Part shown: positions 1-64,000 of the stretch, piece after piece
Numbering within the stretch: the first letter of the stretch is position 1
Layout of the letters: each line of letters starts with the position of its first letter
NCBI RefSeq assembly: GCF_000518785.1
Contig: NZ_JAEG01000001.1
Span: 558,001 to 622,000 of the forward strand
Direction: 5' to 3'
DNA: 64,000 nt
Source: Paenirhizobium selenitireducens ATCC BAA-1503
GTDB taxonomy: Bacteria; Pseudomonadota; Alphaproteobacteria; Rhizobiales; Rhizobiaceae
Program-made: the position numbers and the translations under genes
The notes under the pieces: generated by a model
The model's input: only the letters and a program-made list of their open reading frames with translations
What the model was told of the DNA's origin: nothing
Databases searched by the model: none

Positions 1-90
1 CAGCCGGTCGGGTCCCAGTTCGTCCGCCAACCGCAGCGCGGTCGCCAATATCTCCGCCTTGCGGTCTTCCGCCGATTTTCGTGCCATCAT
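1..90 (-). CDS. TetR/AcrR family transcriptional regulator, N-terminal fragment
   Basis: Only the first 30 codons lie in the window; the gene runs off the left edge. The reverse strand from 90 reads MMARKSAEDRKAEILATALR and continues to LGPDRL. This is the usual basic start and first helix of a TetR-type DNA-binding domain, in which the second and third helices (the helix-turn-helix) would follow. Two ATGs are adjacent at 90 and 87 and I cannot choose between them. A perfect 11-bp inverted repeat lies 8-35 bp upstream, a typical place for the autoregulatory operator of such a repressor. The ligand and targets are unknown. The call rests on a short fragment, so confidence is moderate. Confidence 0.65.
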   Translation of the reverse strand, partial: MMARKSAEDRKAEILATALRLADELGPDRL

Positions 91-97
91 GCGGCTC

Positions 98-125
98 CGT
101 AGTTAGTTATTACAAACTAACTACG
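98..125. promoter_or_regulatory. Perfect 11-bp inverted repeat, probable TetR operator
   Basis: CGTAGTTAGTT (98-108) is followed by a 6-nt spacer and its exact reverse complement AACTAACTACG (115-125). It sits just upstream of the TetR-like start at 87/90 and is AT-richer than its surroundings, as expected for an operator overlapping a promoter. Binding by the adjacent regulator is inferred. Confidence 0.6.
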
Positions 126-296
126 CCCTCGACCCTCTTCTGTCAACGATCCGCCCCGGAACGGGTCGGCACAAGGAGACCCGCAAGATCGAACGACGTG
201 GCAAGGGCCGACGGACAGGCAACCCAAAAAACGTCCTTCCAACCCCGCCCGTCATCATCCTATGATTGGACATCAGCATGACCGGGGGAGTTCTGC

Positions 297-674
297 ATGC
301 GCCGTGCCTATTCATTCCTTGCCGTTCTGGCCATCGCCTTCACGACCCTGGCTCCGGCCCTGGCGGTCGCCGACAGCTACGGAGCAATCGCCTATTCGCC
401 CTCCACCCGCGCCGACGGCTGGTCGAACTCCTTCTCCACCCGCGCCGACGCCGAGCGTCGCGCCTTGCGCGAATGTTCCGGCCGCGCCCGCGACTGCCGC
501 GTCGCGATCTGGTTCAAGAATGCCTGCGGGGCGCTCGCCGTCGGTCAGAACGGCGGCTGGGGTTCCGGCTGGGCTTCCAACCGCAGGGGCGCCGAACTCG
601 AGGCGATCGGCGTCTGCAACCAGTATACCGGCCGCTGCCGCGTCACCCGCTGGGTCTGCTCCGGCGCCCCTTGA
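297..674 (+). CDS. Secreted DUF4189-domain protein
   Basis: This 125-residue protein starts with a clear Sec signal peptide (MRRAYSFLAVLAIAFTTLAP, cleavage probably after the Ala-Val-Ala near residue 26). The mature part matches the DUF4189 pattern: YGAIAYSP near the start, a conserved alanine/arginine stretch (ADAERRALREC) and four to six cysteines (CSGRARDC, NACGAL, VCNQ, WVC) likely to form disulfides. Members are small periplasmic or exported proteins of unknown function. It is monocistronic: its neighbour at 714 is convergent. The AGCATG context gives no strong ribosome site, but the signal peptide fixes the start at 297. Confidence 0.8.
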   Translation: MRRAYSFLAVLAIAFTTLAPALAVADSYGAIAYSPSTRADGWSNSFSTRADAERRALRECSGRARDCRVAIWFKNACGALAVGQNGGWGSGWASNRRGAELEAIGVCNQYTGRCRVTRWVCSGAP

Positions 675-713
675 GCCTCAAGCAGCGAGAGAAATTCTTG
701 TCCGGCCCCGACC

Positions 714-1742
714 TCAGAGCCGCCAGCCGGCGTTGATCCTCACCGTCACCCGCTCGCCTTTGGCGCAGGCGACCCGGCTGTAGGCCCGAAGCTTCTGGCC
801 ATCGCCGAGCGTCAGTCTCAGCGCATAGCGCTCGCCCTCGTAGAGCACCCCCTCGACTTCCGCCGGAAGGCCGTCGCCACCGAGCAAGACGTCCTGCGGC
901 CGCACCAGCACATCCATGTGCGCTCCCCCAGGCACCCGGTCGACCAGCCGTGTCAGGATCTCGTCCCAACCCAGATCGCGCCGCGCAGCGCCGCGCTCCG
1001 GAAGGGTGAGGATTGCCCCCTGCCCGATCAGGCCGCCGACGAGCCGGCCTTCCGGCCGCGCATAGATTTCGGCCGGCGCCGCAACCTGCAACAGCTTGCC
1101 CTCGGACATCACCGCCACATCGGTAGCCAGCGCCATGGCCTCCGCCTGGTCATGGGTGACGTAGATCATCGTCGCACCGGAACGGGCATGGAACTCGCGA
1201 AACGTCTCCTCCATCTCCTGGCGCAGATGCCGGTCGAGATTGGCGAGCGGCTCGTCAAGCAGCACCACGTCCGGCGCCGTCACCAGGCAGCGCGCCAGCG
1301 CCACGCGCTGCCGCTGACCGCCGGACAGATCCGCCGGCCGGCGCCCGGCATAGGCTTCCAGCCGCACGGCCTTCAGCGCGTCGCTCACCTTCTCCCGGTA
1401 GCGTTCGCCGGAAATGCCGCGCACCTTCAGCGGATAACCGACATTGTCGGCGACCGTCATGTGCGGCCAGAGCGCATAGGACTGGAACACCATGGCCATG
1501 TTGCGCTTTTCCGGCGGAATGACCCCACCCGCATCGGCCAGCACCCGTTCGCCAAGCAGGATCGAACCGTCGCTCGGCGTCTCGAAGCCGGCGATCATCC
1601 GAAGCACGGTCGTCTTGCCGCAGCCCGACGGTCCGAGCAGCGCCAAGAATCCGCCCTCGCGGATGTCGAGCGACACGTCGTTCACCGCCGGCTTGCCGGT
1701 GCCGTAGTCCTTGCAGAGCTTGTGGAGGATCAGTTTCGCCAC
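714..1742 (-). CDS. ABC transporter ATP-binding protein (iron/FbpC-like)
   Basis: A 342-residue nucleotide-binding subunit of a binding-protein-dependent importer. Visible motifs are Walker A GPSGCGKT (residues 37-44), Q-loop around FQSYALWP (86-93), signature LSGGQ (139-143), Walker B VVLLDEP (159-165) and the switch histidine in THDQ (197). The C-terminal 100 residues form a TOBE-like regulatory region, as in the FbpC/PotA/CysA group. Its start overlaps the end of the permease gene by 13 nt, so the two are translationally coupled. Together with the upstream permease and binding protein it forms a complete three-gene importer. The substrate is inferred from family resemblance only. Confidence 0.88.
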   Translation of the reverse strand: MAKLILHKLCKDYGTGKPAVNDVSLDIREGGFLALLGPSGCGKTTVLRMIAGFETPSDGSILLGERVLADAGGVIPPEKRNMAMVFQSYALWPHMTVADNVGYPLKVRGISGERYREKVSDALKAVRLEAYAGRRPADLSGGQRQRVALARCLVTAPDVVLLDEPLANLDRHLRQEMEETFREFHARSGATMIYVTHDQAEAMALATDVAVMSEGKLLQVAAPAEIYARPEGRLVGGLIGQGAILTLPERGAARRDLGWDEILTRLVDRVPGGAHMDVLVRPQDVLLGGDGLPAEVEGVLYEGERYALRLTLGDGQKLRAYSRVACAKGERVTVRINAGWRL

Positions 1743-3424
1743 GGGACGACCCCTTTCGGCAGCTTCGCCGCCATGAGTTCGAGCAGCAACATCAGCACCA
1801 CGACCATCAGCACCACCAGCACGGAAAGCGCCGAGGCGAGATCGTAGGAACCGCTGTCGTCGAGATTGTAGATCGCCACGCCGAGCGTCTGGGTGCCGGC
1901 CGACCAGAGAAGGGCGGAGACGGTGAGCTCGTTGCAGGAGATGAGGAAGACGAGGATGACGGACGCGCCGGCCGCCGGTGCAATGAGCGGCACGATGATG
2001 TCGAACAGCCGCCGGTAGAAGCCCGCGCCCGAAAGCCGTGCCGCCTCTTCCAGCGCCGGATCGAGCTGGCGAAGCGCGCTGACCACGGGTTTCAGCCCGA
2101 CCGCGAGGAAGCTGGCGAAATAGGCGGCGAGGATGATCCAGATCGTTCCGTAGATCGTCACGCCGATCATTGGCAAGGGTGCGGCGAAGACCAGGACGAA
2201 AGCGACGGAGATGACGATCCCCGGAAGCGCATAGGGGATCTCGATCATCGCCGACAGCAGACCCGTCCAGCGGCTCGCCCCCCGCGTCAGCGTGTAGCCG
2301 GCGAGAACGCCGATCACCAGCAGGCCGATAGCGGTGGTGCCTGCCAGGAAGATCGAATTGCCGAAAGCGGTGCGCGTCACGGTCTGACGGAACAGGATTT
2401 CCTCATAGGCGGAAAACGAGGCGGTCTTTAGCGACAGCACGACGCCGTAAGCCGGCACCAGCGAGGCAGAGACGAGCGCCGCCATGGGCGCGATCAGCAT
2501 GACGAACAGCAGCAGCCAGAGGAACGCTTCAAGGGCCACACGCCAGCGACCGAGCCGAAACGTGGCCGACGCGCCGGAGAGCCCGATCACCCGGTAGTCG
2601 CGGCCCCTCAGCGCCCGCTCCTGGATCTGCAGTCCGACAACCGCCATCAGGCCGATCATCGCCGACAGCACGGCGATGTCGCCGAAGGTATTGCCGCCGA
2701 AGCTCGCGAGCCGCGAATAGATGAGGGTGGGCAGCGTGTAGATCTGTGCCGGAAGGCCGAGGATCGCCGGAATGCCGAAATTACCCACGCCCGAGACGAA
2801 GGCGATGGCCGCCCCGGCAATGATGCCCGGCAGCGACAGCGGCAGGATGATGTCCTTGAGCACGCGAAAGGGCGAGGCGCCCGCGAGCTTGGCGGCCTCG
2901 ATGCCGTCGCGCGGCAAGGCGAGCAGGCCGGCCCTGAGCGACAGATAAACGAGCGGCGCATGCTGCACGCCGTAAAGCAGGGCAATGCCGCCCACCGAAT
3001 AGAGCGGTTGCGGGCTTCCCATGGCCGGCGCGATGCCGAGTGCCTTCAGAAGCGGGCTCGACGGGCCGGACATGCCGACCCAGGCCAGCGCCTGCACCTG
3101 TGGCGGGATCATGGTCGGCAGCATGAAGAGGAAGCTCAGCAGCCACTTGCCGCGCACGTCGGCGAGCGTCAGCGCCAGGGCGAAGAGCCCGCCGATCAAG
3201 ACCGCGGCGACCATGCCGAAGAAGGAGGTCGTGAGCGTATTGATCGCCGCCGACCAGACGCTCGGCTCGAGAACGAGCGCGAGAGCCTTGCCCGAAAGAA
3301 TCGAGGAAATCCCGGCCCCGACCAGCCGGGCGAGCGGCAGAACGCAAAGGCAGGCGACGAAGGTAACGACAAAAGGAAACAGCCAGCGGGGCTGGCTGTT
3401 CGCTTTGGCAAGGGAATGCGGCAT
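1730..3424 (-). CDS. ABC transporter permease, fused double-domain (FbpB-like)
   Basis: A 564-residue inner-membrane protein with about twelve hydrophobic segments arranged as two homologous halves. Each half carries an EAA-type coupling loop (EAAKLAGASPFRVLKDIILP in the first half; EEAARLSGAGFYRRLFDIIVP in the second). Such fused permeases are typical of Fe(III) importers (FbpB/AfuB) and of some phosphonate and spermidine-like systems, so one polypeptide replaces a permease dimer. It lies 12 nt downstream of the binding-protein gene and overlaps the ATPase gene by 13 nt, consistent with one operon. Confidence 0.87.
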   Translation of the reverse strand: MPHSLAKANSQPRWLFPFVVTFVACLCVLPLARLVGAGISSILSGKALALVLEPSVWSAAINTLTTSFFGMVAAVLIGGLFALALTLADVRGKWLLSFLFMLPTMIPPQVQALAWVGMSGPSSPLLKALGIAPAMGSPQPLYSVGGIALLYGVQHAPLVYLSLRAGLLALPRDGIEAAKLAGASPFRVLKDIILPLSLPGIIAGAAIAFVSGVGNFGIPAILGLPAQIYTLPTLIYSRLASFGGNTFGDIAVLSAMIGLMAVVGLQIQERALRGRDYRVIGLSGASATFRLGRWRVALEAFLWLLLFVMLIAPMAALVSASLVPAYGVVLSLKTASFSAYEEILFRQTVTRTAFGNSIFLAGTTAIGLLVIGVLAGYTLTRGASRWTGLLSAMIEIPYALPGIVISVAFVLVFAAPLPMIGVTIYGTIWIILAAYFASFLAVGLKPVVSALRQLDPALEEAARLSGAGFYRRLFDIIVPLIAPAAGASVILVFLISCNELTVSALLWSAGTQTLGVAIYNLDDSGSYDLASALSVLVVLMVVVLMLLLELMAAKLPKGVVPWRN

Positions 3425-3436
3425 TGACCGTTTCGA

Positions 3437-4417
3437 TCAGTTGGTGCCGAAGATACCGGAGAAGGTCTTGAGGTCTTCCTCGGTGGCCTTCAGCGCGCCA
3501 GCGGCCTGGATCGGCAGGACCTTGATGGTTTCGCGGGCCGGGAAGCCTTCCGGAACCGGCATGCCATTGCGGGCCGGGATATAGCCGAGCTTGAGGAAAC
3601 CTTCCTGGCCCTTCTCCGACAGCACGTAGTCGACGAACTTCTTCGCCGCTTCGGCATTTTTGGTGGTCGACAGGATGGCGACCGGCTCGGTGACAGCGGA
3701 GACGCCCTCTTCCGGGAAGACGAACTCGACCGGCGCGCCCTTGGCCTTTTCGCGGATCGGCATGTAGTCGACGACGACGCCATAGGCCTTCTCGCCCGAG
3801 GCGACCGACTTCAGCACGGCGCCGTTGCCGCCAGCGGCAATCGCGCCATTGGCCTGCAGGGCCTTGTAGTAGTCCCAGCCGAGGCTGGACACGCCGGCCA
3901 GCGTCTGGGCGTGAATGAGAGCGGCACCCGAGGTCAGCGGGCTCGGCATGGCGACGAGGCCCTTGGCTTCCGGCTTGGCCAGATCAGCCCAGCTGGTCGG
4001 CTTCATCGCGGCGGCGGTATTGTACATGATGCCGGTGGTGATCAGCTTGGTGGAGTAGTAGGCGCCGTCGGCGTCATAGAGGCTGGCGTCGTAGTTGACG
4101 GCTTCCGGCGACTTGTAGGCCAGAAGCTGGCCGGCCTGCTTCATGCGCTCCAGCGTGACGGTGTCGGCAATCAGCAGGAGGTCGGCGGCCGGGCTGCCGG
4201 CTTCAATCTCGGCCATCAGCTTGGCCATGATCTTCGGCGTTCCATCGCGCACCCAGTCGACCTTGATGTCGGGATTTTCGGCCATGAAGCCGTCGACGGT
4301 CGCCTGCGCATCTTCGTTCGGCTGGCTGGTGTAAAGCACCAGATTGGCTGCGTTGGCGGAGGTCGCCAGAATGCCGACGGCAACGAGCGCGGAAAAGGCG
4401 GAAAGCAAATTTTTCAT
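3437..4417 (-). CDS. ABC transporter periplasmic substrate-binding protein (iron-type fold)
   Basis: A 326-residue exported protein with a signal peptide ending at ANA (residue 23), then NLVLYTSQPNEDAQATVDGF, the opening strand of the FbpA/AfuA-type type-II binding fold. I chose the ATG at 4417. The in-frame ATG at 4429 touches the GAGG ribosome site and would add MLPP before the signal peptide. The tandem tyrosines that hold ferric ion in FbpA proteins (near mature residue 195) are not obvious there; a YY pair occurs instead at residues 120-121. The ligand could therefore be something other than Fe(III), such as a phosphonate or phosphate ester. First gene of the importer operon. Confidence 0.82.
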   Translation of the reverse strand: MKNLLSAFSALVAVGILATSANAANLVLYTSQPNEDAQATVDGFMAENPDIKVDWVRDGTPKIMAKLMAEIEAGSPAADLLLIADTVTLERMKQAGQLLAYKSPEAVNYDASLYDADGAYYSTKLITTGIMYNTAAAMKPTSWADLAKPEAKGLVAMPSPLTSGAALIHAQTLAGVSSLGWDYYKALQANGAIAAGGNGAVLKSVASGEKAYGVVVDYMPIREKAKGAPVEFVFPEEGVSAVTEPVAILSTTKNAEAAKKFVDYVLSEKGQEGFLKLGYIPARNGMPVPEGFPARETIKVLPIQAAGALKATEEDLKTFSGIFGTN

Positions 4418-4680
4418 GGGGGGAAGCATCCTCGTAGTTCAAATGAGGCCGATGCATAACCACACGCGCTTGACAGGCATGTGACAACAGAACCGCGTTT
4501 CCGCCCCCCTGAATCGCCGCAGGCGACGGCGACGACGGCTCGCAAGTTCGAATAATCCATGAAATGCTTGACTTTTATGGGTCAGCCTCCGCCTTGTGCC
4601 AGAGGGCACGATTGAAGTTTCGGGCAAATCCTGCAATGGCGGATTTTCCACATTTTTGATGACGAGCTGAGAGTACCAAC

Positions 4681-6582
4681 ATGAAGACGGGCGGAAATTT
4701 GCGGGCGCGCTTGCGCTATGAGTTCGACAAGAGCATGGCCGGCGGCGCCGTGGCGCTGATAGGCTGGCTGGCATTGATATCGCTGGTGGTGATTTCACTT
4801 GCCGGCGCGTTTCTCGCGATCACCGGCATCGCGCCGGAGGGCGGCGAGCCCGTCAGCTTCATCGAGGGCACCTGGGAATCGCTGATGCGCACCTTCGACG
4901 CCGGCACCATGGGCGGCGACCAGGGCTGGGGCTTCCGCCTCGTGGCACTCGTCGTGACGCTCGCCGGCATCTTCGTCTTCTCCGCCTTGATCGGCGTCAT
5001 CAGCTCCGGCCTTGAGAGCAAGCTCGACGAACTGCGCAAGGGCCGCTCGCGGGTTCTCGAATCCGACCACACGATCATCCTCAACTGGTCTTCCTCGATC
5101 TTCGACGTGATTTCCGAACTGGTGATCGCCAACCAGAGCCGCCGCCGTCCGCGCATCGTCATCATGGCGAACAAGGACAAGGTCGAGATGGAAGACGAGA
5201 TCGCCACCAAGGTGGCCGACCTCAAGAACACCAAGATCGTCTGCCGCAGCGGCAACCCGACCGATCTCTACGACCTCGACATCGTCAATCCGCAGAACTC
5301 CCGCTCGATCATAGTGCTGTCGCCGGAAGACGAGGACCCGGATTCGCAGGTCATCAAGTCGGTGCTCGCCCTGGTCAACGACCCGAAGCGCCGCCCGCAG
5401 CCGTACATGATCGCCGCCGAAATCCGCGATGCCGGCAATGCCGACGTCGCCCGCATCGTCGGCGGCAAGGAAATGCAGATGGTGCTGGCCGACGACCTGA
5501 TCTCCCGCATCGTCGTCCACACCAGCCGGCAGTCCGGCCTGTCGGCGGTCTATTCCGAACTGCTCGATTTCGACGGCTGCGAGATCTACACGATCGAACA
5601 GCCGGCGCTGGAGGGCAAGCCGTTTGCCGCCGGCGTCATGGCCTATGAGAACTGTACCCTGATCGGCCTGTGCGACCGCAACGGCAAGATCCACATCAAC
5701 CCGGCCCCGAACCGCGTCATCGAGCCGGGCGAGCGCGCCGTGATCATCGCCGAGGACGACGACTCGATCCGCACCTGGAGCAACGAGATCAATCTCGCCA
5801 AGGACGCGATCCTGACGCCGGTCAAGCGCCCGGTGGGTCCGGAGCGCACCCTGGTGCTCGGCTGGAACCGCCGCGGCCCGATCATCGCGACCGAGCTCTG
5901 CCGCTACGTCACGCCGGGCTCGCATCTGACGATCGCCGCCGACACGCCGGAATTCGAGGCGGATATCGCCGGTCTTCGACTGCCGAACGGCAACATGACG
6001 ATCGAGCACCATGTGATCGACACCAGCAGCCGCGCCGCCCTCGATCGCCTGAACATCCCGAGCTTCGACCACGTTCTGGTGCTCGGCTACAGCGACGACA
6101 TGACGATGCAGTCGGCCGACACCCGCACCCTGATCACCCTCCTGCACATCCGCAAGATCGCCGAGGGCGCCGGCCTGCACATCAATGTCGTCAGCGAGAT
6201 GACCGACGTGCGCAACCGGGAGCTGGCGGAAGTCACCCGCGCCGACGACTTCGTCGTCAGCAACAAGCTGGTCAGCTTGATGCTGGCCCAGGCCTCCGAA
6301 AACGAGTTCATGGCGGCGATCTTCGCCGAACTGCTCGACGAGGACGGCTCGGAAATCTACATGCGCCCGATCAGCGACTATGTGGCGATCGATCGCCCGG
6401 TGAACTTCTTCACCATCGCGCTCGCCGCACTCCGTCGCGGCGAGATCGCCATCGGCTATCGCCGCCAGCGCGGCGACGACGCCGACCACCGTAATCTCGG
6501 CGGCGTCACGGTCAACCCGTCCCGCTCGGAAATGCTGATCTACAGCCCGGAAGACATGGTCATCGTGCTGGCTACCGAATAG
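4681..6582 (+). CDS. CASTOR/POLLUX-like putative ion channel with RCK/TrkA-N domains
   Basis: This 633-residue protein belongs to the bacterial branch of the plant CASTOR/POLLUX(DMI1) channel family. TM1 spans about residues 22-48. A pore-like loop FDAGTMGGD (72-80) recalls the D-A-G of the plant selectivity filter, and TM2 spans about 84-108. The rest is cytosolic and contains two Rossmann-like RCK halves: the first opens with HTIILNWSSSIFDVISEL, the second with RTLVLGWNRRGPIIATEL. Plant homologues gate nuclear ion flux in symbiosis, but bacterial members are uncharacterised and ion selectivity here is unknown. It is monocistronic, has its own terminator and is convergent with the aminotransferase gene. 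Confidence 0.87.
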   Translation: MKTGGNLRARLRYEFDKSMAGGAVALIGWLALISLVVISLAGAFLAITGIAPEGGEPVSFIEGTWESLMRTFDAGTMGGDQGWGFRLVALVVTLAGIFVFSALIGVISSGLESKLDELRKGRSRVLESDHTIILNWSSSIFDVISELVIANQSRRRPRIVIMANKDKVEMEDEIATKVADLKNTKIVCRSGNPTDLYDLDIVNPQNSRSIIVLSPEDEDPDSQVIKSVLALVNDPKRRPQPYMIAAEIRDAGNADVARIVGGKEMQMVLADDLISRIVVHTSRQSGLSAVYSELLDFDGCEIYTIEQPALEGKPFAAGVMAYENCTLIGLCDRNGKIHINPAPNRVIEPGERAVIIAEDDDSIRTWSNEINLAKDAILTPVKRPVGPERTLVLGWNRRGPIIATELCRYVTPGSHLTIAADTPEFEADIAGLRLPNGNMTIEHHVIDTSSRAALDRLNIPSFDHVLVLGYSDDMTMQSADTRTLITLLHIRKIAEGAGLHINVVSEMTDVRNRELAEVTRADDFVVSNKLVSLMLAQASENEFMAAIFAELLDEDGSEIYMRPISDYVAIDRPVNFFTIALAALRRGEIAIGYRRQRGDDADHRNLGGVTVNPSRSEMLIYSPEDMVIVLATE

Positions 6583-6616
6583 GGAACGCACGTCCCAACG
6601 CAGGACAGGGAATTGA

Positions 6617-6651
6617 AAAGGGGTCCGCCGCGCGATGCGACGGACCCCTTT
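6617..6651. terminator. Bidirectional rho-independent terminator
   Basis: AAAGGGGTCCG (6617-6627) pairs perfectly with CGGACCCCTTT (6641-6651) around a 13-nt loop. The A-rich left flank gives TTTTC on the minus strand and the right arm ends in TTT on the plus strand. It lies between two convergent genes, the CASTOR-like channel and the aminotransferase, and can serve both. Confidence 0.85.
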
Positions 6652-6682
6652 CTCATAGTCGGTGGAGGAGTGCCGGCGACCG

Positions 6683-7906
6683 TCAGGCGGCGGCTGCCAT
6701 GGCCCCACCGATCAGCCGGCCGAGGCGCTTGATGCCTTCGTCGATCATCTGCTCGTTGGCGCAGGAGAAGGAGAGACGCAGCGTGTTGGTGCCCGACCGG
6801 TCGGCGAAGAAAGCCTGGCCCGGAACGAAGGCAACCTTCTCGGTCTCGACCGAGCGCGCCAAAAGCTCCGCGCCGTCCAGCCCTTCCGGCAGCGTCACCC
6901 AGATGAACATGCCGCCTTCCGGCTTGGTCCAGGTGGTGCCGGCCGGCATGTAGGTGGCGAGCGCCTTCAGCATGGCATCGCGGCGCGCGCTGTAGGCGGC
7001 GCGGATCTTGGCGACCTGCGCATCGAAATGCCGTTCCGCGACATGGGCGATGGCGATCTGGTTGATCGACGAGGAATGCAGGTCCGCGGCCTGCTTCATC
7101 AGCACCAGCTTGCGGATGACCGGCATGTTCGCGACGACGAAGCCGACGCGCAGGCCGGGTGCGAGCGTCTTGGAGAAGCTGCCGCAATAGATGGTGCGCG
7201 TATCCTCGATCGAGCCCTTCTCGGCGATTTCGAGCGCCAGGATCGGCGGCACCGCCTCGCCGTCATAGCGCAGCGACTGGTAGGCCGCGTCCTCGATGAT
7301 GGCGATGTCAAGTTCCTCGGCGAGCTTCAGCAGCCGTTCGCGCGTGGCCCGGTCGACAGTCTCGCCGGTCGGATTGCAGAAATCGGCAGACAGATAGGCG
7401 AACTTGACCTCGCCGCCGAGGTTTTCGGCGGTCGCCTTGTAGCTTTCCGGTGTCCGGTTGCCGAGCGTCAGCTGGTCGTAGTTCGGCTCATAGGCGTTGA
7501 AGGCCTGAAGCGCGCCGAGATAGGTCGGCCAGCTGACCAGCGCCGTATCCTTGGGCGACAGGAACAGCTTGCCGAGATAGTCGAGTGCCTGCTGCGAGCC
7601 CGAGGTGATGAAGATGTTGTCGGCCGTGCAGGCGACGCCGATCTTCTCCATCTCGCCCTTCAGCCATTCGCGCAGCGGCTTGTAGCCCTCGCTGACCGAA
7701 TACTGCAGCGCGGCCGTCACCTGGTCGCCGCTGAAGATGTCGGCATAGGCCGCCTTGAATTCCTGGTCGGGAAAGAGTGCCGGGTCGGGAATGCCGCCGG
7801 CAAAGGAGATGATGTCCGGCCGTTCCAGAAGCTTCAGCAGCTCGCGGATTTCGGAAGCGCGCATGCGCGACGAGCGCGTCGCAAAGATATGGTCCCAATT
7901 CAGCAC
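6683..7906 (-). CDS. PLP-dependent aminotransferase, class I (2-aminoadipate/LysN-like)
   Basis: A 407-residue fold-type I aminotransferase. I see the CNPTG substrate/PLP motif, the IIEDAAY aspartate that contacts the PLP ring nitrogen, and the Schiff-base lysine in GSFSKTLAPGLRVG (about residue 246). The opening NWDHIFATRSSRMRASEIRE and FAGGIPDPALFP are typical of the MocR-derived, GntR-less 2-aminoadipate/aromatic aminotransferase group. I place the start at the GTG at 7906 because GAGGAAA lies 6-8 nt upstream; the ATG at 7948 would add a poorly conserved hydrophobic leader. Exact substrates cannot be read from sequence. Confidence 0.85.
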   Translation of the reverse strand: MLNWDHIFATRSSRMRASEIRELLKLLERPDIISFAGGIPDPALFPDQEFKAAYADIFSGDQVTAALQYSVSEGYKPLREWLKGEMEKIGVACTADNIFITSGSQQALDYLGKLFLSPKDTALVSWPTYLGALQAFNAYEPNYDQLTLGNRTPESYKATAENLGGEVKFAYLSADFCNPTGETVDRATRERLLKLAEELDIAIIEDAAYQSLRYDGEAVPPILALEIAEKGSIEDTRTIYCGSFSKTLAPGLRVGFVVANMPVIRKLVLMKQAADLHSSSINQIAIAHVAERHFDAQVAKIRAAYSARRDAMLKALATYMPAGTTWTKPEGGMFIWVTLPEGLDGAELLARSVETEKVAFVPGQAFFADRSGTNTLRLSFSCANEQMIDEGIKRLGRLIGGAMAAAA

Positions 7907-8182
7907 AGGGGTTTCCTCGTAGTTTTTTATGATGATGAAAAGGACCACATAAAAGGCGATATGTCAACAATGCTGACCTATCATGCTTCGCAAGATTTTG
8001 CATGTTTGGTCTGGCTTGGCCGAAATTATCGTACGCCAGATACAGGCCCTGCGCACGATTCGACTTAAAGGGGACTCACGTAACGTAAAGTGGAGACACA
8101 AGTGCCAGAACCCCGGCGCAGAAAGGATTTGCTTAAACATTCTGCATTAGCGTGACGCCATACAAAACAGAGCATTGGCCTG

Positions 8183-9391
8183 ATGTCGGTTCCATTTCAT
8201 TACCTCCTCCAGTCCGCGGTCGGCCGGGAATACGGATCCGATCGCCATGGCTGGTCGATGCTCGATGATCTTTTCGACATGTGGCCACACGTGACGGCGG
8301 CGATCGCCATTCTTCTGACGGCGCTGAACACCTACCTGTTGGGCGATCCGCAATATCTCGGATGGTGCGTGCTGGCGCTCGCGGTGCAGTTGGTCGCCAG
8401 GGCCATTGCCAAGCTGGCCTATCGACGGCGCGACCTCGCCGACACGCTCGACCGCTGGCTGCTGGTCTTCTGGTTCACCGCCTCAGGCTCCGGCCTCCTG
8501 TGGGGCCTGTCTCTCAGCCTGCTGCTGATCGATGCGACGCCGGATGCACGCGTCACCATCCTCACCGTCGGCTGCGTCATGGTGCAATCGGCCTCCGCGC
8601 GGGCCTACATGGCGCCGCTTCCCGCCCTCACGCAATCAGGCCTCATGCTCGCCATGCTGCTCGGCGTCACGGTGGCGCACGGCGATCTGCTGATCGTGCC
8701 GATCTGCGTTCTCTTCGTGCTGTTCCAGATCGCCTATATCCGCCGGCTGATCCAGCTCCGGCTGGCGCAGATGCAGGCGGAAAGCGAAAAGAACACACTG
8801 CTGAACCAGCTGGAGAGGACGAACTCCGAACTCAAGCTCGCCAATGAGCGCCTGGCGCGGCACGCCCTGACCGATGGGCTGACCGGGCTGCCGAACCGCC
8901 GGCATTTCGACCGCAGCCTGTCCGAGATGCTGGCCCGCGCCACGCGACGCCGTCAGTCTTTCTCGCTGGTGCTGATCGACGTCGACCAGTTCAAGCGCTT
9001 CAACGACACCCATGGCCACCTGGCCGGTGACGGATGCCTTGCGGCCGTCGGCAAGGCCATGGCGCAAACCATCCGCGGGACGGATGTGATCGCCCGTTAC
9101 GGCGGCGAGGAATTCGCCCTGCTGCTGCCGGAGACCGGCAAGGACGCAGCCCGCGCACTGACGGAGAACCTCAGACGGGCCATAGCCGCCGTCGACCTGT
9201 CGCACCTGCCCGGCAGTCCGGCCTCGGTGACTGCAAGCCTTGGCATCGCCAGCAAGTCTGCCGACGAAATCACCAGCGCCGAGCAGCTGATCGCCTGCGC
9301 CGACGAAGCACTCTATGCCGCCAAGCACGAAGGCCGGGACTGCGTTCGCCATGCCGACGATCTCCCGCGCGAGACGACCCTGCGCGCCTGA
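8183..9391 (+). CDS. Membrane-bound diguanylate cyclase (GGDEF)
   Basis: A 402-residue protein with about five or six N-terminal transmembrane helices (residues 36-185), a short coiled coil (195-225) and a C-terminal GGDEF domain that makes cyclic di-GMP from two GTP. The active site is GGEEF (307-311), and the nucleotide-binding DxLTGLPNRR is at 231-240. An intact inhibitory I-site R298-G-T-D301 lies five residues before the active site, so product inhibition is expected. The N-terminal membrane region is not a MASE type I can name. No strong ribosome site is visible; 8183 is the longest sensible start. Confidence 0.88.
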   Translation: MSVPFHYLLQSAVGREYGSDRHGWSMLDDLFDMWPHVTAAIAILLTALNTYLLGDPQYLGWCVLALAVQLVARAIAKLAYRRRDLADTLDRWLLVFWFTASGSGLLWGLSLSLLLIDATPDARVTILTVGCVMVQSASARAYMAPLPALTQSGLMLAMLLGVTVAHGDLLIVPICVLFVLFQIAYIRRLIQLRLAQMQAESEKNTLLNQLERTNSELKLANERLARHALTDGLTGLPNRRHFDRSLSEMLARATRRRQSFSLVLIDVDQFKRFNDTHGHLAGDGCLAAVGKAMAQTIRGTDVIARYGGEEFALLLPETGKDAARALTENLRRAIAAVDLSHLPGSPASVTASLGIASKSADEITSAEQLIACADEALYAAKHEGRDCVRHADDLPRETTLRA

Positions 9392-9460
9392 CCGCCCTGC
9401 CGACTGCGCTGGCGCTGGTTCCCCCGCCTTTGGGCCAATTGAGCACCCTCTCCAGACAAT

Positions 9461-9488
9461 GAAAAATCCCCGGCTCGTCACCGGGGAT
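9461..9488 (-). terminator. Rho-independent terminator of ilvC
   Basis: On the minus strand ATCCCCGG (9481-9488) loops over TGACGAG to CCGGGGAT (9466-9473) and is followed by TTTTTC. It lies 41 bp beyond the ilvC stop codon and is an 8-bp perfect GC-rich stem. Confidence 0.85.
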
Positions 9489-9528
9489 CTTCTGATTGCG
9501 GTCGCCGTAGCGCTAAAGCGGATCTGCC

Positions 9529-11267
<1,739 letters not shown>

Positions 11268-11274
11268 CTCTCAA

Positions 11275-11288
11275 GTACCGTACGGTAC
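11275..11288. promoter_or_regulatory. 14-bp perfect palindrome, probable TetR operator
   Basis: GTACCGTACGGTAC is its own reverse complement and lies 8-21 bp upstream of the TetR start codon at 11267. The position fits an autoregulatory operator that would also control the downstream ilvC. Confidence 0.6.
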
Positions 11289-11504
11289 GGTTCTGTTTAA
11301 GGACAAATTTCGGGACCGTCAAGAGGCTTCACATCCGCTGTGCGGATCCTCCGGTTACGATTTCGACGGGCATCACATTTATTTGAACGTAATGTCCCAT
11401 AACTATTTACGCGCCTGGAATGACCACCACAAGCAACACTCATCCATTTGTTTTTAATAGCATTATTCACCGCATAATCGCCAATTTTCGCTTTGCAAGG
11501 GGTA

Positions 11505-11591
11505 GAACCGTATGGTTCGATTGTGCGCAATCAACTCTTGCAATGAGCGAAGAAGAGGCGCAAATCATGTTCATCGAACCACACAGTTCGA
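11505..11591. promoter_or_regulatory. AT-rich upstream region with three short inverted repeats before the tandem secreted-protein genes
   Basis: The 358-bp gap from 11268 to 11625 is AT-richer than its surroundings and holds no credible gene. Apart from the TetR palindrome, it contains GAACC-GTAT-GGTTC (11505-11518), GATTG-TGCG-CAATC just after it (11519-11532) and TCGAAC-CACACA-GTTCGA (11574-11591). They may be operator sites or 5'-UTR hairpins for the first secreted-protein gene, whose ATG is 35 bp further on. No clear -35/-10 pair could be assigned. Confidence 0.35.
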
Positions 11592-11625
11592 CCCAAACAA
11601 CACAGAGTGCAAAAGGAATTTGATC

Positions 11626-11871
11626 ATGAAAATCGCAATCGCAGCAGCGCTCGCCACCCTCGTCGCAGCACCGGCCGCCTTCGCCCTCCAGCCGATCCCG
11701 GGCTCCATCACCTATGGCGGCCACCAGGCCCAGCTCGAAAAGGCACCGGCCGGCTCCAACTTCTTCCATGTCTTCTACGGCCCGTATGGCGAGGAAGTCC
11801 GTGAAGTCTACCAGGTCAATGCCGACCGCACCGTCTCGCTGGTGGCGCGCACCGTCGCCAATAACGACTGA
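11626..11871 (+). CDS. Small secreted protein of unknown family, tandem copy 1
   Basis: An 81-residue protein with a signal peptide (cleavage probably after AFA, residue 20) and a mature part of about 61 residues starting LQPIPGSITYGGHQAQ. I do not recognise the family. The mature peptide has no cysteine, ends with the strand-like VREVYQVNADRTVSLVARTVAN and could be a small beta-rich fold. The ATG at 11626 follows AAAAGGAATTTGATC. The first 160 nt of the gene are almost identical to copy 3 at 12321, and the proteins differ at only four positions. It is followed by two more copies at regular spacing of about 345-350 bp. Confidence 0.75.
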   Translation: MKIAIAAALATLVAAPAAFALQPIPGSITYGGHQAQLEKAPAGSNFFHVFYGPYGEEVREVYQVNADRTVSLVARTVANND

Positions 11872-11970
11872 CCCCTGCTCCCGCTGAGGACCCCCGCCCT
11901 CAGCTCCACAACCTAACGAAGACCTGATGAGTAGCTATGCCATCAGGAAATGAAATCAAGGAGACATCCC

Positions 11971-12219
11971 ATGAAGACCATTGCAGCAACCGCCCTTCTC
12001 GCAACGCTCGTCGGCGCATCGTCGGCCTTCGCGCTTCAGCCGATCCCGGGCTCCATCACCTACGGCGACCATCAGGCCCAGCTCGAAAAGGCCCCGGTCG
12101 GTTCGAACTTCTTCCACGTCTTCTACAGCCCGAACGGCAACGAAGTCCGTGAAGTCTACCAGGTCAATTCCGACCGCACAGTCTCGCTGGTGTCGCGCGC
12201 CGTCGCCAACAACGACTGA
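11971..12219 (+). CDS. Small secreted protein of unknown family, tandem copy 2
   Basis: An 82-residue paralogue of its neighbours. The signal peptide (MKTIAATALLATLVGASSAFA) has diverged from that of copies 1 and 3, but the mature part begins with the same LQPIPGSITYG and differs from copy 3 at about six of 61 positions. A strong AAGGAG lies 9 nt before the ATG, within the 14-nt block AAGGAGACATCCCA that is repeated before copy 3. It has no cysteine and no known domain. It was probably made by tandem duplication of a unit that included the intergenic DNA. Confidence 0.75.
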   Translation: MKTIAATALLATLVGASSAFALQPIPGSITYGDHQAQLEKAPVGSNFFHVFYSPNGNEVREVYQVNSDRTVSLVSRAVANND

Positions 12220-12320
12220 CCATCCGCCCCAGCTGAGGACACCCCGCCCTCATCAGCACAACCTCAAGAAGAACTGGTGCGCGATCACGCCATCAGAAAA
12301 TGCAAACAAGGAGACATCCC

Positions 12321-12566
12321 ATGAAAATCGCAATCGCAGCAGCGCTCGCTACCCTCGTCGCAGCACCGGCCGCCTTCGCCCTCCAGCCGATCCCGGGCTC
12401 AATCACCTATGGCGGCCACCAGGCCCAGCTCGAAAAGGCACCGGCCGGCTCCAACTTCTTCCACGTCTTCTACGGTCCCAACGGCAACGAGGTCCGTGAA
12501 GTATACCAGGTCAACGCCGACCGCACCGTTTCGCTTGTCTCGCGCACCGTCGCCAACGACGACTGA
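12321..12566 (+). CDS. Small secreted protein of unknown family, tandem copy 3
   Basis: An 81-residue paralogue. Its 5' half, including the signal peptide, is nearly identical to copy 1 at nucleotide level. Its ribosome-site block AAGGAGACATCCC matches copy 2, as do residues PNGNEVREVYQVN in the middle. This mosaic suggests gene conversion or unequal crossing-over within the array. A terminator follows 25 bp after the stop, so the three genes may form one transcript. Function is unknown; export to the periplasm or outside is inferred from the signal peptide. Confidence 0.75.
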   Translation: MKIAIAAALATLVAAPAAFALQPIPGSITYGGHQAQLEKAPAGSNFFHVFYGPNGNEVREVYQVNADRTVSLVSRTVANDD

Positions 12567-12590
12567 ACGCCCGGCCAGCAACAAGAACAG

Positions 12591-12625
12591 GCCCCGAAGC
12601 GCAAGCTCCGGGGTCGTAATTTTTT
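12591..12625 (+). terminator. Rho-independent terminator after the tandem array
   Basis: CCCCG (12592-12596) pairs with CGGGG (12609-12613). The stem has one A-C mismatch followed by AGC/GCT and is closed by a GCAA tetraloop. A TTTTTT run (12620-12625) follows. It ends transcription of the three secreted-protein genes. Confidence 0.75.
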
Positions 12626-12716
12626 GCGGTTCCCGCCCCTTGTCCCATTTTTGGCGTTTGGCGAAGAGGGCTCCCGGCGCTATTGCATGGAGTGCCCGCA
12701 ACAAGGAACCGCACCG

Positions 12717-13106
12717 ATGCAGCCGCGCCGAACCGCCCTCCTCCTCAGCCTCGCCCTTCTCGCCGCGCCGCAGCTCGCCGCCGCCAAGGAAAACCGCTGC
12801 GGCTGGATCCAGAATCCGACGCCGGGCAATTACTGGCTCGACGACTCCGAGGGCATGTGGGTCCTGCTGACCCAGGGCTCGGACGAAGAGCCGCTCGGCA
12901 TGGAGAACTTCCCCGACATCTCGACCGGCGACTATGTCGCCTCGAACGGCAATTACGGCTACACCTGCGGCTGCATCCAGGCCGAGACCGAACGCAGCAC
13001 CGACAGCCAGGAAGCCGCCGCCGGCCGGATCACGGCGATCTACGGCGTGAAGCTGCTGCCGCTGAAGAAGTGCCTCGCCGATCCGGCCCTGCCGAAGCCG
13101 GAGTGA
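12717..13106 (+). CDS. Secreted DUF4087-domain protein
   Basis: A 129-residue protein with a signal peptide (cleavage likely after LAAA, residue 23). The mature domain opens RCGWIQNPTPGNYWLDDSEG, the signature of DUF4087, followed by MWVLLTQG and a cysteine-rich YTCGCIQAE. Members are exported proteins of unknown role. The ATG at 12717 gives a proper signal peptide; the upstream in-frame ATG at 12624 falls in the terminator of the preceding genes. The gene ends one base before the stop of the convergent AsnC-type regulator. Confidence 0.82.
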   Translation: MQPRRTALLLSLALLAAPQLAAAKENRCGWIQNPTPGNYWLDDSEGMWVLLTQGSDEEPLGMENFPDISTGDYVASNGNYGYTCGCIQAETERSTDSQEAAAGRITAIYGVKLLPLKKCLADPALPKPE

Positions 13107-13107
13107 G

Positions 13108-13572
13108 CTATACGGCGTGGTCGACCGGCACGGCCAACCCCGCCTTCAGCGTTTCCATCGAGATGAAGGCCGACACGTCGAACAGCTCGATCCGCTTCAC
13201 CAGGCGCCGGTAGACCACGTCATAGTGCTCAACGCGCGGCAGTACGATCTTCAGGAGATAGTCGTAGGAGCCGGTCAGCCGATGCGCCTCGACGATCTCG
13301 GCGAGATCGCTGATCGCCCGGCGAAAGCTCTCAATCCACTCGTCCGAGTGATGCGCCGTCTTGACCAGTGCGAAGACCGTGGTCGGCACGCCGACCCGCT
13401 CGCGGTCCAGCACCGCGATGCGCCGCTCGATATGGCCCGTCTCTTCCAGCCGCTGGATGCGCCGCGAACAGGCGGACGGCGACAGCGACACGCGCTCGGC
13501 AAGTTCGGCGATGGGAACCGAGGCGTCCCGCTGCAATGCATCCAGAATCTTCCGATCGCGATCGTCGAGCAT
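13108..13572 (-). CDS. Lrp/AsnC family transcriptional regulator
   Basis: A 154-residue regulator with an N-terminal winged helix (DRKILDALQRDASVPIAELAERVSLSPSACSRRIQRLEETGHI, about residues 4-47) and a C-terminal RAM/ACT-like effector domain (GSYDYLLKIVLP and onward). Such proteins form octamers that respond to amino acids. It is divergent from the aspartate/glutamate-racemase gene, the usual arrangement for a local regulator, and a GAATG/CATTC inverted repeat lies between them. Confidence 0.9.
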   Translation of the reverse strand: MLDDRDRKILDALQRDASVPIAELAERVSLSPSACSRRIQRLEETGHIERRIAVLDRERVGVPTTVFALVKTAHHSDEWIESFRRAISDLAEIVEAHRLTGSYDYLLKIVLPRVEHYDVVYRRLVKRIELFDVSAFISMETLKAGLAVPVDHAV

Positions 13573-13589
13573 TTGAGACCCACCTTATA

Positions 13590-13605
13590 GAATGTTGATG
13601 CATTC
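13590..13605. promoter_or_regulatory. Short inverted repeat between divergent AsnC and racemase genes
   Basis: GAATG (13590-13594), 6-nt spacer, CATTC (13601-13605), set 18 bp upstream of the AsnC-type start codon in an AT-rich stretch. It resembles the loose dyads bound by Lrp/AsnC proteins. Binding is inferred only. Confidence 0.4.
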
Positions 13606-13731
13606 AATGTGCAGGATCCGGACGGATCACGCAATTGGCGCGCGTCACCCTCTGCACTTTTCGCGAAAAATGCAAACCGTTTGCCCGAAGGCTTGGCCAT
13701 AATCCCCGACACCAACCAGGGGAACAAGACC

Positions 13732-14448
13732 ATGAAGACAATCGGCCTGATCGGCGGCATGAGTTTCGAGAGCACGGCGGTCTACTATCGCCTCATCAAC
13801 GAGATGGTCCGCGCCGAGCTCGGCGGCATCGCCTCGGCGGAAGTCCTGATGCACTCGGTCAACTTCGCCGAGATCGTCGGCTACCAGAAGGCCGGCCGGT
13901 GGGATCTTGCCGAGAAACGCCTTGCCGACTGCGCGCTCGGGCTTCAGGCTGCCGGCGCCGACTGCATCCTCATCTGCACCAACACCATGCACCTCGTCGC
14001 CGACGGCATCGCCGCCCGCCTCGAGGTTCCGCTCCTGCACATCGTCGACGAGACCGCAGCCGCCATCAAGGCCTCCGGTTTCCGCCGTCCCTTGGTGCTC
14101 GCCACCCGCTATACGATGGAACATGGGTTCTACACCGACCGCATGCGCGCGCTTGGCCTTGATCCGCGCGTGCCGGATGCCGAGGACCGCACGATCGTCC
14201 ACGACGTGATCTTCGAGGAACTCTGTGCCGGCACGGTGAAGGAAACCTCGCGCGAGGCCTATATCGCCATCATCGAAAAGGCCAGGCTGGCCGGCGCCGA
14301 TTGCGTCATCCTTGGTTGCACGGAAATCTGCCTGCTGCTCGATGCCGATGCGCTGCCCCTGCCGGGCTTCGATTCGACCACCATCCATGCGCGCGCCGCG
14401 TCCGCCTTCGCGCTCAGCGCCGCACCTGCGATGCGCGTCGCCATTTAG
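13732..14448 (+). CDS. Aspartate/glutamate racemase family protein
   Basis: A 238-residue cofactor-independent racemase of the Asp/Glu/hydantoin family. The opening KTIGLIGGMSFESTAVYY is characteristic of the YgeA/broad-specificity amino-acid racemase subgroup. The two catalytic cysteines are visible as ICTNTMH (C82) and LGCTEIC (C196), each deprotonating one face of the substrate. The ATG at 13732 has GGGGAACAAG upstream. It is divergent from an AsnC-type regulator, which probably senses a substrate or product. The exact amino acid is not determined by sequence alone. Confidence 0.88.
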   Translation: MKTIGLIGGMSFESTAVYYRLINEMVRAELGGIASAEVLMHSVNFAEIVGYQKAGRWDLAEKRLADCALGLQAAGADCILICTNTMHLVADGIAARLEVPLLHIVDETAAAIKASGFRRPLVLATRYTMEHGFYTDRMRALGLDPRVPDAEDRTIVHDVIFEELCAGTVKETSREAYIAIIEKARLAGADCVILGCTEICLLLDADALPLPGFDSTTIHARAASAFALSAAPAMRVAI

Positions 14449-14496
14449 TTGACGGCGTCCACAAACTGATTGTCGAAATGGAATTGCCATGCTAGC

Positions 14497-14523
14497 GATC
14501 GGACCTCACGAAGAGGTCCGATC
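14497..14523 (+). promoter_or_regulatory. Perfect 11-bp inverted repeat over the ribosome site of the MarR-GNAT gene
   Basis: GATCGGACCTC (14497-14507), spacer ACGAA, GAGGTCCGATC (14513-14523). The right arm contains the GAGG ribosome-binding sequence and ends one base before the ATG at 14525. It can act as a DNA operator for the MarR domain or, in the transcript, as a hairpin that hides the ribosome site. Confidence 0.55.
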
Positions 14524-14524
14524 C

Positions 14525-15454
14525 ATGCCCGAATCCACAGACGCCACGACCATCGAGGCGATGCGCGCCTTCAACCGGTTCTACACCGACCGGATCGGCA
14601 TCCTCGACCGCGCCTATCTCAAGGCCGACTACACGCTGGCGGAGGCCCGCATCGTCTATGAGATCGGTACGCGGGGACAGGTCCTCGCCGTGGAACTCGT
14701 ACGCGACCTGCGCCTCGACCCAGCCTATCTCAGCCGCATATTGAAAAAGTTCCGCGAGCGGGGTCTCGTCCTCGTCGCACAAGACCCGACCGACGGCCGA
14801 AGCCAGCGTCTATGCCTCACCGACAAGGGGAGGACCGAATTCGGGACGCTGGCCGAGCTGTCCCGCAGCCAGTTGCGTCAGATGGTGGCGCCGCTCGGTA
14901 AGGACGAGCAGGCCGCCCTCGTCGCGGCGATGGCGACCATCACCCGCCTGATCGAGCCGCAGGAGCGCGCCGATGCCGCCCCGATCCTGCGCCCGCACCG
15001 TCCGGGCGACCTCGGCTGGATGATCCAGTCGCAGACCGAGTTCTATGTCGGCACATTTGGCTGGAACGGGCGCTTCGAGGCGCTGGTCAGCCGGGTCGCC
15101 GCCGATTTCCTCGAGCGCTACGACGCAAGACGCGATCATTGCTGGATCGCCGAGCGTGCCGGCATCCGCATCGGTTCCGTAATCGTGATGGACGGCGGAA
15201 ACGACATCGCCAAGCTGAGAATGCTCTATGTCGACGGATCGGCCCGCGGCCTGGGCCTCGGCAAGCTTCTGGTCGAGCAGTGCGTGCACTTCGCCCGCAA
15301 TGCCGGCTACCGCCAGCTCACCCTGTGGACCAACGACATCCTGCATACGGCCCGCCACATCTACGTCGCCGCGGGCTTCCGGCTCGTCGCCGAGGAGCGG
15401 CACACGATGCTCGGACCTGAACTCAACGGCCAGACCTGGACGCTCGACCTCTGA
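14525..15454 (+). CDS. MarR-type regulator fused to GNAT N-acetyltransferase
   Basis: A 309-residue two-domain protein. Residues 1-145 are a MarR winged helix (YTLAEARIVYEIGTRGQ, recognition region AYLSRILKKFRERGLV, wing PTDGRSQRLCLTDKG). Residues 155-309 are a GNAT domain with the acetyl-CoA loop RGLGLGKLL (241-249) and the LTLWTNDILHTARHIYVAAGF end. This fusion is a known bacterial architecture in which acetylation and DNA binding may be coupled; substrates are unknown. I chose the ATG at 14525 because GAGG lies 9 nt upstream; another in-frame ATG is at 14489. It is convergent with the HxlR gene. Confidence 0.85.
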   Translation: MPESTDATTIEAMRAFNRFYTDRIGILDRAYLKADYTLAEARIVYEIGTRGQVLAVELVRDLRLDPAYLSRILKKFRERGLVLVAQDPTDGRSQRLCLTDKGRTEFGTLAELSRSQLRQMVAPLGKDEQAALVAAMATITRLIEPQERADAAPILRPHRPGDLGWMIQSQTEFYVGTFGWNGRFEALVSRVAADFLERYDARRDHCWIAERAGIRIGSVIVMDGGNDIAKLRMLYVDGSARGLGLGKLLVEQCVHFARNAGYRQLTLWTNDILHTARHIYVAAGFRLVAEERHTMLGPELNGQTWTLDL

Positions 15455-15466
15455 CGGCAGAAAACC

Positions 15467-15871
15467 TCAGGCGTTGCGCTCGTCGAAGCTACGGCGGGCA
15501 TCCTTTACGGACAGATAGTTCGTCTCCGCCCATTCCAGCAGAACGCACAGTGCCTTGAACAGCGAATGCCCGAGATCCGTCAGGCGATATTCGACGCTCG
15601 GCGGTTTGGTCGGGAACACCGTGCGCAGCGCATAGCCGTCGCGCTCCAGGTCGCGCAGCGTCTGGGTCAGCATGCGCTGCGAAATGTCAGGCACCAGCCG
15701 ACGAAGTTCGCCGAAGCGATAGGGCTTTTCCGACAGCGCCTGCAGGATGAGGGTCGACCATTTGCCGCCGATGTGATCGATCACCGTGCGCACCGGGCAG
15801 TTCTCCAGCTTGGGTCCGTCACCCCCGTATCCGGCGAGTTTTTCTTCAAAACGGGTGATGGCGACGGTCAT
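15467..15871 (-). CDS. HxlR family transcriptional regulator
   Basis: A 134-residue winged-helix regulator. The HxlR signature is clear: [23 protein letters not shown], then [27 protein letters not shown] and YRLTDLG. The cysteine at residue 25 lies where QorR/HypR-type members sense electrophiles or disulfide stress. It is divergent from an NmrA-type quinone-reductase-like gene, the same pairing as E. coli qorR (ytfH) and qorB (ytfG), so it is probably its repressor. Confidence 0.88.
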
Positions 15872-15948
15872 GGCAGTTCCCTATCGGTAAGGTGGGCACC
15901 AAAAACTGCCTTCTTTACAAGCGCTCGTCAATCTCCAATTTAGCGTAA

Positions 15949-15963
15949 CTCTCATTTTGAGAG
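15949..15963. promoter_or_regulatory. Inverted repeat between HxlR and SDR genes
   Basis: CTCTCA-TTT-TGAGAG (15949-15963) is a perfect 6-bp dyad in the 139-bp divergent gap. It lies 47 bp upstream of the SDR start codon and is a candidate binding site for the HxlR-type regulator. Confidence 0.45.
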
Positions 15964-16010
15964 CAGCTATTCGTTCGGCAGCACCTGCCGCCATCGCCAA
16001 AGGAAAGACC

Positions 16011-16892
16011 ATGAGCAAGATCCTCGTCACCGGCGCCGCCGGCCATCTCGGCCGCCTCATCATCAAGCATCTGATCGAAAGCCAGAAGGTAGCCGCTACC
16101 GACATCGTCGCCGGCAGCCGCGACACCGCCAAGCTCGCCGACCTGGCGGCCCTCGGCTTGGAACCGCGCCGCGTCGATTTCGACGACAAGGCCTCGCTCG
16201 AAGTCGCGTTTTCCGGCATCGACCGCCTTCTGATCGTCTCCACCGACGAACTCGGCACGCCGGGCAAGCGCCTAGCGCAGCACAGCGCCGCCGTCGAGGC
16301 CGCCAAGACCGCGGGCGTCGGGCGCATCTTCTACACCTCCATGCCGCAGCCGGAAGATTCGGAGATCACCTTCAAGGGCGATCATCTGGGAACGGAACAG
16401 GCGATCAAGGCTTCCGGCCTCGCCTACACCATCTTCCGCAACGGCTGGTACATGGAGAACCTGTTCATGAGCCTGCCGCAGGCGATCGTCAGCGGCCACT
16501 GGTACACCTCGGCCGGCAATGGCCGGATCGCCCATATCGCCCGCGAAGACATTGCCCGCGCCATTGCCGCAGGCCTCGCCAAGCCGGCAGAAGGCAACGT
16601 CACCTACACGCTGACCGGCGAGACGGCCTATACGACGGAAGAGATCGCCGCCCTGGTGCGCGACGTGACGGGCAAGCCGCTCGCCGTCGTCAACCTGACC
16701 GATGCGCAGCTGTCCGAAGGCATGGCCGCCGCCGGCGTTCCGGCACCCTTCATCCCGACCTTCGTGTCCTTCGACGCCAATACGCGCGAAGGCAAGATCG
16801 CCATGGCGACGGCCGATGCCGAAACCCTGTCGGGCGCCAAGCGCATGACGCTGAAGGCCTTCCTTGAGGTCAACAAGGCCGCCCTCGGCTGA
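16011..16892 (+). CDS. NmrA-like SDR, NAD(P)H:quinone oxidoreductase (QorB-type)
   Basis: A 293-residue atypical short-chain dehydrogenase. The NAD(P)H-binding glycine motif is VTGAAGHLG (residues 6-14). The middle shows the NmrA/QorB landmarks IFRNGWYMEN and HIAREDIARAIAAGLA, and the classical YxxxK catalytic pair is absent, as in this family. It probably reduces quinones. It follows a GGAAAG ribosome site. The divergent HxlR gene is the likely redox-sensing repressor. Confidence 0.87.
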   Translation: MSKILVTGAAGHLGRLIIKHLIESQKVAATDIVAGSRDTAKLADLAALGLEPRRVDFDDKASLEVAFSGIDRLLIVSTDELGTPGKRLAQHSAAVEAAKTAGVGRIFYTSMPQPEDSEITFKGDHLGTEQAIKASGLAYTIFRNGWYMENLFMSLPQAIVSGHWYTSAGNGRIAHIAREDIARAIAAGLAKPAEGNVTYTLTGETAYTTEEIAALVRDVTGKPLAVVNLTDAQLSEGMAAAGVPAPFIPTFVSFDANTREGKIAMATADAETLSGAKRMTLKAFLEVNKAALG

Positions 16893-16941
16893 ACAGCCCC
16901 CCGGGGCCGGACGATCCGATGCGCGGGACCGCCTTCCGCCG

Positions 16942-17694
16942 TCAGATCTTCTGGCCGCAGGCATGGCGGAAACGGCGTACCGTTTCCGCCATGCCGAACT
17001 CCAGTGCATCGGCCGTCAGGCCATGGCCGATGGAAACTTCAGCCAGCTTCGGAATACGCTTGATGAGTGCCGGAAGGTTGGCGACTGTCAGGTCGTGGCC
17101 GGCATTGACGTCGAGACCGACGGAAAGCGCGGCATCGGCCGTGCGACCGAGAAGATCGATTTCTTCGGCAGCTCTCTCCGGATTGTCGTAGCAGCCGCCA
17201 TAAGGACCGGTGTAAAGCTCGATCCGGTCGGCGCCCGTCTCGCGCGCCTGTTGCACCGCCTCGGCATTGCCGTCGCCGTCGGCAAACAGCGAAACCCGCA
17301 TGCCCCTGCCCTTCAGCCGCGCAACGACCTCGATCAGGAACGACCGGTGTCTGGCGAAGTCCCAGCCATGGTCCGACGTGGCCTGGCTCGGATCGTCCGG
17401 CACGAGCGTCACCTGCTCCGGCTCGGTCGCCTCGCACAGCGACAGAAATTCCTCCGTCGGATAGCCCTCGATATTGAACTCGGCCTGCGGGAACTCATCG
17501 TCGATCAGCGCCCTGAGCACGGGCAGGTCGGTGAAGCGGATATGCCGCTGGTCCGGTCGCGGATGAACCGTCAGGCCACTGGCGCCGGCTTGAAGCGCGA
17601 TGCGGCCGAGATGGGCGACGTCCGGCCACGGCAGATCGCGGCGGTTGCGCAGCATGGCGATGGCATTCAGGTTTACGGAGAGCTTTGCGGGCAT
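16942..17694 (-). CDS. pdxJ: Pyridoxine 5'-phosphate synthase
   Basis: A 250-residue TIM-barrel enzyme that closes the pyridoxine ring from 1-deoxy-D-xylulose 5-phosphate and 3-amino-1-hydroxyacetone 1-phosphate, the last ring-forming step of DXP-dependent vitamin B6 synthesis. Landmarks are [16 protein letters not shown] at the start, [58 protein letters not shown] and [14 protein letters not shown]. The ATG at 17694 is the family start; upstream in-frame codons add unconserved residues. It is convergent with the QorB-like gene. Confidence 0.95.
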
Positions 17695-18011
17695 TCGGCG
17701 GTATCCATGAAGGGTGGCAATCGTCCAGACCTCATTTAGGCGATCACGCAAGGGAAGGCCAACGAGAATCACATATGATCCCATTGACGATACTGATGGA
17801 TGCGCCGGACCACCCCCTGCGCCTCTGAAATCCCCCCTATTTCCGGTATTGACCGCCCATTGCGACTGCGATTCTCAAGTTTTGCTTTGTGCCATCCGTC
17901 ACACTCGCTAAGTTGCGATGCAGCAGTTTCACCCAGAACGGATTGCACCTCGTGGCACCTGCCAAGGCGGTCGGCGCGGCGGGGCGGCGGAAAAACCCGG
18001 ATGGAGACCCA
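17695..18011. other. 317-bp divergent intergenic region
   Basis: The gap separates pdxJ (minus) from the adenylate-cyclase-module protein (plus). It must hold both promoters, but I could not assign a convincing -35/-10 pair. Reading frames that cross it on either strand lack a ribosome site and a recognisable protein, so I see no gene here. Confidence 0.4.
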
Positions 18012-19043
18012 ATGACCCAGGTTCGGCGTATCGACGGAGAAAGGACCAGTCTGGCGCTCGCGGCAATCCTGTCGAGCCAGACCTTCGCGCGATCCGAGAG
18101 ATTGCGGACCTTTCTCAAATTCGTCGTCGAGCACGAACAGCTCGGTCTTGCGCACCAGCTCAAGGGCTACACGATCGGCATGGACGTGTTCAGCCGCGAT
18201 GGCGCGCTAGATCCCGGCGTGGATGCGCTGGTTCGGGTACAGGCCGGCAAGCTCCGGCGGCTGCTCAATCTCTATTACGCCGACGAGGGGCGCAACGACC
18301 CGGTGCGGATCCGCATCCCGCTCGGCGGCTATGTTCCGGTCTACGAATTGGCGACGGAATCGCGCCGCACGCTCGACGCCGTCTTGCCTTCCCTTTCCGC
18401 GGCGGACAAGAACGGGGCGGACGCGATCCGCATCGACATGGAGCCCGGCGGCAGCGATCCGGGCGCGGCCAATCGGCCGGCTCACGCCCCGGACCGGCAA
18501 ATGCATGCCCTTCCGCAGATCTTTATCGTCATCACCTCCGGCAGCGACTGGCGGGCAAAGACCTTCGACAATGCGGTGAGGATTTCGGAGGCGCGGCTCT
18601 GCGGCTTCAAGCTGGCGCCGCAGCAGCCCCCCCTGCCGCAGGAGGCCGGCTGCCTCGACTTCCTGCTGCGACTGGATTCCTCGGCCCGCAGCGGTCCGCT
18701 CAGCGCACGTCTCGCGCATCCCGCGACCGGTCAGGCCGTCACCCGCCAGTCGCGTTCGGCCAGCGACACCGCGGACAGCCGCCAGATTGCCGCCTTTGCC
18801 AATCTTTTCGTCGCCGAGACGATGACACTGTGTGGCGAGGTCTACGCCTTCTGCCGCCGCCATCATCTCTCCTCCGCGCTGATGGATTGCCTCGAGGCAA
18901 CCTACCAGTACAAGCTCGAGAACTCGCATGACGCCTATCTCGAAGCGAGCCGTCACCAGCAGCGCCTCGCCCACCCCCACCGCCTGCCGGCCTTCATCAC
19001 CGAACTGTCCGACCTGCTTGCCCTGACAACGCGCCGATCCTGA
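18012..19043 (+). CDS. Protein with the N-terminal winged-helix-like module of rhizobial adenylate-cyclase-like proteins
   Basis: A 343-residue protein. Residues 15-115 carry a module usually found ahead of class III adenylate cyclase or TPR domains in rhizobia: FARSERLRTFLKFVVEH, LKGYTIGMDVFSRDG, DALVRVQAGKLRRLLNLYY and PVRIRIPLGGYVPVYEL. Here it is followed by a linker (about 116-170) and a C-terminal part I do not recognise. There are no cyclase metal-binding aspartates or TPRs. It may be a stand-alone sensor or transcription factor. The ATG at 18012 has GGAGACC upstream. There is no signal peptide or membrane segment. Confidence 0.7.
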   Translation: MTQVRRIDGERTSLALAAILSSQTFARSERLRTFLKFVVEHEQLGLAHQLKGYTIGMDVFSRDGALDPGVDALVRVQAGKLRRLLNLYYADEGRNDPVRIRIPLGGYVPVYELATESRRTLDAVLPSLSAADKNGADAIRIDMEPGGSDPGAANRPAHAPDRQMHALPQIFIVITSGSDWRAKTFDNAVRISEARLCGFKLAPQQPPLPQEAGCLDFLLRLDSSARSGPLSARLAHPATGQAVTRQSRSASDTADSRQIAAFANLFVAETMTLCGEVYAFCRRHHLSSALMDCLEATYQYKLENSHDAYLEASRHQQRLAHPHRLPAFITELSDLLALTTRRS

Positions 19044-19233
19044 CGGAGCGGGCGGCGCAGCGCACGGATTTGCCAAACCCGATCAAGCCGAATAATCTAG
19101 TTTTCTCTATCTATTGCAGCGCAACCTGAAATAAGCTGAGGGAGATCGGCGCGCAGATGAGCGCGGCAGATCGCCGCTTGGGACGGAGCGGTGAATTCGC
19201 AGACTTGATGCAACGCTGGACGCGGGGGAGGTC

Positions 19234-19926
19234 ATGGCGGACGGATCGAAAATTCTGCAGAGCGATAGCAAACGGTCAGACGGCGTGATGAACGACGCCG
19301 AATTCCTGCCCGACATCCCCCTGCCCCGCGACCTGCCCGCCGAACCGGTCGCCATCGCCGACATGGCGGAATTGTTTGGCGTCACTCACCGCACCCTGCA
19401 CTTCTACGAGGAAAAGGGCCTGATCAAGGCCCGGCGCATTGGCTTGATGCGCGTCTACACCCGCGCCGACATCGCCCGCATGGCGCTGATCACCGCGTGC
19501 CGCGAGGTGGGCATGCCGGTCGCAGTGATCCAGGAACTGATGGAGACGCTGAAATCGGCGCGGTCGCGCGAGCATGCCGATGGGCTGTTCGAGGAAGCCC
19601 TGCTCGCCCGAAAGCGCGAACTGACCGCCGGCCTTTCGACCATCCATCGGCAGTTGCAGCAACTCAGTTCGCTGCTGTCGCACGACACGCTGGATGTGCA
19701 GGCGGAACGCGCCGTGCTGCGCAAGTCGATCCCGCTGACCGACCTCGAACGTCGCTGTCTCGAACTGATGGCCGAAGGCTATGCATCGCTGCGCGTCGCC
19801 CGCGCGCTCGCCTTGACCAGTTCGGAGGTTGCCGCGCTGGAGACGACGATCATCGCCAAGCTCGATGCGCACAACCGCTTCCAGGCGGTCGCCAAGGCGG
19901 TCCTGCTGGGCATCGTCGCATCCTGA
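19234..19926 (+). CDS. MerR family regulator with C-terminal LuxR/GerE-like helix-turn-helix
   Basis: A 230-residue protein. Residues 39-80 are a MerR winged helix (IADMAELFGVTHRTLHFYEEKGLI, then RVYTRADIARM). Residues 95-150 look like the usual dimerisation coiled coil. Residues 166-228 then resemble a GerE/LuxR DNA-binding domain: IPLTDLERRCLELMAEGYAS, RVARALALTSSEVAALETTI, AKLDAHNRFQAVAKAVLLGI. Two DNA-binding domains in one chain is unusual for MerR proteins. There is no cysteine for metal sensing. The start follows a strong GGGGGAGG. Target and inducer are unknown; the next gene on the same strand encodes a DUF4405 membrane protein. Confidence 0.8.
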   Translation: MADGSKILQSDSKRSDGVMNDAEFLPDIPLPRDLPAEPVAIADMAELFGVTHRTLHFYEEKGLIKARRIGLMRVYTRADIARMALITACREVGMPVAVIQELMETLKSARSREHADGLFEEALLARKRELTAGLSTIHRQLQQLSSLLSHDTLDVQAERAVLRKSIPLTDLERRCLELMAEGYASLRVARALALTSSEVAALETTIIAKLDAHNRFQAVAKAVLLGIVAS

Positions 19927-20016
19927 CGAGGCACTTGAATTTCGTCAAAGATGACAGAGATTTAACGGGACAACCGGGCTGGACGGCATTAGCGACTGGA
20001 GGAAAGAAACAAACAG

Positions 20017-20529
20017 ATGGTCCTCCCAATGCCCACCTTCCTCGCCCGCTACGCCACGCCCTTCACAACCGGCCTTTTCCTCGTCTCGCTGATTTCCGGT
20101 ATTGCCCTGTTCTTCCACTTCGGCACCTCCGCTTTCCGCGAGATGCACGAATGGCTCAGCATGGTGCTCATCCTGCCCTTCGTCCTTCACGTCTGGAAGA
20201 ACTGGCGACCGTTCCTGATGTACTTCAAGCGAGCGCCGATGGCGATCGCGCTCGGCCTGTCGCTCGCCGCCGGCCTTGCCATGGCTTGGCCGGCCCTGAC
20301 CGGCGAAACCTCCGTTTCGCCGCAGGTCGCCATGATCGAACTCGTCGCCAACGGCACGCCGGCCCAGGTCGCACCACTTTACAACCAGACCGAAGAGGCC
20401 TTCATCGCAGCCTTGAAGGAAAAGGGTTTCACCGCGGCTGAAACCGGCAAATCGCTGGTCGACATCGCCACCGCGTCCGGCAAGGGCGAGCGCGACGTCG
20501 TCATGACCCTGACCGCTCTGAAGCAGTAA
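20017..20529 (+). CDS. DUF4405-domain membrane protein
   Basis: A 170-residue protein with three hydrophobic helices (about residues 10-34, 45-62 and 74-94) and a soluble C-terminal tail (95-170). HFGTSAFREMHEWLSMVLILPFVLHVWKNWRPF is the DUF4405 core. Its spaced histidines (H34, H44, H58) resemble the haem ligands of small cytochrome-b-like proteins, so haem binding is possible. GGAGG lies 14 nt before the ATG; an internal ATG at 20029 is an alternative start. It may be co-regulated by the MerR-type gene 90 bp upstream. Confidence 0.78.
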   Translation: MVLPMPTFLARYATPFTTGLFLVSLISGIALFFHFGTSAFREMHEWLSMVLILPFVLHVWKNWRPFLMYFKRAPMAIALGLSLAAGLAMAWPALTGETSVSPQVAMIELVANGTPAQVAPLYNQTEEAFIAALKEKGFTAAETGKSLVDIATASGKGERDVVMTLTALKQ

Positions 20530-20545
20530 GGTCCACGGCAGGCGC

Positions 20546-21673
20546 TCACCGGACGATGGTGAGCGTCTCCGCCGCGCGGGTCACCGCGGTATAAAGCCAG
20601 CGTTCGCGGGTATCGCGAAAGGCCCAGCTCTCGTCGAACAGCACGACGTCGTTCCACTGCGAACCTTGAGCCTTGTGCACGGTCAGTGCGTAGCCATAGT
20701 CGAATTCGTCATAGCGCTTGCGCGTGGCCCACGGGATCTCCGCATCCACGTCCTCGAAGGCGGCCTTCAAAAGCTTGATCTTGGCCGCGCCGCGATCCAT
20801 GTCGTCGTCTTCCGGCTTGATCAAAAGGTTGATGCCGGGCTTCACCGTCTCGCGCGAAGAAGTCATCACCTGCCACAGCGAGCCGTTGAGCAGCCCCTTC
20901 ACCTGATCGTTCCTCAGGCACACCAGCTTGTCGCCGGCCTGCGGATAATCGACGGTAAAGCCTTTGAGCTCGCGCAGGCGCTTGTTGTAGCGCCGCCGCG
21001 TCTTGTTGGTGCCGACCAGCACCTGATCGGCACCGAGCACCAGATCCTGCGTCACCTCGTTCTTGGAGATCACCTTGGCGGTGCCGTAGTCGCCATACAT
21101 GATCTCCTTGCCCTCGCGCACATGCATGGCGAGCTGGATGATCGGATTGTCCCGCGCCTGGCGATGGATGTCGGTGAGCAGATAATCCGGCTCCTGGTCG
21201 GTAAAGAACCCGCCGCCCGAGACCGGCGGCAGCTGGCCCGGATCGCCGAGCACCAGGATCGGCGTGCCGAAGCTCATCAGGTCGCGGCCCAGCTGCTCGT
21301 CGACCATCGAGCATTCGTCGATGACGATCAGCGCGGCCTTGGCCAGCGGGCTCTGCCGGTTGATGGAGAACATCGGCGCGATCGAGGTGCGGCCCGTCTC
21401 CTCATCCTCCACGGCTTCCTCGCCGCGCGGCCGGTAGATCAGCGAATGGATGGTCCGGGCATTGGTCGCGCCGCGCGAGCGCAACACCTGCGCCGCCTTG
21501 CCGGTGAAGGCCGCAAACAGCACCTCGCCATCGACATTTTCGGCAAAATGCCGGGCAAGCGTGGTCTTGCCCGTGCCGGCATAACCGAACAGGCGAAACA
21601 CCGGCTGCTTGCCCTCCTTCAGCCATTTGGCAACGGCTTTCAGGGCTTCGTCCTGCTGGGGTGCGAACTGCAT
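20546..21673 (-). CDS. RecD-like ATP-dependent DNA helicase
   Basis: A 375-residue SF1 helicase of the stand-alone RecD-like type. Walker A is GYAGTGKTT (residues 30-38), Walker B IVIDECSMVD, motif III VLGDPGQLPP, and the C-terminal UvrD-like part has YALTVHKAQGSQWNDVVLFDE and LYTAVTRA. It is much shorter than RecD or RecD2, lacking their N-terminal extensions, but matches the small helicases common in alphaproteobacteria. A role in DNA repair or replication-fork processing is inferred. I chose the ATG at 21673 (MQFAPQQDEAL); the longer frame adds unconserved residues. Confidence 0.87.
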   Translation of the reverse strand: MQFAPQQDEALKAVAKWLKEGKQPVFRLFGYAGTGKTTLARHFAENVDGEVLFAAFTGKAAQVLRSRGATNARTIHSLIYRPRGEEAVEDEETGRTSIAPMFSINRQSPLAKAALIVIDECSMVDEQLGRDLMSFGTPILVLGDPGQLPPVSGGGFFTDQEPDYLLTDIHRQARDNPIIQLAMHVREGKEIMYGDYGTAKVISKNEVTQDLVLGADQVLVGTNKTRRRYNKRLRELKGFTVDYPQAGDKLVCLRNDQVKGLLNGSLWQVMTSSRETVKPGINLLIKPEDDDMDRGAAKIKLLKAAFEDVDAEIPWATRKRYDEFDYGYALTVHKAQGSQWNDVVLFDESWAFRDTRERWLYTAVTRAAETLTIVR

Positions 21674-21723
21674 GTCTGGTGCTTGGCAGGATTCCCCAGG
21701 CTTGGCAAGGCGAAGGCCGGCGC

Positions 21724-22650
21724 TCAGCCCGACCGTCCAAGGGTTTGCGACGGCGTCTCCCCATAGAGCTCGGCATAGTAGGCTGAGAACCGCCCGAGAT
21801 GCCAGAAGCCCCATTTCATCGCCACCTCGGAAACCCCGACGCCGGAGCCTCTCAGGGCCAGCAGTTCGCGCCGCGCGCCGTCCAGCCGCCTCTGCCGCAA
21901 CCAGGCTCCCGGACCAATCCCGACCGTCTCGACGAAGGCGAACCGCAGGAGTTCGGCCGGCACCGCGAGCCGCTTGGCCAGCGCCGTAACCGACATCGGT
22001 TCGTTGGGCTGATCCTCGACGATCTCGCGGGCTCGCCGGTAAAGGGCATAGTCATGTATCGACGGCGTCCTGCCAGTGCCCTCGCGCCGCATGATGGCCG
22101 CATAGAGAAAGCTCAGCTTGTCGCAGATCAGCTCCGGCAGAAAGCGGGCAAGATCGTCGCCGGGACAGCCCGCCTCGGTTGCAAAGGCCGCCATCAGCGT
22201 GAGGAACCAGCCCATCACCGCTTCCGCCTCGGGAAGCTTCTGCGCCGTCGTCACCGAGCTCTGCGGCGCGGCCATGTCGCCGAGCTTGGCCGCATCCACC
22301 ATGGTGATCAGCACGTCGCTTCCCTCGTCCAGCGCGGCATGCACCTCATGCCCGCCCTTGAGTACGGAAACCTCTGAGGAACCGAGCGAAACGGCGTTGA
22401 CGCGCCAGGCGTTGCGCTGTGCCAGCGAATGCAGGAAGACAAGGCTTCCCTCCGGCGGACAGGTGGCCTCCTCGACCGCGACATCGACCCGTTCGCGCGA
22501 GATCGACACCCCGTCGAACTGCAGCGTCTGCAAGGCGCCCTGGTAGCGACCTGGCCGCAACTGCGAGTAGCGTTGGCTCCAGCCGGCGAGACCGCCTTCC
22601 TGTTCGGAGGCGTCGGCAAAAAGGGCATTGGTTACGCGAAACTCGGACAT
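21724..22650 (-). CDS. AraC family transcriptional regulator
   Basis: A 308-residue protein with a C-terminal AraC/XylS DNA-binding domain. The two helix-turn-helix units are visible in MSVTALAKRLAVPAELLRFAFVETVG and in the final MKWGFWHLGRFSAYYAELYGETP. The N-terminal 200 residues are a sensing domain of the type found in regulators of amine and aromatic catabolism. It is divergent from the TTQ amine dehydrogenase operon, with a 167-bp gap, and is its likely activator, probably responding to the amine substrate. The ATG at 22650 (MSEFRVTN) is preferred over 22704. Confidence 0.85.
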   Translation of the reverse strand: MSEFRVTNALFADASEQEGGLAGWSQRYSQLRPGRYQGALQTLQFDGVSISRERVDVAVEEATCPPEGSLVFLHSLAQRNAWRVNAVSLGSSEVSVLKGGHEVHAALDEGSDVLITMVDAAKLGDMAAPQSSVTTAQKLPEAEAVMGWFLTLMAAFATEAGCPGDDLARFLPELICDKLSFLYAAIMRREGTGRTPSIHDYALYRRAREIVEDQPNEPMSVTALAKRLAVPAELLRFAFVETVGIGPGAWLRQRRLDGARRELLALRGSGVGVSEVAMKWGFWHLGRFSAYYAELYGETPSQTLGRSG

Positions 22651-22817
22651 GGCGGGCGGTCCTTCGGGCGGATAACCGGCACAATTGAAAGCGCATGCCG
22701 CCAAATAGTCAATCCGAATTTCTGCCCAATATTTAAGCTTAACGATTTCCGAAACTGGATAGCAGGATGCGACAATGAGCCGCTAGCATTGCCAGAGTTC
22801 AACATGGAGACCATGCC

Positions 22818-23963
22818 GTGGCAACGCTGAGCCGACTAGCCCTGGGCGCCCTGTGCGCCGCCGCAACCCTCCCCGCATTTGCCCATGCTGAGGAGTTCAC
22901 GCCCGAAACCGTGACGCTGAAGGAAACCATCGATCCCGGCCCGAATGTCTTCGTCTATCAGCAGGAACTGAAGGGCGCCGGCTCGATCGCCGTGTTCAGC
23001 AAGGACGACCTCGCCTTCAAGGGCTTCATGACCGCCGGCGTCATGGGCCAGATGCTGATCGGCGCCGACGGCAAGACCGCCTACGGCCAGTCCAACTACA
23101 TGAAGCGCCTGACGCACGGCCCCAATGAACAGGTCCTCGAGATCTACGACATCGCCAAGCTCTCGGCGACGCGCGAAGTGATCCTGCCGCCCAAGGCGAC
23201 CCAGGCGCTCGGCTACGTGCCGATGCTGCAGCAGACGGCGACCGGCAAGTTCCTGCTCGTGCAGAACGCGACGCCGGCCACCTCGGTCACCATCGTCGAC
23301 CTCGCCGCAGGTGCCGTGACCGAGGAAATCCCGACACCGGGCTGCTACGGCATCTATCCGTCCGCCTCCGGTGACAAGTTCGCAACCGCCTGCGGCGACG
23401 GCACCTTCGTCAGCTTCACGCTCGGCGCGGACGGCAAGATGGCGGAGAAGCTCGCCGGGGAAAAGGCCTTCGACGTGGATGCCGATCCGGTCTTCATCAC
23501 CGCCGCCCCCTATGACGGCGGCTATGTCTTCGTCACCTATGGCGGCAAGGCGATCGTGCTGAAGGACGCCGACGGCCCGCTGAAGACGGTCGAGACCATC
23601 GCCCTCAACGACGGCATCGAAGGCAATTGGGCGCCGGGCGGCTATGAACTGGTTGCCGTCAATGCCAAGACCGGCGTGCTGTTCATCACCATGCATCCGG
23701 ACGCCAAGGACGGCAGCCACAAGGCCGCCGCACACGAAATCTGGGCCTATGACCTGAAGGCCAAGAAGCTGCTGTCGCGTTCGCCCGTCGAGCACATCGT
23801 CTCGATCGCGGTGAGCCCGGACGACAAGCCCGTCCTGTTCGGCACGACCGAGACTGGCTCGCTGCTGCGCTTCGAAACCGATCCGGCCGCAGGATATGCA
23901 CTGAAAGCCGCCGGCGAAGCCGGTCTCACCGGCTTCCCGCTCGTCGTACAGGTGGTCGAATGA
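22818..23963 (+). CDS. mauB: Amine dehydrogenase large (heavy) subunit, TTQ-dependent
   Basis: A 381-residue exported protein with a signal peptide ending AHA (about residue 24). The mature part is the seven-bladed beta-propeller heavy chain of methylamine/aromatic amine dehydrogenase, with blade motifs such as VFVYQQELKGAGSIAVFSKDDL, GQMLIGADGKTAYG, TPGCYGIYPSASGDKFATACGDG and WAPGGYELVAVNAKTGVLFITMHPDAKDGSHKAAAHEIWAYDL. It scaffolds the TTQ-bearing small subunit in an alpha2-beta2 periplasmic enzyme that oxidises primary amines to aldehydes and ammonia. The start is GTG, with GGAGACC 8 nt upstream. First gene of the operon; it overlaps mauE by 4 nt. Small-subunit features suggest the aromatic amine (Aau) branch. 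Confidence 0.9.
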   Translation: MATLSRLALGALCAAATLPAFAHAEEFTPETVTLKETIDPGPNVFVYQQELKGAGSIAVFSKDDLAFKGFMTAGVMGQMLIGADGKTAYGQSNYMKRLTHGPNEQVLEIYDIAKLSATREVILPPKATQALGYVPMLQQTATGKFLLVQNATPATSVTIVDLAAGAVTEEIPTPGCYGIYPSASGDKFATACGDGTFVSFTLGADGKMAEKLAGEKAFDVDADPVFITAAPYDGGYVFVTYGGKAIVLKDADGPLKTVETIALNDGIEGNWAPGGYELVAVNAKTGVLFITMHPDAKDGSHKAAAHEIWAYDLKAKKLLSRSPVEHIVSIAVSPDDKPVLFGTTETGSLLRFETDPAAGYALKAAGEAGLTGFPLVVQVVE

Positions 23964-24493
23964 CTGAGCCCCTCGTCCCGCCGCTGGTCGCGGCCACCGC
24001 AACGGTCTTCATGGCACTGCTCTTTGCCCGCGCGGCCCTGCACAAGGTGTTCGATTTCACCGCCTTCACCGGCTTCCTCGCGGACTATGAACTCGTGCCC
24101 GAAAGCGCCGTGCGGCCCGTCGCGATCCTCGTCGCCCTCGCCGAACTGGCAGTGATCCTGACGGCGATCGTCCCGGCGCTGCATGTTGTCAGCGCCGTGC
24201 TCGCGGCCGGCCTGCTGCTTGGCTATGCCACCGCCATGGCGATCAACCTCAGGCGTGGCCGCGACCGCATCGAATGCGGCTGCGGCGGCGCGGTCCAGCC
24301 GCTCGCCTGGACGCTGGTCTGGCGCAACGCCGCGCTCGCCGCCTTCGCCCTCGTCGGCGCGGGATCGAGCGCCAGCGGCTTCGGCGTGACCGAGAGCGCC
24401 GCCGTCATCATCGGCGGGCTCACCTTCTTCACCGCCTATCTGCTGGCCGACCAGATCCTGGCCAATGCCGCCTTCATTCGCCTGAAACGCTAA
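23960..24493 (+). CDS. mauE: MauE, amine dehydrogenase maturation membrane protein
   Basis: A 177-residue inner-membrane protein with four or five helices of the DoxX/VKOR-adjacent MauE fold. It shows LLFARAALHKVFDFTAFTGFLADYELVPE and the cysteine pair in RIECGCGG (about residues 110-113). MauE works with MauD in forming or shuffling the six disulfides of the small subunit. It overlaps mauB by 4 nt (ATGA) and is followed by mauD after 26 nt. Confidence 0.92.
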   Translation: MTEPLVPPLVAATATVFMALLFARAALHKVFDFTAFTGFLADYELVPESAVRPVAILVALAELAVILTAIVPALHVVSAVLAAGLLLGYATAMAINLRRGRDRIECGCGGAVQPLAWTLVWRNAALAAFALVGAGSSASGFGVTESAAVIIGGLTFFTAYLLADQILANAAFIRLKR

Positions 24494-24519
24494 CGCCCAA
24501 CCACGGAAAGTACAGTTCG

Positions 24520-25119
24520 ATGAATGTCATGGTTTTTTCTCTGGCCTTGCTCTGGGTGGTCGTCCTCTTTCTGATCGTCGCCCTCTTTGCCCTTTCCCGG
24601 CAGATCGGCATCCTGTTCGAGCGCATCACACCGCTCGGCGCGCTGGTCAACGACAGCGGCCCGAAGGTCGGGGAGCCGACCCCGCTGTTCAAACTGCCGA
24701 GCCTCACCGGCGGCGAGGTATTCGTCGGTCCGCGTCCCGGCCGCTCAACGCTCATCTTCTTCCTCTCGCCCACCTGCCCGATCTGCAAGAAATTGCTGCC
24801 GATCCTGCGCTCGGTGCGGCAGGCGGAAAAGGAATGGATCGACGTGGTGCTCGCCAGCGACGGCGACGTCGAGAAGCACAAGCGCTTCATCCAGAACGCC
24901 GATCTCGCCTCCTTCCCTTACGTGAACTCGACCGAGCTCGGCCTTGCCTACCGCGTCTCGCGCCTGCCCTTCGCGGTCCTGCTCGATGAAAAGGGCATCA
25001 TCCGCTCCAAGGGGCTGATCAACAGCCGCGAACAGCTCGAAAGCCTCTTCAACGCCAAGGAACTCGGCGTCGAGTCCATCCAGGGCTACCTGGACGGCTA
25101 CGCCGCCTCCCGCAGCTGA
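24520..25119 (+). CDS. mauD: MauD, thioredoxin-like amine dehydrogenase accessory protein
   Basis: A 199-residue periplasm-facing protein anchored by one N-terminal helix (residues 4-26). The thioredoxin-like domain has the redox motif CPIC (C86-C89) in LSPTCPICKKLLP and the cis-proline region SRLPFAVLLDEKG. It is needed for correct disulfides in the small subunit. GGAAAG precedes the ATG. It lies between mauE and mauA in the canonical B-E-D-A order. Confidence 0.93.
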   Translation: MNVMVFSLALLWVVVLFLIVALFALSRQIGILFERITPLGALVNDSGPKVGEPTPLFKLPSLTGGEVFVGPRPGRSTLIFFLSPTCPICKKLLPILRSVRQAEKEWIDVVLASDGDVEKHKRFIQNADLASFPYVNSTELGLAYRVSRLPFAVLLDEKGIIRSKGLINSREQLESLFNAKELGVESIQGYLDGYAASRS

Positions 25120-25140
25120 TTTCAGAAAGGAACGAAACCC

Positions 25141-25677
25141 GTGCTCTCTCTCATCGACAAGTTCACCGACTGGATGGACCGCCTGGCCGAAACCGGCAGC
25201 CGCCGCGTGGCCCAGTCGAGCGGCCGCCGCTCCTTCCTCGCCCGCTCCGGCGCAGTCCTGGTCGGCGGTGCCCTGCTCCCGGTCCTGCCGTTTGACCGCA
25301 CCTTTGGCCAGGCAACCGCCTGGGCGGCGGAAGAAGGCGACGCCTCCACCTGCGAATACTGGCGCTACTGCGCGCTGGACGGCAACCTCTGCAATTCCTG
25401 CGGCGGCTCGCTCACCCAGTGCCCGCCCGGCTCGGAAATCTCCAAGGTCTCCTGGGTCGGCACCTGCACCAATCCAATGGACGGCAAGGACTATCTGGTT
25501 TCCTACAACGACTGCTGCGGCAAGGCGATCTGCGACAACAGCCCCTTCTGCAACACCAACGAGCGCGAGCGCCCCGGCTATCGCATGGGCCTGCACAACG
25601 ACATCAACTGGTGCATGGCCAACGCCTCGCAGGGTTATCACTGCACCGTCGCCGCCCTGGTGGGTCTCGCCGAATGA
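25141..25677 (+). CDS. mauA: Amine dehydrogenase small (light) subunit, TTQ precursor
   Basis: A 178-residue precursor with a twin-arginine signal (GRRSFLARSGA, residues 28-38), so it is exported folded. The mature chain has 12 cysteines for six disulfides. W105 (SWVGTC) and W157 (NWCMAN) are the pair oxidised and cross-linked into tryptophan tryptophylquinone, and D124 (SYNDCC) is the catalytic base. NPMDGKDYLVSYNDCCGK, RERPGY, LHNDINWCMAN and LVGLA look closer to aromatic amine dehydrogenase (AauA) than to methylamine dehydrogenase, as I recall those sequences. The start is GTG after AGAAAGGA. Its stop overlaps the next start (ATGA). Confidence 0.93.
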   Translation: MLSLIDKFTDWMDRLAETGSRRVAQSSGRRSFLARSGAVLVGGALLPVLPFDRTFGQATAWAAEEGDASTCEYWRYCALDGNLCNSCGGSLTQCPPGSEISKVSWVGTCTNPMDGKDYLVSYNDCCGKAICDNSPFCNTNERERPGYRMGLHNDINWCMANASQGYHCTVAALVGLAE

Positions 25678-26117
25678 GACTGACTGCCGCAATCATCCTG
25701 CTGGCGGGCCTCGGCTCGCCGGCAGCAGCACTCGCCGAAGACGGAGCCGCCCTGTTCGAGGCCTCCTGTTCCGCCTGCCACCAGTCCGGCGGGATCGGCA
25801 CGCCGGGCATCGCTCCGCCGCTCAACGACCCGGCGCTGTGGCAGCGCCTCGGTGCCAAAGCCCCGGACTATGTCGCGGGCGTCATGATCTCGGGACTTTC
25901 GGGCACCATCACCGCCGGCGGCCAGATGTATGCCGGACTGATCATGCCGTCCCATGCCGCGATCTCCGACGCGGACCTGGCGGCGATCGGCACCTATATC
26001 CTCTCGAAGGTCAACGCGACCGGCCTTGCGCTGGACACGGCCCATCTCGAAGCCGCACGCCAGGCCAAGCCCTCGCATGCCGACCTGCGCAAGCTCCGCA
26101 AGGGATCAACGCAATGA
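25674..26117 (+). CDS. Periplasmic monohaem cytochrome c (amine dehydrogenase operon)
   Basis: A 147-residue class I cytochrome c with a signal peptide (cleaved near LAE, residue 22) and one haem site CSACH followed by QSGGIGTPGIAPPLNDP. The distal methionine is probably in LIMPSHAAISDADL. It overlaps mauA by 4 nt, so expression is coupled. The likely role is to accept electrons from the reduced TTQ enzyme, replacing amicyanin or azurin, neither of which is encoded in this cluster. It has only one CxxCH and is far too short to be the dihaem enzyme MauG. Confidence 0.87.
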   Translation: MRLTAAIILLAGLGSPAAALAEDGAALFEASCSACHQSGGIGTPGIAPPLNDPALWQRLGAKAPDYVAGVMISGLSGTITAGGQMYAGLIMPSHAAISDADLAAIGTYILSKVNATGLALDTAHLEAARQAKPSHADLRKLRKGSTQ

Positions 26118-26590
26118 CGAAACGCCTCGCTCCCGCAATCGCCCTCGCCACCCTGCTCTCGGCCTCGCTCGGGTGGTCGCCCGCCGCCCGTGGCGAGAGC
26201 GCGGGGCCTCTTTCGGCCCGGGCAAACTACATCCTGCGCTGCACCGGTTGTCATGGTCTCGAAGGCGCCGGCAGCGAGATCGGCGGAATCCCCGATTTTC
26301 GCGGCTATGTCGGCGCCTTCTCGCGCACCGAGGACGGCCGCGCCTATCTCATGCATGTGCCCGGCGTGGTGAACTCCAGCCTCACCAATACGGAGATCGC
26401 CGCGGTGATGAACTACGTCATGCAGACCTTCGGCGGAAAATCCCTGCCGGCCGACTTCAAGCCGTTCACGGTGGAGGAAGTCGATGCGTTGCGCACCCAT
26501 CCGGTCGAGGACGTCGTCGCCTACCGTCGCGACGTGGTGAAGGCGCTGACGGCCGCAGGCATCGCCACCGCCGGCTATCCCTGGCCGTAG
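26114..26590 (+). CDS. Second periplasmic monohaem cytochrome c of the operon
   Basis: A 158-residue exported protein with one haem motif RCTGCHG and a longer C-terminal extension than its neighbour (VEEVDALRTHPVEDVVAYRRDVVKAL). A signal peptide ends near ARG (about residue 26). Candidate axial methionines lie in YLMHVPGV and NYVMQTFGG. It overlaps the first cytochrome gene by 4 nt. Two cytochromes in series could pass electrons from the dehydrogenase to the oxidase chain, or this one could assist cofactor biogenesis; the sequence does not decide. Confidence 0.83.
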   Translation: MTKRLAPAIALATLLSASLGWSPAARGESAGPLSARANYILRCTGCHGLEGAGSEIGGIPDFRGYVGAFSRTEDGRAYLMHVPGVVNSSLTNTEIAAVMNYVMQTFGGKSLPADFKPFTVEEVDALRTHPVEDVVAYRRDVVKALTAAGIATAGYPWP

Positions 26591-26623
26591 TTTTGCGGCC
26601 GATAAAATATCTTTTGCCCGGGC

Positions 26624-26650
26624 GGGAATAAAACTGCCCCTTGCGATGTC
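26624..26650 (+). promoter_or_regulatory. Candidate ECF sigma promoter before the COG4315 gene
   Basis: GGGAATAAA (26624-26632) resembles the GGAATA-type -35 element of several ECF sigma factors, and GTC (26648-26650) lies 17 nt after GGAATA where the -10 element would be. The next genes include an ECF sigma and anti-sigma pair, so autoregulation is plausible. It is a pattern match only. Confidence 0.4.
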
Positions 26651-26708
26651 CAATGCACAGGCAAGCCCAGAACGGCGCCTGCCGCAAACCTCTTCGGAGA
26701 AGACATCC

Positions 26709-27080
26709 ATGAGAAACCGCATTCTCCTCACCATCGCGCTCGCCGCCTTTGCCGGCTCCGCGCTCGCCGCCCCGGTCAAGACCGTCAAGAGCGACAAGGG
26801 CCAGGTCGTCGCCGCCGACAACGGCATGACCCTCTACACCTTCAAGAACGACAAGAAGGGCGTTTCCAACTGCTATGACGACTGTGCCAAGAACTGGCCG
26901 CCCTTCATCGCCGCTTCCGGCGTCCAGGCCGAAGGTGCATATTCGCTGGTGACCCGCAAGGACGGCGCCATGCAATGGGCCAAGGACGGCAAGCCGCTCT
27001 ACTTCTGGGTCAAGGACATGAAGGAAGGCGACGCCACCGGCGACGGCGTGAAAGGTGTCTGGGATGCCGCAAGGCCCTGA
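26709..27080 (+). CDS. Secreted COG4315-family protein with Yx(FWY)xxD motifs
   Basis: A 123-residue exported protein with a signal peptide ending ALA (residue 20). It has two copies of the family motif, YTFKND (43-48) and YFWVKD (98-103), plus the CYDDCAKNWPP cysteine pair. The family is common in bacteria and is of unknown function, often linked to envelope or oxidative stress. GGAGA precedes the ATG at 26709. It overlaps the following ECF sigma gene by 17 nt, so it probably belongs to the sigma factor's own regulon. Confidence 0.85.
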   Translation: MRNRILLTIALAAFAGSALAAPVKTVKSDKGQVVAADNGMTLYTFKNDKKGVSNCYDDCAKNWPPFIAASGVQAEGAYSLVTRKDGAMQWAKDGKPLYFWVKDMKEGDATGDGVKGVWDAARP

Positions 27081-27618
27081 CGGCGATAGCCGGAAGCCGG
27101 GGAGCTCCTCCCCCGGCTCCGGCCCGTTCGAAAACGACGTGCTCGCGCTGCTGCCGCAGCTCAGGCGCTATTCGCGCAGCCTTGCCCGCTCGGAAGCCGA
27201 AGGCGACGACCTCTTGCAGGATTGCGTCGAGAAGGCGCTGGTCAACCGGCGTCACTGGCGCGGCGTCAACCTCAAGGCCTGGACCTATGCGATCATGACC
27301 AATCTCTACCGCAACCGCTATCGCCGCAACGCGCGCCATCCCGCCGTCAGCATCGATGAGGCGGTCGATCTGCCGGCGGCAGAGATCCACGGCGACCCGC
27401 TCGAGCGCGACCGGCTGGTGGCGGCCCTCGACAGCCTGCCCGAAGAGAACCGCGCCGTGCTGATGCTGGTCACCGTCGAGGGCTACGGCTATCAGGAGGT
27501 GGCCGACATGCTCGATCTGCCGATCGGCACCGTCATGTCCCGCCTGTCGCGCGCCCGACAGCGCCTGCGCGATCAACTGAACGACAGCAACATCATCTCG
27601 TTGCGGAGACCGCGATGA
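27064..27618 (+). CDS. ECF-type RNA polymerase sigma factor
   Basis: A 184-residue sigma-70 family protein of the extracytoplasmic type. Region 2 is visible as RSLARSEAEGDDLLQDCVEKAL and NLKAWTYAIMTNLYRNRYRR. Region 4 is DSLPEENRAVLMLVTVEGYGYQEVADMLDLPIGTVMSRLSRARQRLR. I chose the ATG at 27064 because AAAGG lies 8 nt upstream; a GTG at 27055 is possible. It overlaps the COG4315 gene and, by 4 nt, the anti-sigma gene. It likely directs this short operon from the GGGAATAAA-type promoter upstream. Confidence 0.9.
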   Translation: MPQGPDGDSRKPGSSSPGSGPFENDVLALLPQLRRYSRSLARSEAEGDDLLQDCVEKALVNRRHWRGVNLKAWTYAIMTNLYRNRYRRNARHPAVSIDEAVDLPAAEIHGDPLERDRLVAALDSLPEENRAVLMLVTVEGYGYQEVADMLDLPIGTVMSRLSRARQRLRDQLNDSNIISLRRPR

Positions 27619-28412
27619 CCGACCAGAATACCCCCGTCAGCGAAAACGACCTGCATGCCTATGTCGACGGCTTTCTCGATCCGGATCGGCGGCGTGAGGT
27701 CGAGGCCTGGCTGGACGCCAATCCGGACGCCGCCGCGATGGTCGCCGACTGGCGGCAGCAGAACGCGGACATCCGCAGCCTCTTTGCCGGCCGCGCCGAG
27801 GCACGGGCGGAAGATGCCGTCCTTGTTTCCAAGGCGGGAGATCGGGCGGAGCGCGGGTCTGCCCGCAACCTTCGGCCGCTCTGGCAGGTCGCCGCCGCCG
27901 TGATGCTCTTCGTCGGCGGCGCGATTGCCGGCCAGTTGGCGCCGCCCTTTTTCACCGGCGAACCGCAACCGGCACTGCAGGCCATCGCCGCCCTGCCCGA
28001 CCAGTCACGCTCGGCCTTCCTGATCTATGCCAGCGACGTCCGTCATCCGGTCGAGGTCGGCGCCGACGAGCAGCAGCATCTCGCCGCCTGGCTCGGCAAG
28101 CGGCTCGACACGCCCTTGCGCATCCCCGATCTCACGGCCGTCGGCCTGAAACTCGTCGGCGGTCGGCTGGTGCCCGTCAGCGGCAAGGCCGGCGCGCTGC
28201 TGATGTACGAGGACGATGCCGGCGAACGGGTCACCGTTCTGCTCGGCCGCAACGAGGAGAACCGCGAGACCAGCTTCCGCTACGCCAGCGACGCGGGTCT
28301 CGAGACCTTCTACTGGATCGACGGCCCGATCGGTTATGCCGTGACCGGCGAGATCTCGCGCGCAAGGCTGCAGCAGGTGGCCGACGAGTGTTACCGGCAG
28401 TTCGAAACCTGA
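27615..28412 (+). CDS. Membrane anti-sigma factor
   Basis: A 265-residue protein with a cytosolic N-terminal anti-sigma domain (ENDLHAYVDGFLDPDRRREVEAWLDANPDAAAMVADWRQQ, residues 10-49). It lacks the HxxxCxxC zinc site of ZAS-type members. One transmembrane helix (about 90-108) precedes a periplasmic sensor domain (112-265). It overlaps the sigma gene by 4 nt, as is usual for sigma/anti-sigma pairs that need balanced synthesis. The sensed signal is unknown. Confidence 0.87.
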   Translation: MTDQNTPVSENDLHAYVDGFLDPDRRREVEAWLDANPDAAAMVADWRQQNADIRSLFAGRAEARAEDAVLVSKAGDRAERGSARNLRPLWQVAAAVMLFVGGAIAGQLAPPFFTGEPQPALQAIAALPDQSRSAFLIYASDVRHPVEVGADEQQHLAAWLGKRLDTPLRIPDLTAVGLKLVGGRLVPVSGKAGALLMYEDDAGERVTVLLGRNEENRETSFRYASDAGLETFYWIDGPIGYAVTGEISRARLQQVADECYRQFET

Positions 28413-28463
28413 CGGCAGGCGGGCCGGAACGCGCCCGGCCCGGCAAGCTCGGATCCCGCCCGC

Positions 28464-29324
28464 TCAGCCGGCGACCGCCAGCTCGACCGCCGCCGACGTG
28501 CCGCCGCCCTGCGTGCCCGCCACGACGACGACCGGAAGCTTGCCCGGCCTCTCCAGGTCCTCGGACGACAAGGTGACGACCAGCAGACCGGCATTCTTGA
28601 ACACGCTGTCCCGCGTCTTGTCACCAACCTTGACCGTGGACTTGGCATCGAAGCCGCTGCCTTCCACCTTGAGCGTCAGGTCCGGGTCGTGCACCTTCTT
28701 GGCGGCGGGATCGAGCCTGTCGATCTTCGGTCGCGCCACCGGCGGCTTCTCGGCCGTGCGGAACACCGCCTTGAAAATCTCTTCCAGCTTGTCGGAGGCC
28801 TCCTTGGCGAACATGCCAGCCAGCGCGCCGAGTGCGGCAAAGCCGAAGGGATTGGCCGTATCCATCACGGCGCCGCTGTCGCTGAGCGAGGCCGAGAACA
28901 GCCCGCCGCGCACCACCAAGTAGAGGAACAGCGCGAGCCCCATGCCGATCGGCACCTTCATCAGGTACCACCAGGTCCAGCTCGGTTCGTAGCGGCCGAG
29001 GCCGTGGAAATTGGCGTAGGTGCGCGCCGCCGAAACGGCACTGCCAAGCGCACCCGAGACGAGCACGATCATCAGCAGCCGGACCTCGACCTGATCGGTG
29101 AAGTTCCACAGCGACCGGATCTCCGGCACCGTCTTGCCCGGCGGCGTGAACGGGCTCGGCCAGATCGCCACCAGCAGGCAGGTGAGAAGGATCGGCAGGA
29201 TCAGCAGATAGACGCCGAGCGTCCGCTCGCGCCGCTTCTCCGTCGCCAGCGCCGCGTTGGTTTCCGCATCCAGGCTCTGCGCCTGTTGATTGCTTCCCGT
29301 CGGATTCGTCGTGTCCCCAGCCAT
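28464..29324 (-). CDS. Membrane protein with C-terminal IPT/TIG-like domain, unknown function
   Basis: A 286-residue protein. Three or four hydrophobic helices are visible (about 36-55, 83-102, 124-145 and a weaker one at 160-180). The C-terminal 85 residues look like a small immunoglobulin-like IPT/TIG fold: PKIDRLDPAAKKVHDPDLTLKVEGSGF, STVKVGDKTRDS, LLVVTLSSEDLERPGKLPVVVV. The N-terminus is polar and disordered (MAGDTTNPTGSNQQAQ). I do not recognise a family for the whole protein. It is monocistronic between the anti-sigma and nitrile hydratase genes. Confidence 0.65.
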   Translation of the reverse strand: MAGDTTNPTGSNQQAQSLDAETNAALATEKRRERTLGVYLLILPILLTCLLVAIWPSPFTPPGKTVPEIRSLWNFTDQVEVRLLMIVLVSGALGSAVSAARTYANFHGLGRYEPSWTWWYLMKVPIGMGLALFLYLVVRGGLFSASLSDSGAVMDTANPFGFAALGALAGMFAKEASDKLEEIFKAVFRTAEKPPVARPKIDRLDPAAKKVHDPDLTLKVEGSGFDAKSTVKVGDKTRDSVFKNAGLLVVTLSSEDLERPGKLPVVVVAGTQGGGTSAAVELAVAG

Positions 29325-29408
29325 CCCGTCCCCCGGGTTGCATCGCCCGCACCCGATAGGAACGATACTCCAAGGCGGAACAAATGCAACCGATCCGCGA
29401 GAACGCCT

Positions 29409-29786
29409 TTAGGATGAACGCAGCGGATCGTTGGTCAGCAGGATCGGGCTGCCATGCGGCGTGGCCTCCGCCGCGCGTTTCCAGCTTTCCTGCAGCGACA
29501 GCACCGTCTCCGGCTCGGCGAGCCCCTTTTCGGCAAGAAGCGTGGTCAGCGCCGAAACCCAGCCGTCGAAATAGTCCGAACCGTCCTCGGCGCGCCCGGG
29601 CTGATGCAGTTCCGCCGATAGCGTCACCGCCCATTCGGCCCAGCTGAACAGGCCCCGCTCGTGCAGATGCACGGTCATGGCAAAGGCCTGCGCATGCCAC
29701 GGCTCGGCAAACACCGGATCGCCCTCCGACGACTTCGGCAGGCCGGGCGACTGGCTCAATGCAGACGGAGTTTCACAGACGCTCAA
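29409..29786 (-). CDS. Nitrile hydratase accessory protein (metallochaperone/activator)
   Basis: A 125-residue protein related to the N-terminal half of nitrile hydratase beta subunits. It shows EGDPVFAEPWHAQAFAMTVHLHERGLFSWAEWAVTLSAEL and YFDGWVSALTTLLAEKGL. In cobalt nitrile hydratases such P14K/NhlE-type proteins deliver cobalt-loaded alpha subunit to the enzyme by subunit exchange. It is the last gene of the alpha-beta-activator operon and overlaps the beta gene by 14 nt. Confidence 0.87.
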   Translation of the reverse strand: MSVCETPSALSQSPGLPKSSEGDPVFAEPWHAQAFAMTVHLHERGLFSWAEWAVTLSAELHQPGRAEDGSDYFDGWVSALTTLLAEKGLAEPETVLSLQESWKRAAEATPHGSPILLTNDPLRSS

Positions 29787-30432
29787 GATAGCTCTCCCAC
29801 GCGTCGATCGAAACGCTCAGCGTCGGATCGCTGCCGTCACCCCAGATCTCGGCGGCATCGAACACCACGGTATAGACCCATTGCGGGTTCTCGCCGTTTC
29901 CATGGGCATTGTCGTCGGGGAAAACGAAGCTGCCCTGTACCGCCTCGATCCTGCCGACCTTGTCGCGCGCATAGCGCGGCAGGCGCGTATGGGTCTCCGG
30001 ATGGAAGTTACGGGTCCTGACCCGGTCGCCGGCGGTAAACTTCGGCTCGACATGCAGCGGCCGGTCGCACGGGCCGCCGCGGGCGAGCACGCCGGCCACC
30101 ATATCGGCCTTCAGGATGCGCATCGGCGCGGCGCCCTGCGTCAGGCTCTTCCCCGAACGAAGCTCGTCGCGCGTGGCAAATCCGTGCCGCTCCAGCAGCG
30201 TCTCCAGCGCCCGGATCCAGATCTCGTAATAGCTCGCCGAGAGATAGTCGGCGGGCGGAATGCTTTCGCGCGCGTGGCGGCTCTCGTCGATGTTCCACGC
30301 CCCGAAGGCGCCGCAGGACAGCGTCAGGCCGAGCGCGCGCTTCTCCCACGCCGCATGGAAGATCGGCTCGTCCTTTTCCGGCGCGACAGGGCCAAAACCC
30401 ATCTGCCCGCCGAGATCGTGCGGCCCGTTCAC
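29773..30432 (-). CDS. nthB: Nitrile hydratase beta subunit
   Basis: A 219-residue subunit opening [23 protein letters not shown], the standard beta-subunit start. It also shows [33 protein letters not shown] and [17 protein letters not shown]. The C-terminal SH3-like barrel has [43 protein letters not shown]. Its conserved arginines hydrogen-bond the oxidised cysteines of the alpha metal centre. It overlaps the alpha gene by 4 nt. The enzyme hydrates nitriles to amides; no amidase gene is next to it. Confidence 0.94.
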
Positions 30433-31106
30433 GATACGGCTCCCGGCGCAAGCGCCAGGCCCGTGCCGATCATCGAATCGCGGGTGACGAGGCCGGCCAG
30501 CACCGTCTCGTCCAGACCGTCCGTGCCGGCGGGACGCTCGGGCACGACGAGGTAGCGCAGTTCCGCCGTCGAATCCCAGACGCGGATCTGCGTTTCCGGG
30601 TTCAGCGTCACGCCGAATTCATCAAGCACGGCGCGCGGATTGATCACAGCGCGCGAACGATAGGCCGGCGCCTTGTACCAGACCGGCGGCAGCCCGAGCA
30701 CCGCCCACGGGTAACAGGAACAGAGCGTGCAGACGACCATGTTGTGGGTGTCCGGCGTGTTGAACACGGCGCGCATGTGTTCGCCCTGGCGGCCGGTATA
30801 GCCGAGGCTGGCAATCGCCGCGGTCGCATCGGCGCGCAGCCATTCGGCGAAGTCCGGATTGGCCCAGGCTTTCGCCACCACCCGCGCCCCGTTGCGCGGC
30901 CCGACCCTGGTTTCGTAGGTCTCGACGATGGCGTCGATCGCCGCCGGATCGATCAGCCCCTTTTCAGTCAGCAGGGTTTCCAGCGCCCGCACCCGCGCCT
31001 GCATGTCGCCATAGTGGTTGTCGTGGTGATGGTGCCCATGCCCATGGTCGTGTCCGTGGTCATGCCCATGGTCGTGGTCGTGATGATTGTGGCTGTGGTC
31101 GGACAA
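30429..31106 (-). CDS. nthA: Nitrile hydratase alpha subunit, cobalt type, with His-rich N-terminal tail
   Basis: A 225-residue catalytic subunit. The metal-binding loop is VCTLCSC (C126, C129, C131). The threonine is the mark of cobalt enzymes (iron enzymes have serine), and C129 and C131 would be oxidised to sulfinate and sulfenate. Residues 3-31 are an unusual tail with 16 histidines alternating with Asp and Gly, followed by the normal [17 protein letters not shown] start. The tail may bind or buffer cobalt or nickel. It is the first gene of the operon. An internal start at Met35 would give a normal-length subunit without the tail. Confidence 0.94.
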
Positions 31107-31176
31107 ATCGCTCTTCCCCTCTGGCGGCGCCCAGTCTTAAGCACGTCCGGGCCCTTGGCAAGAGCACGGGCGACCG

Positions 31177-31770
31177 CTAGCGCAGCATCGGCCAGAGGCT
31201 GGCGACGAGAAGAACGGCCATGGTGATGTTGAACCATTTGAGCCGCACCGGTACGGAGAGCCATTCGCGCAGCACCGAGCCGAAACCTGCCCAGGTCGAG
31301 ACGCTCGGCAGGTTCACCGCGGCAAACACCAGTCCGATGACGACCACGCTCCAGACATAGCTGTTCGGATCGACATAGACGGCCATGGCGGTCACGGCCA
31401 TGACCCAGGCCTTCGGGTTGACCCACTGGAAGGCCGCGGCCCCCAAAAAAGTCATCGGCCGGGTCGAGGCCTTGCCTTCGCCGAGCGTGCGCGAGGAGCC
31501 GATCTTCCAGGCGATGTAGACGAGGTAGATGCCGCCGGCGATCTTGAGGCCGGTATAAAGGATCGGCACGGTTGCCAGCAGCGCGCCGAGCCCAAGCCCC
31601 ACCCCGATCAGAAGAGACAGAAAACCGGCCCCAATGCCCAGCATGTGCGGGATCGTGCGGCGAAAGCCGAAATTCACCCCCGAGGCGAACAGCATCATGT
31701 TGTTCGGCCCCGGCGTGATCGAGGTGGCGAAGGCAAAGGTCACAAGGGCGGTCAGCGTCGCCGTATCCAA
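31177..31770 (-). CDS. LysE/RhtB family translocator
   Basis: A 197-residue membrane exporter with six hydrophobic helices. The family start is clear: ALVTFAFATSITPGPNNMMLFASGVNFGFRRTIPHMLGIGAG. GGIYLVYIAWKI and FQWVNPKAWVMAVTAMAVYV are also typical. Such proteins export amino acids or related metabolites. It lies 70 bp upstream of the nitrile hydratase operon on the same strand, but co-function is not established. Confidence 0.88.
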   Translation of the reverse strand: MDTATLTALVTFAFATSITPGPNNMMLFASGVNFGFRRTIPHMLGIGAGFLSLLIGVGLGLGALLATVPILYTGLKIAGGIYLVYIAWKIGSSRTLGEGKASTRPMTFLGAAAFQWVNPKAWVMAVTAMAVYVDPNSYVWSVVVIGLVFAAVNLPSVSTWAGFGSVLREWLSVPVRLKWFNITMAVLLVASLWPMLR

Positions 31771-31915
31771 GGCAGGTCTCCCGAAGAATCTGCGGCACGA
31801 TAGTCGGCTAGGTTCCGCACCGCCACCGCAGATTTGTCACCATGGCAATCCGCCAAGGATTGAAACCGCCGGACGCTCGACTAAGCTGGAGAACCGCCAC
31901 CGATGAGGAGTCCCG

Positions 31916-32761
31916 ATGCACGATCCGATCCCGACCGTCCCCCTGCCCTCCGGCATCGACATCCCAGCGCTCGGCCTCGGGACCTGGCAGATGGGCGAGG
32001 TGAAGGCCCGGGCCAATGACGAGATCGACAGCCTCAGGCTCGGCCTCGATCTCGGCATGACCCTGATCGACACGGCGGAAATGTATGGCGAGGGCGGCGC
32101 CGAACGGATCGTCGGCAAGGCGCTCGAAGACCGTCGCGACGAGGTCTTCCTGGTGAGCAAGGTCTATCCGTGGAACGCCAGCCGCACAGGCACCATCGCC
32201 GCCTGCGAGGCGAGCCTGAAACGGCTCGGCACCGACCGCCTCGACCTCTATCTCCTGCACTGGCGCGGAGAACATCCGCTCGAAGACACCGTCGCCGCCT
32301 TCGAAGAGTTGAAGGCCGCCGGCAAGATCGGCGCCTGGGGCGTCTCCAATTTTGACACCGCCGACATGGAGGAATTGCTGGCCGTACCGCAAGGCGAGAA
32401 ATGCGCGGTCAACCAGCTGCTCTACAACCTGTCACGACGCGGCATCGAATACGATCTTCTGCCCTGGTGCCAGAGCCGCGGTATTCCGGTCATGGCCTAT
32501 TCGCCGATCGAGCAGGGCCGGCTCGTCCACCATCCCGAACTGGTCAGCATTGCCAAGGCCTACCAGGCCACCCCCGCCCAAGTCGCGCTCGCCTTCCTCC
32601 TGGAGCGCGACGGCGTGATTGCCATCCCGAAAAGTTCCAACCTCCGGCGCGTGCGCGAAAACCGCGACGCCGTCGACCTCGATATTTCCGACGAGGATTG
32701 GGCCGTCCTCGACGCCGTCTTCCCGCCTCCGGCGCGCAAGATGGCGCTCGACATGCTGTAA
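31916..32761 (+). CDS. Aldo/keto reductase
   Basis: A 281-residue (alpha/beta)8 barrel oxidoreductase using NADPH. It shows [10 protein letters not shown] near the start and the catalytic tetrad region: [21 protein letters not shown] (Asp, Tyr), FLVSKVYP (Lys) and [15 protein letters not shown] (His). The C-terminal cofactor site is [20 protein letters not shown]. It belongs to the 2,5-diketo-gluconate reductase/YeaE-like group; the substrate is unknown. GATGAGGAGTCCCGATG gives a good ribosome site. Confidence 0.88.
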
Positions 32762-32799
32762 AGGCGAAGACACCTCCATCTCCCAGCAGGAAGACAGGC

Positions 32800-34083
32800 A
32801 TGAGCATTCTCGTCCTCGGCGCCTCCGGTTTCATCGGCCAGGTGGTTTCCCAGACCTTGTGCGACGAGGGCCACGCCGTGACCGGCCTCGGGCGCGATAT
32901 CGCCCGCGCAAGCGCCCGCCTGCCCGCCATCGCGTGGATTGCCTGCGACCTCGCGCGGCTGCGCCGCGCCGCTGACTGGCAACCCTTGCTGGAGGGCGCA
33001 ACGGCCGTGGTCAATTGCGCCGGCGCGCTGCAGGACGGCCTTCGCGACGATCTCGCTGCCGTTCAGCGCGACGCCATGCTGGCGCTGCAATCCGCCTGCG
33101 CCGAACGCGCCGTGCCGCCGATGATCATACAGATCTCGGCGCCGGAGAATCTGGCCGCCGCCGGCACCCGGTTTATCGACACCAAGCTGGAGGCCGATAC
33201 CGCCCTTGCCCGGTCGGGCTTGGCCCACGTGATCCTGCGCCCGACCGTGGTCGTCGGCCGCAATGCTTATGGCGGCACGGCGCTGCTGAGGGCAATTGCC
33301 TCCACGCCCCTCGTGCTCCCGCTTGTCGATCCGCACAGTCCGCTGAATGCGGTGCATGTGGCCGATGTCGCCCGTGCCGTGGCGGACGCGATCGCCGGCC
33401 GCATCCCGAGCGGCAGCGATCTGGTCGTCGCCGGCCGGCCGACGCGCAGCCTGGAGAAGATGGCACGTTTCTATCGCGCCTGGCTCGGCCTGAAGCCCGC
33501 ACAGGTGTTGCGCCTGCCCGCCATGGCCGCGCGCCCGCTTACCCTCCTCGCCGATCTCGCGGGCCGTCTCGGCTGGCGCTCTCCGCTGCGATCGACGGCC
33601 ATACGCATCAGCGGTTTCGGCGTTGCACCGGCGGCGGACCGGGAGACCTTGTGGACCTCCGATCCCCTGATCCGCCTGCGTGGCGAACCGGCCGCAGCCC
33701 AGGACCTCTGGTTCTCGCGGCTCTACCTGTTGAAACCCCTCGTCATCCTCACCCTTTCGCTGTTCTGGATCACGTCCGGCAGTATCCCGCTCCTGGCCCT
33801 GACGCGGACGGCCGGCCTGTTCGGCGCCGGTCTTTCGACGGACACCGCTCTCGCCGTCACCCTTGCGACCTCGCTGCTCGACATTGCCCTCGGGCTCGCC
33901 GTCCTCGTGCAACCCTTCGCCCGGCGCGCGCTTCTCGCCATGCTCGCGGTCTCGTTCGCCTATCTGCTTGGCGGCACGATCATCCAGCCCGCGCTCTGGC
34001 TCGATCCGCTGGGCCCGCTGGTCAAGATCTTTCCGTCGATCGCGCTGACGCTCTGTGCGCTCGCCATCCTGGAGGAGCGCTGA
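32800..34083 (+). CDS. SDR-family oxidoreductase fused to DoxX-like membrane domain
   Basis: A 427-residue fusion. Residues 1-290 form an atypical SDR/NmrA-like Rossmann domain with VLGASGFIGQVV (residues 4-15) and LILRPTVVVGRNAYGGTAL. Residues 305-425 contain four hydrophobic helices of the DoxX-like (DUF4345/DoxX_3) type: YLLKPLVILTLSLFWITSG, LAVTLATSLLDIALGLAVLV, LLAMLAVSFAYLLGG and FPSIALTLCALAILEE. It is followed immediately by the DUF2269 gene. Homologues link NAD(P)-dependent redox chemistry to the membrane, but the reaction is unknown. Confidence 0.82.
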   Translation: MSILVLGASGFIGQVVSQTLCDEGHAVTGLGRDIARASARLPAIAWIACDLARLRRAADWQPLLEGATAVVNCAGALQDGLRDDLAAVQRDAMLALQSACAERAVPPMIIQISAPENLAAAGTRFIDTKLEADTALARSGLAHVILRPTVVVGRNAYGGTALLRAIASTPLVLPLVDPHSPLNAVHVADVARAVADAIAGRIPSGSDLVVAGRPTRSLEKMARFYRAWLGLKPAQVLRLPAMAARPLTLLADLAGRLGWRSPLRSTAIRISGFGVAPAADRETLWTSDPLIRLRGEPAAAQDLWFSRLYLLKPLVILTLSLFWITSGSIPLLALTRTAGLFGAGLSTDTALAVTLATSLLDIALGLAVLVQPFARRALLAMLAVSFAYLLGGTIIQPALWLDPLGPLVKIFPSIALTLCALAILEER

Positions 34084-34084
34084 C

Positions 34085-34558
34085 ATGCTGGAGGACCTGC
34101 TGCGCCTCGCCCATGTCATCGGCGCAACCGTGCTGTTCGGCACCGGCGCCGGTATCGCCTTCTTCATGCTCATGGCCAACCGGACCCGCGACGCCCGGCT
34201 GATCGCCCATGTCTCCGGCACGGTGGTGATCGCCGACACGCTCTTCACCGCCACGGCCGCAATTCTCCAGCCGATCACCGGGGCCTGGCTTGCCCACCTG
34301 ATCGGCTGGCCGCTGACGACGGGGTGGATCGCCTTGTCGCTCATCCTCTATGTCGTGGTCGGCCTGTTCTGGCTGCCCGTCGTCTGGATCCAGATCCAGT
34401 TGCGCGACATGGCCCGGGTCGCGGCGGCGCGAAGCGGCCCCCTGCCGGAGCGCTATCACTGCCTCTACCGCGTCTGGTTCGCCTTCGGCTTTCCCGCATT
34501 TCTCTCGATGATCGGCATTCTCTATCTCATGTTGATCAGGCCCGATCCGGTTCTCTAA
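34085..34558 (+). CDS. DUF2269 family integral membrane protein
   Basis: A 157-residue protein with four hydrophobic helices and the typical start MLEDLLRLAHVIGATVLFGTGAGIAFFMLMANRT. It also carries TGAWLAHLIGWPLTTGWIALSLILYVVVGLFWLPVVWIQIQ. The conserved histidines H10, H42 and near 81 could be metal or haem ligands. It starts one base after the stop of the SDR-DoxX fusion gene and is surely in the same operon. In related genomes the two genes are commonly adjacent. Confidence 0.82.
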   Translation: MLEDLLRLAHVIGATVLFGTGAGIAFFMLMANRTRDARLIAHVSGTVVIADTLFTATAAILQPITGAWLAHLIGWPLTTGWIALSLILYVVVGLFWLPVVWIQIQLRDMARVAAARSGPLPERYHCLYRVWFAFGFPAFLSMIGILYLMLIRPDPVL

Positions 34559-34693
34559 GCCGTTGACAGAAATGACCCTTCTTGGCACTAGGAATTGACC
34601 TGACTGCCGGAGGAAAAGGCCGGCAATTAGGAAAATAGCTAATTAGAGACTTGCGCTCGCGCCGAGCCGGGAAAGAAACGGGGATCCTGACAC

Positions 34694-35164
34694 GTGAAGA
34701 AAAGCCGCTCAGTAAAGACCGCGCGGATCGACATGGCGCGGACGACACAGCAGGTTTTCCAAGCGCTGGCCGCCGCGCCGCGCCGCGCGATCCTCCAGCA
34801 TCTCGCCGCCTCCGGCCTCACCGCCGGCGAAATCTCCTCGCGCTTCGACATGGCAAAACCATCCGTCTCCCAGCACCTCACCATCCTCGAAACCGCCGGC
34901 CTGATCAGCCGCGAAAAGCGTGGCCAGTTCGTCCACTATGCCCTCGTGCGCGATATGCTGGACAAGGTGCTCGTCGGTTTCGTCGAGGAGCTTGGCGCGG
35001 CCGGATCGCAAACGCCGCCGCCGGCGAAGACAAAGCCTGCCAGGCCCGCAGGTGTCGACAATGCGAAACCCCGCAAGGTTGCAGAGATCGAAACGGAAAA
35101 TGCCGAGGCTGAAACCGGCGAGGCAAGAGCCAAGCCGGCACCGGCCCAGATGTCGATGTTCTAG
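34694..35164 (+). CDS. ArsR/SdpR-type winged-helix regulator with long C-terminal tail
   Basis: A 156-residue regulator. Residues 15-95 are an ArsR-like winged helix: TTQQVFQALAAAPRRAILQHLAASGLTAGEISSRFDMAKPSVSQHL, then LISREKRGQFVHYAL. No metal-binding cysteine motif is present, as in the autorepressor SdpR group. The last 50 residues are rich in Ala, Pro, Lys and Glu and are probably disordered. The start is GTG at 34694 with GGGGATC upstream; an ATG at 34733 would give a shorter protein with an intact domain. Confidence 0.8.
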   Translation: MKKSRSVKTARIDMARTTQQVFQALAAAPRRAILQHLAASGLTAGEISSRFDMAKPSVSQHLTILETAGLISREKRGQFVHYALVRDMLDKVLVGFVEELGAAGSQTPPPAKTKPARPAGVDNAKPRKVAEIETENAEAETGEARAKPAPAQMSMF

Positions 35165-35236
35165 GCAGCTATCCCACCATCATTCGTCTTCAACCCAAGC
35201 TGACAGACGCAAAGGCGCCCGTCTTGTATCTCCCTT

Positions 35237-35374
35237 TTCTCCCCATCGGGGAGAAGTGCCGAGCGCCCTTCGACAAGCTCAGGACGAGGCGATGAGGGGG
35301 GCGAAGCCACCATCCACGCAATCAAGACCCCGTCATCCGGCGCTACGCGCCACCTTCTCCCCGATCGGGAGAAG
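35237..35374. repeat. RIME-like intergenic palindromic repeat element
   Basis: The 339-bp gap from 35165 to 35503 contains a mosaic typical of Rhizobiaceae. It begins with the palindrome TTCTCCCC-ATC-GGGGAGAA (35237-35255). Next comes the motif CTTCGACAAGCTCAGGACGAGG (the common rhizobial CCTTCGACAAGCTCAGG repeat, about 35268-35289). It ends with CATCCGGCGCTACGCGCCACC leading into the palindrome CTTCTCCC-CGATC-GGGAGAAG (35354-35374). These elements are mobile-like repeats found between convergent genes. No gene is visible here. Confidence 0.65.
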
Positions 35375-35450
35375 ACAAACGGACACAACTCGTCCGACAA
35401 GATCGACGGCAGAGACCTCCATCTGCGGACGGCATAGGCTCTGCGAAAGC

Positions 35451-35476
35451 AAAACGGGCGCCTCGTAGGCGCCCGT
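35451..35476 (-). terminator. Rho-independent terminator of ilvIH
   Basis: On the minus strand ACGGGCGCC (35468-35476) loops over TACGA to GGCGCCCGT (35454-35462), a perfect 9-bp stem, followed by TTTTGC. It lies 27 bp beyond the ilvH stop. Confidence 0.85.
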
Positions 35477-35503
35477 TCCCGTTTCTCGCGACGTTGCGGC
35501 CTA

Positions 35504-36076
35504 TCACATGCCCTGCGGGCCACGGTTCATCGCGGCAATCCCGGTGCGGCAGATCTCGTTCAGGCCGAGCGGCTTCATGATCGCCACGAACTGGTCGATC
35601 TTCGACGACTTGCCCGTGATCTCGAAGATGAAGTGCTCGACCGTCGCGTCGATGACCTTGGCCTGGAAGGCGTCGGCCAAACGCAGCGTCTCGGCGCGGG
35701 TCTCGCCGGTGCCGGCCACCTTGACCAGCGCCACTTCCCGCTCGACCGGCCGTTCCTGGCCGAGGTCGCGGGCGCGGACCGTGAGATCCACCACCCGGTG
35801 AACCGGGATGATCCGCTCGAGCTGCGCCTTGATCTGCTCGAGCACGCTCGGCGTGCCGCGCGTCACCACGGTAATGCGCGACAGATGCGCCTCGTGCTCG
35901 GTCTCCGAGACGGTGAGGCTTTCGATGTTGTAGCCGCGGCCGGAAAACAGGCCGATCACCCGGGCGAGCACGCCCGGCTCGTTGTCGACCAGGATCGACA
36001 GCGTATGGCTTTCGACGGCGGCGGTTTCCTTGGCGATGAAATAGGCCGAACCGGTGGGCTGCTGATGTGCGTTCAT
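35504..36076 (-). CDS. ilvH: Acetolactate synthase small (regulatory) subunit
   Basis: A 190-residue regulatory subunit that activates the large subunit and gives feedback inhibition by valine. The N-terminal ACT domain shows HTLSILVDNEPGVLARVIGLFSGRGYNIESLTVSETEHEAHLSRITVV. The C-terminal half has REVALVKVAG, FEITGKSSKIDQFVAIMKPLG and EICRTGIAAM. It lies 22 nt downstream of ilvI in the same operon and shares its attenuator. The rho-independent terminator follows. Confidence 0.96.
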   Translation of the reverse strand: MNAHQQPTGSAYFIAKETAAVESHTLSILVDNEPGVLARVIGLFSGRGYNIESLTVSETEHEAHLSRITVVTRGTPSVLEQIKAQLERIIPVHRVVDLTVRARDLGQERPVEREVALVKVAGTGETRAETLRLADAFQAKVIDATVEHFIFEITGKSSKIDQFVAIMKPLGLNEICRTGIAAMNRGPQGM

Positions 36077-36098
36077 GTCTCTGTTCCTATTTCAATCG

Positions 36099-37877
36099 TC
36101 AAACCAGCTGGCGGCCCTTGGCGTCGATGGCGTTGGCCACCGCTTCGTCGGTCGCCTCGTCGGGCAGCAGCATTTCATTGTGCGCCTTGCCCGACGGGAT
36201 CATCGGGAAGCAGTTGGCAAGGTTGGCGACTCGGCAGTCGAAGATCACCGGCTTCTTGACGTTGATCATCTCCAGGATGGCGTCGTCGAGATCGTCCGGC
36301 TTCTCGCAGCGCAGGCCGACCGCGCCATAGGCATCCGCCAGCTTGACGAAGTCCGGCAGCGCCTCGGTATAGGAGTGCGACAGTCGGTTGCCGTGCAAGA
36401 GCTGCTGCCACTGGCGGACCATGCCCATGTACTGGTTGTTGAGGATGAAGATCTTGACCGGCGCTTCATACTGCACGGCGCAGGACATTTCCTGGATGCA
36501 CATCTGGATCGAGGCATCGCCGGCAATGTCGATGACCAGGCTTTCCGGATGGGCGATCTGCACGCCGATTGCCGCCGGGAAGCCGTAGCCCATGGTGCCG
36601 AGACCGCCTGAGGTCATCCAGCGGTTCGGCTCCTCGAAGCCGAAATACTGCGCCGCCCACATCTGGTGCTGGCCGACTTCCGTGGTGATGTAGGTGTCGC
36701 GGCCCTGCGTCAGCGCCGACAGCCGCTCGATCGCGTATTGCGGCATGATGACGTCCTTGGACGGCGTGTAGGCGAAGGAATTGCGCGCCCGCCACTTCTC
36801 GACGCTCTCCTTCCACTCGGCCGTCTGGGTAGTGTCCGGCTTCTTCGGCAGCGCCCGCCACAGGCGGACCATGTCTTCCAGCACATGGCCGACATCGCCG
36901 GTGATCGGCACGTCGACCCGGACGTTCTTGTGGATCGACGACGGATCGATGTCGATGTGGATCTTCTTCGAGTTCGGCGAGAACGCGTTGAGGCGGCCGG
37001 TGATACGGTCGTCGAAGCGCGCGCCGATGCAAACCATGACGTCACAGTCATGCATCGCCATGTTGGCCTCGTAGGAACCGTGCATGCCGAGCATGCCGAG
37101 CCAGTTCTTGCCCGAGGCCGGATAGGAGCCGAGGCCCATCAGGGTCGAGGTGATCGGGAAATCGGTGAGCTCGACCAGTTCGCGCAGCAGCTTGGAGGCT
37201 TCCGGCCCGGAATTGACGACCCCGCCACCCGAATAGATGATCGGCCGACGCGCATTGGCCATCAGCTCGACGGCTGCGCGGATGGCGTTGATGTCGCCCT
37301 GCACCTTCGGCTGGTAGCTCTTCTGGATGATGTGGTTGGACGGCGGCGTATAGGTGCCGGTGGCAAACTGCACATCCTTCGGCACGTCGACCAGGACCGG
37401 GCCGGGACGGCCGGACTGGGCGATGCGGAAGGCCTCGTGGATGATGCGGGCGAGATCGTTGACGTCCTTGACCAGCCAGTTGTGCTTGGTGCACGGCCGG
37501 GTAATGCCAACGGTGTCGCATTCCTGGAAGGCGTCGGAACCGATCAGCGAGGTCGGGACCTGGCCGGAGATGCAGACGAGCGGAACGCTGTCCATCAGCG
37601 CGTCCTGCAGCGGCGTCACCGCATTGGTGGCGCCCGGGCCGGAGGTCACCAGCATGACGCCGACCTTGCCGGTGGAGCGGGCATAGCCTTCGGCCGCGTG
37701 GCCGGCGCCCTGCTCGTGGCGCACCAGGATGTGCTGGATGTCGTCCTGCTGGAAGATTTCGTCATAGATCGGCAACACGGCGCCGCCGGGATAGCCGAAG
37801 ATATGCTCGACCCCATTGTCCTTCAGCGCCTTGAGGACGATCTCGGCGCCCGTCATCTGATTGTCTTTGCCCGTCAT
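36099..37877 (-). CDS. ilvI: Acetolactate synthase large (catalytic) subunit
   Basis: A 592-residue thiamine-diphosphate enzyme. It joins two pyruvates to 2-acetolactate, or pyruvate and 2-oxobutyrate to 2-aceto-2-hydroxybutyrate, and starts branched-chain amino-acid synthesis. The catalytic glutamate is E55 in VRHEQGAGHAAEG. The ThDP/Mg site is GDASIQMCIQEMSCAVQ to NNQYMGMVRQWQ, and the FAD region is central. The start MTGKDNQMTGAEIVLKALKDNG is normal. A transcription attenuator with an Ile/Leu/Val leader peptide precedes it by about 130 nt, so expression should rise when charged branched-chain tRNAs fall. Confidence 0.97.
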   Translation of the reverse strand: MTGKDNQMTGAEIVLKALKDNGVEHIFGYPGGAVLPIYDEIFQQDDIQHILVRHEQGAGHAAEGYARSTGKVGVMLVTSGPGATNAVTPLQDALMDSVPLVCISGQVPTSLIGSDAFQECDTVGITRPCTKHNWLVKDVNDLARIIHEAFRIAQSGRPGPVLVDVPKDVQFATGTYTPPSNHIIQKSYQPKVQGDINAIRAAVELMANARRPIIYSGGGVVNSGPEASKLLRELVELTDFPITSTLMGLGSYPASGKNWLGMLGMHGSYEANMAMHDCDVMVCIGARFDDRITGRLNAFSPNSKKIHIDIDPSSIHKNVRVDVPITGDVGHVLEDMVRLWRALPKKPDTTQTAEWKESVEKWRARNSFAYTPSKDVIMPQYAIERLSALTQGRDTYITTEVGQHQMWAAQYFGFEEPNRWMTSGGLGTMGYGFPAAIGVQIAHPESLVIDIAGDASIQMCIQEMSCAVQYEAPVKIFILNNQYMGMVRQWQQLLHGNRLSHSYTEALPDFVKLADAYGAVGLRCEKPDDLDDAILEMINVKKPVIFDCRVANLANCFPMIPSGKAHNEMLLPDEATDEAVANAIDAKGRQLV

Positions 37878-37944
37878 GCCTCTTCCCGTCTCATTCTGTC
37901 TTGCTGGATTGTCTTTGAAGGGGTGCTACCCCGGTTTCGGCCAT

Positions 37945-37969
37945 AAAAAAAGGCCCCTTTGAGGAGCCT
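37945..37969 (-). terminator. Attenuator terminator of the ilvIH leader
   Basis: On the minus strand AGGCTCCT-CAA-AGGGGCCT (37951-37969, eight pairs with one G-U) is followed by a run of seven T (37945-37951). It lies 68 nt before the ilvI start and just after the leader peptide hairpins, as expected for a translation-controlled attenuator. Confidence 0.85.
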
Positions 37970-38030
37970 GTTTGTCTGCGCATGGGTGGCTGTCGCCGGG
38001 TGGTTACACCACCCTGCCCATGCGCTTTCC
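37970..38030 (-). promoter_or_regulatory. Alternative hairpins of the ilvIH attenuator leader
   Basis: Two nested dyads sit between the leader peptide and the terminator: GGGTGGT-TAC-ACCACCC (37998-38014) and GCGCATGGG (37978-37986) with CCCATGCGC (38017-38025). The GTG-GTG codons and the stop of the leader peptide lie inside them, so a ribosome stalled at Ile/Leu/Val codons would change which pairs form and relieve the terminator. The exact antiterminator pairing is inferred. Confidence 0.7.
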
Positions 38031-38060
38031 CACCACAATAAGGATCTGCGAATTGTTCAT
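38004..38060 (-). CDS. ilvIH leader peptide, branched-chain attenuator
   Basis: The reverse strand from 38060 reads MNNSQILIVVGKRMGRVV followed by TAA. Seven of its 18 residues are Ile, Leu or Val (I-L-I-V-V as a run, then V-V at the end). This is the composition expected of a control peptide for acetolactate synthase. There is no Shine-Dalgarno before the ATG; the predicted transcription start is at or within about 3 nt of its A, so the mRNA is probably leaderless. Confidence 0.8.
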   Translation of the reverse strand: MNNSQILIVVGKRMGRVV

Positions 38061-38069
38061 GGGAAGAAG

Positions 38070-38098
38070 TGATAGACAGAAATATGGCAGGCGTCAAC
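38070..38098 (-). promoter_or_regulatory. Sigma-70 promoter of the ilvIH operon
   Basis: On the minus strand GTTGAC (38093-38098), a 17-nt spacer and CTATCA (38070-38075) match the rhizobial housekeeping consensus CTTGAC-N17-CTATAT at nine of 12 positions. The -10 box ends 9 nt before the leader-peptide ATG, which places the start point at or just upstream of that ATG. Confidence 0.7.
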
Positions 38099-38223
38099 GC
38101 GGACGAGCCTAAAAACCGGACCGAACGCCCGCAGATCGGGCAGATCTGCAAACTTATCGCGTATAATTATACCCCCTGTTAAAGCCTTGGGCATTAGACT
38201 GCGGCCCGATCAGGGAGCAGATA

Positions 38224-40440
38224 TTGCGCAACGATGACCTCCAGACATCCGGGCAGGCCGGCGAGCAGGAACGCCGCGACCAAATGGCACGGGGAAACCG
38301 TTTCCTCGGCCGCGTCGTCGCCTGCAACGGTTCGCGCGCGACGATTGCGGCAATAGCCGAGGCCGGCGGCACGGATCTGACCGAACTCTGGTCGGTTGGC
38401 CGGCTGATCTCGATCACCGTCGGCAAGAACCGCGTCGTGGCGCTCGCCTATTCCATGCAGACCGGCACGAAGAATTGGGGCGAAGGCGAGGACAACACCT
38501 TCCTCATCGAGGTCGAACTGCTCGGCGAAGTGCATGTCGGCGACGACGGCAGCGAGCTCTTCTCCACCGGAATCTCGCGCTATCCTTATCTCGGCGCCAT
38601 TGCCCATCGCATCCGCGCCGCCGACCTGCTGCGCATCTACGATACCCGCAAGGGCGACACCGCGGTGATCGGCAAGCTCACTCAGGACGAGAGCATCGAC
38701 GCGACGATCCACGTCCCATCCATGCTGTCGAAGCATTTCGCCGTGGTCGGCTCGACCGGCGTGGGCAAATCGACCGCCGTCTCGCTCCTGCTGCGCAAGG
38801 CGATCGAGAGCGATCCGAAGCTGCGCGTGCTGATCCTCGACCCGCACAACGAGTTCGCCGCCGCTTTCCCCGAACACGCCGTCGTCATCGACACCGATAC
38901 GCTGGACCTGCCCTTCTGGCTGATGCGGCTTGAGGAATTCGCCGAAGTCCTGTTCCGCGGCCGCCCGCCGGTCGCCGAAGAACTCGACATCCTGCGCGAC
39001 CTGATGCCGGAGGCCAAGCGGGCCTTCCGCGGCAATGAGAGCGCGCTGATGCGCCGCTCCGGCGACAAGAGCTCGATCACCGCCGACACCCCGGTGCCCT
39101 ACCGCATCGCCGATCTTCTGGCGCTGATCGACGAGCGCATCGGCCGGCTCGAGGGACGCGGCGAAAAGCCCATGCTGCGCTCCTTGAAGATGCGCGTCAT
39201 GGCGGCGATCAACGACCCGCGTTACCATTTCATGTTCTCCAACAACACGATCAGCGACACGATCATGGAGACGATCGCCCATATCTTCCGCATTCCGGGA
39301 GACGATCGGCCGATCGCGACCTTCCAGCTCGCCGGCATCCCGTCGGAAGTGGTCAATTCCGTCGCCTCCGTTCTCTGCCGTATGGCCTTCGAGCTGGCGC
39401 TCTGGTCGAACGGCGCGATCCACATGCTGGTCGTCTGCGAGGAAGCCCACCGCTACGTACCCGCCGATCCCAATCTCGGCTTCTTTCCGACCCGCCAGGC
39501 GATCGCCCGCATCGCCAAGGAAGGTCGTAAATACGGCGTATCGCTCGGCATCATCACCCAGCGCCCCGGCGAGCTCGACCAGACGATCCTGTCGCAGTGC
39601 TCTACCCTGTTCGCCATGCGTCTTGCCAACGACCGCGACCAGGAGATCATCCGCTCGGCGATCCCGGATTCGTCGATCTCCACCACCAGTTTCATCTCAT
39701 CGATCGGCAACGGCGAGGCGATCGCCTTCGGCGAGGCCATTGCCGTGCCGATGCGCATGCGCTTTTCCCGCGTCGACGAAAGCCACCTGCCGAAGGCGAA
39801 CGGCGTCACCGCCAAGGTCTCCGACGACAGCCCCGACACCGTCGATCTGCGCACCATCGTCAGCCGCATGCGCGCCATTGCCGGCCCCGACATTTCCGCC
39901 TTCCAGCAGAGCTTCGATGCAGGCCAGCCCGCAAGCGTCGACGAGGCGGACGAATATGCGCCGGACGGAGCGGCGGATGAACCGCCAAGAGCGGTCACGC
40001 CCGAACGCGAGGCAATGCCCAGTCTCGGCCACGATGCGAGCTTCGAGGAGATCCGACGGGCGCTGATGACGCCGCCGCCGCAATCGACCCCGCCGGTCGT
40101 CCGCCAGCCGGAGCCGGCATTTCAGCGTCCGTCCGCGCGGCTCGATACCCCGCAGCCCGACGCCACCCATTTCGATAGGCCGCGGCTTGATACCCCGCCC
40201 ACCGAACCCTACCGCCCGGACATGCTGCCGCGCACCGCACTGTCGGAGGAGCCCGCCCGCTACGGCCGCCGGCTCGATGATCCGTCGGAGACGGTCCGCG
40301 ACCCCTATGCCACCCGGACCCAGCCGCAACCGCCACTGGACCGGACCGAACCCGCCCCGTCGATCCGGCGCGAACCGGGTTCTTCGCTGCGCGAGAGCAT
40401 CCTGAAGAAGCCTCTGTCGAGCCTCTACCGCAAGGATTGA
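38224..40440 (+). CDS. HerA-like ATP-binding protein (DUF87) with long disordered C-terminus
   Basis: A 738-residue hexameric-type ATPase of the HerA/FtsK superfamily. Residues 25-165 contain a HAS-barrel-like region (FLGRVVACNGSRATI). Walker A is GSTGVGKST (176-184), Walker B MLVVCEEAHRY, and GIITQRPGELDQTILSQC lies before the arginine-finger area. Residues about 560-738 are rich in Pro, Arg, Asp and Glu and probably disordered. HerA usually works with the nuclease NurA in end resection, but no NurA gene is adjacent. The likely start is TTG at 38224 with GGGAG 7 nt before it; ATG 38284 is an alternative. Confidence 0.82.
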   Translation: MRNDDLQTSGQAGEQERRDQMARGNRFLGRVVACNGSRATIAAIAEAGGTDLTELWSVGRLISITVGKNRVVALAYSMQTGTKNWGEGEDNTFLIEVELLGEVHVGDDGSELFSTGISRYPYLGAIAHRIRAADLLRIYDTRKGDTAVIGKLTQDESIDATIHVPSMLSKHFAVVGSTGVGKSTAVSLLLRKAIESDPKLRVLILDPHNEFAAAFPEHAVVIDTDTLDLPFWLMRLEEFAEVLFRGRPPVAEELDILRDLMPEAKRAFRGNESALMRRSGDKSSITADTPVPYRIADLLALIDERIGRLEGRGEKPMLRSLKMRVMAAINDPRYHFMFSNNTISDTIMETIAHIFRIPGDDRPIATFQLAGIPSEVVNSVASVLCRMAFELALWSNGAIHMLVVCEEAHRYVPADPNLGFFPTRQAIARIAKEGRKYGVSLGIITQRPGELDQTILSQCSTLFAMRLANDRDQEIIRSAIPDSSISTTSFISSIGNGEAIAFGEAIAVPMRMRFSRVDESHLPKANGVTAKVSDDSPDTVDLRTIVSRMRAIAGPDISAFQQSFDAGQPASVDEADEYAPDGAADEPPRAVTPEREAMPSLGHDASFEEIRRALMTPPPQSTPPVVRQPEPAFQRPSARLDTPQPDATHFDRPRLDTPPTEPYRPDMLPRTALSEEPARYGRRLDDPSETVRDPYATRTQPQPPLDRTEPAPSIRREPGSSLRESILKKPLSSLYRKD

Positions 40441-40544
40441 CGGGCGAGATCGTCTTGACGGTCTTGCTATCGCTTAGGAGCCCGCCCTCGCAGCTGAAGC
40501 GGATCTGTCACAAAAAATTCGTGCGATGTCCCCATCATCACACG

Positions 40545-41135
40545 ATGACCCAGCGCTGCCTCCTTATCATTGATCTGCTCAACGACTTTCTGGACCATTG
40601 GGATCGCCAGACGGTCGAGGTCCTGGTTTCCAATACGAACAGACTGGCGAGCGCATTCCGAGAACGCCAGTTTCCCGTCATCTGGGTGAAGCAGGAATTC
40701 CGTCCCGACCTCAGCGATGCCTTTCTCGAAATGCGTGATCGCCAGGTCAGGATCTGCATCGAGGGAACCCGCGGCGCTCGCCTGCATCCGGACCTGGACT
40801 GCAGGTCCGATGACAGTGTGATTGTCAAGAAGCGCTATAGCGCCTTCTTCCGCACCGGTCTCGACGATCTGCTGCTGCAGAGCGACGTGGACGAAATCAC
40901 CATCTGCGGCATCAACACCCATGCCTGCGTGAGAATGGCGGCAATCGACGCCTACCAGCGCGATATTCGCGTGGTCCTCGCCAAGGAGTGCATCGGTTCC
41001 TACGACAACGCGCACGCGCAGATGTCGCTCTCCTACATGGACGGAAAGATAGCCCGCCTGACGCCGGTTGCCGAGATTTTGGCAGGACTGCCCGCAGTAA
41101 ACGACCTGGGCGCCGCCTTGTCCGCCGAGGTTTAG
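40545..41135 (+). CDS. Isochorismatase-family cysteine hydrolase
   Basis: A 196-residue alpha/beta hydrolase of the nicotinamidase/isochorismatase superfamily. The catalytic triad is visible: Asp in LLIIDLLNDFLD, Lys in VKKRYSAFFRT and Cys in ICGINTHACVRM. The substrate could be an amide or imide such as nicotinamide, N-carbamoyl compounds or a related metabolite. I prefer the ATG at 40545, which starts the domain at its usual place. No good ribosome site is visible and a GTG at 40521 cannot be excluded. Confidence 0.85.
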   Translation: MTQRCLLIIDLLNDFLDHWDRQTVEVLVSNTNRLASAFRERQFPVIWVKQEFRPDLSDAFLEMRDRQVRICIEGTRGARLHPDLDCRSDDSVIVKKRYSAFFRTGLDDLLLQSDVDEITICGINTHACVRMAAIDAYQRDIRVVLAKECIGSYDNAHAQMSLSYMDGKIARLTPVAEILAGLPAVNDLGAALSAEV

Positions 41136-41150
41136 TTCAATCGTATCCGT

Positions 41151-42041
41151 TCAGCCGATCCTCTCCCAGCTCTCGTCCATCTGGTTGCGGAACCAGGTCA
41201 TCTGGCGTTTGGCATATTGCCGGGTGGCGGCCGAGGCCTGATCGACGACCTGATCCGGCGTCATCTCGCCCCGCAGCAGGGCGGCGATCTGCGATACGCC
41301 GATCGCCTTCATCGCCGGCATGTCCGGCGAAAGCCCGAGCTTCAGCAGCGCCTCGACCTCCGCGACCGCGCCGTCGTCGAACATCCGCCCGAACCGCCGG
41401 TTGATCCGCTCGTGCAACAGCTTGCGGTCCGGCAGCTTGACGATCTTCCTCGCCCGCTGAGGATCGACGATCACCGGCCCGCACCGGCCCTGGAAGTCGG
41501 CGATCGACCGGCCGGTCGCCTCCAGCACTTCCAGCGCCCGCACGATGCGTTGTCCATCCTGGCGGCCGAGCCGCACGGCCATGGCCGGATCCCGGCTTTC
41601 GAGCTTCCGATAGAGCGCCTCCGCCCCCTCCGCGATCAGTCGCTCACGCAGCCGCGTACGGATTTCCGCCGGAATGGCCGGCATTTCGTCGAGCCCGCCG
41701 GTCAGCGCCTTGAAATAGAGCCCGGTCCCGCCGACGATCACCGGCAGCGCGCCCTTTGCCTTGAGATCCGTAACCAGCGCCGCCACCTCCCGCAGCCAGT
41801 CGCCGGTCGAATAGGTGGCACCCGCCGGCACATGGCCGTAGAGATGATGCGGCACGCCCTCCATCTCCGCCTCCGAAGGCCGCGCGGTCAGCACCCTCAG
41901 CGTGTCGTAGACCTGCATGCTGTCGGCATTGATGACGTGGCCGCCGTGCCGCTTTGCCAGTTCCAGCGCGAGCGCGGACTTGCCGCTGGCGGTCGGCCCG
42001 GCTATCAGGATCGCGTCGCTGTCGTTTTCAGGATTTTCCAT
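41151..42041 (-). CDS. miaA: tRNA dimethylallyltransferase
   Basis: A 296-residue enzyme that puts an isopentenyl group on A37 of tRNAs reading codons that start with U. The P-loop is IAGPTASGKSALALELAKR, followed by VINADSMQVY, VPHHLYGH, GGTGLYFKALTGGLDEMP, QDGQRIVRALEV, RINRRFGRMFDDGAVAEVEALL and RQYAKRQMTWFRNQ. The start is one of two tandem ATGs (42044 or 42041); GAAGG fits 42041 better. These codons interlock with the start of divergent serB at 42043, so there is no intergenic DNA between them. Confidence 0.95.
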   Translation of the reverse strand: MENPENDSDAILIAGPTASGKSALALELAKRHGGHVINADSMQVYDTLRVLTARPSEAEMEGVPHHLYGHVPAGATYSTGDWLREVAALVTDLKAKGALPVIVGGTGLYFKALTGGLDEMPAIPAEIRTRLRERLIAEGAEALYRKLESRDPAMAVRLGRQDGQRIVRALEVLEATGRSIADFQGRCGPVIVDPQRARKIVKLPDRKLLHERINRRFGRMFDDGAVAEVEALLKLGLSPDMPAMKAIGVSQIAALLRGEMTPDQVVDQASAATRQYAKRQMTWFRNQMDESWERIG

Positions 42042-42042
42042 C

Positions 42043-42933
42043 ATGGCCTTCGTTGCCACGCTTCTCGCCAATCCGTCAAATCCGATCCTTGAGCCCGCGC
42101 TTGCCGAGCGCGCCGCCGAAAGCCTCGCGGCCTCCGGTCTCTACTGGCTCGCCGACGGGATCGCCTGCGACATCGTGCTGAAGGACGGCACCGACGAGAA
42201 GGCCGCCGAAGCGGAGCTTCGCGCGCTGATCGGCGATCAGAAGATCGACGTCGCCGTGCAGGACGCCGACACGCGGCGCAAGAAGTTCCTGATCGCCGAC
42301 ATGGATTCGACCATGATCGGCCAGGAATGCATCGACGAACTGGCGGCCGAAGTCGGCCTCAAGGACAAGGTGTCGCTGATCACCGCCCGCGCCATGAACG
42401 GCGAGATCGCCTTCGAGCCGGCGCTCCGGGAACGGGTCGCGCTGCTGAAGGGCCTGCCGATCAAGGTGGTCGACGAGGTAATCGAAAAGCGCATCACGCT
42501 GACCCCCGGCGGCCTCGAACTGATCGCCACGATGAAGGCCAGGGGTCACTACACCGCCCTCGTCTCCGGCGGTTTCACCGTGTTCACCGCACCAATCTCC
42601 GCCCGCCTCGGTTTCCACGAGAACCGCGCCAACATCCTGCTGGAAAAGGACGGCATCCTCACCGGCGAGGTCGCCGAACCGATCCTCGGCAAGCAGGCCA
42701 AGGTCGATGCCCTGGTCGACATCTCCGCGCGCCTCGGCATCGACACCCACGAGGCGATCGCGGTGGGCGACGGCGCCAACGACCTCGGCATGCTGGAACT
42801 CGCAGGCTCCGGCGTCGCCCTGCACGCCAAGCCCTCGGTCGCCGCCCAGGCGAAGATCCGCATCGATCACGGTGACCTCACCGCCCTGCTCTACCTGCAG
42901 GGCTATCGCAAGACCGATTTCGTCACGCCCTGA
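42043..42933 (+). CDS. serB: Phosphoserine phosphatase
   Basis: A 296-residue HAD-superfamily enzyme that makes serine from phosphoserine, the last step of the phosphorylated pathway. The nucleophile and acid are D86 and D88 in LIADMDSTMIGQECIDELA. KVVDEVIEKRITLTPGGLELIATMKARGHYTALVSGGFTVF and VGDGANDLGMLELAG provide the other HAD motifs. The N-terminal 80 residues are the ACT-like regulatory part found in alphaproteobacterial SerB. It is divergent from miaA with overlapping start codons. Confidence 0.95.
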   Translation: MAFVATLLANPSNPILEPALAERAAESLAASGLYWLADGIACDIVLKDGTDEKAAEAELRALIGDQKIDVAVQDADTRRKKFLIADMDSTMIGQECIDELAAEVGLKDKVSLITARAMNGEIAFEPALRERVALLKGLPIKVVDEVIEKRITLTPGGLELIATMKARGHYTALVSGGFTVFTAPISARLGFHENRANILLEKDGILTGEVAEPILGKQAKVDALVDISARLGIDTHEAIAVGDGANDLGMLELAGSGVALHAKPSVAAQAKIRIDHGDLTALLYLQGYRKTDFVTP

Positions 42934-42952
42934 GCCACAACGGAGAGCGGCC

Positions 42953-43504
42953 ATGGGATTGATCCTCGAAACGCCGCGGCTCGTTCTGCGCAATTGGCGG
43001 GACGACGACCGCGACCTGTTTCGCGAGATCAACCGCGATCCCAAGGTCATGGAATTCTTTCCCTTCCGCCGCTCCCCGGAGGAAGCCGACGCGATGATGC
43101 AGCGCATGCGTGCCATGATCGACGAGACGGGTCTCGGTTGCTACGCGGTGGAATTGAAGCAGAGTGCCGAGCCGATCGGCTTCTGTGGCCTGTCAAAGCC
43201 AGACCTCGCCCCGATCCTGCCCGAGGCGACCGTCGAGGTCGGCTGGCGGCTCGCCACCCGTTTCTGGGGCCAGGGCTACATCACCGAAGCGGCACGCGCG
43301 CTTGTCGATTTCGGATTCGCGACCAAGGGCTTATCCGAAATCGTTTCCTTTGCGGTTGAAGCCAACAGGCGCTCGACCGCAGTCATGGAAAGGCTCGGCA
43401 TGCGCCACGACGCGCAGCGCGATTTCGACCATCCGCGGGTGCCCGACACCCATCCGCATCTGAGACGTCACGTCCTTTACCGGATCAGCCATCCCGAGGT
43501 TTGA
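42953..43504 (+). CDS. GNAT family N-acetyltransferase (RimJ/RimL type)
   Basis: A 183-residue acetyltransferase of the RimL-like group: LILETPRLVLRNWRDDDRDLFREINRDPKVMEFFPFRRSPEEADAMMQRM, then VEVGWRLATRFWGQGYITEAARALVDFGF (acetyl-CoA loop around RFWGQGY) and SFAVEANRRSTAVMERLGM. It may acetylate an N-terminus or a small molecule. CGGAGAG precedes the ATG, 19 nt after serB, with which it is probably co-transcribed. Confidence 0.87.
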   Translation: MGLILETPRLVLRNWRDDDRDLFREINRDPKVMEFFPFRRSPEEADAMMQRMRAMIDETGLGCYAVELKQSAEPIGFCGLSKPDLAPILPEATVEVGWRLATRFWGQGYITEAARALVDFGFATKGLSEIVSFAVEANRRSTAVMERLGMRHDAQRDFDHPRVPDTHPHLRRHVLYRISHPEV

Positions 43505-43505
43505 A

Positions 43506-43529
43506 CAAGGGCGCGCTCAGGCGCCCTTG
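43506..43529. terminator. Possible bidirectional stem between convergent genes
   Basis: CAAGGGCGC (43506-43514) and GCGCCCTTG (43521-43529) form a perfect 9-bp stem between the GNAT and methyltransferase genes and overlap the end of the latter. No strong T-run follows on either strand, so it may end transcription weakly or only protect 3' ends. Confidence 0.4.
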
Positions 43530-44278
43530 ACGATGTAGCCGCCCGGCGCATTCGCCCAGGGGAAACGCTTCACAGGAGCAACGATGCCGTTCTTGCGGGC
43601 AAAATCGTCCCAGGCCCGCGTCTCGCCCGGCCATTTGCTCGTCGCGTATTCGTCGAGGATCAGCACGCCGCCCGGCACCAGCCGGTCCCAGCAATGCTCG
43701 AGAATGGTCTTGGTCGGCTCGTAGATGTCGACATCGACATTGATCAGGCAGAAGCGCGATTCCGGGTTCTGCTCCAGCCATTCCGGCAGGGTCTTGGAGA
43801 TATCGCCCTCGACGATCTGGCCGCGCCCGGTCGGCAGCACGCCGTCCTCGTTGTGCAGCTTGAGGAGTTCGCGGAACTCGTCGAGGAAATTCTCGGAGCT
43901 GAGGCCCCCGACTTCTTTCTGCACGTTCGCGTCGTGGACGCCGTCCTCTTCATGCAGGCTCGGAAAGCCGGCAAAGCTGTCGAAGCCGATGACCTTCTTG
44001 TGGGTGGCGGTCGGGGTCAGGACCTCGATGAACTTGTGCCAGCTGAAGAAGGACTTGCCGTAGTAGACGCCGAAATCGGCATAGTGTCCCGGCAGTTCCA
44101 CGGTGAGCTTGAACAACTCGTAATGTGCCAGCTGCCGGATGAAGGAGCGTCGGCTGACATAGGTCGGGAACAGATCGAGATAATGGCGCACGTCGTGCGG
44201 CCAGCGGGTGGTGATCTCGTTGAGCTTGTTGAAAAACTTGCTCTCGCCATCCGAGGGGTAGAAAAAAGTGTCCTTCAT
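43517..44278 (-). CDS. TylF/MycF-like O-methyltransferase
   Basis: A 253-residue class I SAM-dependent methyltransferase of the macrocin O-methyltransferase family. It shows LPGHYADFGVYYGKSFFSWHKFIEVL (SAM glycine loop), KKVIGFDSFAGFP, GDISKTLPEWLEQNPESRFCLINVDVDIYEPTKTILEHCWDRLVPGGVLILDEY and a final NAPGGYIVKGA. Family members methylate sugars in natural products or polysaccharides. There is no polyketide context here, so a surface-glycan or small-molecule role is more likely. The ATG at 44278 is 12 nt after GGAGG. Confidence 0.85.
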   Translation of the reverse strand: MKDTFFYPSDGESKFFNKLNEITTRWPHDVRHYLDLFPTYVSRRSFIRQLAHYELFKLTVELPGHYADFGVYYGKSFFSWHKFIEVLTPTATHKKVIGFDSFAGFPSLHEEDGVHDANVQKEVGGLSSENFLDEFRELLKLHNEDGVLPTGRGQIVEGDISKTLPEWLEQNPESRFCLINVDVDIYEPTKTILEHCWDRLVPGGVLILDEYATSKWPGETRAWDDFARKNGIVAPVKRFPWANAPGGYIVKGA

Positions 44279-44551
44279 GTGTCCGATGCGCCTCCCGCCT
44301 GGTCGCGTCCGGTCGACACCGCCATCGAAGATGGACCTTGAGTCGTCGTCGCTGCGTCTATGTGCTGAAGGGACCCTAGGCAGCGAAACTTGTCCCAGGC
44401 TGTGAGCTTCATCGACTGTGCAAAGCCCTGATTTGTCGCGTTTTGCAACAATGCGGCCGGCGTTAATCATCCGCTCACGCTGTTTGCATGCGCCATCCGC
44501 GGTCCGCGCGGTTTCACGGGCTTTTAAGTTCTTGCATTTATTCTAATATCC

Positions 44552-46942
44552 ATGAACACGATCGATCCTGCCCGGTTTCTCCAAAACCTCCGTTCCCTCG
44601 GCGGCGCCTTTCTGCGTCTCGGCCAAGCCGGCCAGACCGAGGCCGAGGCCGGCCGCATCCGGGCCGTGCGCATGGCGGCCGTTCTACGCAATACGCCATG
44701 GATGATGGCTGCCAACATCGCCAACGCAGTGGTCGCGCTCATTGCCTTTGCCGACAGCGACCGGCTTCCCTGGGTCGCCGCCTGGGCGTCACTCGTGGTT
44801 CTGATTGCCGCCGTCACCGGCTGGACCTGGTTCCGCAACCGAAACCTTCCCCCGCGCCAGACGGCTTCTCTCCGGGGTGCCCGCCGGGCAGTGATCTACG
44901 CCGTGCTGTTGAGCGGCCTGTGGGCTGCGCTGGTCCTGCTGTTCTATCTGCACGCCACGGACGACCAGCGGCTCGTGATCGTCGCGATCACGGTCGGCAT
45001 GATAGGCGGCGGCGGTTTCGCGCTCGCGACCATACCGCCGGCCGCGATCACCTTCAGCGTATTGATGGGAATGGGGTCATTGCTGGCCCTGAGCGTCGCG
45101 GCAGAGGCCGTCGGCATCAGCCTGTTGGCGCTCTACGTCATCTACACGGCGATCATCGTGCGTTCCTCGCTGGCGCTCTGCGAAAACCTGACGATCCGGG
45201 TTCGCGCCCAGATCGCCGCCGACGAACAGCGCGACGTCATCGGTCTGCTGCTCAACGACTTCGAGGAGAATGCCGCCGACTGGCTTTGGGGGATCGACGG
45301 GAATCTTGTCCTGCGGCGCGCCTCGTCCCGCTTCTTCGAGCAGCTCCGCTGCACCGAGGCCGAAACCTTCGGCAGACCACTCTGGGACGTCTTGCCCTGC
45401 AGCAGCGGCGGCACCTGCCGGGTGCTGCAGAATCTCAATGACGCCGATGCCCTTCGCCTGCAACTGGACAGCCACGCCTCTTTCCGCGACTTCGAGCTCT
45501 GCGTCTCGCAGAACGGAGAACCGGGCGTCTGGTCGCTCAGCGCCAAGGCCATGTTCGACGACGGAGGCCGGTTCATCGGCTATCGCGGCGTCGGCCGCGA
45601 CGTGACCCAGGCCCGCGAGGCCCGCCGCCGCATCGAATACATGGCGCGCCACGACAGTCTCACCGACGTCGGCAACCGGGTACTGCTGAACGACGACCTC
45701 AACCGGGCGATCGACCGTCTTGAGCGCTTCGACGAGCATTTCGCCATCCTCCTGCTCGATCTTGACCGCTTCAAGCAGGTCAACGACACGCATGGTCACG
45801 GCGCCGGCGATCAGCTGCTGCGCGAGGTGGCCAAGGTGCTGCAATCCGTCTGCGGAGAAACCGACACGCTCGCCCGGCTCGGCGGCGACGAGTTCGCCGT
45901 CATCCATACCTCCATGCAGGACCCGCGCGCCGTGGCGATTCTCGCCGACCGGCTGGTCAACGCGCTCTCCCAACCCTTCCCACTGACGTCCGGCACCGCC
46001 CGCATCGGCGCCTCGATCGGCATCGCCTGCGCCCCGCTCGACGGCCGCGACGCAGACGCCCTGATGCGCCACGCCGATCTTGCGCTCTATCGCGCCAAGG
46101 CGGACGGCCGCAACCGCTTCCACTTCTTCGACACATCGCTCGACGCCGCCGCACGCCGCCGCAACCTGATAGAACAGGAACTGCGCGCCGCCGTGGCGGC
46201 CAGATCCCTGACGCTGCACTTCCAGCCGCTGGTCGACAGCCGCAGCGGTCAGGTGGTCTGCGCCGAAGCCCTCCTGCGCTGGCACCACCCGACCCTCGGG
46301 GCGATCAGCCCGACGGAGTTCATTCCGATCGCCGAAGACATCGGCCTGATCGAGAAGATCGGCGCCTGGGTCATCCGCGAGGGTTGCATGACCGCAGCCT
46401 CCTGGCCCGAGCCGGTGCGGATCGCCGTCAACCTGTCGCCCCGCCAGTTCACCGGCACGGGACTCTATGCCGGCATCGCCGCCGCACTGCGCGACAGCGG
46501 CCTGCCGCCGGCCCGCCTCGAGCTGGAAGTGACAGAATCCCTTCTGTTGAAGACGGACACGCTGGTCGAATCGACGCTTGTCGCGATCACAGCCCTCGGT
46601 GCGCGCGTCGCCCTCGACGATTTTGGCACGGGTTATTCCTCGCTCAGCTATCTGCGCAAATATCGCTTCGACAAGCTGAAGATCGACCAGTCCTTCATCT
46701 CCGACATCGAAACCAATCGCGACAGCCGCGCTATCGTCGATGCGATCATCCGGCTCGGGCACGACCTTGGCATGTCTCTGGCTGCGGAAGGCGTCGAGAC
46801 CGAAGCGCAGTACGACATCCTGCAGACCCTCGGCTGCGGCGAGATCCAGGGATATCTGATCGGCAGGCCCATGCCGGCAGAAGATATGGAGCGGTTTCTG
46901 ACGAACGAACGTCAACCTCGGGCGATCCGCCAGATCGCCTGA
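44552..46942 (+). CDS. Membrane GGDEF-EAL cyclic-di-GMP protein with PAS domain
   Basis: A 796-residue protein. About six transmembrane helices span residues 50-205. A PAS-like domain (about 228-355) and a GGDEF domain with GGDEF at 444-448 follow, then an EAL domain with EAL at 572-574, ELEVTES (657-663) and DDFGTG (689-694). Both enzyme motifs look intact, so it could make and break cyclic di-GMP. The inhibitory RxxD site before GGDEF is replaced by GETD. It is monocistronic and convergent with degP. Confidence 0.9.
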   Translation: MNTIDPARFLQNLRSLGGAFLRLGQAGQTEAEAGRIRAVRMAAVLRNTPWMMAANIANAVVALIAFADSDRLPWVAAWASLVVLIAAVTGWTWFRNRNLPPRQTASLRGARRAVIYAVLLSGLWAALVLLFYLHATDDQRLVIVAITVGMIGGGGFALATIPPAAITFSVLMGMGSLLALSVAAEAVGISLLALYVIYTAIIVRSSLALCENLTIRVRAQIAADEQRDVIGLLLNDFEENAADWLWGIDGNLVLRRASSRFFEQLRCTEAETFGRPLWDVLPCSSGGTCRVLQNLNDADALRLQLDSHASFRDFELCVSQNGEPGVWSLSAKAMFDDGGRFIGYRGVGRDVTQAREARRRIEYMARHDSLTDVGNRVLLNDDLNRAIDRLERFDEHFAILLLDLDRFKQVNDTHGHGAGDQLLREVAKVLQSVCGETDTLARLGGDEFAVIHTSMQDPRAVAILADRLVNALSQPFPLTSGTARIGASIGIACAPLDGRDADALMRHADLALYRAKADGRNRFHFFDTSLDAAARRRNLIEQELRAAVAARSLTLHFQPLVDSRSGQVVCAEALLRWHHPTLGAISPTEFIPIAEDIGLIEKIGAWVIREGCMTAASWPEPVRIAVNLSPRQFTGTGLYAGIAAALRDSGLPPARLELEVTESLLLKTDTLVESTLVAITALGARVALDDFGTGYSSLSYLRKYRFDKLKIDQSFISDIETNRDSRAIVDAIIRLGHDLGMSLAAEGVETEAQYDILQTLGCGEIQGYLIGRPMPAEDMERFLTNERQPRAIRQIA

Positions 46943-47002
46943 CACGCCCGCCATCGGCAAGCGACCGGACCGCCGCCCCAATGGATGCCTGAAGCTCCGG
47001 GA

Positions 47003-48556
47003 CTATTCGAGCGGAATGGCGACGTGGCGCAGATTGCCCTCGGCGTCGGCGATCATCACATAGGCGTTGCGCCGGCCCTCGTTCTTGAGCGCGCTCAGCG
47101 TCTGGCCGACATCCTCCGGCGTCTCGACGAATTCCTGGGCCACCTCGACGATCACCTGGCCGGGCTCAAGACCCTTTTCGGCCGCCGGCGAACCCGGCTT
47201 GACGGCCGTGATCACCACACCTTCGACGCTCTCGGCGATCGCGTAGGTCTTGCGCGCGGCGTCGTCGAGCGTGCCGAGTTCGAGGCCGATTGCGCCAAGC
47301 ACGGCCGGCAGCTGCCCATCCGGCGCCGACGGCGACTGTTGTTCACCACCCTCGTCGCCGGGCGCGATCTCCTCGCCGTCGTCCTGCGGCAGGTCGCCGT
47401 CCTCCGGCGTCGTGCCCGGCTGCGCCGATGCATCAGCCGCCTGCTCGTCATCGAGCTGCCCAAGCTTGACCTTGAGGTCCTGTTCCTTGCCGTTGCGCAG
47501 GATCTTCACCTCGACCTCGGCGCCGACGGCGCTCTCGGCGACGATCCGCACCAGGTCGCGGGTGTCGTCGACGCCCTTGCCATCGAAGCCGACGATCACG
47601 TCGCCGACCCGGATCGGGCCATTCTCGACCGGCCCGCCCTTGACCAGCCCGCTCACCAGCGCGCCCCGCGCCTTGCCGATCTTCAGGCTCTCGGCCACTT
47701 CGTCGGAAACCGGCTGGATGCGCACGCCGAGCCAGCCGCGACGCGTCTCGCCGAATTCGATCAGCTGCTTGACGACGTTTTCCGCAAGTTCGGTGGGTAC
47801 CGCGAAGCCGATGCCGATCGATCCGCCGCTCGGCGAGATGATCGCCGTGTTGATGCCGATCACCTCGCCGCTCATGTTGAACAGCGGGCCACCGGAATTG
47901 CCCTTGTTGATCGCCGCGTCGGTCTGGATGAAATTGTCATAAGGGCCGGCATTGATGTTGCGGCCGCTCGCCGAGATGATGCCGACGGTGACCGAGCCGC
48001 CGAGCCCGAAGGGATTGCCGATCGCCATCACCCAGTCGCCGATGCGCATCTTGCGCGAATCGCCGAACTTCACGGCGGTCAGCGGCGCTGGCGATTCGAC
48101 CTTCAGCACAGAAAGGTCGGTCTTCGTGTCGGTGCCGACCAGCTTGGCCTTGAGCTTCGAACCGTCCGGGAAGATCACCTCGATGTCGTCGGCACCCTCG
48201 ATCACGTGATTGTTGGTGACGACGAAACCCGCCGGGTCGATGACGAAACCGGAGCCGAGCGAGTTGACCTTGTTATTGCCGCCATCCTTGCCGCGGTTCT
48301 TGAAAAAATCCTCGAACAGCTCCTGGAAGGGCGAGCCTTCCGGCACCTGCTGCACCGGCCCCTCGCCCTCTTCCTTGACGCTCTGCGAGGTGGAAATATT
48401 GACGACGGCCCCGAGCAGGCCCTGCGCCAAGTCGGCGACCGATTCCGGTCCCTGCGCCAGCGCCGGACGCGCCGCACCGAGCGAACCGAAAGCCAAGGCC
48501 GTCCCGAGCAGCAGAGCCGGAATGAGCGTGCGGGACTTGGCGGCGGTCAGGGTCAT
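47003..48556 (-). CDS. Periplasmic serine protease of the DegP/HtrA (Do) family
   Basis: A 517-residue exported protease with a signal peptide ending ALA (about residue 34). The catalytic triad is H117 (TNNHVIEG), D147 (TKTDLSVLKV) and S221 (NKGNSGGP). Two PDZ domains follow, separated by an acidic, Ser/Asp/Glu-rich linker near residues 375-415. It degrades or refolds misfolded envelope proteins. GAGGAAGA precedes the ATG at 48556. It is the last gene of the hflK-hflC-DUF2065-degP run, all on the minus strand and closely spaced. Confidence 0.93.
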   Translation of the reverse strand: MTLTAAKSRTLIPALLLGTALAFGSLGAARPALAQGPESVADLAQGLLGAVVNISTSQSVKEEGEGPVQQVPEGSPFQELFEDFFKNRGKDGGNNKVNSLGSGFVIDPAGFVVTNNHVIEGADDIEVIFPDGSKLKAKLVGTDTKTDLSVLKVESPAPLTAVKFGDSRKMRIGDWVMAIGNPFGLGGSVTVGIISASGRNINAGPYDNFIQTDAAINKGNSGGPLFNMSGEVIGINTAIISPSGGSIGIGFAVPTELAENVVKQLIEFGETRRGWLGVRIQPVSDEVAESLKIGKARGALVSGLVKGGPVENGPIRVGDVIVGFDGKGVDDTRDLVRIVAESAVGAEVEVKILRNGKEQDLKVKLGQLDDEQAADASAQPGTTPEDGDLPQDDGEEIAPGDEGGEQQSPSAPDGQLPAVLGAIGLELGTLDDAARKTYAIAESVEGVVITAVKPGSPAAEKGLEPGQVIVEVAQEFVETPEDVGQTLSALKNEGRRNAYVMIADAEGNLRHVAIPLE

Positions 48557-48656
48557 GCGGTCTTCCTCTCGCGAACAGGCGTCTTTTTTGGCCGCAGCAT
48601 AAGGCGGAAAGATGAAAGGGGAAATCAATTTCACCGGAGCGCGGGATCAGCCGGAG

Positions 48657-48842
48657 CTAGCCGCGGACCAGCCAGACGAGCCCGACGCCGCAGGTCACGG
48701 AGATCAGGCCCGCAAGCCGCAACTGCTCCGGCGGAATGGACGGAAGCAGGCGTGCCATCTGCACAAGAAATCGAGGGGCCAGTGCATAGACCAGCCCCTC
48801 GATGATCAGGAAAAAGGCAAAACCTGCGAGCAGATCCGCCAT
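48657..48842 (-). CDS. DUF2065 small membrane protein
   Basis: A 61-residue protein with two hydrophobic helices: MADLLAGFAFFLIIEGLVYALAP and QLRLAGLISVTCGVGLVWLVRG. DUF2065 proteins sit between hflC and degP in many alphaproteobacteria, and their role is unknown but likely tied to FtsH-HflKC. It begins 8 nt after the hflC stop. A GTG at 48848 is an alternative start. Confidence 0.85.
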   Translation of the reverse strand: MADLLAGFAFFLIIEGLVYALAPRFLVQMARLLPSIPPEQLRLAGLISVTCGVGLVWLVRG

Positions 48843-48850
48843 GGTCACCG

Positions 48851-49765
48851 TCAGTTACCGGTGGCCGGTACGGCCGGGGCCGCCGGTGTACCCTCGGAGT
48901 CGTTGAAATAACGGAAGAACTCCGAATTCGGCGACAGCACCATCGTCGTTCCGGTACCGCTCAGCGCTCCGGAATAGGCCCGCATCGAGCGATAGAACTC
49001 GAAGAACTGCTCGTCACGGCCGAAGGCTTCGCCGAAGACCCGGTTGCGTTCGGCATCGCCCTGACCGCGCAGGATTTCCGAATCGCGCTGGGCTTCCGCC
49101 TGCAGCTCGACGACCTGGCGGTCGGCGATCGCACGGCGGCGCTGGCCTTCTTCGTTACCGCGGGCGCGGATCAGTTCGGCCTCGGCCAGACGTTCGGCCT
49201 TCATCCGGTCGAAGGTCTGCTGCGAGACTTCCTGGGTCAGGTCGGTGCGGCGGATGCGCACGTCGGAAATGGTGACGCCGAGCGATTCGGCATCGACCCT
49301 GAGGTCTTCGCGCACTTCCTGCATCATCGACGAACGCGCGTCGGAGAGCGCCGCCTCGAAGCCGCGCAGACCGTAGACGCGACGCAGCGAAGCGTCGAGG
49401 CGGGTGCGCAGTCGCGATTCAGCCGATTCCCGGTCGCCGGAAACCGTTTCGCGGAAGCGGCGTGCATCAGTGATCTTGTAGACCACGAAGGCATCGACTT
49501 CATAGAACTTGCCGCCGGAGACCTGGACGCGGATGTTGTCGAGGTCGAAGCGGAGCGCCTGATCCTCGACATACTGGACGCGGTCGGCGTCGGCGAAGGC
49601 GAAGGGCAGCTTGAAGTAGAGGCCCGGCTCCTTGTGGACGGCCTGGATCTGGCCGAAGCGCACGACGATCGCCTGCTGGCGTTCGTTGACGACGAAGACC
49701 GAGGAGTAGACGAGCAGCAGCACGGCGGCGAGCCCGATCAGGACATAAGCGAGACGATTGGACAT
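48851..49765 (-). CDS. hflC: HflC, FtsH-regulating SPFH membrane protein
   Basis: A 304-residue protein with one N-terminal transmembrane helix (LAYVLIGLAAVLLLVYSSVFVVNERQQ) and an SPFH/prohibitin-type domain. VVRFGQIQAVHKEPGLYFKLPF, SLGVTISDVRIRRTDLTQEVSQQTFDRMKAERLAEAELIRARGNEEGQ and FYRSMRAYSGAL are diagnostic. It forms a large periplasm-facing cage with HflK that modulates FtsH proteolysis. The ATG at 49765 follows GGGAGG. It starts 2 nt after the hflK stop. Confidence 0.94.
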   Translation of the reverse strand: MSNRLAYVLIGLAAVLLLVYSSVFVVNERQQAIVVRFGQIQAVHKEPGLYFKLPFAFADADRVQYVEDQALRFDLDNIRVQVSGGKFYEVDAFVVYKITDARRFRETVSGDRESAESRLRTRLDASLRRVYGLRGFEAALSDARSSMMQEVREDLRVDAESLGVTISDVRIRRTDLTQEVSQQTFDRMKAERLAEAELIRARGNEEGQRRRAIADRQVVELQAEAQRDSEILRGQGDAERNRVFGEAFGRDEQFFEFYRSMRAYSGALSGTGTTMVLSPNSEFFRYFNDSEGTPAAPAVPATGN

Positions 49766-49767
49766 GA

Positions 49768-50883
49768 TCAATTGCCTCCCTGCGTCTGGGTCTGGGGCTG
49801 CGTCGGGGTCTGGCCCATGCGGCCGATTTCATTGAGCGGCAGGTAGGGAACGACGCCCTGCTGGTTCTCGCCGATGATGACCTTGTTCGAGTTCTTCAGA
49901 ACCTGCTCCATGGTTTCGAGATAGAGGCGCTTGCGGGTCACGTCCGGCGCCTTGCTGTATTCGTCATAGATGTCGACGAAACGCTGGGCTTCACCCTCGG
50001 CCTCCTTGACGACCCGATCCTTGTAGGCGGCTGCCTCTTCGCGGATCTGCGCGGCCTGACCGCGGGCCTGACCAAGCTGCTGGTTGGCATACTTGTTGGC
50101 TTCCTCGACGAAACGGTCCTCGTCCTGCTCGGCACGCTGCACTTCGTCGAAGGCATCGGCCACTTCGCGCGGCGGGGCCGCATCCTCGATGGCAACCGCA
50201 TTGATCGAAATGCCGGCGCCGTAATTGTCCATCGTGCCCTGCATGATCGCCTTGACGTCCGCAGCGATCTGCTGACGGGCGTCGCGGAAGATGTCCTGGG
50301 CCGGACGGCGGCCGACCACTTCGCGCATCGCGCTTTCGGCGACCTGCTGCAGCGTCAGCTGCGGGCTTTCGAGGTTGAACAGGAAGGCCTTCGGATCGCT
50401 GACCGTGAACAGCACCGAGAACTGCACGTTGACGATGTTCTGGTCGCCCGACAGCATCAGGCCGGCGTTCGACGAGGTCGAAGCCTTGGCGCCGATGTTC
50501 TGCTGCTGCTCGGTCACCTTGGTGATCTCGACGGTTTCGAGCGGCCACAGATGGAAGTGCAGGCCCGGCATGGAAATGTCTTCGGTCGGCTTGCCGAAGC
50601 GCAGCTCGACGCCGCGCTCGTCCGGCTGGACGGTGTAGATCGCCTGAACCAGCCAGAAGGCCGCAAGGACGAGGACCAGCACAGCGATGACGCCGCCATT
50701 GAACCCGCCGGGAACGATGTTCTTCAGCCGGTCCTGACCGCGCCGGATCAGATCTTCGAGATCCGGGGGCGTGTTGCCGCCACCGCCGCCGCGCGGCCGG
50801 TTCGGCCCCTGCCCCCAAGGGCCCTTGTTATCGCCGCCGCCGCCGCCCCATGGGCCGCCGCCGTTCTGATTGCTCCAGGGCAT
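49768..50883 (-). CDS. hflK: HflK, FtsH-regulating SPFH membrane protein
   Basis: A 371-residue partner of HflC. The N-terminus is glycine- and asparagine-rich (MPWSNQNGGGPWGGGG), typical of HflK. One transmembrane helix (about residues 62-82) precedes the SPFH domain: YTVQPDERGVELRFGKPTEDISMPGLHFHLWPLE, then REVVGRRPAQDIFRDARQQI and KRLYLETMEQVLKNSNKVII. It is followed immediately by hflC. The gap of 146 bp to folA upstream may hold a separate promoter. Confidence 0.94.
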   Translation of the reverse strand: MPWSNQNGGGPWGGGGGDNKGPWGQGPNRPRGGGGGNTPPDLEDLIRRGQDRLKNIVPGGFNGGVIAVLVLVLAAFWLVQAIYTVQPDERGVELRFGKPTEDISMPGLHFHLWPLETVEITKVTEQQQNIGAKASTSSNAGLMLSGDQNIVNVQFSVLFTVSDPKAFLFNLESPQLTLQQVAESAMREVVGRRPAQDIFRDARQQIAADVKAIMQGTMDNYGAGISINAVAIEDAAPPREVADAFDEVQRAEQDEDRFVEEANKYANQQLGQARGQAAQIREEAAAYKDRVVKEAEGEAQRFVDIYDEYSKAPDVTRKRLYLETMEQVLKNSNKVIIGENQQGVVPYLPLNEIGRMGQTPTQPQTQTQGGN

Positions 50884-51029
50884 TCATACCTCTTAGCTTT
50901 GAATTCTCTCCCGATGCCTGCGCGGCTGCCTTGCGGCCCCTCGCGGACGTTAGTCCCGTTATAGGTATCGGCACCGATGCTTTCAACGGAAAGCACCTAA
51001 CTTCTTCGAGAGATACGGAAAATAGTGCG

Positions 51030-51554
51030 TTATGCCGCAGGCCTGCGGCGATAGACGGCGTAGCGCGTCGGGTAATTGTCCTTTTCCCCGGCCGGCACGT
51101 GCGTTTCCTCGATTTTCTCGAAGACCGCCGGATCGATCGCCGGAAACACCGTGTCGCCGTCGATCACGGCTTCGACATGCGTGACGTGCAGTTCGTCGCA
51201 AAGCGGCAGGGCCTGCCGGTAGATCTCGCCGCCGCCGGCAATACAGACCGCATCGACGCCCGAGGTGACCGCGATCGCCTTCGCCCGAGAAATCCCCTCT
51301 TCCAGGCTGCCCGCCGTCTCGACGCCCGGCATCTCGATCGCCGGCCCGCGGCTGACGATCACATGCGGCCGGCCGGGCAAAGGTTTGCCGCCGACGGATT
51401 CGAAGGTCTTGCGCCCCATCAGCAGCGGCTTGCCGAGCGTCAGCGCCTTGAACCGCTTGAGGTCGGTCGACAGCTTCCACGGCATGTCGCCGTCGCGGCC
51501 GATCACGCCATTCTCCGCCATGGCGACAACGATTACGATCTTCGGGTCAGACAT
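51030..51554 (-). CDS. folA: Dihydrofolate reductase
   Basis: A 174-residue type I enzyme that reduces dihydrofolate to tetrahydrofolate with NADPH. It shows IVIVVAMAENGVIGRDGDMPWKLSTDLKRFKALTLGKPLLMGRKTFESVGGKPLPGR, with the acid D31, and VCIAGGGEIYRQALPLCDELHVTHV. GAAAGGCAGGCC precedes the ATG at 51554. It follows thyA directly, the usual partnership because thymidylate synthase produces the dihydrofolate that this enzyme recycles. Confidence 0.96.
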   Translation of the reverse strand: MSDPKIVIVVAMAENGVIGRDGDMPWKLSTDLKRFKALTLGKPLLMGRKTFESVGGKPLPGRPHVIVSRGPAIEMPGVETAGSLEEGISRAKAIAVTSGVDAVCIAGGGEIYRQALPLCDELHVTHVEAVIDGDTVFPAIDPAVFEKIEETHVPAGEKDNYPTRYAVYRRRPAA

Positions 51555-51586
51555 GGCCTGCCTTTCGGGGAAACCATCCACCGCCA

Positions 51587-52381
51587 TCAGACGGCGATCG
51601 GCGCCTTGATGCTGGAATCGGCTTCATAGCCCTCGAGGCTGAAGTCCTCGAATTGAAAGGCAAACAGGTCGCGCACCTGCGGATTGATCCGCATCGTCGG
51701 CAATGCCTTCGGCGCCCGCGAAAGCTGCAGCTTGGCCTGCTCGAAATGATTGGCGTAGAGATGCGCATCGCCGAACGTGTGAACGAAGTCGCCAGGCTCG
51801 AGATCCGTCACCTGCGCCACCATCATCGTCAGCAGCGCATAGGAGGCGATGTTGAAGGGCACGCCGAGGAAGATGTCGGCCGAGCGCTGGTAGAGCTGGC
51901 AGGACAGTCTGCCGTCGGCGACATAGAACTGGAACAGGCAGTGACAGGGCGGCAGCGCCATCTCGTCGACTTCCGCCGGGTTCCAGGCGGAAACGATATG
52001 GCGGCGCGAATTGGGGTTCGTCTTGATGCTCGTCACCAGATTGGCGATCTGGTCGATATGCCCGCCCTTGCCGTCGGGCCAGGAGCGCCACTGCGCGCCG
52101 TAGACCGGGCCGAGATCGCCGTTCTCGTCGGCCCACTCGTCCCAGATGCTGACACCATGCTCCTTGAGATAGGCGATATTGGTATCGCCCTTCAGGAACC
52201 ACAGGAGTTCATGGATGATCGAGCGCAGATGCAGCTTCTTGGTCGTGGTGACCGGAAAACCTTGGGAAAGATCGAAGCGCATCTGGTAGCCGAACACCGA
52301 GCGCGTGCCCGTGCCGGTGCGGTCGCCCCGGTCGGAGCCGGTGTCCACCACGTGGCGCAAGAGGTCGAGATACTGCTTCAT
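51587..52381 (-). CDS. thyA: Thymidylate synthase
   Basis: A 264-residue enzyme that methylates dUMP to dTMP using methylenetetrahydrofolate. The catalytic cysteine is C146 in [12 protein letters not shown], the same number as in E. coli. [67 protein letters not shown] and [11 protein letters not shown] are all present. It is the first gene of the thyA-folA pair. Confidence 0.97.
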
Positions 52382-52468
52382 GGTTTTGCCGCCGATTCCT
52401 GTTCGGCGGCAATGTAGCGTTCCCGAGCGGCGGAACCAAGCGGCCCCGCCGGTTTTCCAAGATTGACG

Positions 52469-52777
52469 TCAGAGGTCGCCCAGTTTGCCGAGTTCCTTGG
52501 CGACCAGATAGTAGAAGGTCACCCGCGACTTGGCGTTGTTGCCCTTCATTGCCACGCAGACAGCATCGACGGCCTTGTCGGCGGCGTCGCCCGTCACGCC
52601 GAGCTTCTTGCCGCACCACTTCTCCTTGACGCGGGCCAGTTCTTCCGGGTCCGACGCGGACACCAGCGAGGAATCGCGATTGCGAAGGGCAATGCCAAGA
52701 TGGCGCACAATCTTGTTGACCACCGCTTCGTCGGCGCCGGCATCGTAAAGCTTCACATCTGCGAGATAGTCCGTCAT
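52469..52777 (-). CDS. DUF2853 family protein
   Basis: A 102-residue helical cytosolic protein opening MTDYLADVKLYDAGADEAVVNKIVRHLGIALRNRDSSLV and ending SRVTFYYLVAKELGKL, the DUF2853 pattern. The family has a structure but no known function. AAAGGAAGAAGG gives a strong ribosome site before the ATG at 52777. It is upstream of thyA on the same strand with an 87-bp gap. Confidence 0.85.
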   Translation of the reverse strand: MTDYLADVKLYDAGADEAVVNKIVRHLGIALRNRDSSLVSASDPEELARVKEKWCGKKLGVTGDAADKAVDAVCVAMKGNNAKSRVTFYYLVAKELGKLGDL

Positions 52778-52988
52778 GGCCTTCTTCCTTTCGCTTGAAC
52801 GCGGGCGTCTCATGCGCGCCCGCTTGATAAGCAGAATGTGAGAACCGCGTGTGACCGTCAAGCGGCCAGGCTTCACCCGGCCGGTCATGGTGCAAAATTC
52901 GCCGGCGCCAATTGAGTTTCGGCAAGAATCCGGCGATGAAAGCGGTTCGGCACACACGGTCGCCCCGGACAAATGGAGGCATATCTGA

Positions 52989-53705
52989 ATGGCATTCCAA
53001 AGGTTGATCCTGGCGCTGCTGGCGGCGCTTTCCATGGCCAATGCGCCGGTTGCCGCCCGCGCCCAGTCGGGTGCACCCCATCATCTCGTCGGCCTGTGGA
53101 ATGTCGAAGCCGGCGGACCCGTTGGAAAATGCCAGATCGAGCTGCAAAGCCATAGCTTCGCCGGACGCCTCGCCGCCCGCTCCATCCTGTGCATGGGGCC
53201 GCTCGCCTTCGTCAACGGCTGGGCGCCCGAGCGCAACGGTTTTATCCTGATCGGGATTGATGGCCGCCCGATTGCGAGCTTCGCACCGGCGCGCGGCATC
53301 ATGAACGGCCGGCTCGCCGACGGTTCACTGGTCGTCATGCGACCGGCCGGCGGCCAGCGCACGGATGCTGCACAGCCGGCGCCGGGCGGCGGCGCAAACC
53401 CCTGCTATATCCGCGAGGACACCGGCAAGTGTGTAGGCCCCGAGGACACGGTCGCGCCGCGCGGGCCGCATCCGGTCCGGGTGATGATCACCGGCCTGAT
53501 GAACATCCGCCGCGAACGCAGCCTCGAAAGCCAGGTCGTCGGCCAGGTGAAGGCCGGCCAGTGCATCATCGTCAACGCCTGCTTCGACACCAGATGGGGC
53601 GTTCGCTGCGAGATCCCAATGGACGGCGGCGCGACCCGCGGCTTCATCCTGAAGTACTACGAGAAGAAGGGCAGCGACTATGTCGGCTTCGTCAATCGCT
53701 GCTGA
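52989..53705 (+). CDS. Secreted protein with Inh-like and SH3-like domains
   Basis: A 238-residue exported protein with a signal peptide ending ARA (about residue 25). Residues 32-115 match the AprI/Inh metalloprotease-inhibitor beta-barrel: HLVGLWNVEAGG, GKCQIELQSHSFAGRLAARSILCMGPLAFVNGWAPERNGFILIGIDGRPIASF. Two cysteines form the usual disulfide. After a Pro/Gly linker, residues 160-238 resemble a bacterial SH3 domain (MITGLMNIRRERSLESQVVGQVKAGQCIIVNACFDTRWGVRCEI). Inhibition of a protease is inferred from the fold only. Confidence 0.78.
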   Translation: MAFQRLILALLAALSMANAPVAARAQSGAPHHLVGLWNVEAGGPVGKCQIELQSHSFAGRLAARSILCMGPLAFVNGWAPERNGFILIGIDGRPIASFAPARGIMNGRLADGSLVVMRPAGGQRTDAAQPAPGGGANPCYIREDTGKCVGPEDTVAPRGPHPVRVMITGLMNIRRERSLESQVVGQVKAGQCIIVNACFDTRWGVRCEIPMDGGATRGFILKYYEKKGSDYVGFVNRC

Positions 53706-53728
53706 CGAAAACTTCCTTGCGGTTTGCC

Positions 53729-53757
53729 CTTTTCATCGGTGGATGAAACACCTATAT
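53729..53757 (+). promoter_or_regulatory. Promoter of the tmRNA gene
   Basis: CTTTTC (53729-53734), a 17-nt spacer and CTATAT (53752-53757) match the rhizobial sigma-70 consensus CTTGAC-N17-CTATAT at 10 of 12 positions, with a perfect -10 box. Transcription should start near 53764, just before the acceptor half of tmRNA. Confidence 0.65.
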
Positions 53758-53763
53758 CTCCCT

Positions 53764-54115
53764 TGCCGGGGCTTGCTCCGGATATGGCGATAAACGGTCG
53801 GTGTAATAAGCCTATTGGACCCGGGGGCGGTACCCGGCGCCTCCACCAAAAACCGGTCGGTCTTCGAAGACCGGCTTTTGATGGGGGCGAAATAGGATCG
53901 ACAAGGGTGTAAAGATCGAACTTTTGCTCGGCATGATACCGCCGTTATCGGGTCACAAGTGTAGTTGCAAACGACAACAACGCTAAGGGTTATGCTCTCG
54001 CTGCCTAATGGCGGTGCGGGAAATCCGAACTAAGCCCTCAAGGTTAGCCCCTTGAGGCGGGGTCCGAAGGCACCTGGCAACAGAAGCCTTCACCTTCCCT
54101 CCCCTTTGCCTACCC
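53764..54115 (+). ncRNA. ssrA: Transfer-messenger RNA, circularly permuted two-piece type
   Basis: The acceptor half comes first and ends GGCGCCTCCACCA at 53848. A 34-nt spacer with a perfect CGGTCTTCGAAGACCG hairpin follows, then the coding half begins GGGGGCGAAATAGGATCGAC at 53883. GGGGGCG and CGCCTCC form the acceptor stem with one G-U pair. The tag frame runs from 53967 (GCA) to TAA at 54006-54008 and encodes ANDNNAKGYALAA, ending in the ALAA degron. tmRNA with SmpB frees stalled ribosomes and tags proteins for ClpXP. The outer ends are approximate. This order is specific to alphaproteobacteria and a few other groups. Confidence 0.93.
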
Positions 54116-54236
54116 TCCGCTTTTCAAATCGTGTAATATGCATTGTTATGACTCGGGTGACGGGGGGCTTTCCCCGGATGCGGCGTCGTGGCATATAGCC
54201 GCGCGAAGACGCCAAGCAAGAGAAAGACAGGATCAT

Positions 54237-54746
54237 ATGGGGAACGACCATATTCGCTACGACATTCTGGCTCAGGACGCGCTGCGCGGCGTCATCCGCA
54301 AGGTATTGACCGAAGTCGCAGCCACCGGCCGTCTTCCGGGTGACCACCATTTCTTCATCACCTTCCTGACCGGCGCGCCGGGTGTGCGCATCTCGCAGCA
54401 CCTGAAGGCCAAATATGCCGAGCAGATGACCATCGTCGTCCAGCACCAGTTCTGGGAGCTGAAGGTCACCGACAGCCTGTTCGAGATCGGGCTTTCCTTC
54501 TCCGACACCCCGGAAAAGCTGGTCATCCCGTTCAACGCCATCCGCGGCTTCTACGACCCCTCCGTCAACTTCGAACTCGAATTCGACGTGCCGCTGGCGG
54601 ACGAAGACGAGGAAAGCGCGGAGATCACCGCCTACCCGGTTTCGGCTATCGAACGGACCGAGGACCAGTCCGAGCCCAAGGCTGGCGACGAAGAGAAGAA
54701 GCCGGGCTCCGTCGTCTCGCTCGACGCGTTCCGCAAGAAGCAGTAA
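54237..54746 (+). CDS. sspB: SspB-type ClpXP adaptor
   Basis: A 169-residue alphaproteobacterial SspB. It shows DHIRYDILAQDALRGVIRKVLTEVA, DHHFFITFLTGAPGVRISQHLKAKYAEQMTIVVQHQFWEL and FSDTPEKLVIPFNAIRGFYDPSVNFELEF. The folded part binds the SsrA tag. An acidic flexible linker (about 120-155) follows, and the C-terminal VVSLDAFRKKQ is the likely ClpX-binding tail. It lies about 120 bp after ssrA on the same strand, so the tag RNA and the adaptor that reads its product are neighbours. Confidence 0.93.
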   Translation: MGNDHIRYDILAQDALRGVIRKVLTEVAATGRLPGDHHFFITFLTGAPGVRISQHLKAKYAEQMTIVVQHQFWELKVTDSLFEIGLSFSDTPEKLVIPFNAIRGFYDPSVNFELEFDVPLADEDEESAEITAYPVSAIERTEDQSEPKAGDEEKKPGSVVSLDAFRKKQ

Positions 54747-54805
54747 TCTCCGAGAAGATCCGCGCGCCGTCGCCCGATGGCGCGCTCCGTTCCGGGATGA
54801 GAGGC

Positions 54806-54997
54806 ATGAGCGCAGACGTCGTCAATCTCCGCCAGTTTCGCAAGGCCAAGACCCGCACGCAAAAGGAAAAGCAGGCGGAACAGAACCGCCTGACCTTCGG
54901 CCGCAGCAAGGCCGAGAGGAACCTGACGGACGCGCGCAACGCCAAGGCCGAAAAGACGCTCGACCAGGGCCGCCTCGACAGGTTGGAAGACGAATAG
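54806..54997 (+). CDS. DUF4169 family protein
   Basis: A 63-residue, very basic protein: MSADVVNLRQFRKAKTRTQKEKQAEQNRLTFGRSKAE, then RLDRLEDE. It is the typical DUF4169 sequence and probably one long helix. Function is unknown. GAGAGG precedes the ATG at 54806. It follows sspB by 60 bp and precedes a ribbon-helix-helix gene, an order I believe is common in Rhizobiales. Confidence 0.83.
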   Translation: MSADVVNLRQFRKAKTRTQKEKQAEQNRLTFGRSKAERNLTDARNAKAEKTLDQGRLDRLEDE

Positions 54998-55091
54998 TCG
55001 ACCGGCAAAAACGATTCCCGATCAAGCACCTGTGCGGTTTTCCGGACTCACCTTGTCAGGCACTTGAATCAATGTCGGAGCCCGAGCCGCG

Positions 55092-55316
55092 ATGATCCGC
55101 AAGCACTCGATCACCCTGCACGGCCACCGAACCAGTTTTTCGCTGGAAGAGGAATTCTGGGACGAGCTGAACACCATCGCCGAGCAGCGCCAGATCCCGC
55201 TTGCCGCCCTCGTCGTTGAAGTCGACGAAAACCGCGACCCGCGCACAAACCTCTCCTCAGCCGCCCGGCTTTATGTCCTCGCCCACCTCAAGGCAGCAGC
55301 GCGGCGTGAACCGTAA
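55092..55316 (+). CDS. Ribbon-helix-helix domain protein
   Basis: A 74-residue protein of the RHH_4 type: IRKHSITLHGHRTSFSLEEEFWDELNTIAEQRQIPLAALVVEVDENR, then NLSSAARLYVLAHLK. The beta strand (TSFSLEE) and two helices give a small DNA-binding dimer. The target is unknown. It is a likely member of the sspB-DUF4169 group, with a 94-bp gap upstream. Confidence 0.85.
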   Translation: MIRKHSITLHGHRTSFSLEEEFWDELNTIAEQRQIPLAALVVEVDENRDPRTNLSSAARLYVLAHLKAAARREP

Positions 55317-55499
55317 CGAGCAGCGCGCGAAACATTATACAACTAAACAATTTATTAAGGGGTTCGTCCTAGTCTGGGATTGTCCAACGATAATTGCGTC
55401 GATGCCCTCGTATTTTAAGGCTCAGTTGCGCGTAATTGCCCATCGATACAACCGTGTAAACGTGATTTCACAAAGCTCCTTTTTCTTGAGGATTCAAAC

Positions 55500-55883
55500 A
55501 TGGTAACCGCAATTTCCTCTACCTCGGCCACCACATCCACCACCGCCCTCGACCAGGCCAGTTCCTCCAGCGCCTCGCTGAAGTCGTCGATCGCCAAGCT
55601 CGAAAGCCAGATCACCTCGAAGGAAGAGGAACTGGAAAGCGCCGAAACCGACGACGAGGAGTCGGAGATCAACGACGAACTGACCGACCTGCGCGCCTCG
55701 CTGGCCAAGCTCGAAGCCCAGCAGGCGCAGATGGAGGCCGCCGAGAACGCCGCCAAGACCACCGCGAAAACGCCCACCGCCGAGCAGGCCAAGCCTGCCC
55801 TCCTGTCGGGCGAAAGCGACAAGATCGGCAGCACCAACTACGACGAAGAGACGCCGTTCGGCGAGCGCTACGCCTACGTCTGA
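55500..55883 (+). CDS. Ser/Thr- and Glu-rich coiled-coil protein, unknown function
   Basis: A 127-residue protein I do not recognise. Residues 1-25 are almost only Ser, Thr, Ala and Val (MVTAISSTSATTSTTALDQA). Residues 26-85 are a predicted coiled coil with heptads (SIAKLESQITSKEEELESAET, LTDLRASLAKLEAQQAQME). The tail is acidic and ends TPFGERYAYV. There is no cleavable signal. The start region recalls flagellar or secreted appendage proteins, but this is weak. TTGAGGA precedes the ATG, and an own terminator follows. Confidence 0.65.
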   Translation: MVTAISSTSATTSTTALDQASSSSASLKSSIAKLESQITSKEEELESAETDDEESEINDELTDLRASLAKLEAQQAQMEAAENAAKTTAKTPTAEQAKPALLSGESDKIGSTNYDEETPFGERYAYV

Positions 55884-55908
55884 GCGAAAACTCCATTGAC
55901 GAACGATG

Positions 55909-55936
55909 GAAGGCGGCCGCCAAGGCCGCCTTCTTT
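55909..55936 (+). terminator. Rho-independent terminator after the coiled-coil gene
   Basis: GAAGGCGGCC (55909-55918) loops over GCCAA to GGCCGCCTTC (55924-55933), a perfect 10-bp stem, followed by TTT. It may also help end the convergent 568-residue protein gene. Confidence 0.75.
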
Positions 55937-57641
55937 ATGGCTTCGCGTCGACCTTGGCCGGACACGGCTTGAAGCGAGTCGCGCCGTCGGCGTCGAGGGC
56001 ACCGGTGGCCGAAAGCGACATCAGCCCCTCGCCGTCCCGCTCGTAGACATGGCGGTCCAGCCAGAAGTCGGCCTCGCCTGAACACAAAAGGTCAACCACA
56101 AGGCTTTCCTTGAGCATCGACGCAGCGCCGAAATTGCAGCCGTACTCATAGCCCCGGACCAGCGCCTTGCCCTTGCCCGCATCATATTCGAAGGTCAGCG
56201 GCCCCATGTCGCAGGAATATTCCGTGTCCGGTTCGGCGTTCTCGACTGCAAAGCCGTCCTTCGCCCTGGCCAGTTCGGCAACGAAAGCGGTCACCTTGTC
56301 GTCGAGCACGGCGCTGGTCTCATAGCCCCAGTTACCGAGCCGCCAGCCGGCCGCCTCGGCGAAATCCTCGAAGCGCTTCTTGCCCTTGCAGGCCGTGGTG
56401 TCGTCGCAATCGAGGAAATAATCCTCCATCTGCTTGTCGATCTCCTCCAGCGCCATCAGTTCGAGCGCCGCAGGATAGTAGCCGAGCAGCGCCGCATTGC
56501 CGAGCGCCCCGGCGCACACGCCGGCCGTCGACTGTTCGAAACAGGCGCGCATCGACGCAGTCAGCCGCCGTTCGACCACGGGCCTGAAGGCATCCTCGCG
56601 CGTCACGTCCCTCGCCTCGCCGTCGCGCAAGCCCATGATCTTCACCGGCGGCACCGATTCGGCATAGCTCGAGAAGGCGTAGAGGAAGCGATCGTCGCGC
56701 AGGTCGAATTCGACATTGCCGTCCTCGTCGAGATCGGCCGGAACGACCCCGAAACCGTCGAACGTGCCAAGCTCGACGGTCTTGACCGCGTCGTCGCTCG
56801 CATGGGCAAGCGCCACCGCCGTGCAGCAATGCGCTCCGCCGCTGAACGAGGAAAACACCACGCCCGGCTGCGCCCATTGCAGCGGATAGATGCCGATCTG
56901 GCCGCGCGCCATCTCGTCCGGGCCGGTCTCCAGCCGGATCACCGTCTCGCCCTTCTCCTTGTGGCGAACCGTGAGCACGGCCGTCGCCGTACCCTCGTCA
57001 TTCTCCTCGCCGCTCAGCGTCAACGTCCAGTCCTCGCCGCTATAGGTCTTGCCGAAATCGGCGCGCGTCCAGTCGACCATCATGCCGGAGCCGATCGTCA
57101 CCTCCTGCGCTTCGCTCGTTTCCTCCGTCTTGGTCGGGCCGAAATCGCCGCGATCGAGCGCCCGGGCGCAGTCGGCGATCTGCTTCAGCGTATCGTTGGA
57201 GCCGGACAGCGAGAACGGGCCGTAGCTGACATTGTCGAGGCTCAGCGTCATCCGCCCGGCATCGCGCAGCGCGGCCATGAAGCTCGCATGGGGATTGGTC
57301 AGGTAGAGCCCGCCGGATCCATTGGTGACATTCGCCCGCATGGTGCCGGTCCATTTGCGCCGATCGGTATGGACGACGACGTCGTAGTCTTCCTCGTTGG
57401 TCAGCCAGCCGAGCTTGCTGCTGGCGATCAGCACGACCACGTCCTTGCTGTTCGGCCGCACGAAGAACAGCCCGCCCTTGCCACCCTTCGGCGAGGCGAT
57501 GCAGACCTTGTCCTGGCGGTCATAGGCCACCGTCCAGCCGCGATTCTCGGCGAACGGCTGATATCGCTCCTCCGAAACCGCCGGGCCGGCAGCGCCGGCC
57601 AGAACAAGCAGGAAAACATACGTGAAAACCGTGCGAAACAT
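55935..57641 (-). CDS. Large secreted protein with EF-hand-like loop, unknown function
   Basis: A 568-residue exported protein; the signal peptide ends near VSE (residue 24). I do not recognise the family. Visible parts are a beta-rich N-terminal domain (25-165), a middle domain with GGAHCCTAVAL and DLDEDGNVEFDL (303-314, which looks like a calcium-binding D-x-D-x-D-G loop as in FG-GAP/EF-hand repeats), and a cysteine-rich C-terminal half with DCDDTTACKGKKRFEDF. The ATG at 57641 follows GGGGGG; the frame also opens at TTG 57647. Confidence 0.65.
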   Translation of the reverse strand: MFRTVFTYVFLLVLAGAAGPAVSEERYQPFAENRGWTVAYDRQDKVCIASPKGGKGGLFFVRPNSKDVVVLIASSKLGWLTNEEDYDVVVHTDRRKWTGTMRANVTNGSGGLYLTNPHASFMAALRDAGRMTLSLDNVSYGPFSLSGSNDTLKQIADCARALDRGDFGPTKTEETSEAQEVTIGSGMMVDWTRADFGKTYSGEDWTLTLSGEENDEGTATAVLTVRHKEKGETVIRLETGPDEMARGQIGIYPLQWAQPGVVFSSFSGGAHCCTAVALAHASDDAVKTVELGTFDGFGVVPADLDEDGNVEFDLRDDRFLYAFSSYAESVPPVKIMGLRDGEARDVTREDAFRPVVERRLTASMRACFEQSTAGVCAGALGNAALLGYYPAALELMALEEIDKQMEDYFLDCDDTTACKGKKRFEDFAEAAGWRLGNWGYETSAVLDDKVTAFVAELARAKDGFAVENAEPDTEYSCDMGPLTFEYDAGKGKALVRGYEYGCNFGAASMLKESLVVDLLCSGEADFWLDRHVYERDGEGLMSLSATGALDADGATRFKPCPAKVDAKP

Positions 57642-57745
57642 ACTCAAGCCCCCCTTGCCCCGCCGGCTCCCGAGCAGCGGCCAAGTCCAGCCTAGGCCTC
57701 GACCCGGCGACAGGCAAGCGGACGTGCGGTCGCAGCATTCAGCCT

Positions 57746-60700
57746 TTAGTTGACGCCCGGCAGGCCTTCGAACTGCAGCGGCGGCAGAGCGCCGCCGCGG
57801 GTGACGCCCTCGCCGGGCGGCACCAGCAGTTGCGGCGCCTCCGCATCGCCGATCGGCGGCGGAGCCTGTTCGGCCGCTTCGGCAGCCTTGCGGCGTGCCT
57901 CTTCCTCCACCGCCCGCCGCTCGGCCTCGGCCTTCAGCCGTGCCTCCTCGGCAAGCCTTGCCTCCTCGGCAATCCTTGCCCGCTCGGCCTCAGCCTTGGC
58001 GCGTTCCTCGGCGCGGTAGCGATAAAGGGCCGCCTCGCGGCGCAGTCTCTGCTTCTCGAGCACGTTGGACTGCAGCGTCTCGACCCGACGGCGCTCGCGC
58101 TCGAAGGCGCGCTGCGACAGGAAGTTGGCCAGGTCGCCGACGTCCAGCTTGCGTTCGGGGCCTGTGACATCGCCGGACAGCAACAGCCGGACACCCGGCT
58201 CCGCACCGGCCAGCGCGTCGTCGCCCGCCGCGAAGGCCATGCGGATGTCGGCTTCCGTCCGGCGCTCGGCAAGATCGACCCGCGCCGAACCATCCAGTTT
58301 CGCCGCCTCGTTGGCCAGCGACAGCGTCGTGACGCGCAACACCCCGTCGGTGATGTTGAACGGAACCTCGACATTGGCAAAGGCGCTGGACGCGCCGCCG
58401 AGCAGGCGCTCGGCAAGGCCCTGCACCTTGTCGGCGGTGACCTCCCCCTCGATCGCATCGGCCTCCGGCAGGATCTTCGGCAGGAGCCTGCTGTCGAGGC
58501 GATGCACGGTGAGCGCCGCAACCTTGGCCGTGCCGGAACCATTGGTCGCCTCCAGCAGGCCGCTGACGCTGGCGCCCGTCGCCTCGGCCACGAGGTCGAG
58601 ATCGAACTTGCCCTCCAGCACGCCCGTCTCGTCCACCCGGCCCAGCGCCTTCTCGACGGCCGTGAGGTCCGCCTGGCGCAGCGAGATCCGCCCCTGATAG
58701 AAGCCGTTGCCGTCGGTGTTGGCCACCATCAGCCGGCCGCTCATCGTGCCGCCGAGCCATTGCCCGGCCGCATCCTCGAGCGTCAACTGTCCGCCGGCAC
58801 CATTGAGCTTGCCGGAGAAACCGGCGATCGGCGTAAACACGCCCGGCGAGAAGCTCTTGGCGGTGAAGGCCAGGTTGAAATCGAAATCGCTGCGCGGCTT
58901 CGGCAGCGGCGACGCCGAGACGGCACCCGTACCGGGATCGGTCACGGGCCCCAGCACGCCTTCCGCCAGCCAGGCGAGATCGACGCTGTCGAGCGCGAGT
59001 TCGCCGCCGACCTTGGGAACGGCGCCGTTCCAGTCGACGGAGAGCGTCCCGGTGATACGGTTGCCGGCGGCCTCGGCATCGATCGCGGAGATCTGCGCCT
59101 TGCCGTCGCCCAGCGCCAGTTCGGCACCGAGCCGCGCCGGCAGCCCCGCCCCGCCCTGGGGCAGCAGGACGCCGGTCATCATCAGATAGGGTTCGAGATC
59201 GGGGCTCTCGAGCTTGATCGTGCCGCTCCCCTTCGGGAAGCCCGCCGCCGCGAGCCCGATCTTGCCGCGCGCCGAAAGCGTGGTGCGCCCCGCGGCAAAG
59301 GTCAGCGTCGCATCGGCCGGTTCATTGCCGGCGCCGTCGACGCTGAACTGCAGCCGCCCGCCCTCGCCTCCGCCGATCGGCAACGGGTCGAGCCCAGCTT
59401 GGCCCAGGAGAATCTGCGCCTGCGGGTTTTCCAGCGTCGCGGCAAGGTTCACCTTCGCATCGCCGGTGAGCTTGGCCAGGTCATCGACCCCGTAGTCAAG
59501 GGCGATACGGCTGCCATTCGACGTGCCGGCGACCTTGACGGCCATGCCGCCGCCCGCAGCCTCGCCGAAGACCAGACTGGCCGTCAGATTGCTGTTGCCA
59601 TACCAGGAGGCGCTTTTAACCAGCCGCGCGGCAAGCGGATGGGCGGGAAGACGCTCGGCAATGAGCGCGAAGAACGGCCCAGGATCAACCGCGGACAAGG
59701 CCACCTGCGCCTTGCCCGAGGGCGATGTTACCGGCCCCTTGACCGTGCCGCTCGCTTTCAGCGTCGCCCCGGCCAGATCGCCGATGTTCAGCCGGTCGAT
59801 TACGACGCCCGTGCCGTCATAGGTGAACACCGTCTCGACCTCGCCGGCCTCCATGCCGTAGCCCGTGAGCCGGCCGACCTTGAGGCGCGTGGCGATCCGC
59901 TCGGCGAGCAGCCCACGGTCCGCCTCCTCGCCGACGATGAGACCTGCGACGGCGCGCGCCGCATCAAGGTCGATCTCGTTGCCGGTGAGGTCGATCGACA
60001 GCGTCGCCGCCTCCTTGTCGAGCGACTGGCGCTCCAGCCGGCCGTTGAGTTGCGCCGGCCCGATCGCCAGTTCCAGTTTCTCGAAGCGCTGGATCTGCGG
60101 CGTCAGGTTGACGGCAGCGGAAAAACCCATGGACTTCAATTGGCGGATGGCAGGATCGACGCTGCCCGAAATCCAGGTGGACAGACCGGAGGGCTGGGTC
60201 GAGGCGACCAGCAGGTCGCCGCTGAACGAGGGCGCGGTGCCGAGCACCAGACGCCCCTTGGCCTCCACCTGTGTGCGTCCGGGCAGCACCACGACGGCGC
60301 GCTCCACATTCCAGCCACGTCCGTCGGGCCGCACGTCGAGGGTGACGTCGCGCAGCACCGTATCGCCAGCGACGATCGCCGGCAGCCTCAGGCTCGCCTT
60401 GCCCGGCAGGTTGGGAATGGGGATCTCGCTCGCCATGGCGATCAAAAGGTCGAGGCGCTCGCGCACCGAGCCGGCTGCGTTGCGCCCGGTCTTGCCCTTG
60501 GCGCTGTCATTGGCGAGCCGGTTGACGTCGACCTGCTGGCCCTCCGCCGTCAGCAGGAATTCCGGATTGGCGCCAGTGTCGAGCTTGGCCTCGCCGGTGA
60601 CGACGTAAGGATCGGCCACCTCGCCCAGTTCAAAGCGATAGGACTTCACCGCGATCCGCTCGTTGGTGAGCTCGAAATCGCCCTTGGCACGCGGCTGCGG

Positions 60701-61471
60701 CGTCTTCGGATCGGCCTTGGCGGTCTGCATGCCCTTCCACACCGCCTGGAAATGGCCCTGATAATTGGGCTTGCCCGCCTTGAGGCTCAGATTGCCGTCG
60801 AGTTCGATATCGAAGGGCCGAGCATCTGGCTGCAGCCTCAGCTTCAGCGAGATGGCATCGACACCGACCTCGGGCTGCAGGCTGGAAAGGAAGAAATGGC
60901 CGGGCTCCCCGTCGAGCGCCGCCTTGCCATCGACCGACCACGGACCGGCCAGCGATCGCGCCGACATGTCGGCATCAAGCCCGGTGAGCTTGCGGGTGCG
61001 GCCGGTCTGGTCGTCGATGAAATCGATCTCGCCGCCGACGATGCGAACCTTTTCCAGCACCACCGTGCGAGCGGGTATATCGGCGCTGCTGCCGCGCAGC
61101 CAGTCGAGCGTGCCGTCGGCGGCAAGCCGGATCCGGGCCTTCGGTTCCTCGATGCGCATGTCGAAGATGCGCGCCTCGCCGGAGAGAAGCGGCGCAAGCT
61201 CCGCGTCCATGGAAAAGCGCGCCACATGCACGAGCGGCCTGCCGTCCTGGTCGGCACCGACCGTCACGTCATGCAAGGTGACCGAGGGGAACGGCAGCAG
61301 GCGTGCCTCGACCTCGCCGAGCACCGTGACCTTCTTGCCCAGCACGCGGCTTGCCTGGCTCTCGAAATCCTTGCGGAAATCGGTCCAGTCGACGAACAGC
61401 GGCGCCAGCAGCGCTCCGAACAGCGCCACGACCAACACCCCGCCGAGGAAAACCAGTATGCGTCCGAGCAC
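57746..61471 (-). CDS. AsmA family protein with charged C-terminal helix
   Basis: A 1241-residue envelope protein. One N-terminal transmembrane helix (residues 4-25) precedes the AsmA start FVDWTDFRKDFESQASRVLGKKVTVLGEVEARLLPFPSVTLHDVTVG. A long beta-rich repeat region follows, and a conserved AsmA C-terminal part is near residues 950-1110 (ADIRMAFAAGDDALAGAEPGVRLLLSGDV). AsmA-like proteins are thought to bridge inner and outer membranes and move phospholipids. The last part (about 1135-1215) is a run of Glu, Arg, Ala and Lys that should be a single long helix, ending in a Pro-rich tail. Monocistronic. Confidence 0.87.
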   Translation of the reverse strand: MLGRILVFLGGVLVVALFGALLAPLFVDWTDFRKDFESQASRVLGKKVTVLGEVEARLLPFPSVTLHDVTVGADQDGRPLVHVARFSMDAELAPLLSGEARIFDMRIEEPKARIRLAADGTLDWLRGSSADIPARTVVLEKVRIVGGEIDFIDDQTGRTRKLTGLDADMSARSLAGPWSVDGKAALDGEPGHFFLSSLQPEVGVDAISLKLRLQPDARPFDIELDGNLSLKAGKPNYQGHFQAVWKGMQTAKADPKTPQPRAKGDFELTNERIAVKSYRFELGEVADPYVVTGEAKLDTGANPEFLLTAEGQQVDVNRLANDSAKGKTGRNAAGSVRERLDLLIAMASEIPIPNLPGKASLRLPAIVAGDTVLRDVTLDVRPDGRGWNVERAVVVLPGRTQVEAKGRLVLGTAPSFSGDLLVASTQPSGLSTWISGSVDPAIRQLKSMGFSAAVNLTPQIQRFEKLELAIGPAQLNGRLERQSLDKEAATLSIDLTGNEIDLDAARAVAGLIVGEEADRGLLAERIATRLKVGRLTGYGMEAGEVETVFTYDGTGVVIDRLNIGDLAGATLKASGTVKGPVTSPSGKAQVALSAVDPGPFFALIAERLPAHPLAARLVKSASWYGNSNLTASLVFGEAAGGGMAVKVAGTSNGSRIALDYGVDDLAKLTGDAKVNLAATLENPQAQILLGQAGLDPLPIGGGEGGRLQFSVDGAGNEPADATLTFAAGRTTLSARGKIGLAAAGFPKGSGTIKLESPDLEPYLMMTGVLLPQGGAGLPARLGAELALGDGKAQISAIDAEAAGNRITGTLSVDWNGAVPKVGGELALDSVDLAWLAEGVLGPVTDPGTGAVSASPLPKPRSDFDFNLAFTAKSFSPGVFTPIAGFSGKLNGAGGQLTLEDAAGQWLGGTMSGRLMVANTDGNGFYQGRISLRQADLTAVEKALGRVDETGVLEGKFDLDLVAEATGASVSGLLEATNGSGTAKVAALTVHRLDSRLLPKILPEADAIEGEVTADKVQGLAERLLGGASSAFANVEVPFNITDGVLRVTTLSLANEAAKLDGSARVDLAERRTEADIRMAFAAGDDALAGAEPGVRLLLSGDVTGPERKLDVGDLANFLSQRAFERERRRVETLQSNVLEKQRLRREAALYRYRAEERAKAEAERARIAEEARLAEEARLKAEAERRAVEEEARRKAAEAAEQAPPPIGDAEAPQLLVPPGEGVTRGGALPPLQFEGLPGVN

Positions 61472-61545
61472 GTCTTTCGACTCCCATCACTTCCGGCGCA
61501 AAGGTAATGCAATTCCCGGCGGGGGCAAGCCGCGAGGAGCCCTCT

Positions 61546-62955
61546 TCACATACGGAAGATCTTGCCGGGATTGAAGATATTGTCCGGATCGAGGCTTTTC
61601 TTGATCGAACGCATCAGCGGGATGGCCGAGCCCAGTTCCAGCTCGAGATAGCTCATCTTGCCCTGACCGACGCCGTGCTCGCCGGTGCAGGTGCCCTCCA
61701 TGGCAAGCGCCCGGGCGTTGAGCCGCGCCATGAACGCCTCCGACTTGGCGAGATCCGCCGGGTTCTTGTCGTCGAACAGCATCAGCACGTGGAAATTGCC
61801 GTCGCCGGCATGGCCGACGATCGGCGCAAGAAGCCCGGTCTCGCGAATGTCTGCCTGGGTCTCGGCGACGCAATCGGCAAGCCTGGAGATCGGCACGCAG
61901 ACGTCGGTCGACAGTCCGTTGAGTTCCGGCGCCAGCGCCCGGCCGGCCCAATAGGCATTGTGGCGCGCCTTCCAGAGCTGCGCCCTCTCCTCGGCATTGG
62001 CGGTATAGTGGAATTCGTCCGAACCGAACTCCGCGGCGATTTCCCGAAACTGCTCGGCCTGCAGTTCGACCGTCTCCTCGGTGCCGTGGAATTCGACGAA
62101 CAGCGTCGGCTTTTCCGGATAGGAGAGCTTGGAATAGGCGTTGACCGCCTTCATCTGCATCTCGTCCAGAAGCTCGATGCGGGCGACCGGAATGCCCATC
62201 TGGATGGTCATGATCACGGTGTCGCAGGCCGCCTTGAGGCTCGGAAAGGCACAGACACCGCCGGAGATCTTGGCCGGAATGCCCTGCAGCTTCAGCGTGA
62301 TCGAGGTGATGATGCCGAGCGTACCCTCGGCCCCGACGAACAGCCGCGTCAGGTCATAGCCGGCCGACGACTTGCGGGCGCGCTGCGCCGTCCGGATCTC
62401 CTCGCCGTCGGCGGTGACCACGGTGAGCGCCAGCACATTGTCCTTCATCGTGCCGTAGCGGACCGCATTGGTGCCCGAGGCGCGCGTCGAGGCCATGCCG
62501 CCAATCGAGGCATTGGCGCCGGGATCGATCGGGAAGAACAGCCCGGTGTCGCGCAGATAGGTGTTGAGCTCTTCGCGGGTGATGCCGGGCTCCACGGTGC
62601 AGTCGAGGTCTTCTGCATTGACCGACAGCACCTTGTTCATCCGGGTGAAATCGACCGAAATGCCGCCGCTCGGCGCATTGATATGACCCTCGAGCGAGGA
62701 GCCCGTGCCGAACGGGATCATCGGCACCTTGTGCGCCGCACAGGTCTTCACCACCGTCTTCACATCGTCGCTCGTCTCGACGAAGACAACGCCGTCGGGC
62801 AGCTGGGCCGGGAGATAGGAGGTCGTGTGGCTGTGCTGCTCGCGGAAGGACTGGCCGGTCTGGAAACGCTCTCCGAAGCCCTGCTTGAGGATGCCGAGCA
62901 CGGCCGTGATCCCCTCCTCGTTGCGAACCCCTGCGACGACATCCTTCAAGGCCAT
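61546..62955 (-). CDS. FAD-linked oxidase, D-lactate dehydrogenase (cytochrome)-like
   Basis: A 469-residue flavoprotein of the GlcD/DLD family. The PCMH FAD-binding domain shows PMIPFGTGSSLEGHINAPSGGISVDFTRMNKV, GANASIGGMASTRASGTNAVRYGTMKDNVLAL and GYDLTRLFVGAEGTLGIIT. The cap domain and C-terminus show VGHAGDGNFHVLML, CTGEHGVGQGKMSYLELELG and SLDPDNIFNPGKIFRM. It probably oxidises D-lactate or another 2-hydroxy acid and passes electrons to cytochrome or quinone. Length is normal and there is no signal peptide. Confidence 0.88.
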   Translation of the reverse strand: MALKDVVAGVRNEEGITAVLGILKQGFGERFQTGQSFREQHSHTTSYLPAQLPDGVVFVETSDDVKTVVKTCAAHKVPMIPFGTGSSLEGHINAPSGGISVDFTRMNKVLSVNAEDLDCTVEPGITREELNTYLRDTGLFFPIDPGANASIGGMASTRASGTNAVRYGTMKDNVLALTVVTADGEEIRTAQRARKSSAGYDLTRLFVGAEGTLGIITSITLKLQGIPAKISGGVCAFPSLKAACDTVIMTIQMGIPVARIELLDEMQMKAVNAYSKLSYPEKPTLFVEFHGTEETVELQAEQFREIAAEFGSDEFHYTANAEERAQLWKARHNAYWAGRALAPELNGLSTDVCVPISRLADCVAETQADIRETGLLAPIVGHAGDGNFHVLMLFDDKNPADLAKSEAFMARLNARALAMEGTCTGEHGVGQGKMSYLELELGSAIPLMRSIKKSLDPDNIFNPGKIFRM

Positions 62956-63130
62956 GCGAACCGTCTCCCCCGCTCTGCCATCTCGGCAGTATGCTCACCA
63001 AAACAGGACCGAGCTATGGGCCAAGTCGCTCCCGCTTGTCCAGTGCCGAGACCATGCCCGTCGACGGTAATGCACAAATCGGCGTGGCGAAAGCATTGCG
63101 GTGCGAAATGGCGATGCGTTAGATGGCTTC

Positions 63131-64000
63131 ATGAGAACTCTCCTCAAAAGCCTCGCCATCGTCCTTGTCCTCCTCGGTGCCGCCAGCGGTTATGTCTGGT
63201 GGAATTACGCTGCCATGGTGACGATGATTCTCAAGCCCCAGACGGCGACCGCCGGTGACATCACCGAGGAGAGTTTCGGCCTCGTCACGCCCGACGGCAA
63301 GCGCTTTGCGCTCGGCGATCTCGAAGGCGCGCTGTCAAGCTTCAAGCCCTCCGCCGATGGCACGCCGCGCCCGCTGGTGCTGTTCGTCCACGGCTTCGGC
63401 CCCGATCCGGACGGCGAATTCGGTCTCTATACGATGGGCGAATTGGCAAAGGGAGCGGACGCCGATGTGTTGATGTTCAACTGGCCGTCCTGGATCTCGA
63501 TGACCGAATTTCCCGTGCTGAACGCCAAGGCGGCGAGCGAACGGCTGATCGTCCTGCTTGAGAAAGTGGCCGAACTGCGCGGCCCGGACCTGCCGCTGGC
63601 GGATCGCCAAGTGATGATCGTCGGCCATTCGATGGCCGGCGAGGTCTTCCGCCATCTGGCCGAGGCGGCTCCCGACCTGCCAGCCGGTCTGGTCAAACGC
63701 ATCCTCCTCGCCGTCCCGGAAACGGCGCTGCCCGATCACCGGCTGTGGATGGAGAAACTCGGCTTTGCCGACGAGATCTTCGTCTTCGTCAACGCGGACG
63801 ATCCGGCCCTGCAGGTGACCACGCGCATGTACAACACCGCACGGCTCGGCAGGACGCTCACCAATCTCGACGGCTCGGCCGAACCGCTGGCGCAGAATGC
63901 GAACTACATCCTGCTCGACCCGGAAAGCTGGCGCCACTATTTCTTCGTCTCCGGCCAGCGCAGCGAAGCGATCGACCAGATCTTCGCCGACATCCTGAAG
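63131..64000 (+). CDS. Alpha/beta hydrolase, membrane-anchored, C-terminus beyond the window
   Basis: The first 290 codons are present and the frame is open to the right edge. An N-terminal hydrophobic helix (LLKSLAIVLVLLGAASGYVWW) anchors the protein or acts as a signal. The domain has VLFVHGFGPDPDGEFG (oxyanion region) and the nucleophile elbow VGHSMAGE with the catalytic serine. It resembles the DUF900-like alpha/beta hydrolases of unknown substrate. The acid and histidine of the triad are expected downstream. No ribosome site is strong, but the ATG at 63131 is the only sensible start. Confidence 0.8.
   Translation, partial: MRTLLKSLAIVLVLLGAASGYVWWNYAAMVTMILKPQTATAGDITEESFGLVTPDGKRFALGDLEGALSSFKPSADGTPRPLVLFVHGFGPDPDGEFGLYTMGELAKGADADVLMFNWPSWISMTEFPVLNAKAASERLIVLLEKVAELRGPDLPLADRQVMIVGHSMAGEVFRHLAEAAPDLPAGLVKRILLAVPETALPDHRLWMEKLGFADEIFVFVNADDPALQVTTRMYNTARLGRTLTNLDGSAEPLAQNANYILLDPESWRHYFFVSGQRSEAIDQIFADILK

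Follow-up and report, generated by a model that had tools for sequence, protein, structure and literature searches.

How does a TTQ amine dehydrogenase obtain its TTQ when no MauG is encoded beside it? To our knowledge, the question has been open for MauG-less aromatic amine dehydrogenases since the aau cluster was described, and a full-text literature search that covered few subscription papers found no answer to how the aau TTQ forms. It is raised again by an operon in the window, the whole stretch of 64,000 nucleotides from Paenirhizobium selenitireducens that was analysed here.

Operon layout and enzyme type

All six reading frames described in the earlier note, from large subunit through MauE, MauD and small subunit to two monohaem cytochromes c, were present on the + strand at 22818-26590. 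The AauB-like large subunit (22818..23963, GTG start; PF06433 E 7e-26) is followed by a MauE-like membrane protein (23960..24493; PF07291 E 5e-27), a MauD-like thiol-disulfide protein (24520..25119; TIGR02661 197.9 bits, cut-off 188.6) and the AauA-like small subunit (25141..25677, GTG start; PF02975 E 2e-52). The pair of small proteins after the small subunit, both matching PF00034, are named here c1 (25674..26117) and c2 (26114..26590). Four-base ATGA overlaps at the B/E, A/c1 and c1/c2 junctions make a single operon likely. Upstream, on the - strand, lies a divergent AraC-type regulator (21724..22650; PF12833 E 5e-18), the reading frame of which extends to 22704 when read from TTG, the likely ATG start being at 22650. 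A role for it in sensing the amine is plausible, since an AraC-type gene was found near 40 of 80 related loci, although it was not always divergent there.

The arrangement proved less unusual than had been supposed. The B-E-D-A plus cytochrome layout was widespread among the 80 related loci compared, and a second PF02975 operon of this layout was found in the same genome (C3:367405). MauG-less aau clusters were reportedly described by Chistoserdov in 2001; what is new here is the contrast between c1 and c2, and not such clusters, which are known.

The small subunit retains the TTQ precursors Trp105 (codon 25453..25455, + strand) and Trp157 (25609..25611, + strand) and the presumed catalytic base Asp124 (25510..25512, + strand), as had been read from the sequence. 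These residues, and also D80, were identical in 133/133 aligned small subunits, an alignment that leaves out the truncated sequence of L130. The 12 cysteines were likewise confirmed, counted by eye after the signal region. The small subunit matched the light chain of aromatic amine dehydrogenase in the PDB at E 4e-48, against 2e-41 to 2e-26 for methylamine dehydrogenase, which upholds its assignment to the aau type, and the large subunit matched the corresponding heavy chains at 4e-56 against 7e-25. Both fell below the mau equivalog cut-offs (large subunit, TIGR02658, 102.3 vs 454.45; small subunit, TIGR02659, 158 vs 196.85). Of the two enzymes, aromatic amine dehydrogenase is thus the nearer by sequence for both subunits. 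The gene order is that of aau clusters, B-E-D-A, and none of mauF, G, M and N is in the cluster. We classify the operon on these grounds as an aau-type TTQ operon, and aromatic-amine oxidation is its predicted function.

Searches for MauG and amicyanin

Profile searches around the operon bore out the statement that neither MauG nor amicyanin is encoded in the cluster. Around the window, no gene closer than 9 kb to the small subunit matched mauF, G, C, J, M or N, and the 80 related loci gave none either, as far as their contigs extend. A single PF00127 cupredoxin was found elsewhere in the genome (C10).

The whole-genome search for MauG/CcpA-type proteins that the earlier note had proposed returned one PF03150 match in 4.98 Mb (99.8% complete). 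The best PDB match of this protein was 1zzh (E 7e-149), with MauG at best 6e-23, and judging from these matches the only MauG-family gene of the genome is a canonical cytochrome c peroxidase, CcpA. A hidden mauG elsewhere in the genome was ruled out on this basis. The CcpA gene (C21) lies on a different contig from both PF02975 operons.

A PF03150 gene was present in 41 of the 65 genomes with c2-type loci, and no PF03150 match was found in the other 24, four of which are listed as 100% complete; behind the 80 genome-contig loci, this search covered 45 of the genomes. The 24 genomes argue against a general need for the MauG family, and they weaken the suggestion that a distant gene might form TTQ.

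The two cytochromes and their occurrence

Each cytochrome has one CxxCH motif and PF00034-type matches only. Neither matched PF03150, so they do not belong to the MauG/CcpA dihaem family. They were assigned to c1 or c2 by gene order and best match, the first HMM iteration having merged both.

Cytochrome c1 was found in 64 of the 86 main-set loci and was absent from 22. Its M91-P92 (codons 25944..25949, + strand), the presumed sixth haem ligand in the alignments, was invariant in 36 aligned sequences, and its Met-ligand loop measured 37-39 residues in 63/63. The Met motif aligned with the MPP motif in the haem domain of Ralstonia nitrite reductase. With a Met sixth ligand on the loop, as in class I cytochromes c, c1 looks like an ordinary small electron carrier and a dispensable one. 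The absences rule out a fixed pair of c1 and c2 and, together with the ordinary appearance of c1, speak against the idea that both cytochromes jointly replace MauG.

Cytochrome c2 differs at the loop. Its haem motif (CTGCH, residues 43-47, 26240..26254, + strand) was CxGCH in 85/85 sequences, and no Met or His ligand position was conserved. The Met-ligand loop was 19-20 residues long in 84/84, vs 37-39 in c1 (the L080 copy, cut by a contig end, is excluded from loop counts), so that by alignment c2 is a cytochrome lacking about 18 residues of this loop. At the trimmed loop stands HVPG (residues 81-84, 26354..26365, + strand), with V in 81/85, P in 83/85 and G in 84/85; position 81 was polar in 84/85. 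M80 occurred in 42/85 and H81 in 44/85, and either could serve as an iron ligand in part of the family. A Met between 82 and 90 was present in 19/84, and 13/84 had no Met, His or Lys anywhere at 79-90.

The AF2 model of c2 had a pLDDT of 90. Its nearest fold was Thermus cytochrome c552 (VIA Z 11.6, 107 residues, rmsd 2.4; profile E 4e-22), in which Met69 (1c52), presumably the haem ligand, aligned with a variable c2 column. In the cytochrome tree, a branch (100/99) separated c2 and a divergent c2 variant from c1 and the ordinary Met cytochromes. The loop and its variable residues suggest that the c2 haem is open, i.e. five-coordinate.

Among main-set loci with MauG-less TTQ genes, c2 was present in 85/86, the one miss (L003) being a contig that ends 309 bases past the small subunit. 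Strong c2 matches occurred in 22 of 754 sampled whole genomes, all 22 with PF02975; in the class samples at most 10-12 candidates per genome were scored, and weak extra copies could lie beyond these. That c2 is a common cytochrome was rejected, the weak matches outside PF02975 genomes in these samples being G082 (3e-9), G717 (2e-12) and G484 (2e-9). G717 and G484 were discarded as c2, having a full loop and an MP motif, and G082 was by eye a cbb3-oxidase-type cytochrome.

Plasmids carried c2 in 15/15 aau-type records and in 0/15 mau-type records, most of the latter from Paracoccus. The other plasmid matches to the c2 profile came from Thermus (8), Marinobacter (1) and Paracoccus aminophilus (1). 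The P. aminophilus c2 stands alone, is split into two pieces and has no annotated dehydrogenase gene closer than 6 kb; it is probably a relic. Five mau-type loci, each read over 13 kb or more, showed no c2; a cytochrome matched at the mau-type locus L155 was rejected as c2, being c1-like with a full loop and the Met present. A neighbour survey, with shadow frames removed by eye, found no near-universal gene family besides B, E, D, A and c2. Apart from B, E, D and A, only c2 accompanies the examined MauG-less TTQ enzymes. Its strict linkage to these genes and its absence from the examined mau-type loci suggest a specific need for it.

Some loci carry c2 at a distance or in a divergent form. A search of 74 genomes of the Derxia family gave 17 matches, with c2 adjacent in seven, a divergent c2 adjacent in one (L174/L190), a contig end in one (L169) and a divergent c2 lying 7.5-11 kb downstream in eight; in G857 this downstream copy was seen only in the longer stretch L188. 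Dihaem CcpA-like genes stood beside the distant divergent c2 in seven of eight Alcaligenaceae-type loci, and they could act on TTQ there. Some divergent variants have RMP, whose Met is a possible ligand, where others have RVP. Three extra large/small-subunit copies had no adjoining c2, and their genomes carry c2 elsewhere.

In the small-subunit tree (built without L026, L039, L041 and L088, missed by the motif cut), the mau rows formed one well-supported branch adjoining c2-type rows, a pattern that would fit a replacement of c2 by MauG, or of MauG by c2. L130 bears a c2 label by default in this tree, yet it grouped with mau and shows no c2.

TTQ formation and comparison with known systems

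As a constant partner that has apparently lost the normal iron ligand, c2 is a strong contender for the part of the missing helper. The suggestion of a TTQ-forming cytochrome can accordingly be narrowed to c2, still as a candidate. The reading that we tentatively put forward, at somewhat below even chances, is that TTQ is completed by c2, acting as a monohaem enzyme with five-coordinate iron, and that c1 carries electrons. MauE and MauD have a disulfide role in the mau family, and here they would aid the periplasmic formation of small-subunit disulfides. Cytochrome c2 would then take the job that MauG has in mau systems. Its c-haem, without a sixth (Met) ligand, would leave the iron open to peroxide and to peroxidase-like chemistry, and once oxidised, the haem would pull electrons from W105 and W157 after the precursor has folded, so that these residues become hydroxylated and cross-linked to TTQ. 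With TTQ complete, the dehydrogenase would oxidise amines and pass the electrons to c1, or to another carrier where c1 is absent. A wider form of the proposal, which we hold a little more doubtfully, is that c2, a class I cytochrome c that lost its Met-ligand loop and came to use peroxide, is a monohaem TTQ synthase serving most TTQ dehydrogenases in nature, and that MauG took its place later, in the methylamine clade. In this form, c1 and c2 might work jointly, in the loci that have both, as a split version of the six- and five-coordinate haems of MauG. Several points speak against c2 as the TTQ enzyme. MauG chemistry involves a pair of haems and passes through a bis-Fe(IV) state (PMC6405878). 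We know of no precedent for a monohaem enzyme doing six-electron chemistry. The possible ligands at M80, H81 and 82-90 in part of the family, the eight Alcaligenaceae-type loci with a distant c2, the three subunit copies without an adjoining c2 and the PF03150 genes of 41/65 c2-type genomes also weigh against it.

The main rival, possible though on balance unlikely, has TTQ made by something else and takes c2 for a cytochrome of unusual haem coordination that is devoted to docking on the dehydrogenase or accepting its electrons. A small cytochrome encoded next to a periplasmic dehydrogenase usually has the role of electron acceptor, the nearest fold of c2 is an electron-transfer cytochrome, and in the 22 loci without c1 only c2 is at hand. 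Co-occurrence in the operon fits an acceptor equally well, which counts against c2 as the TTQ enzyme. The exchange of c2 is silent on its job, since amicyanin is gained along with MauG in mau clusters. However, a loop cut in 84/84 and no conserved sixth ligand would be odd for a carrier, and c1 with its normal Met motif is available in 64/86 loci.

Alternatively, TTQ might form by itself after the disulfides, or through a general oxidant or an unlinked enzyme, with c2 doing some secondary job, for instance removing peroxide. The 24 genomes without a PF03150 match and the three subunit copies without an adjoining c2 fit this, although those three genomes hold c2 elsewhere; we consider it improbable in view of the strict linkage of c2 to MauG-less TTQ genes, its absence from the examined mau-type loci, and the dependence of mau TTQ formation on MauG (PMC6405878). 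Least likely by far is completion of TTQ in trans by the CcpA-type dihaem peroxidase: the genome has one such gene, and at least one occurs in 41/65 c2-type genomes, but it is a canonical CcpA on a contig separate from both operons, and the 24 comparable genomes have no match.

The comparison reduces the question of TTQ formation to one gene, c2. If c2 does complete TTQ, the exceptional case would be MauG, and one small cytochrome carrying out a six-electron modification of a protein would amount to new chemistry.

Among known systems, the operon is closest to the aau cluster of Alcaligenes faecalis, whose structures (PDB 2agl, 2i0r) gave the matches of 4e-48 for the small and 4e-56 for the large subunit. 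That cluster is reported to be ordered B-E-D-A without MauG and to have a monohaem cytochrome gene, orf-2, after aauA, whereas two cytochromes follow here. No Alcaligenes match was found in the 74 Derxia-family genomes (best identity 69%). The mau cluster of Paracoccus denitrificans (L085) shares the B-E-D-A core and the TTQ residues, but it has F, C (amicyanin), J, G, M and N, none of which is present here. Its M and N genes are annotated NapG/NapH. Cytochrome c2 would resemble MauG only in the proposed role, completion of TTQ with a c-haem; unlike MauG, it has one haem, no PF03150 match and a Thermus c552-like fold. With Thermus thermophilus cytochrome c552 (1c52, 1dt1) it shares the fold, the CxxCH and a C-terminal extension, but it lacks the residues equivalent to about 52-66 (2fwl numbering) and the Met sixth ligand on the loop. 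No gene for a maturase like QhpG, which serves quinohaemoprotein amine dehydrogenase, was noticed beside the operon. That enzyme likewise has a protein-derived tryptophylquinone, made with a dedicated maturase (PMC7876137), but its quinone is CTQ and QhpG is a cytoplasmic flavoprotein.

The operon and its genome

The operon in the window is compact and lies on the plus strand, with the large subunit, MauE, MauD and the small subunit followed by two small monohaem cytochromes c, c1 (25674-26117, +) and lastly c2 (26114-26590, +). An AraC-type gene is divergent from it. ATGA overlaps at the joints between the large subunit and MauE, the small subunit and c1, and c1 and c2 suggest that these pairs are translationally coupled. 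Directly after c2 lies a gene for a secreted repeat protein (26646-27080; PF03640, E 1e-32), and downstream of it a sigma-factor-like and then an anti-sigma-like frame were named by eye. Among the related loci compared, a PF03640 protein near the operon was matched only in L002 and the window.

The small subunit matched the light chain of aromatic amine dehydrogenase (AADH) best (E 4e-48, versus 2e-41 to 2e-26 for methylamine dehydrogenase, MADH, chains), which agrees with the aau-like character assigned to it in the earlier note. The large subunit was also closest to AADH (4e-56 versus 7e-25 for MADH), and both were under the curated methylamine dehydrogenase cut-offs. The TTQ precursors W105 and W157 and the presumed base D124, which the earlier note had read as kept, were indeed identical in all 133 aligned small subunits, as was D80. 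C87 and C131, counted column by column, were each Cys in 98 of the 133, and these equal counts may point to a disulfide whose two cysteines some members have lost jointly.

The genome (4.98 Mb, 29 contigs, 99.8% complete) bears out the lack of MauG proposed for this system, since the only match to the MauG/CcpA dihaem family (PF03150) was an ordinary CcpA, adjoining an rpoC-like frame (named by eye). One PF00127 cupredoxin was found, on contig C10, away from both operons. The second operon is complete, has the same layout (AraC, large subunit, MauE, MauD, small subunit, c1 and its own c2) and lies on contig C3 (L084, G000:C3:358500-377500, at 5247-10152). It is downstream of genes resembling a peptide-type ABC transporter, and the small subunit it encodes clusters with the Ciceribacter (L014) and L013 sequences.

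Distribution of the cytochromes and of MauG

The main set of 86 loci comprised the best 80 of 338 relatives in genome_contigs, the window, the other operon of the same genome and four plasmid loci of aau type. Cytochrome c2 was present in 85, the sole miss being at a contig end, and c1 in 64. Within the 80 relatives the large subunit was found in 79, MauE in 78 and MauD in 79, with an AraC-type gene near 40. None of the 80 had mauF, G, C, J, M or N, and a CcpA-like frame was near one (L074). Neither cytochrome occurred in the mau clusters of Paracoccus and Methylobacterium that served as references.

In the window's class (385 genomes) the small-subunit family PF02975 occurred in 12 genomes, and these were also the 12 with strong c2 matches (E up to 6e-30). 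In the class of Derxia (369 genomes) it occurred in 13, ten of them with strong c2 matches (E up to 3e-38). The remaining three are mau-like: G499 and G762 carry mauJ alongside the small subunit, and the truncated small subunit of G741 matched the mau reference best. Weak matches in three more genomes (E 2e-12 to 3e-9) were not loop-deleted c2. Among plasmids, c2 was found in 15 of 15 aau-type records and in none of 15 annotated with mauA (amicyanin). When all CxxCH frames in five mau-type loci (L085 from Paracoccus denitrificans, L090, L148, L155 and L156) were read, none was a c2; a cytochrome in L155 was c1-like on inspection. In G361 a mau-type locus, which includes mauF, mauJ and a dihaem gene, coexists with a separate c2-type locus.

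Other frames were recorded nearby. Near the mau genes of L148, L155 and L156, no more than 5 kb from the small subunit, lies a multihaem cytochrome frame that has about seven CxxCH motifs. L050 and L060 have a minus-strand frame in which four CxxCH are clustered, roughly 4.8 kb upstream of their small subunits; it may encode a small multihaem protein or be a shadow frame that arose by chance. The c2 on pAMI4 of Paracoccus aminophilus (L191, about 6001-6356) stands alone and is split in two, with no annotated amine dehydrogenase gene nearby, and is probably a relic.

PF03150 was sought in 45 of the genomes that supplied the 80 loci and in 23 further PF02975 genomes from the two class samples. 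It was absent from 24 of the 65 genomes with a c2-type locus (17 and 7 in the two sets). A completeness figure was given for six of these 24, and G054, G188, G278 and G316 were listed as 100% complete. All four genomes that carry a mau-type locus, including one that has a c2-type locus as well, had at least one match. Provided that the c2-type enzymes bear TTQ, as their invariant residues suggest, a MauG-family enzyme is thus unlikely to be generally required for it.

The tree of small subunits was unrooted and weakly resolved, at 113 rows and 117 columns. The mau rows and L130 formed one branch (100/99), nested in a well supported group shared with the c2-type rows L098, L102 and L103. This is compatible with a single exchange between c2 and the MauG set, in either direction.

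Exceptions to adjacency

L093, L122 and L133 are extra copies with the large and small subunits only, lacking MauE, MauD and c2; their genomes have the full set elsewhere. Eight Alcaligenaceae-type loci had no c2 beside the small subunit. About 7.5-11 kb away they have a divergent c2 whose loop is just as short (the one compared by hhalign had a probability of 97%) and which in some variants has Met where VPG has Val. Ahead of it come a DUF1329-like frame and then a transporter of RND type (named by eye), and dihaem CcpA-like frames follow it in seven of the eight. In G856 (L190) a c1 and a divergent c2 directly follow the small subunit. The whole set, in L177-L184 and L186-L190, runs from the aau operon through DUF1329-like, outer-membrane-like and RND transporter genes (by eye) to the divergent c2 and the dihaem genes, and is possibly a separate route to TTQ or to the use of bulky amines. 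L188 has a PQQ-dehydrogenase-like frame (by eye) before the divergent c2, and the second dihaem gene of G868 is divided between two frames.

Nature and proposed roles of c1 and c2

The best profile match of c2 was Thermus thermophilus cytochrome c552 (E 4e-22), and its AlphaFold2 model (pLDDT 90.3) was likewise c552-like (1dt1, Z 11.6, 107 residues, rmsd 2.4). Counterparts of c552 residues ~52-66 (2fwl numbering) are absent from c2 in the sequence alignment, and the haem ligand Met69 of 1c52 aligns with a variable column (V 28, M 14, N 9, I 8 and further residues, n=85). The stretch from the conserved Y/F78 to A96 of c2 had 19 residues in 83 of 84 sequences and 20 in the other. Its equivalent in c1 had 37-39 in all 63 sequences, and a Met was always among the last 22. 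An unrooted tree of 73 rows parted c2 from c1 by a fully supported branch (100/99), with two ordinary Met-motif cytochromes on the c1 side.

The likeliest reading, which we hold tentatively, is that c2 would complete TTQ and c1 would carry electrons, the former suggested by the exclusivity and lost loop of c2 and the latter by the Met motif of c1. The main rival, itself plausible, makes c2 the electron acceptor. The distal side of c2 has no conserved Met, His or Lys column: M80 occurs in 42 and H81 in 44 of 85, and a Met at positions 82-90 in 19 of 84. In 84 of 85 sequences position 81 held one of H, Q, R, N, K and S, and it may provide a polar distal residue. As for known systems, Chistoserdov reportedly described in 2001 an aau cluster with an orf-2 cytochrome and without mauFGLMN, and in 2005 Hothi is said to have expressed aauBEDA together with orf-2 in P. 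denitrificans and obtained a recombinant AADH that was active.
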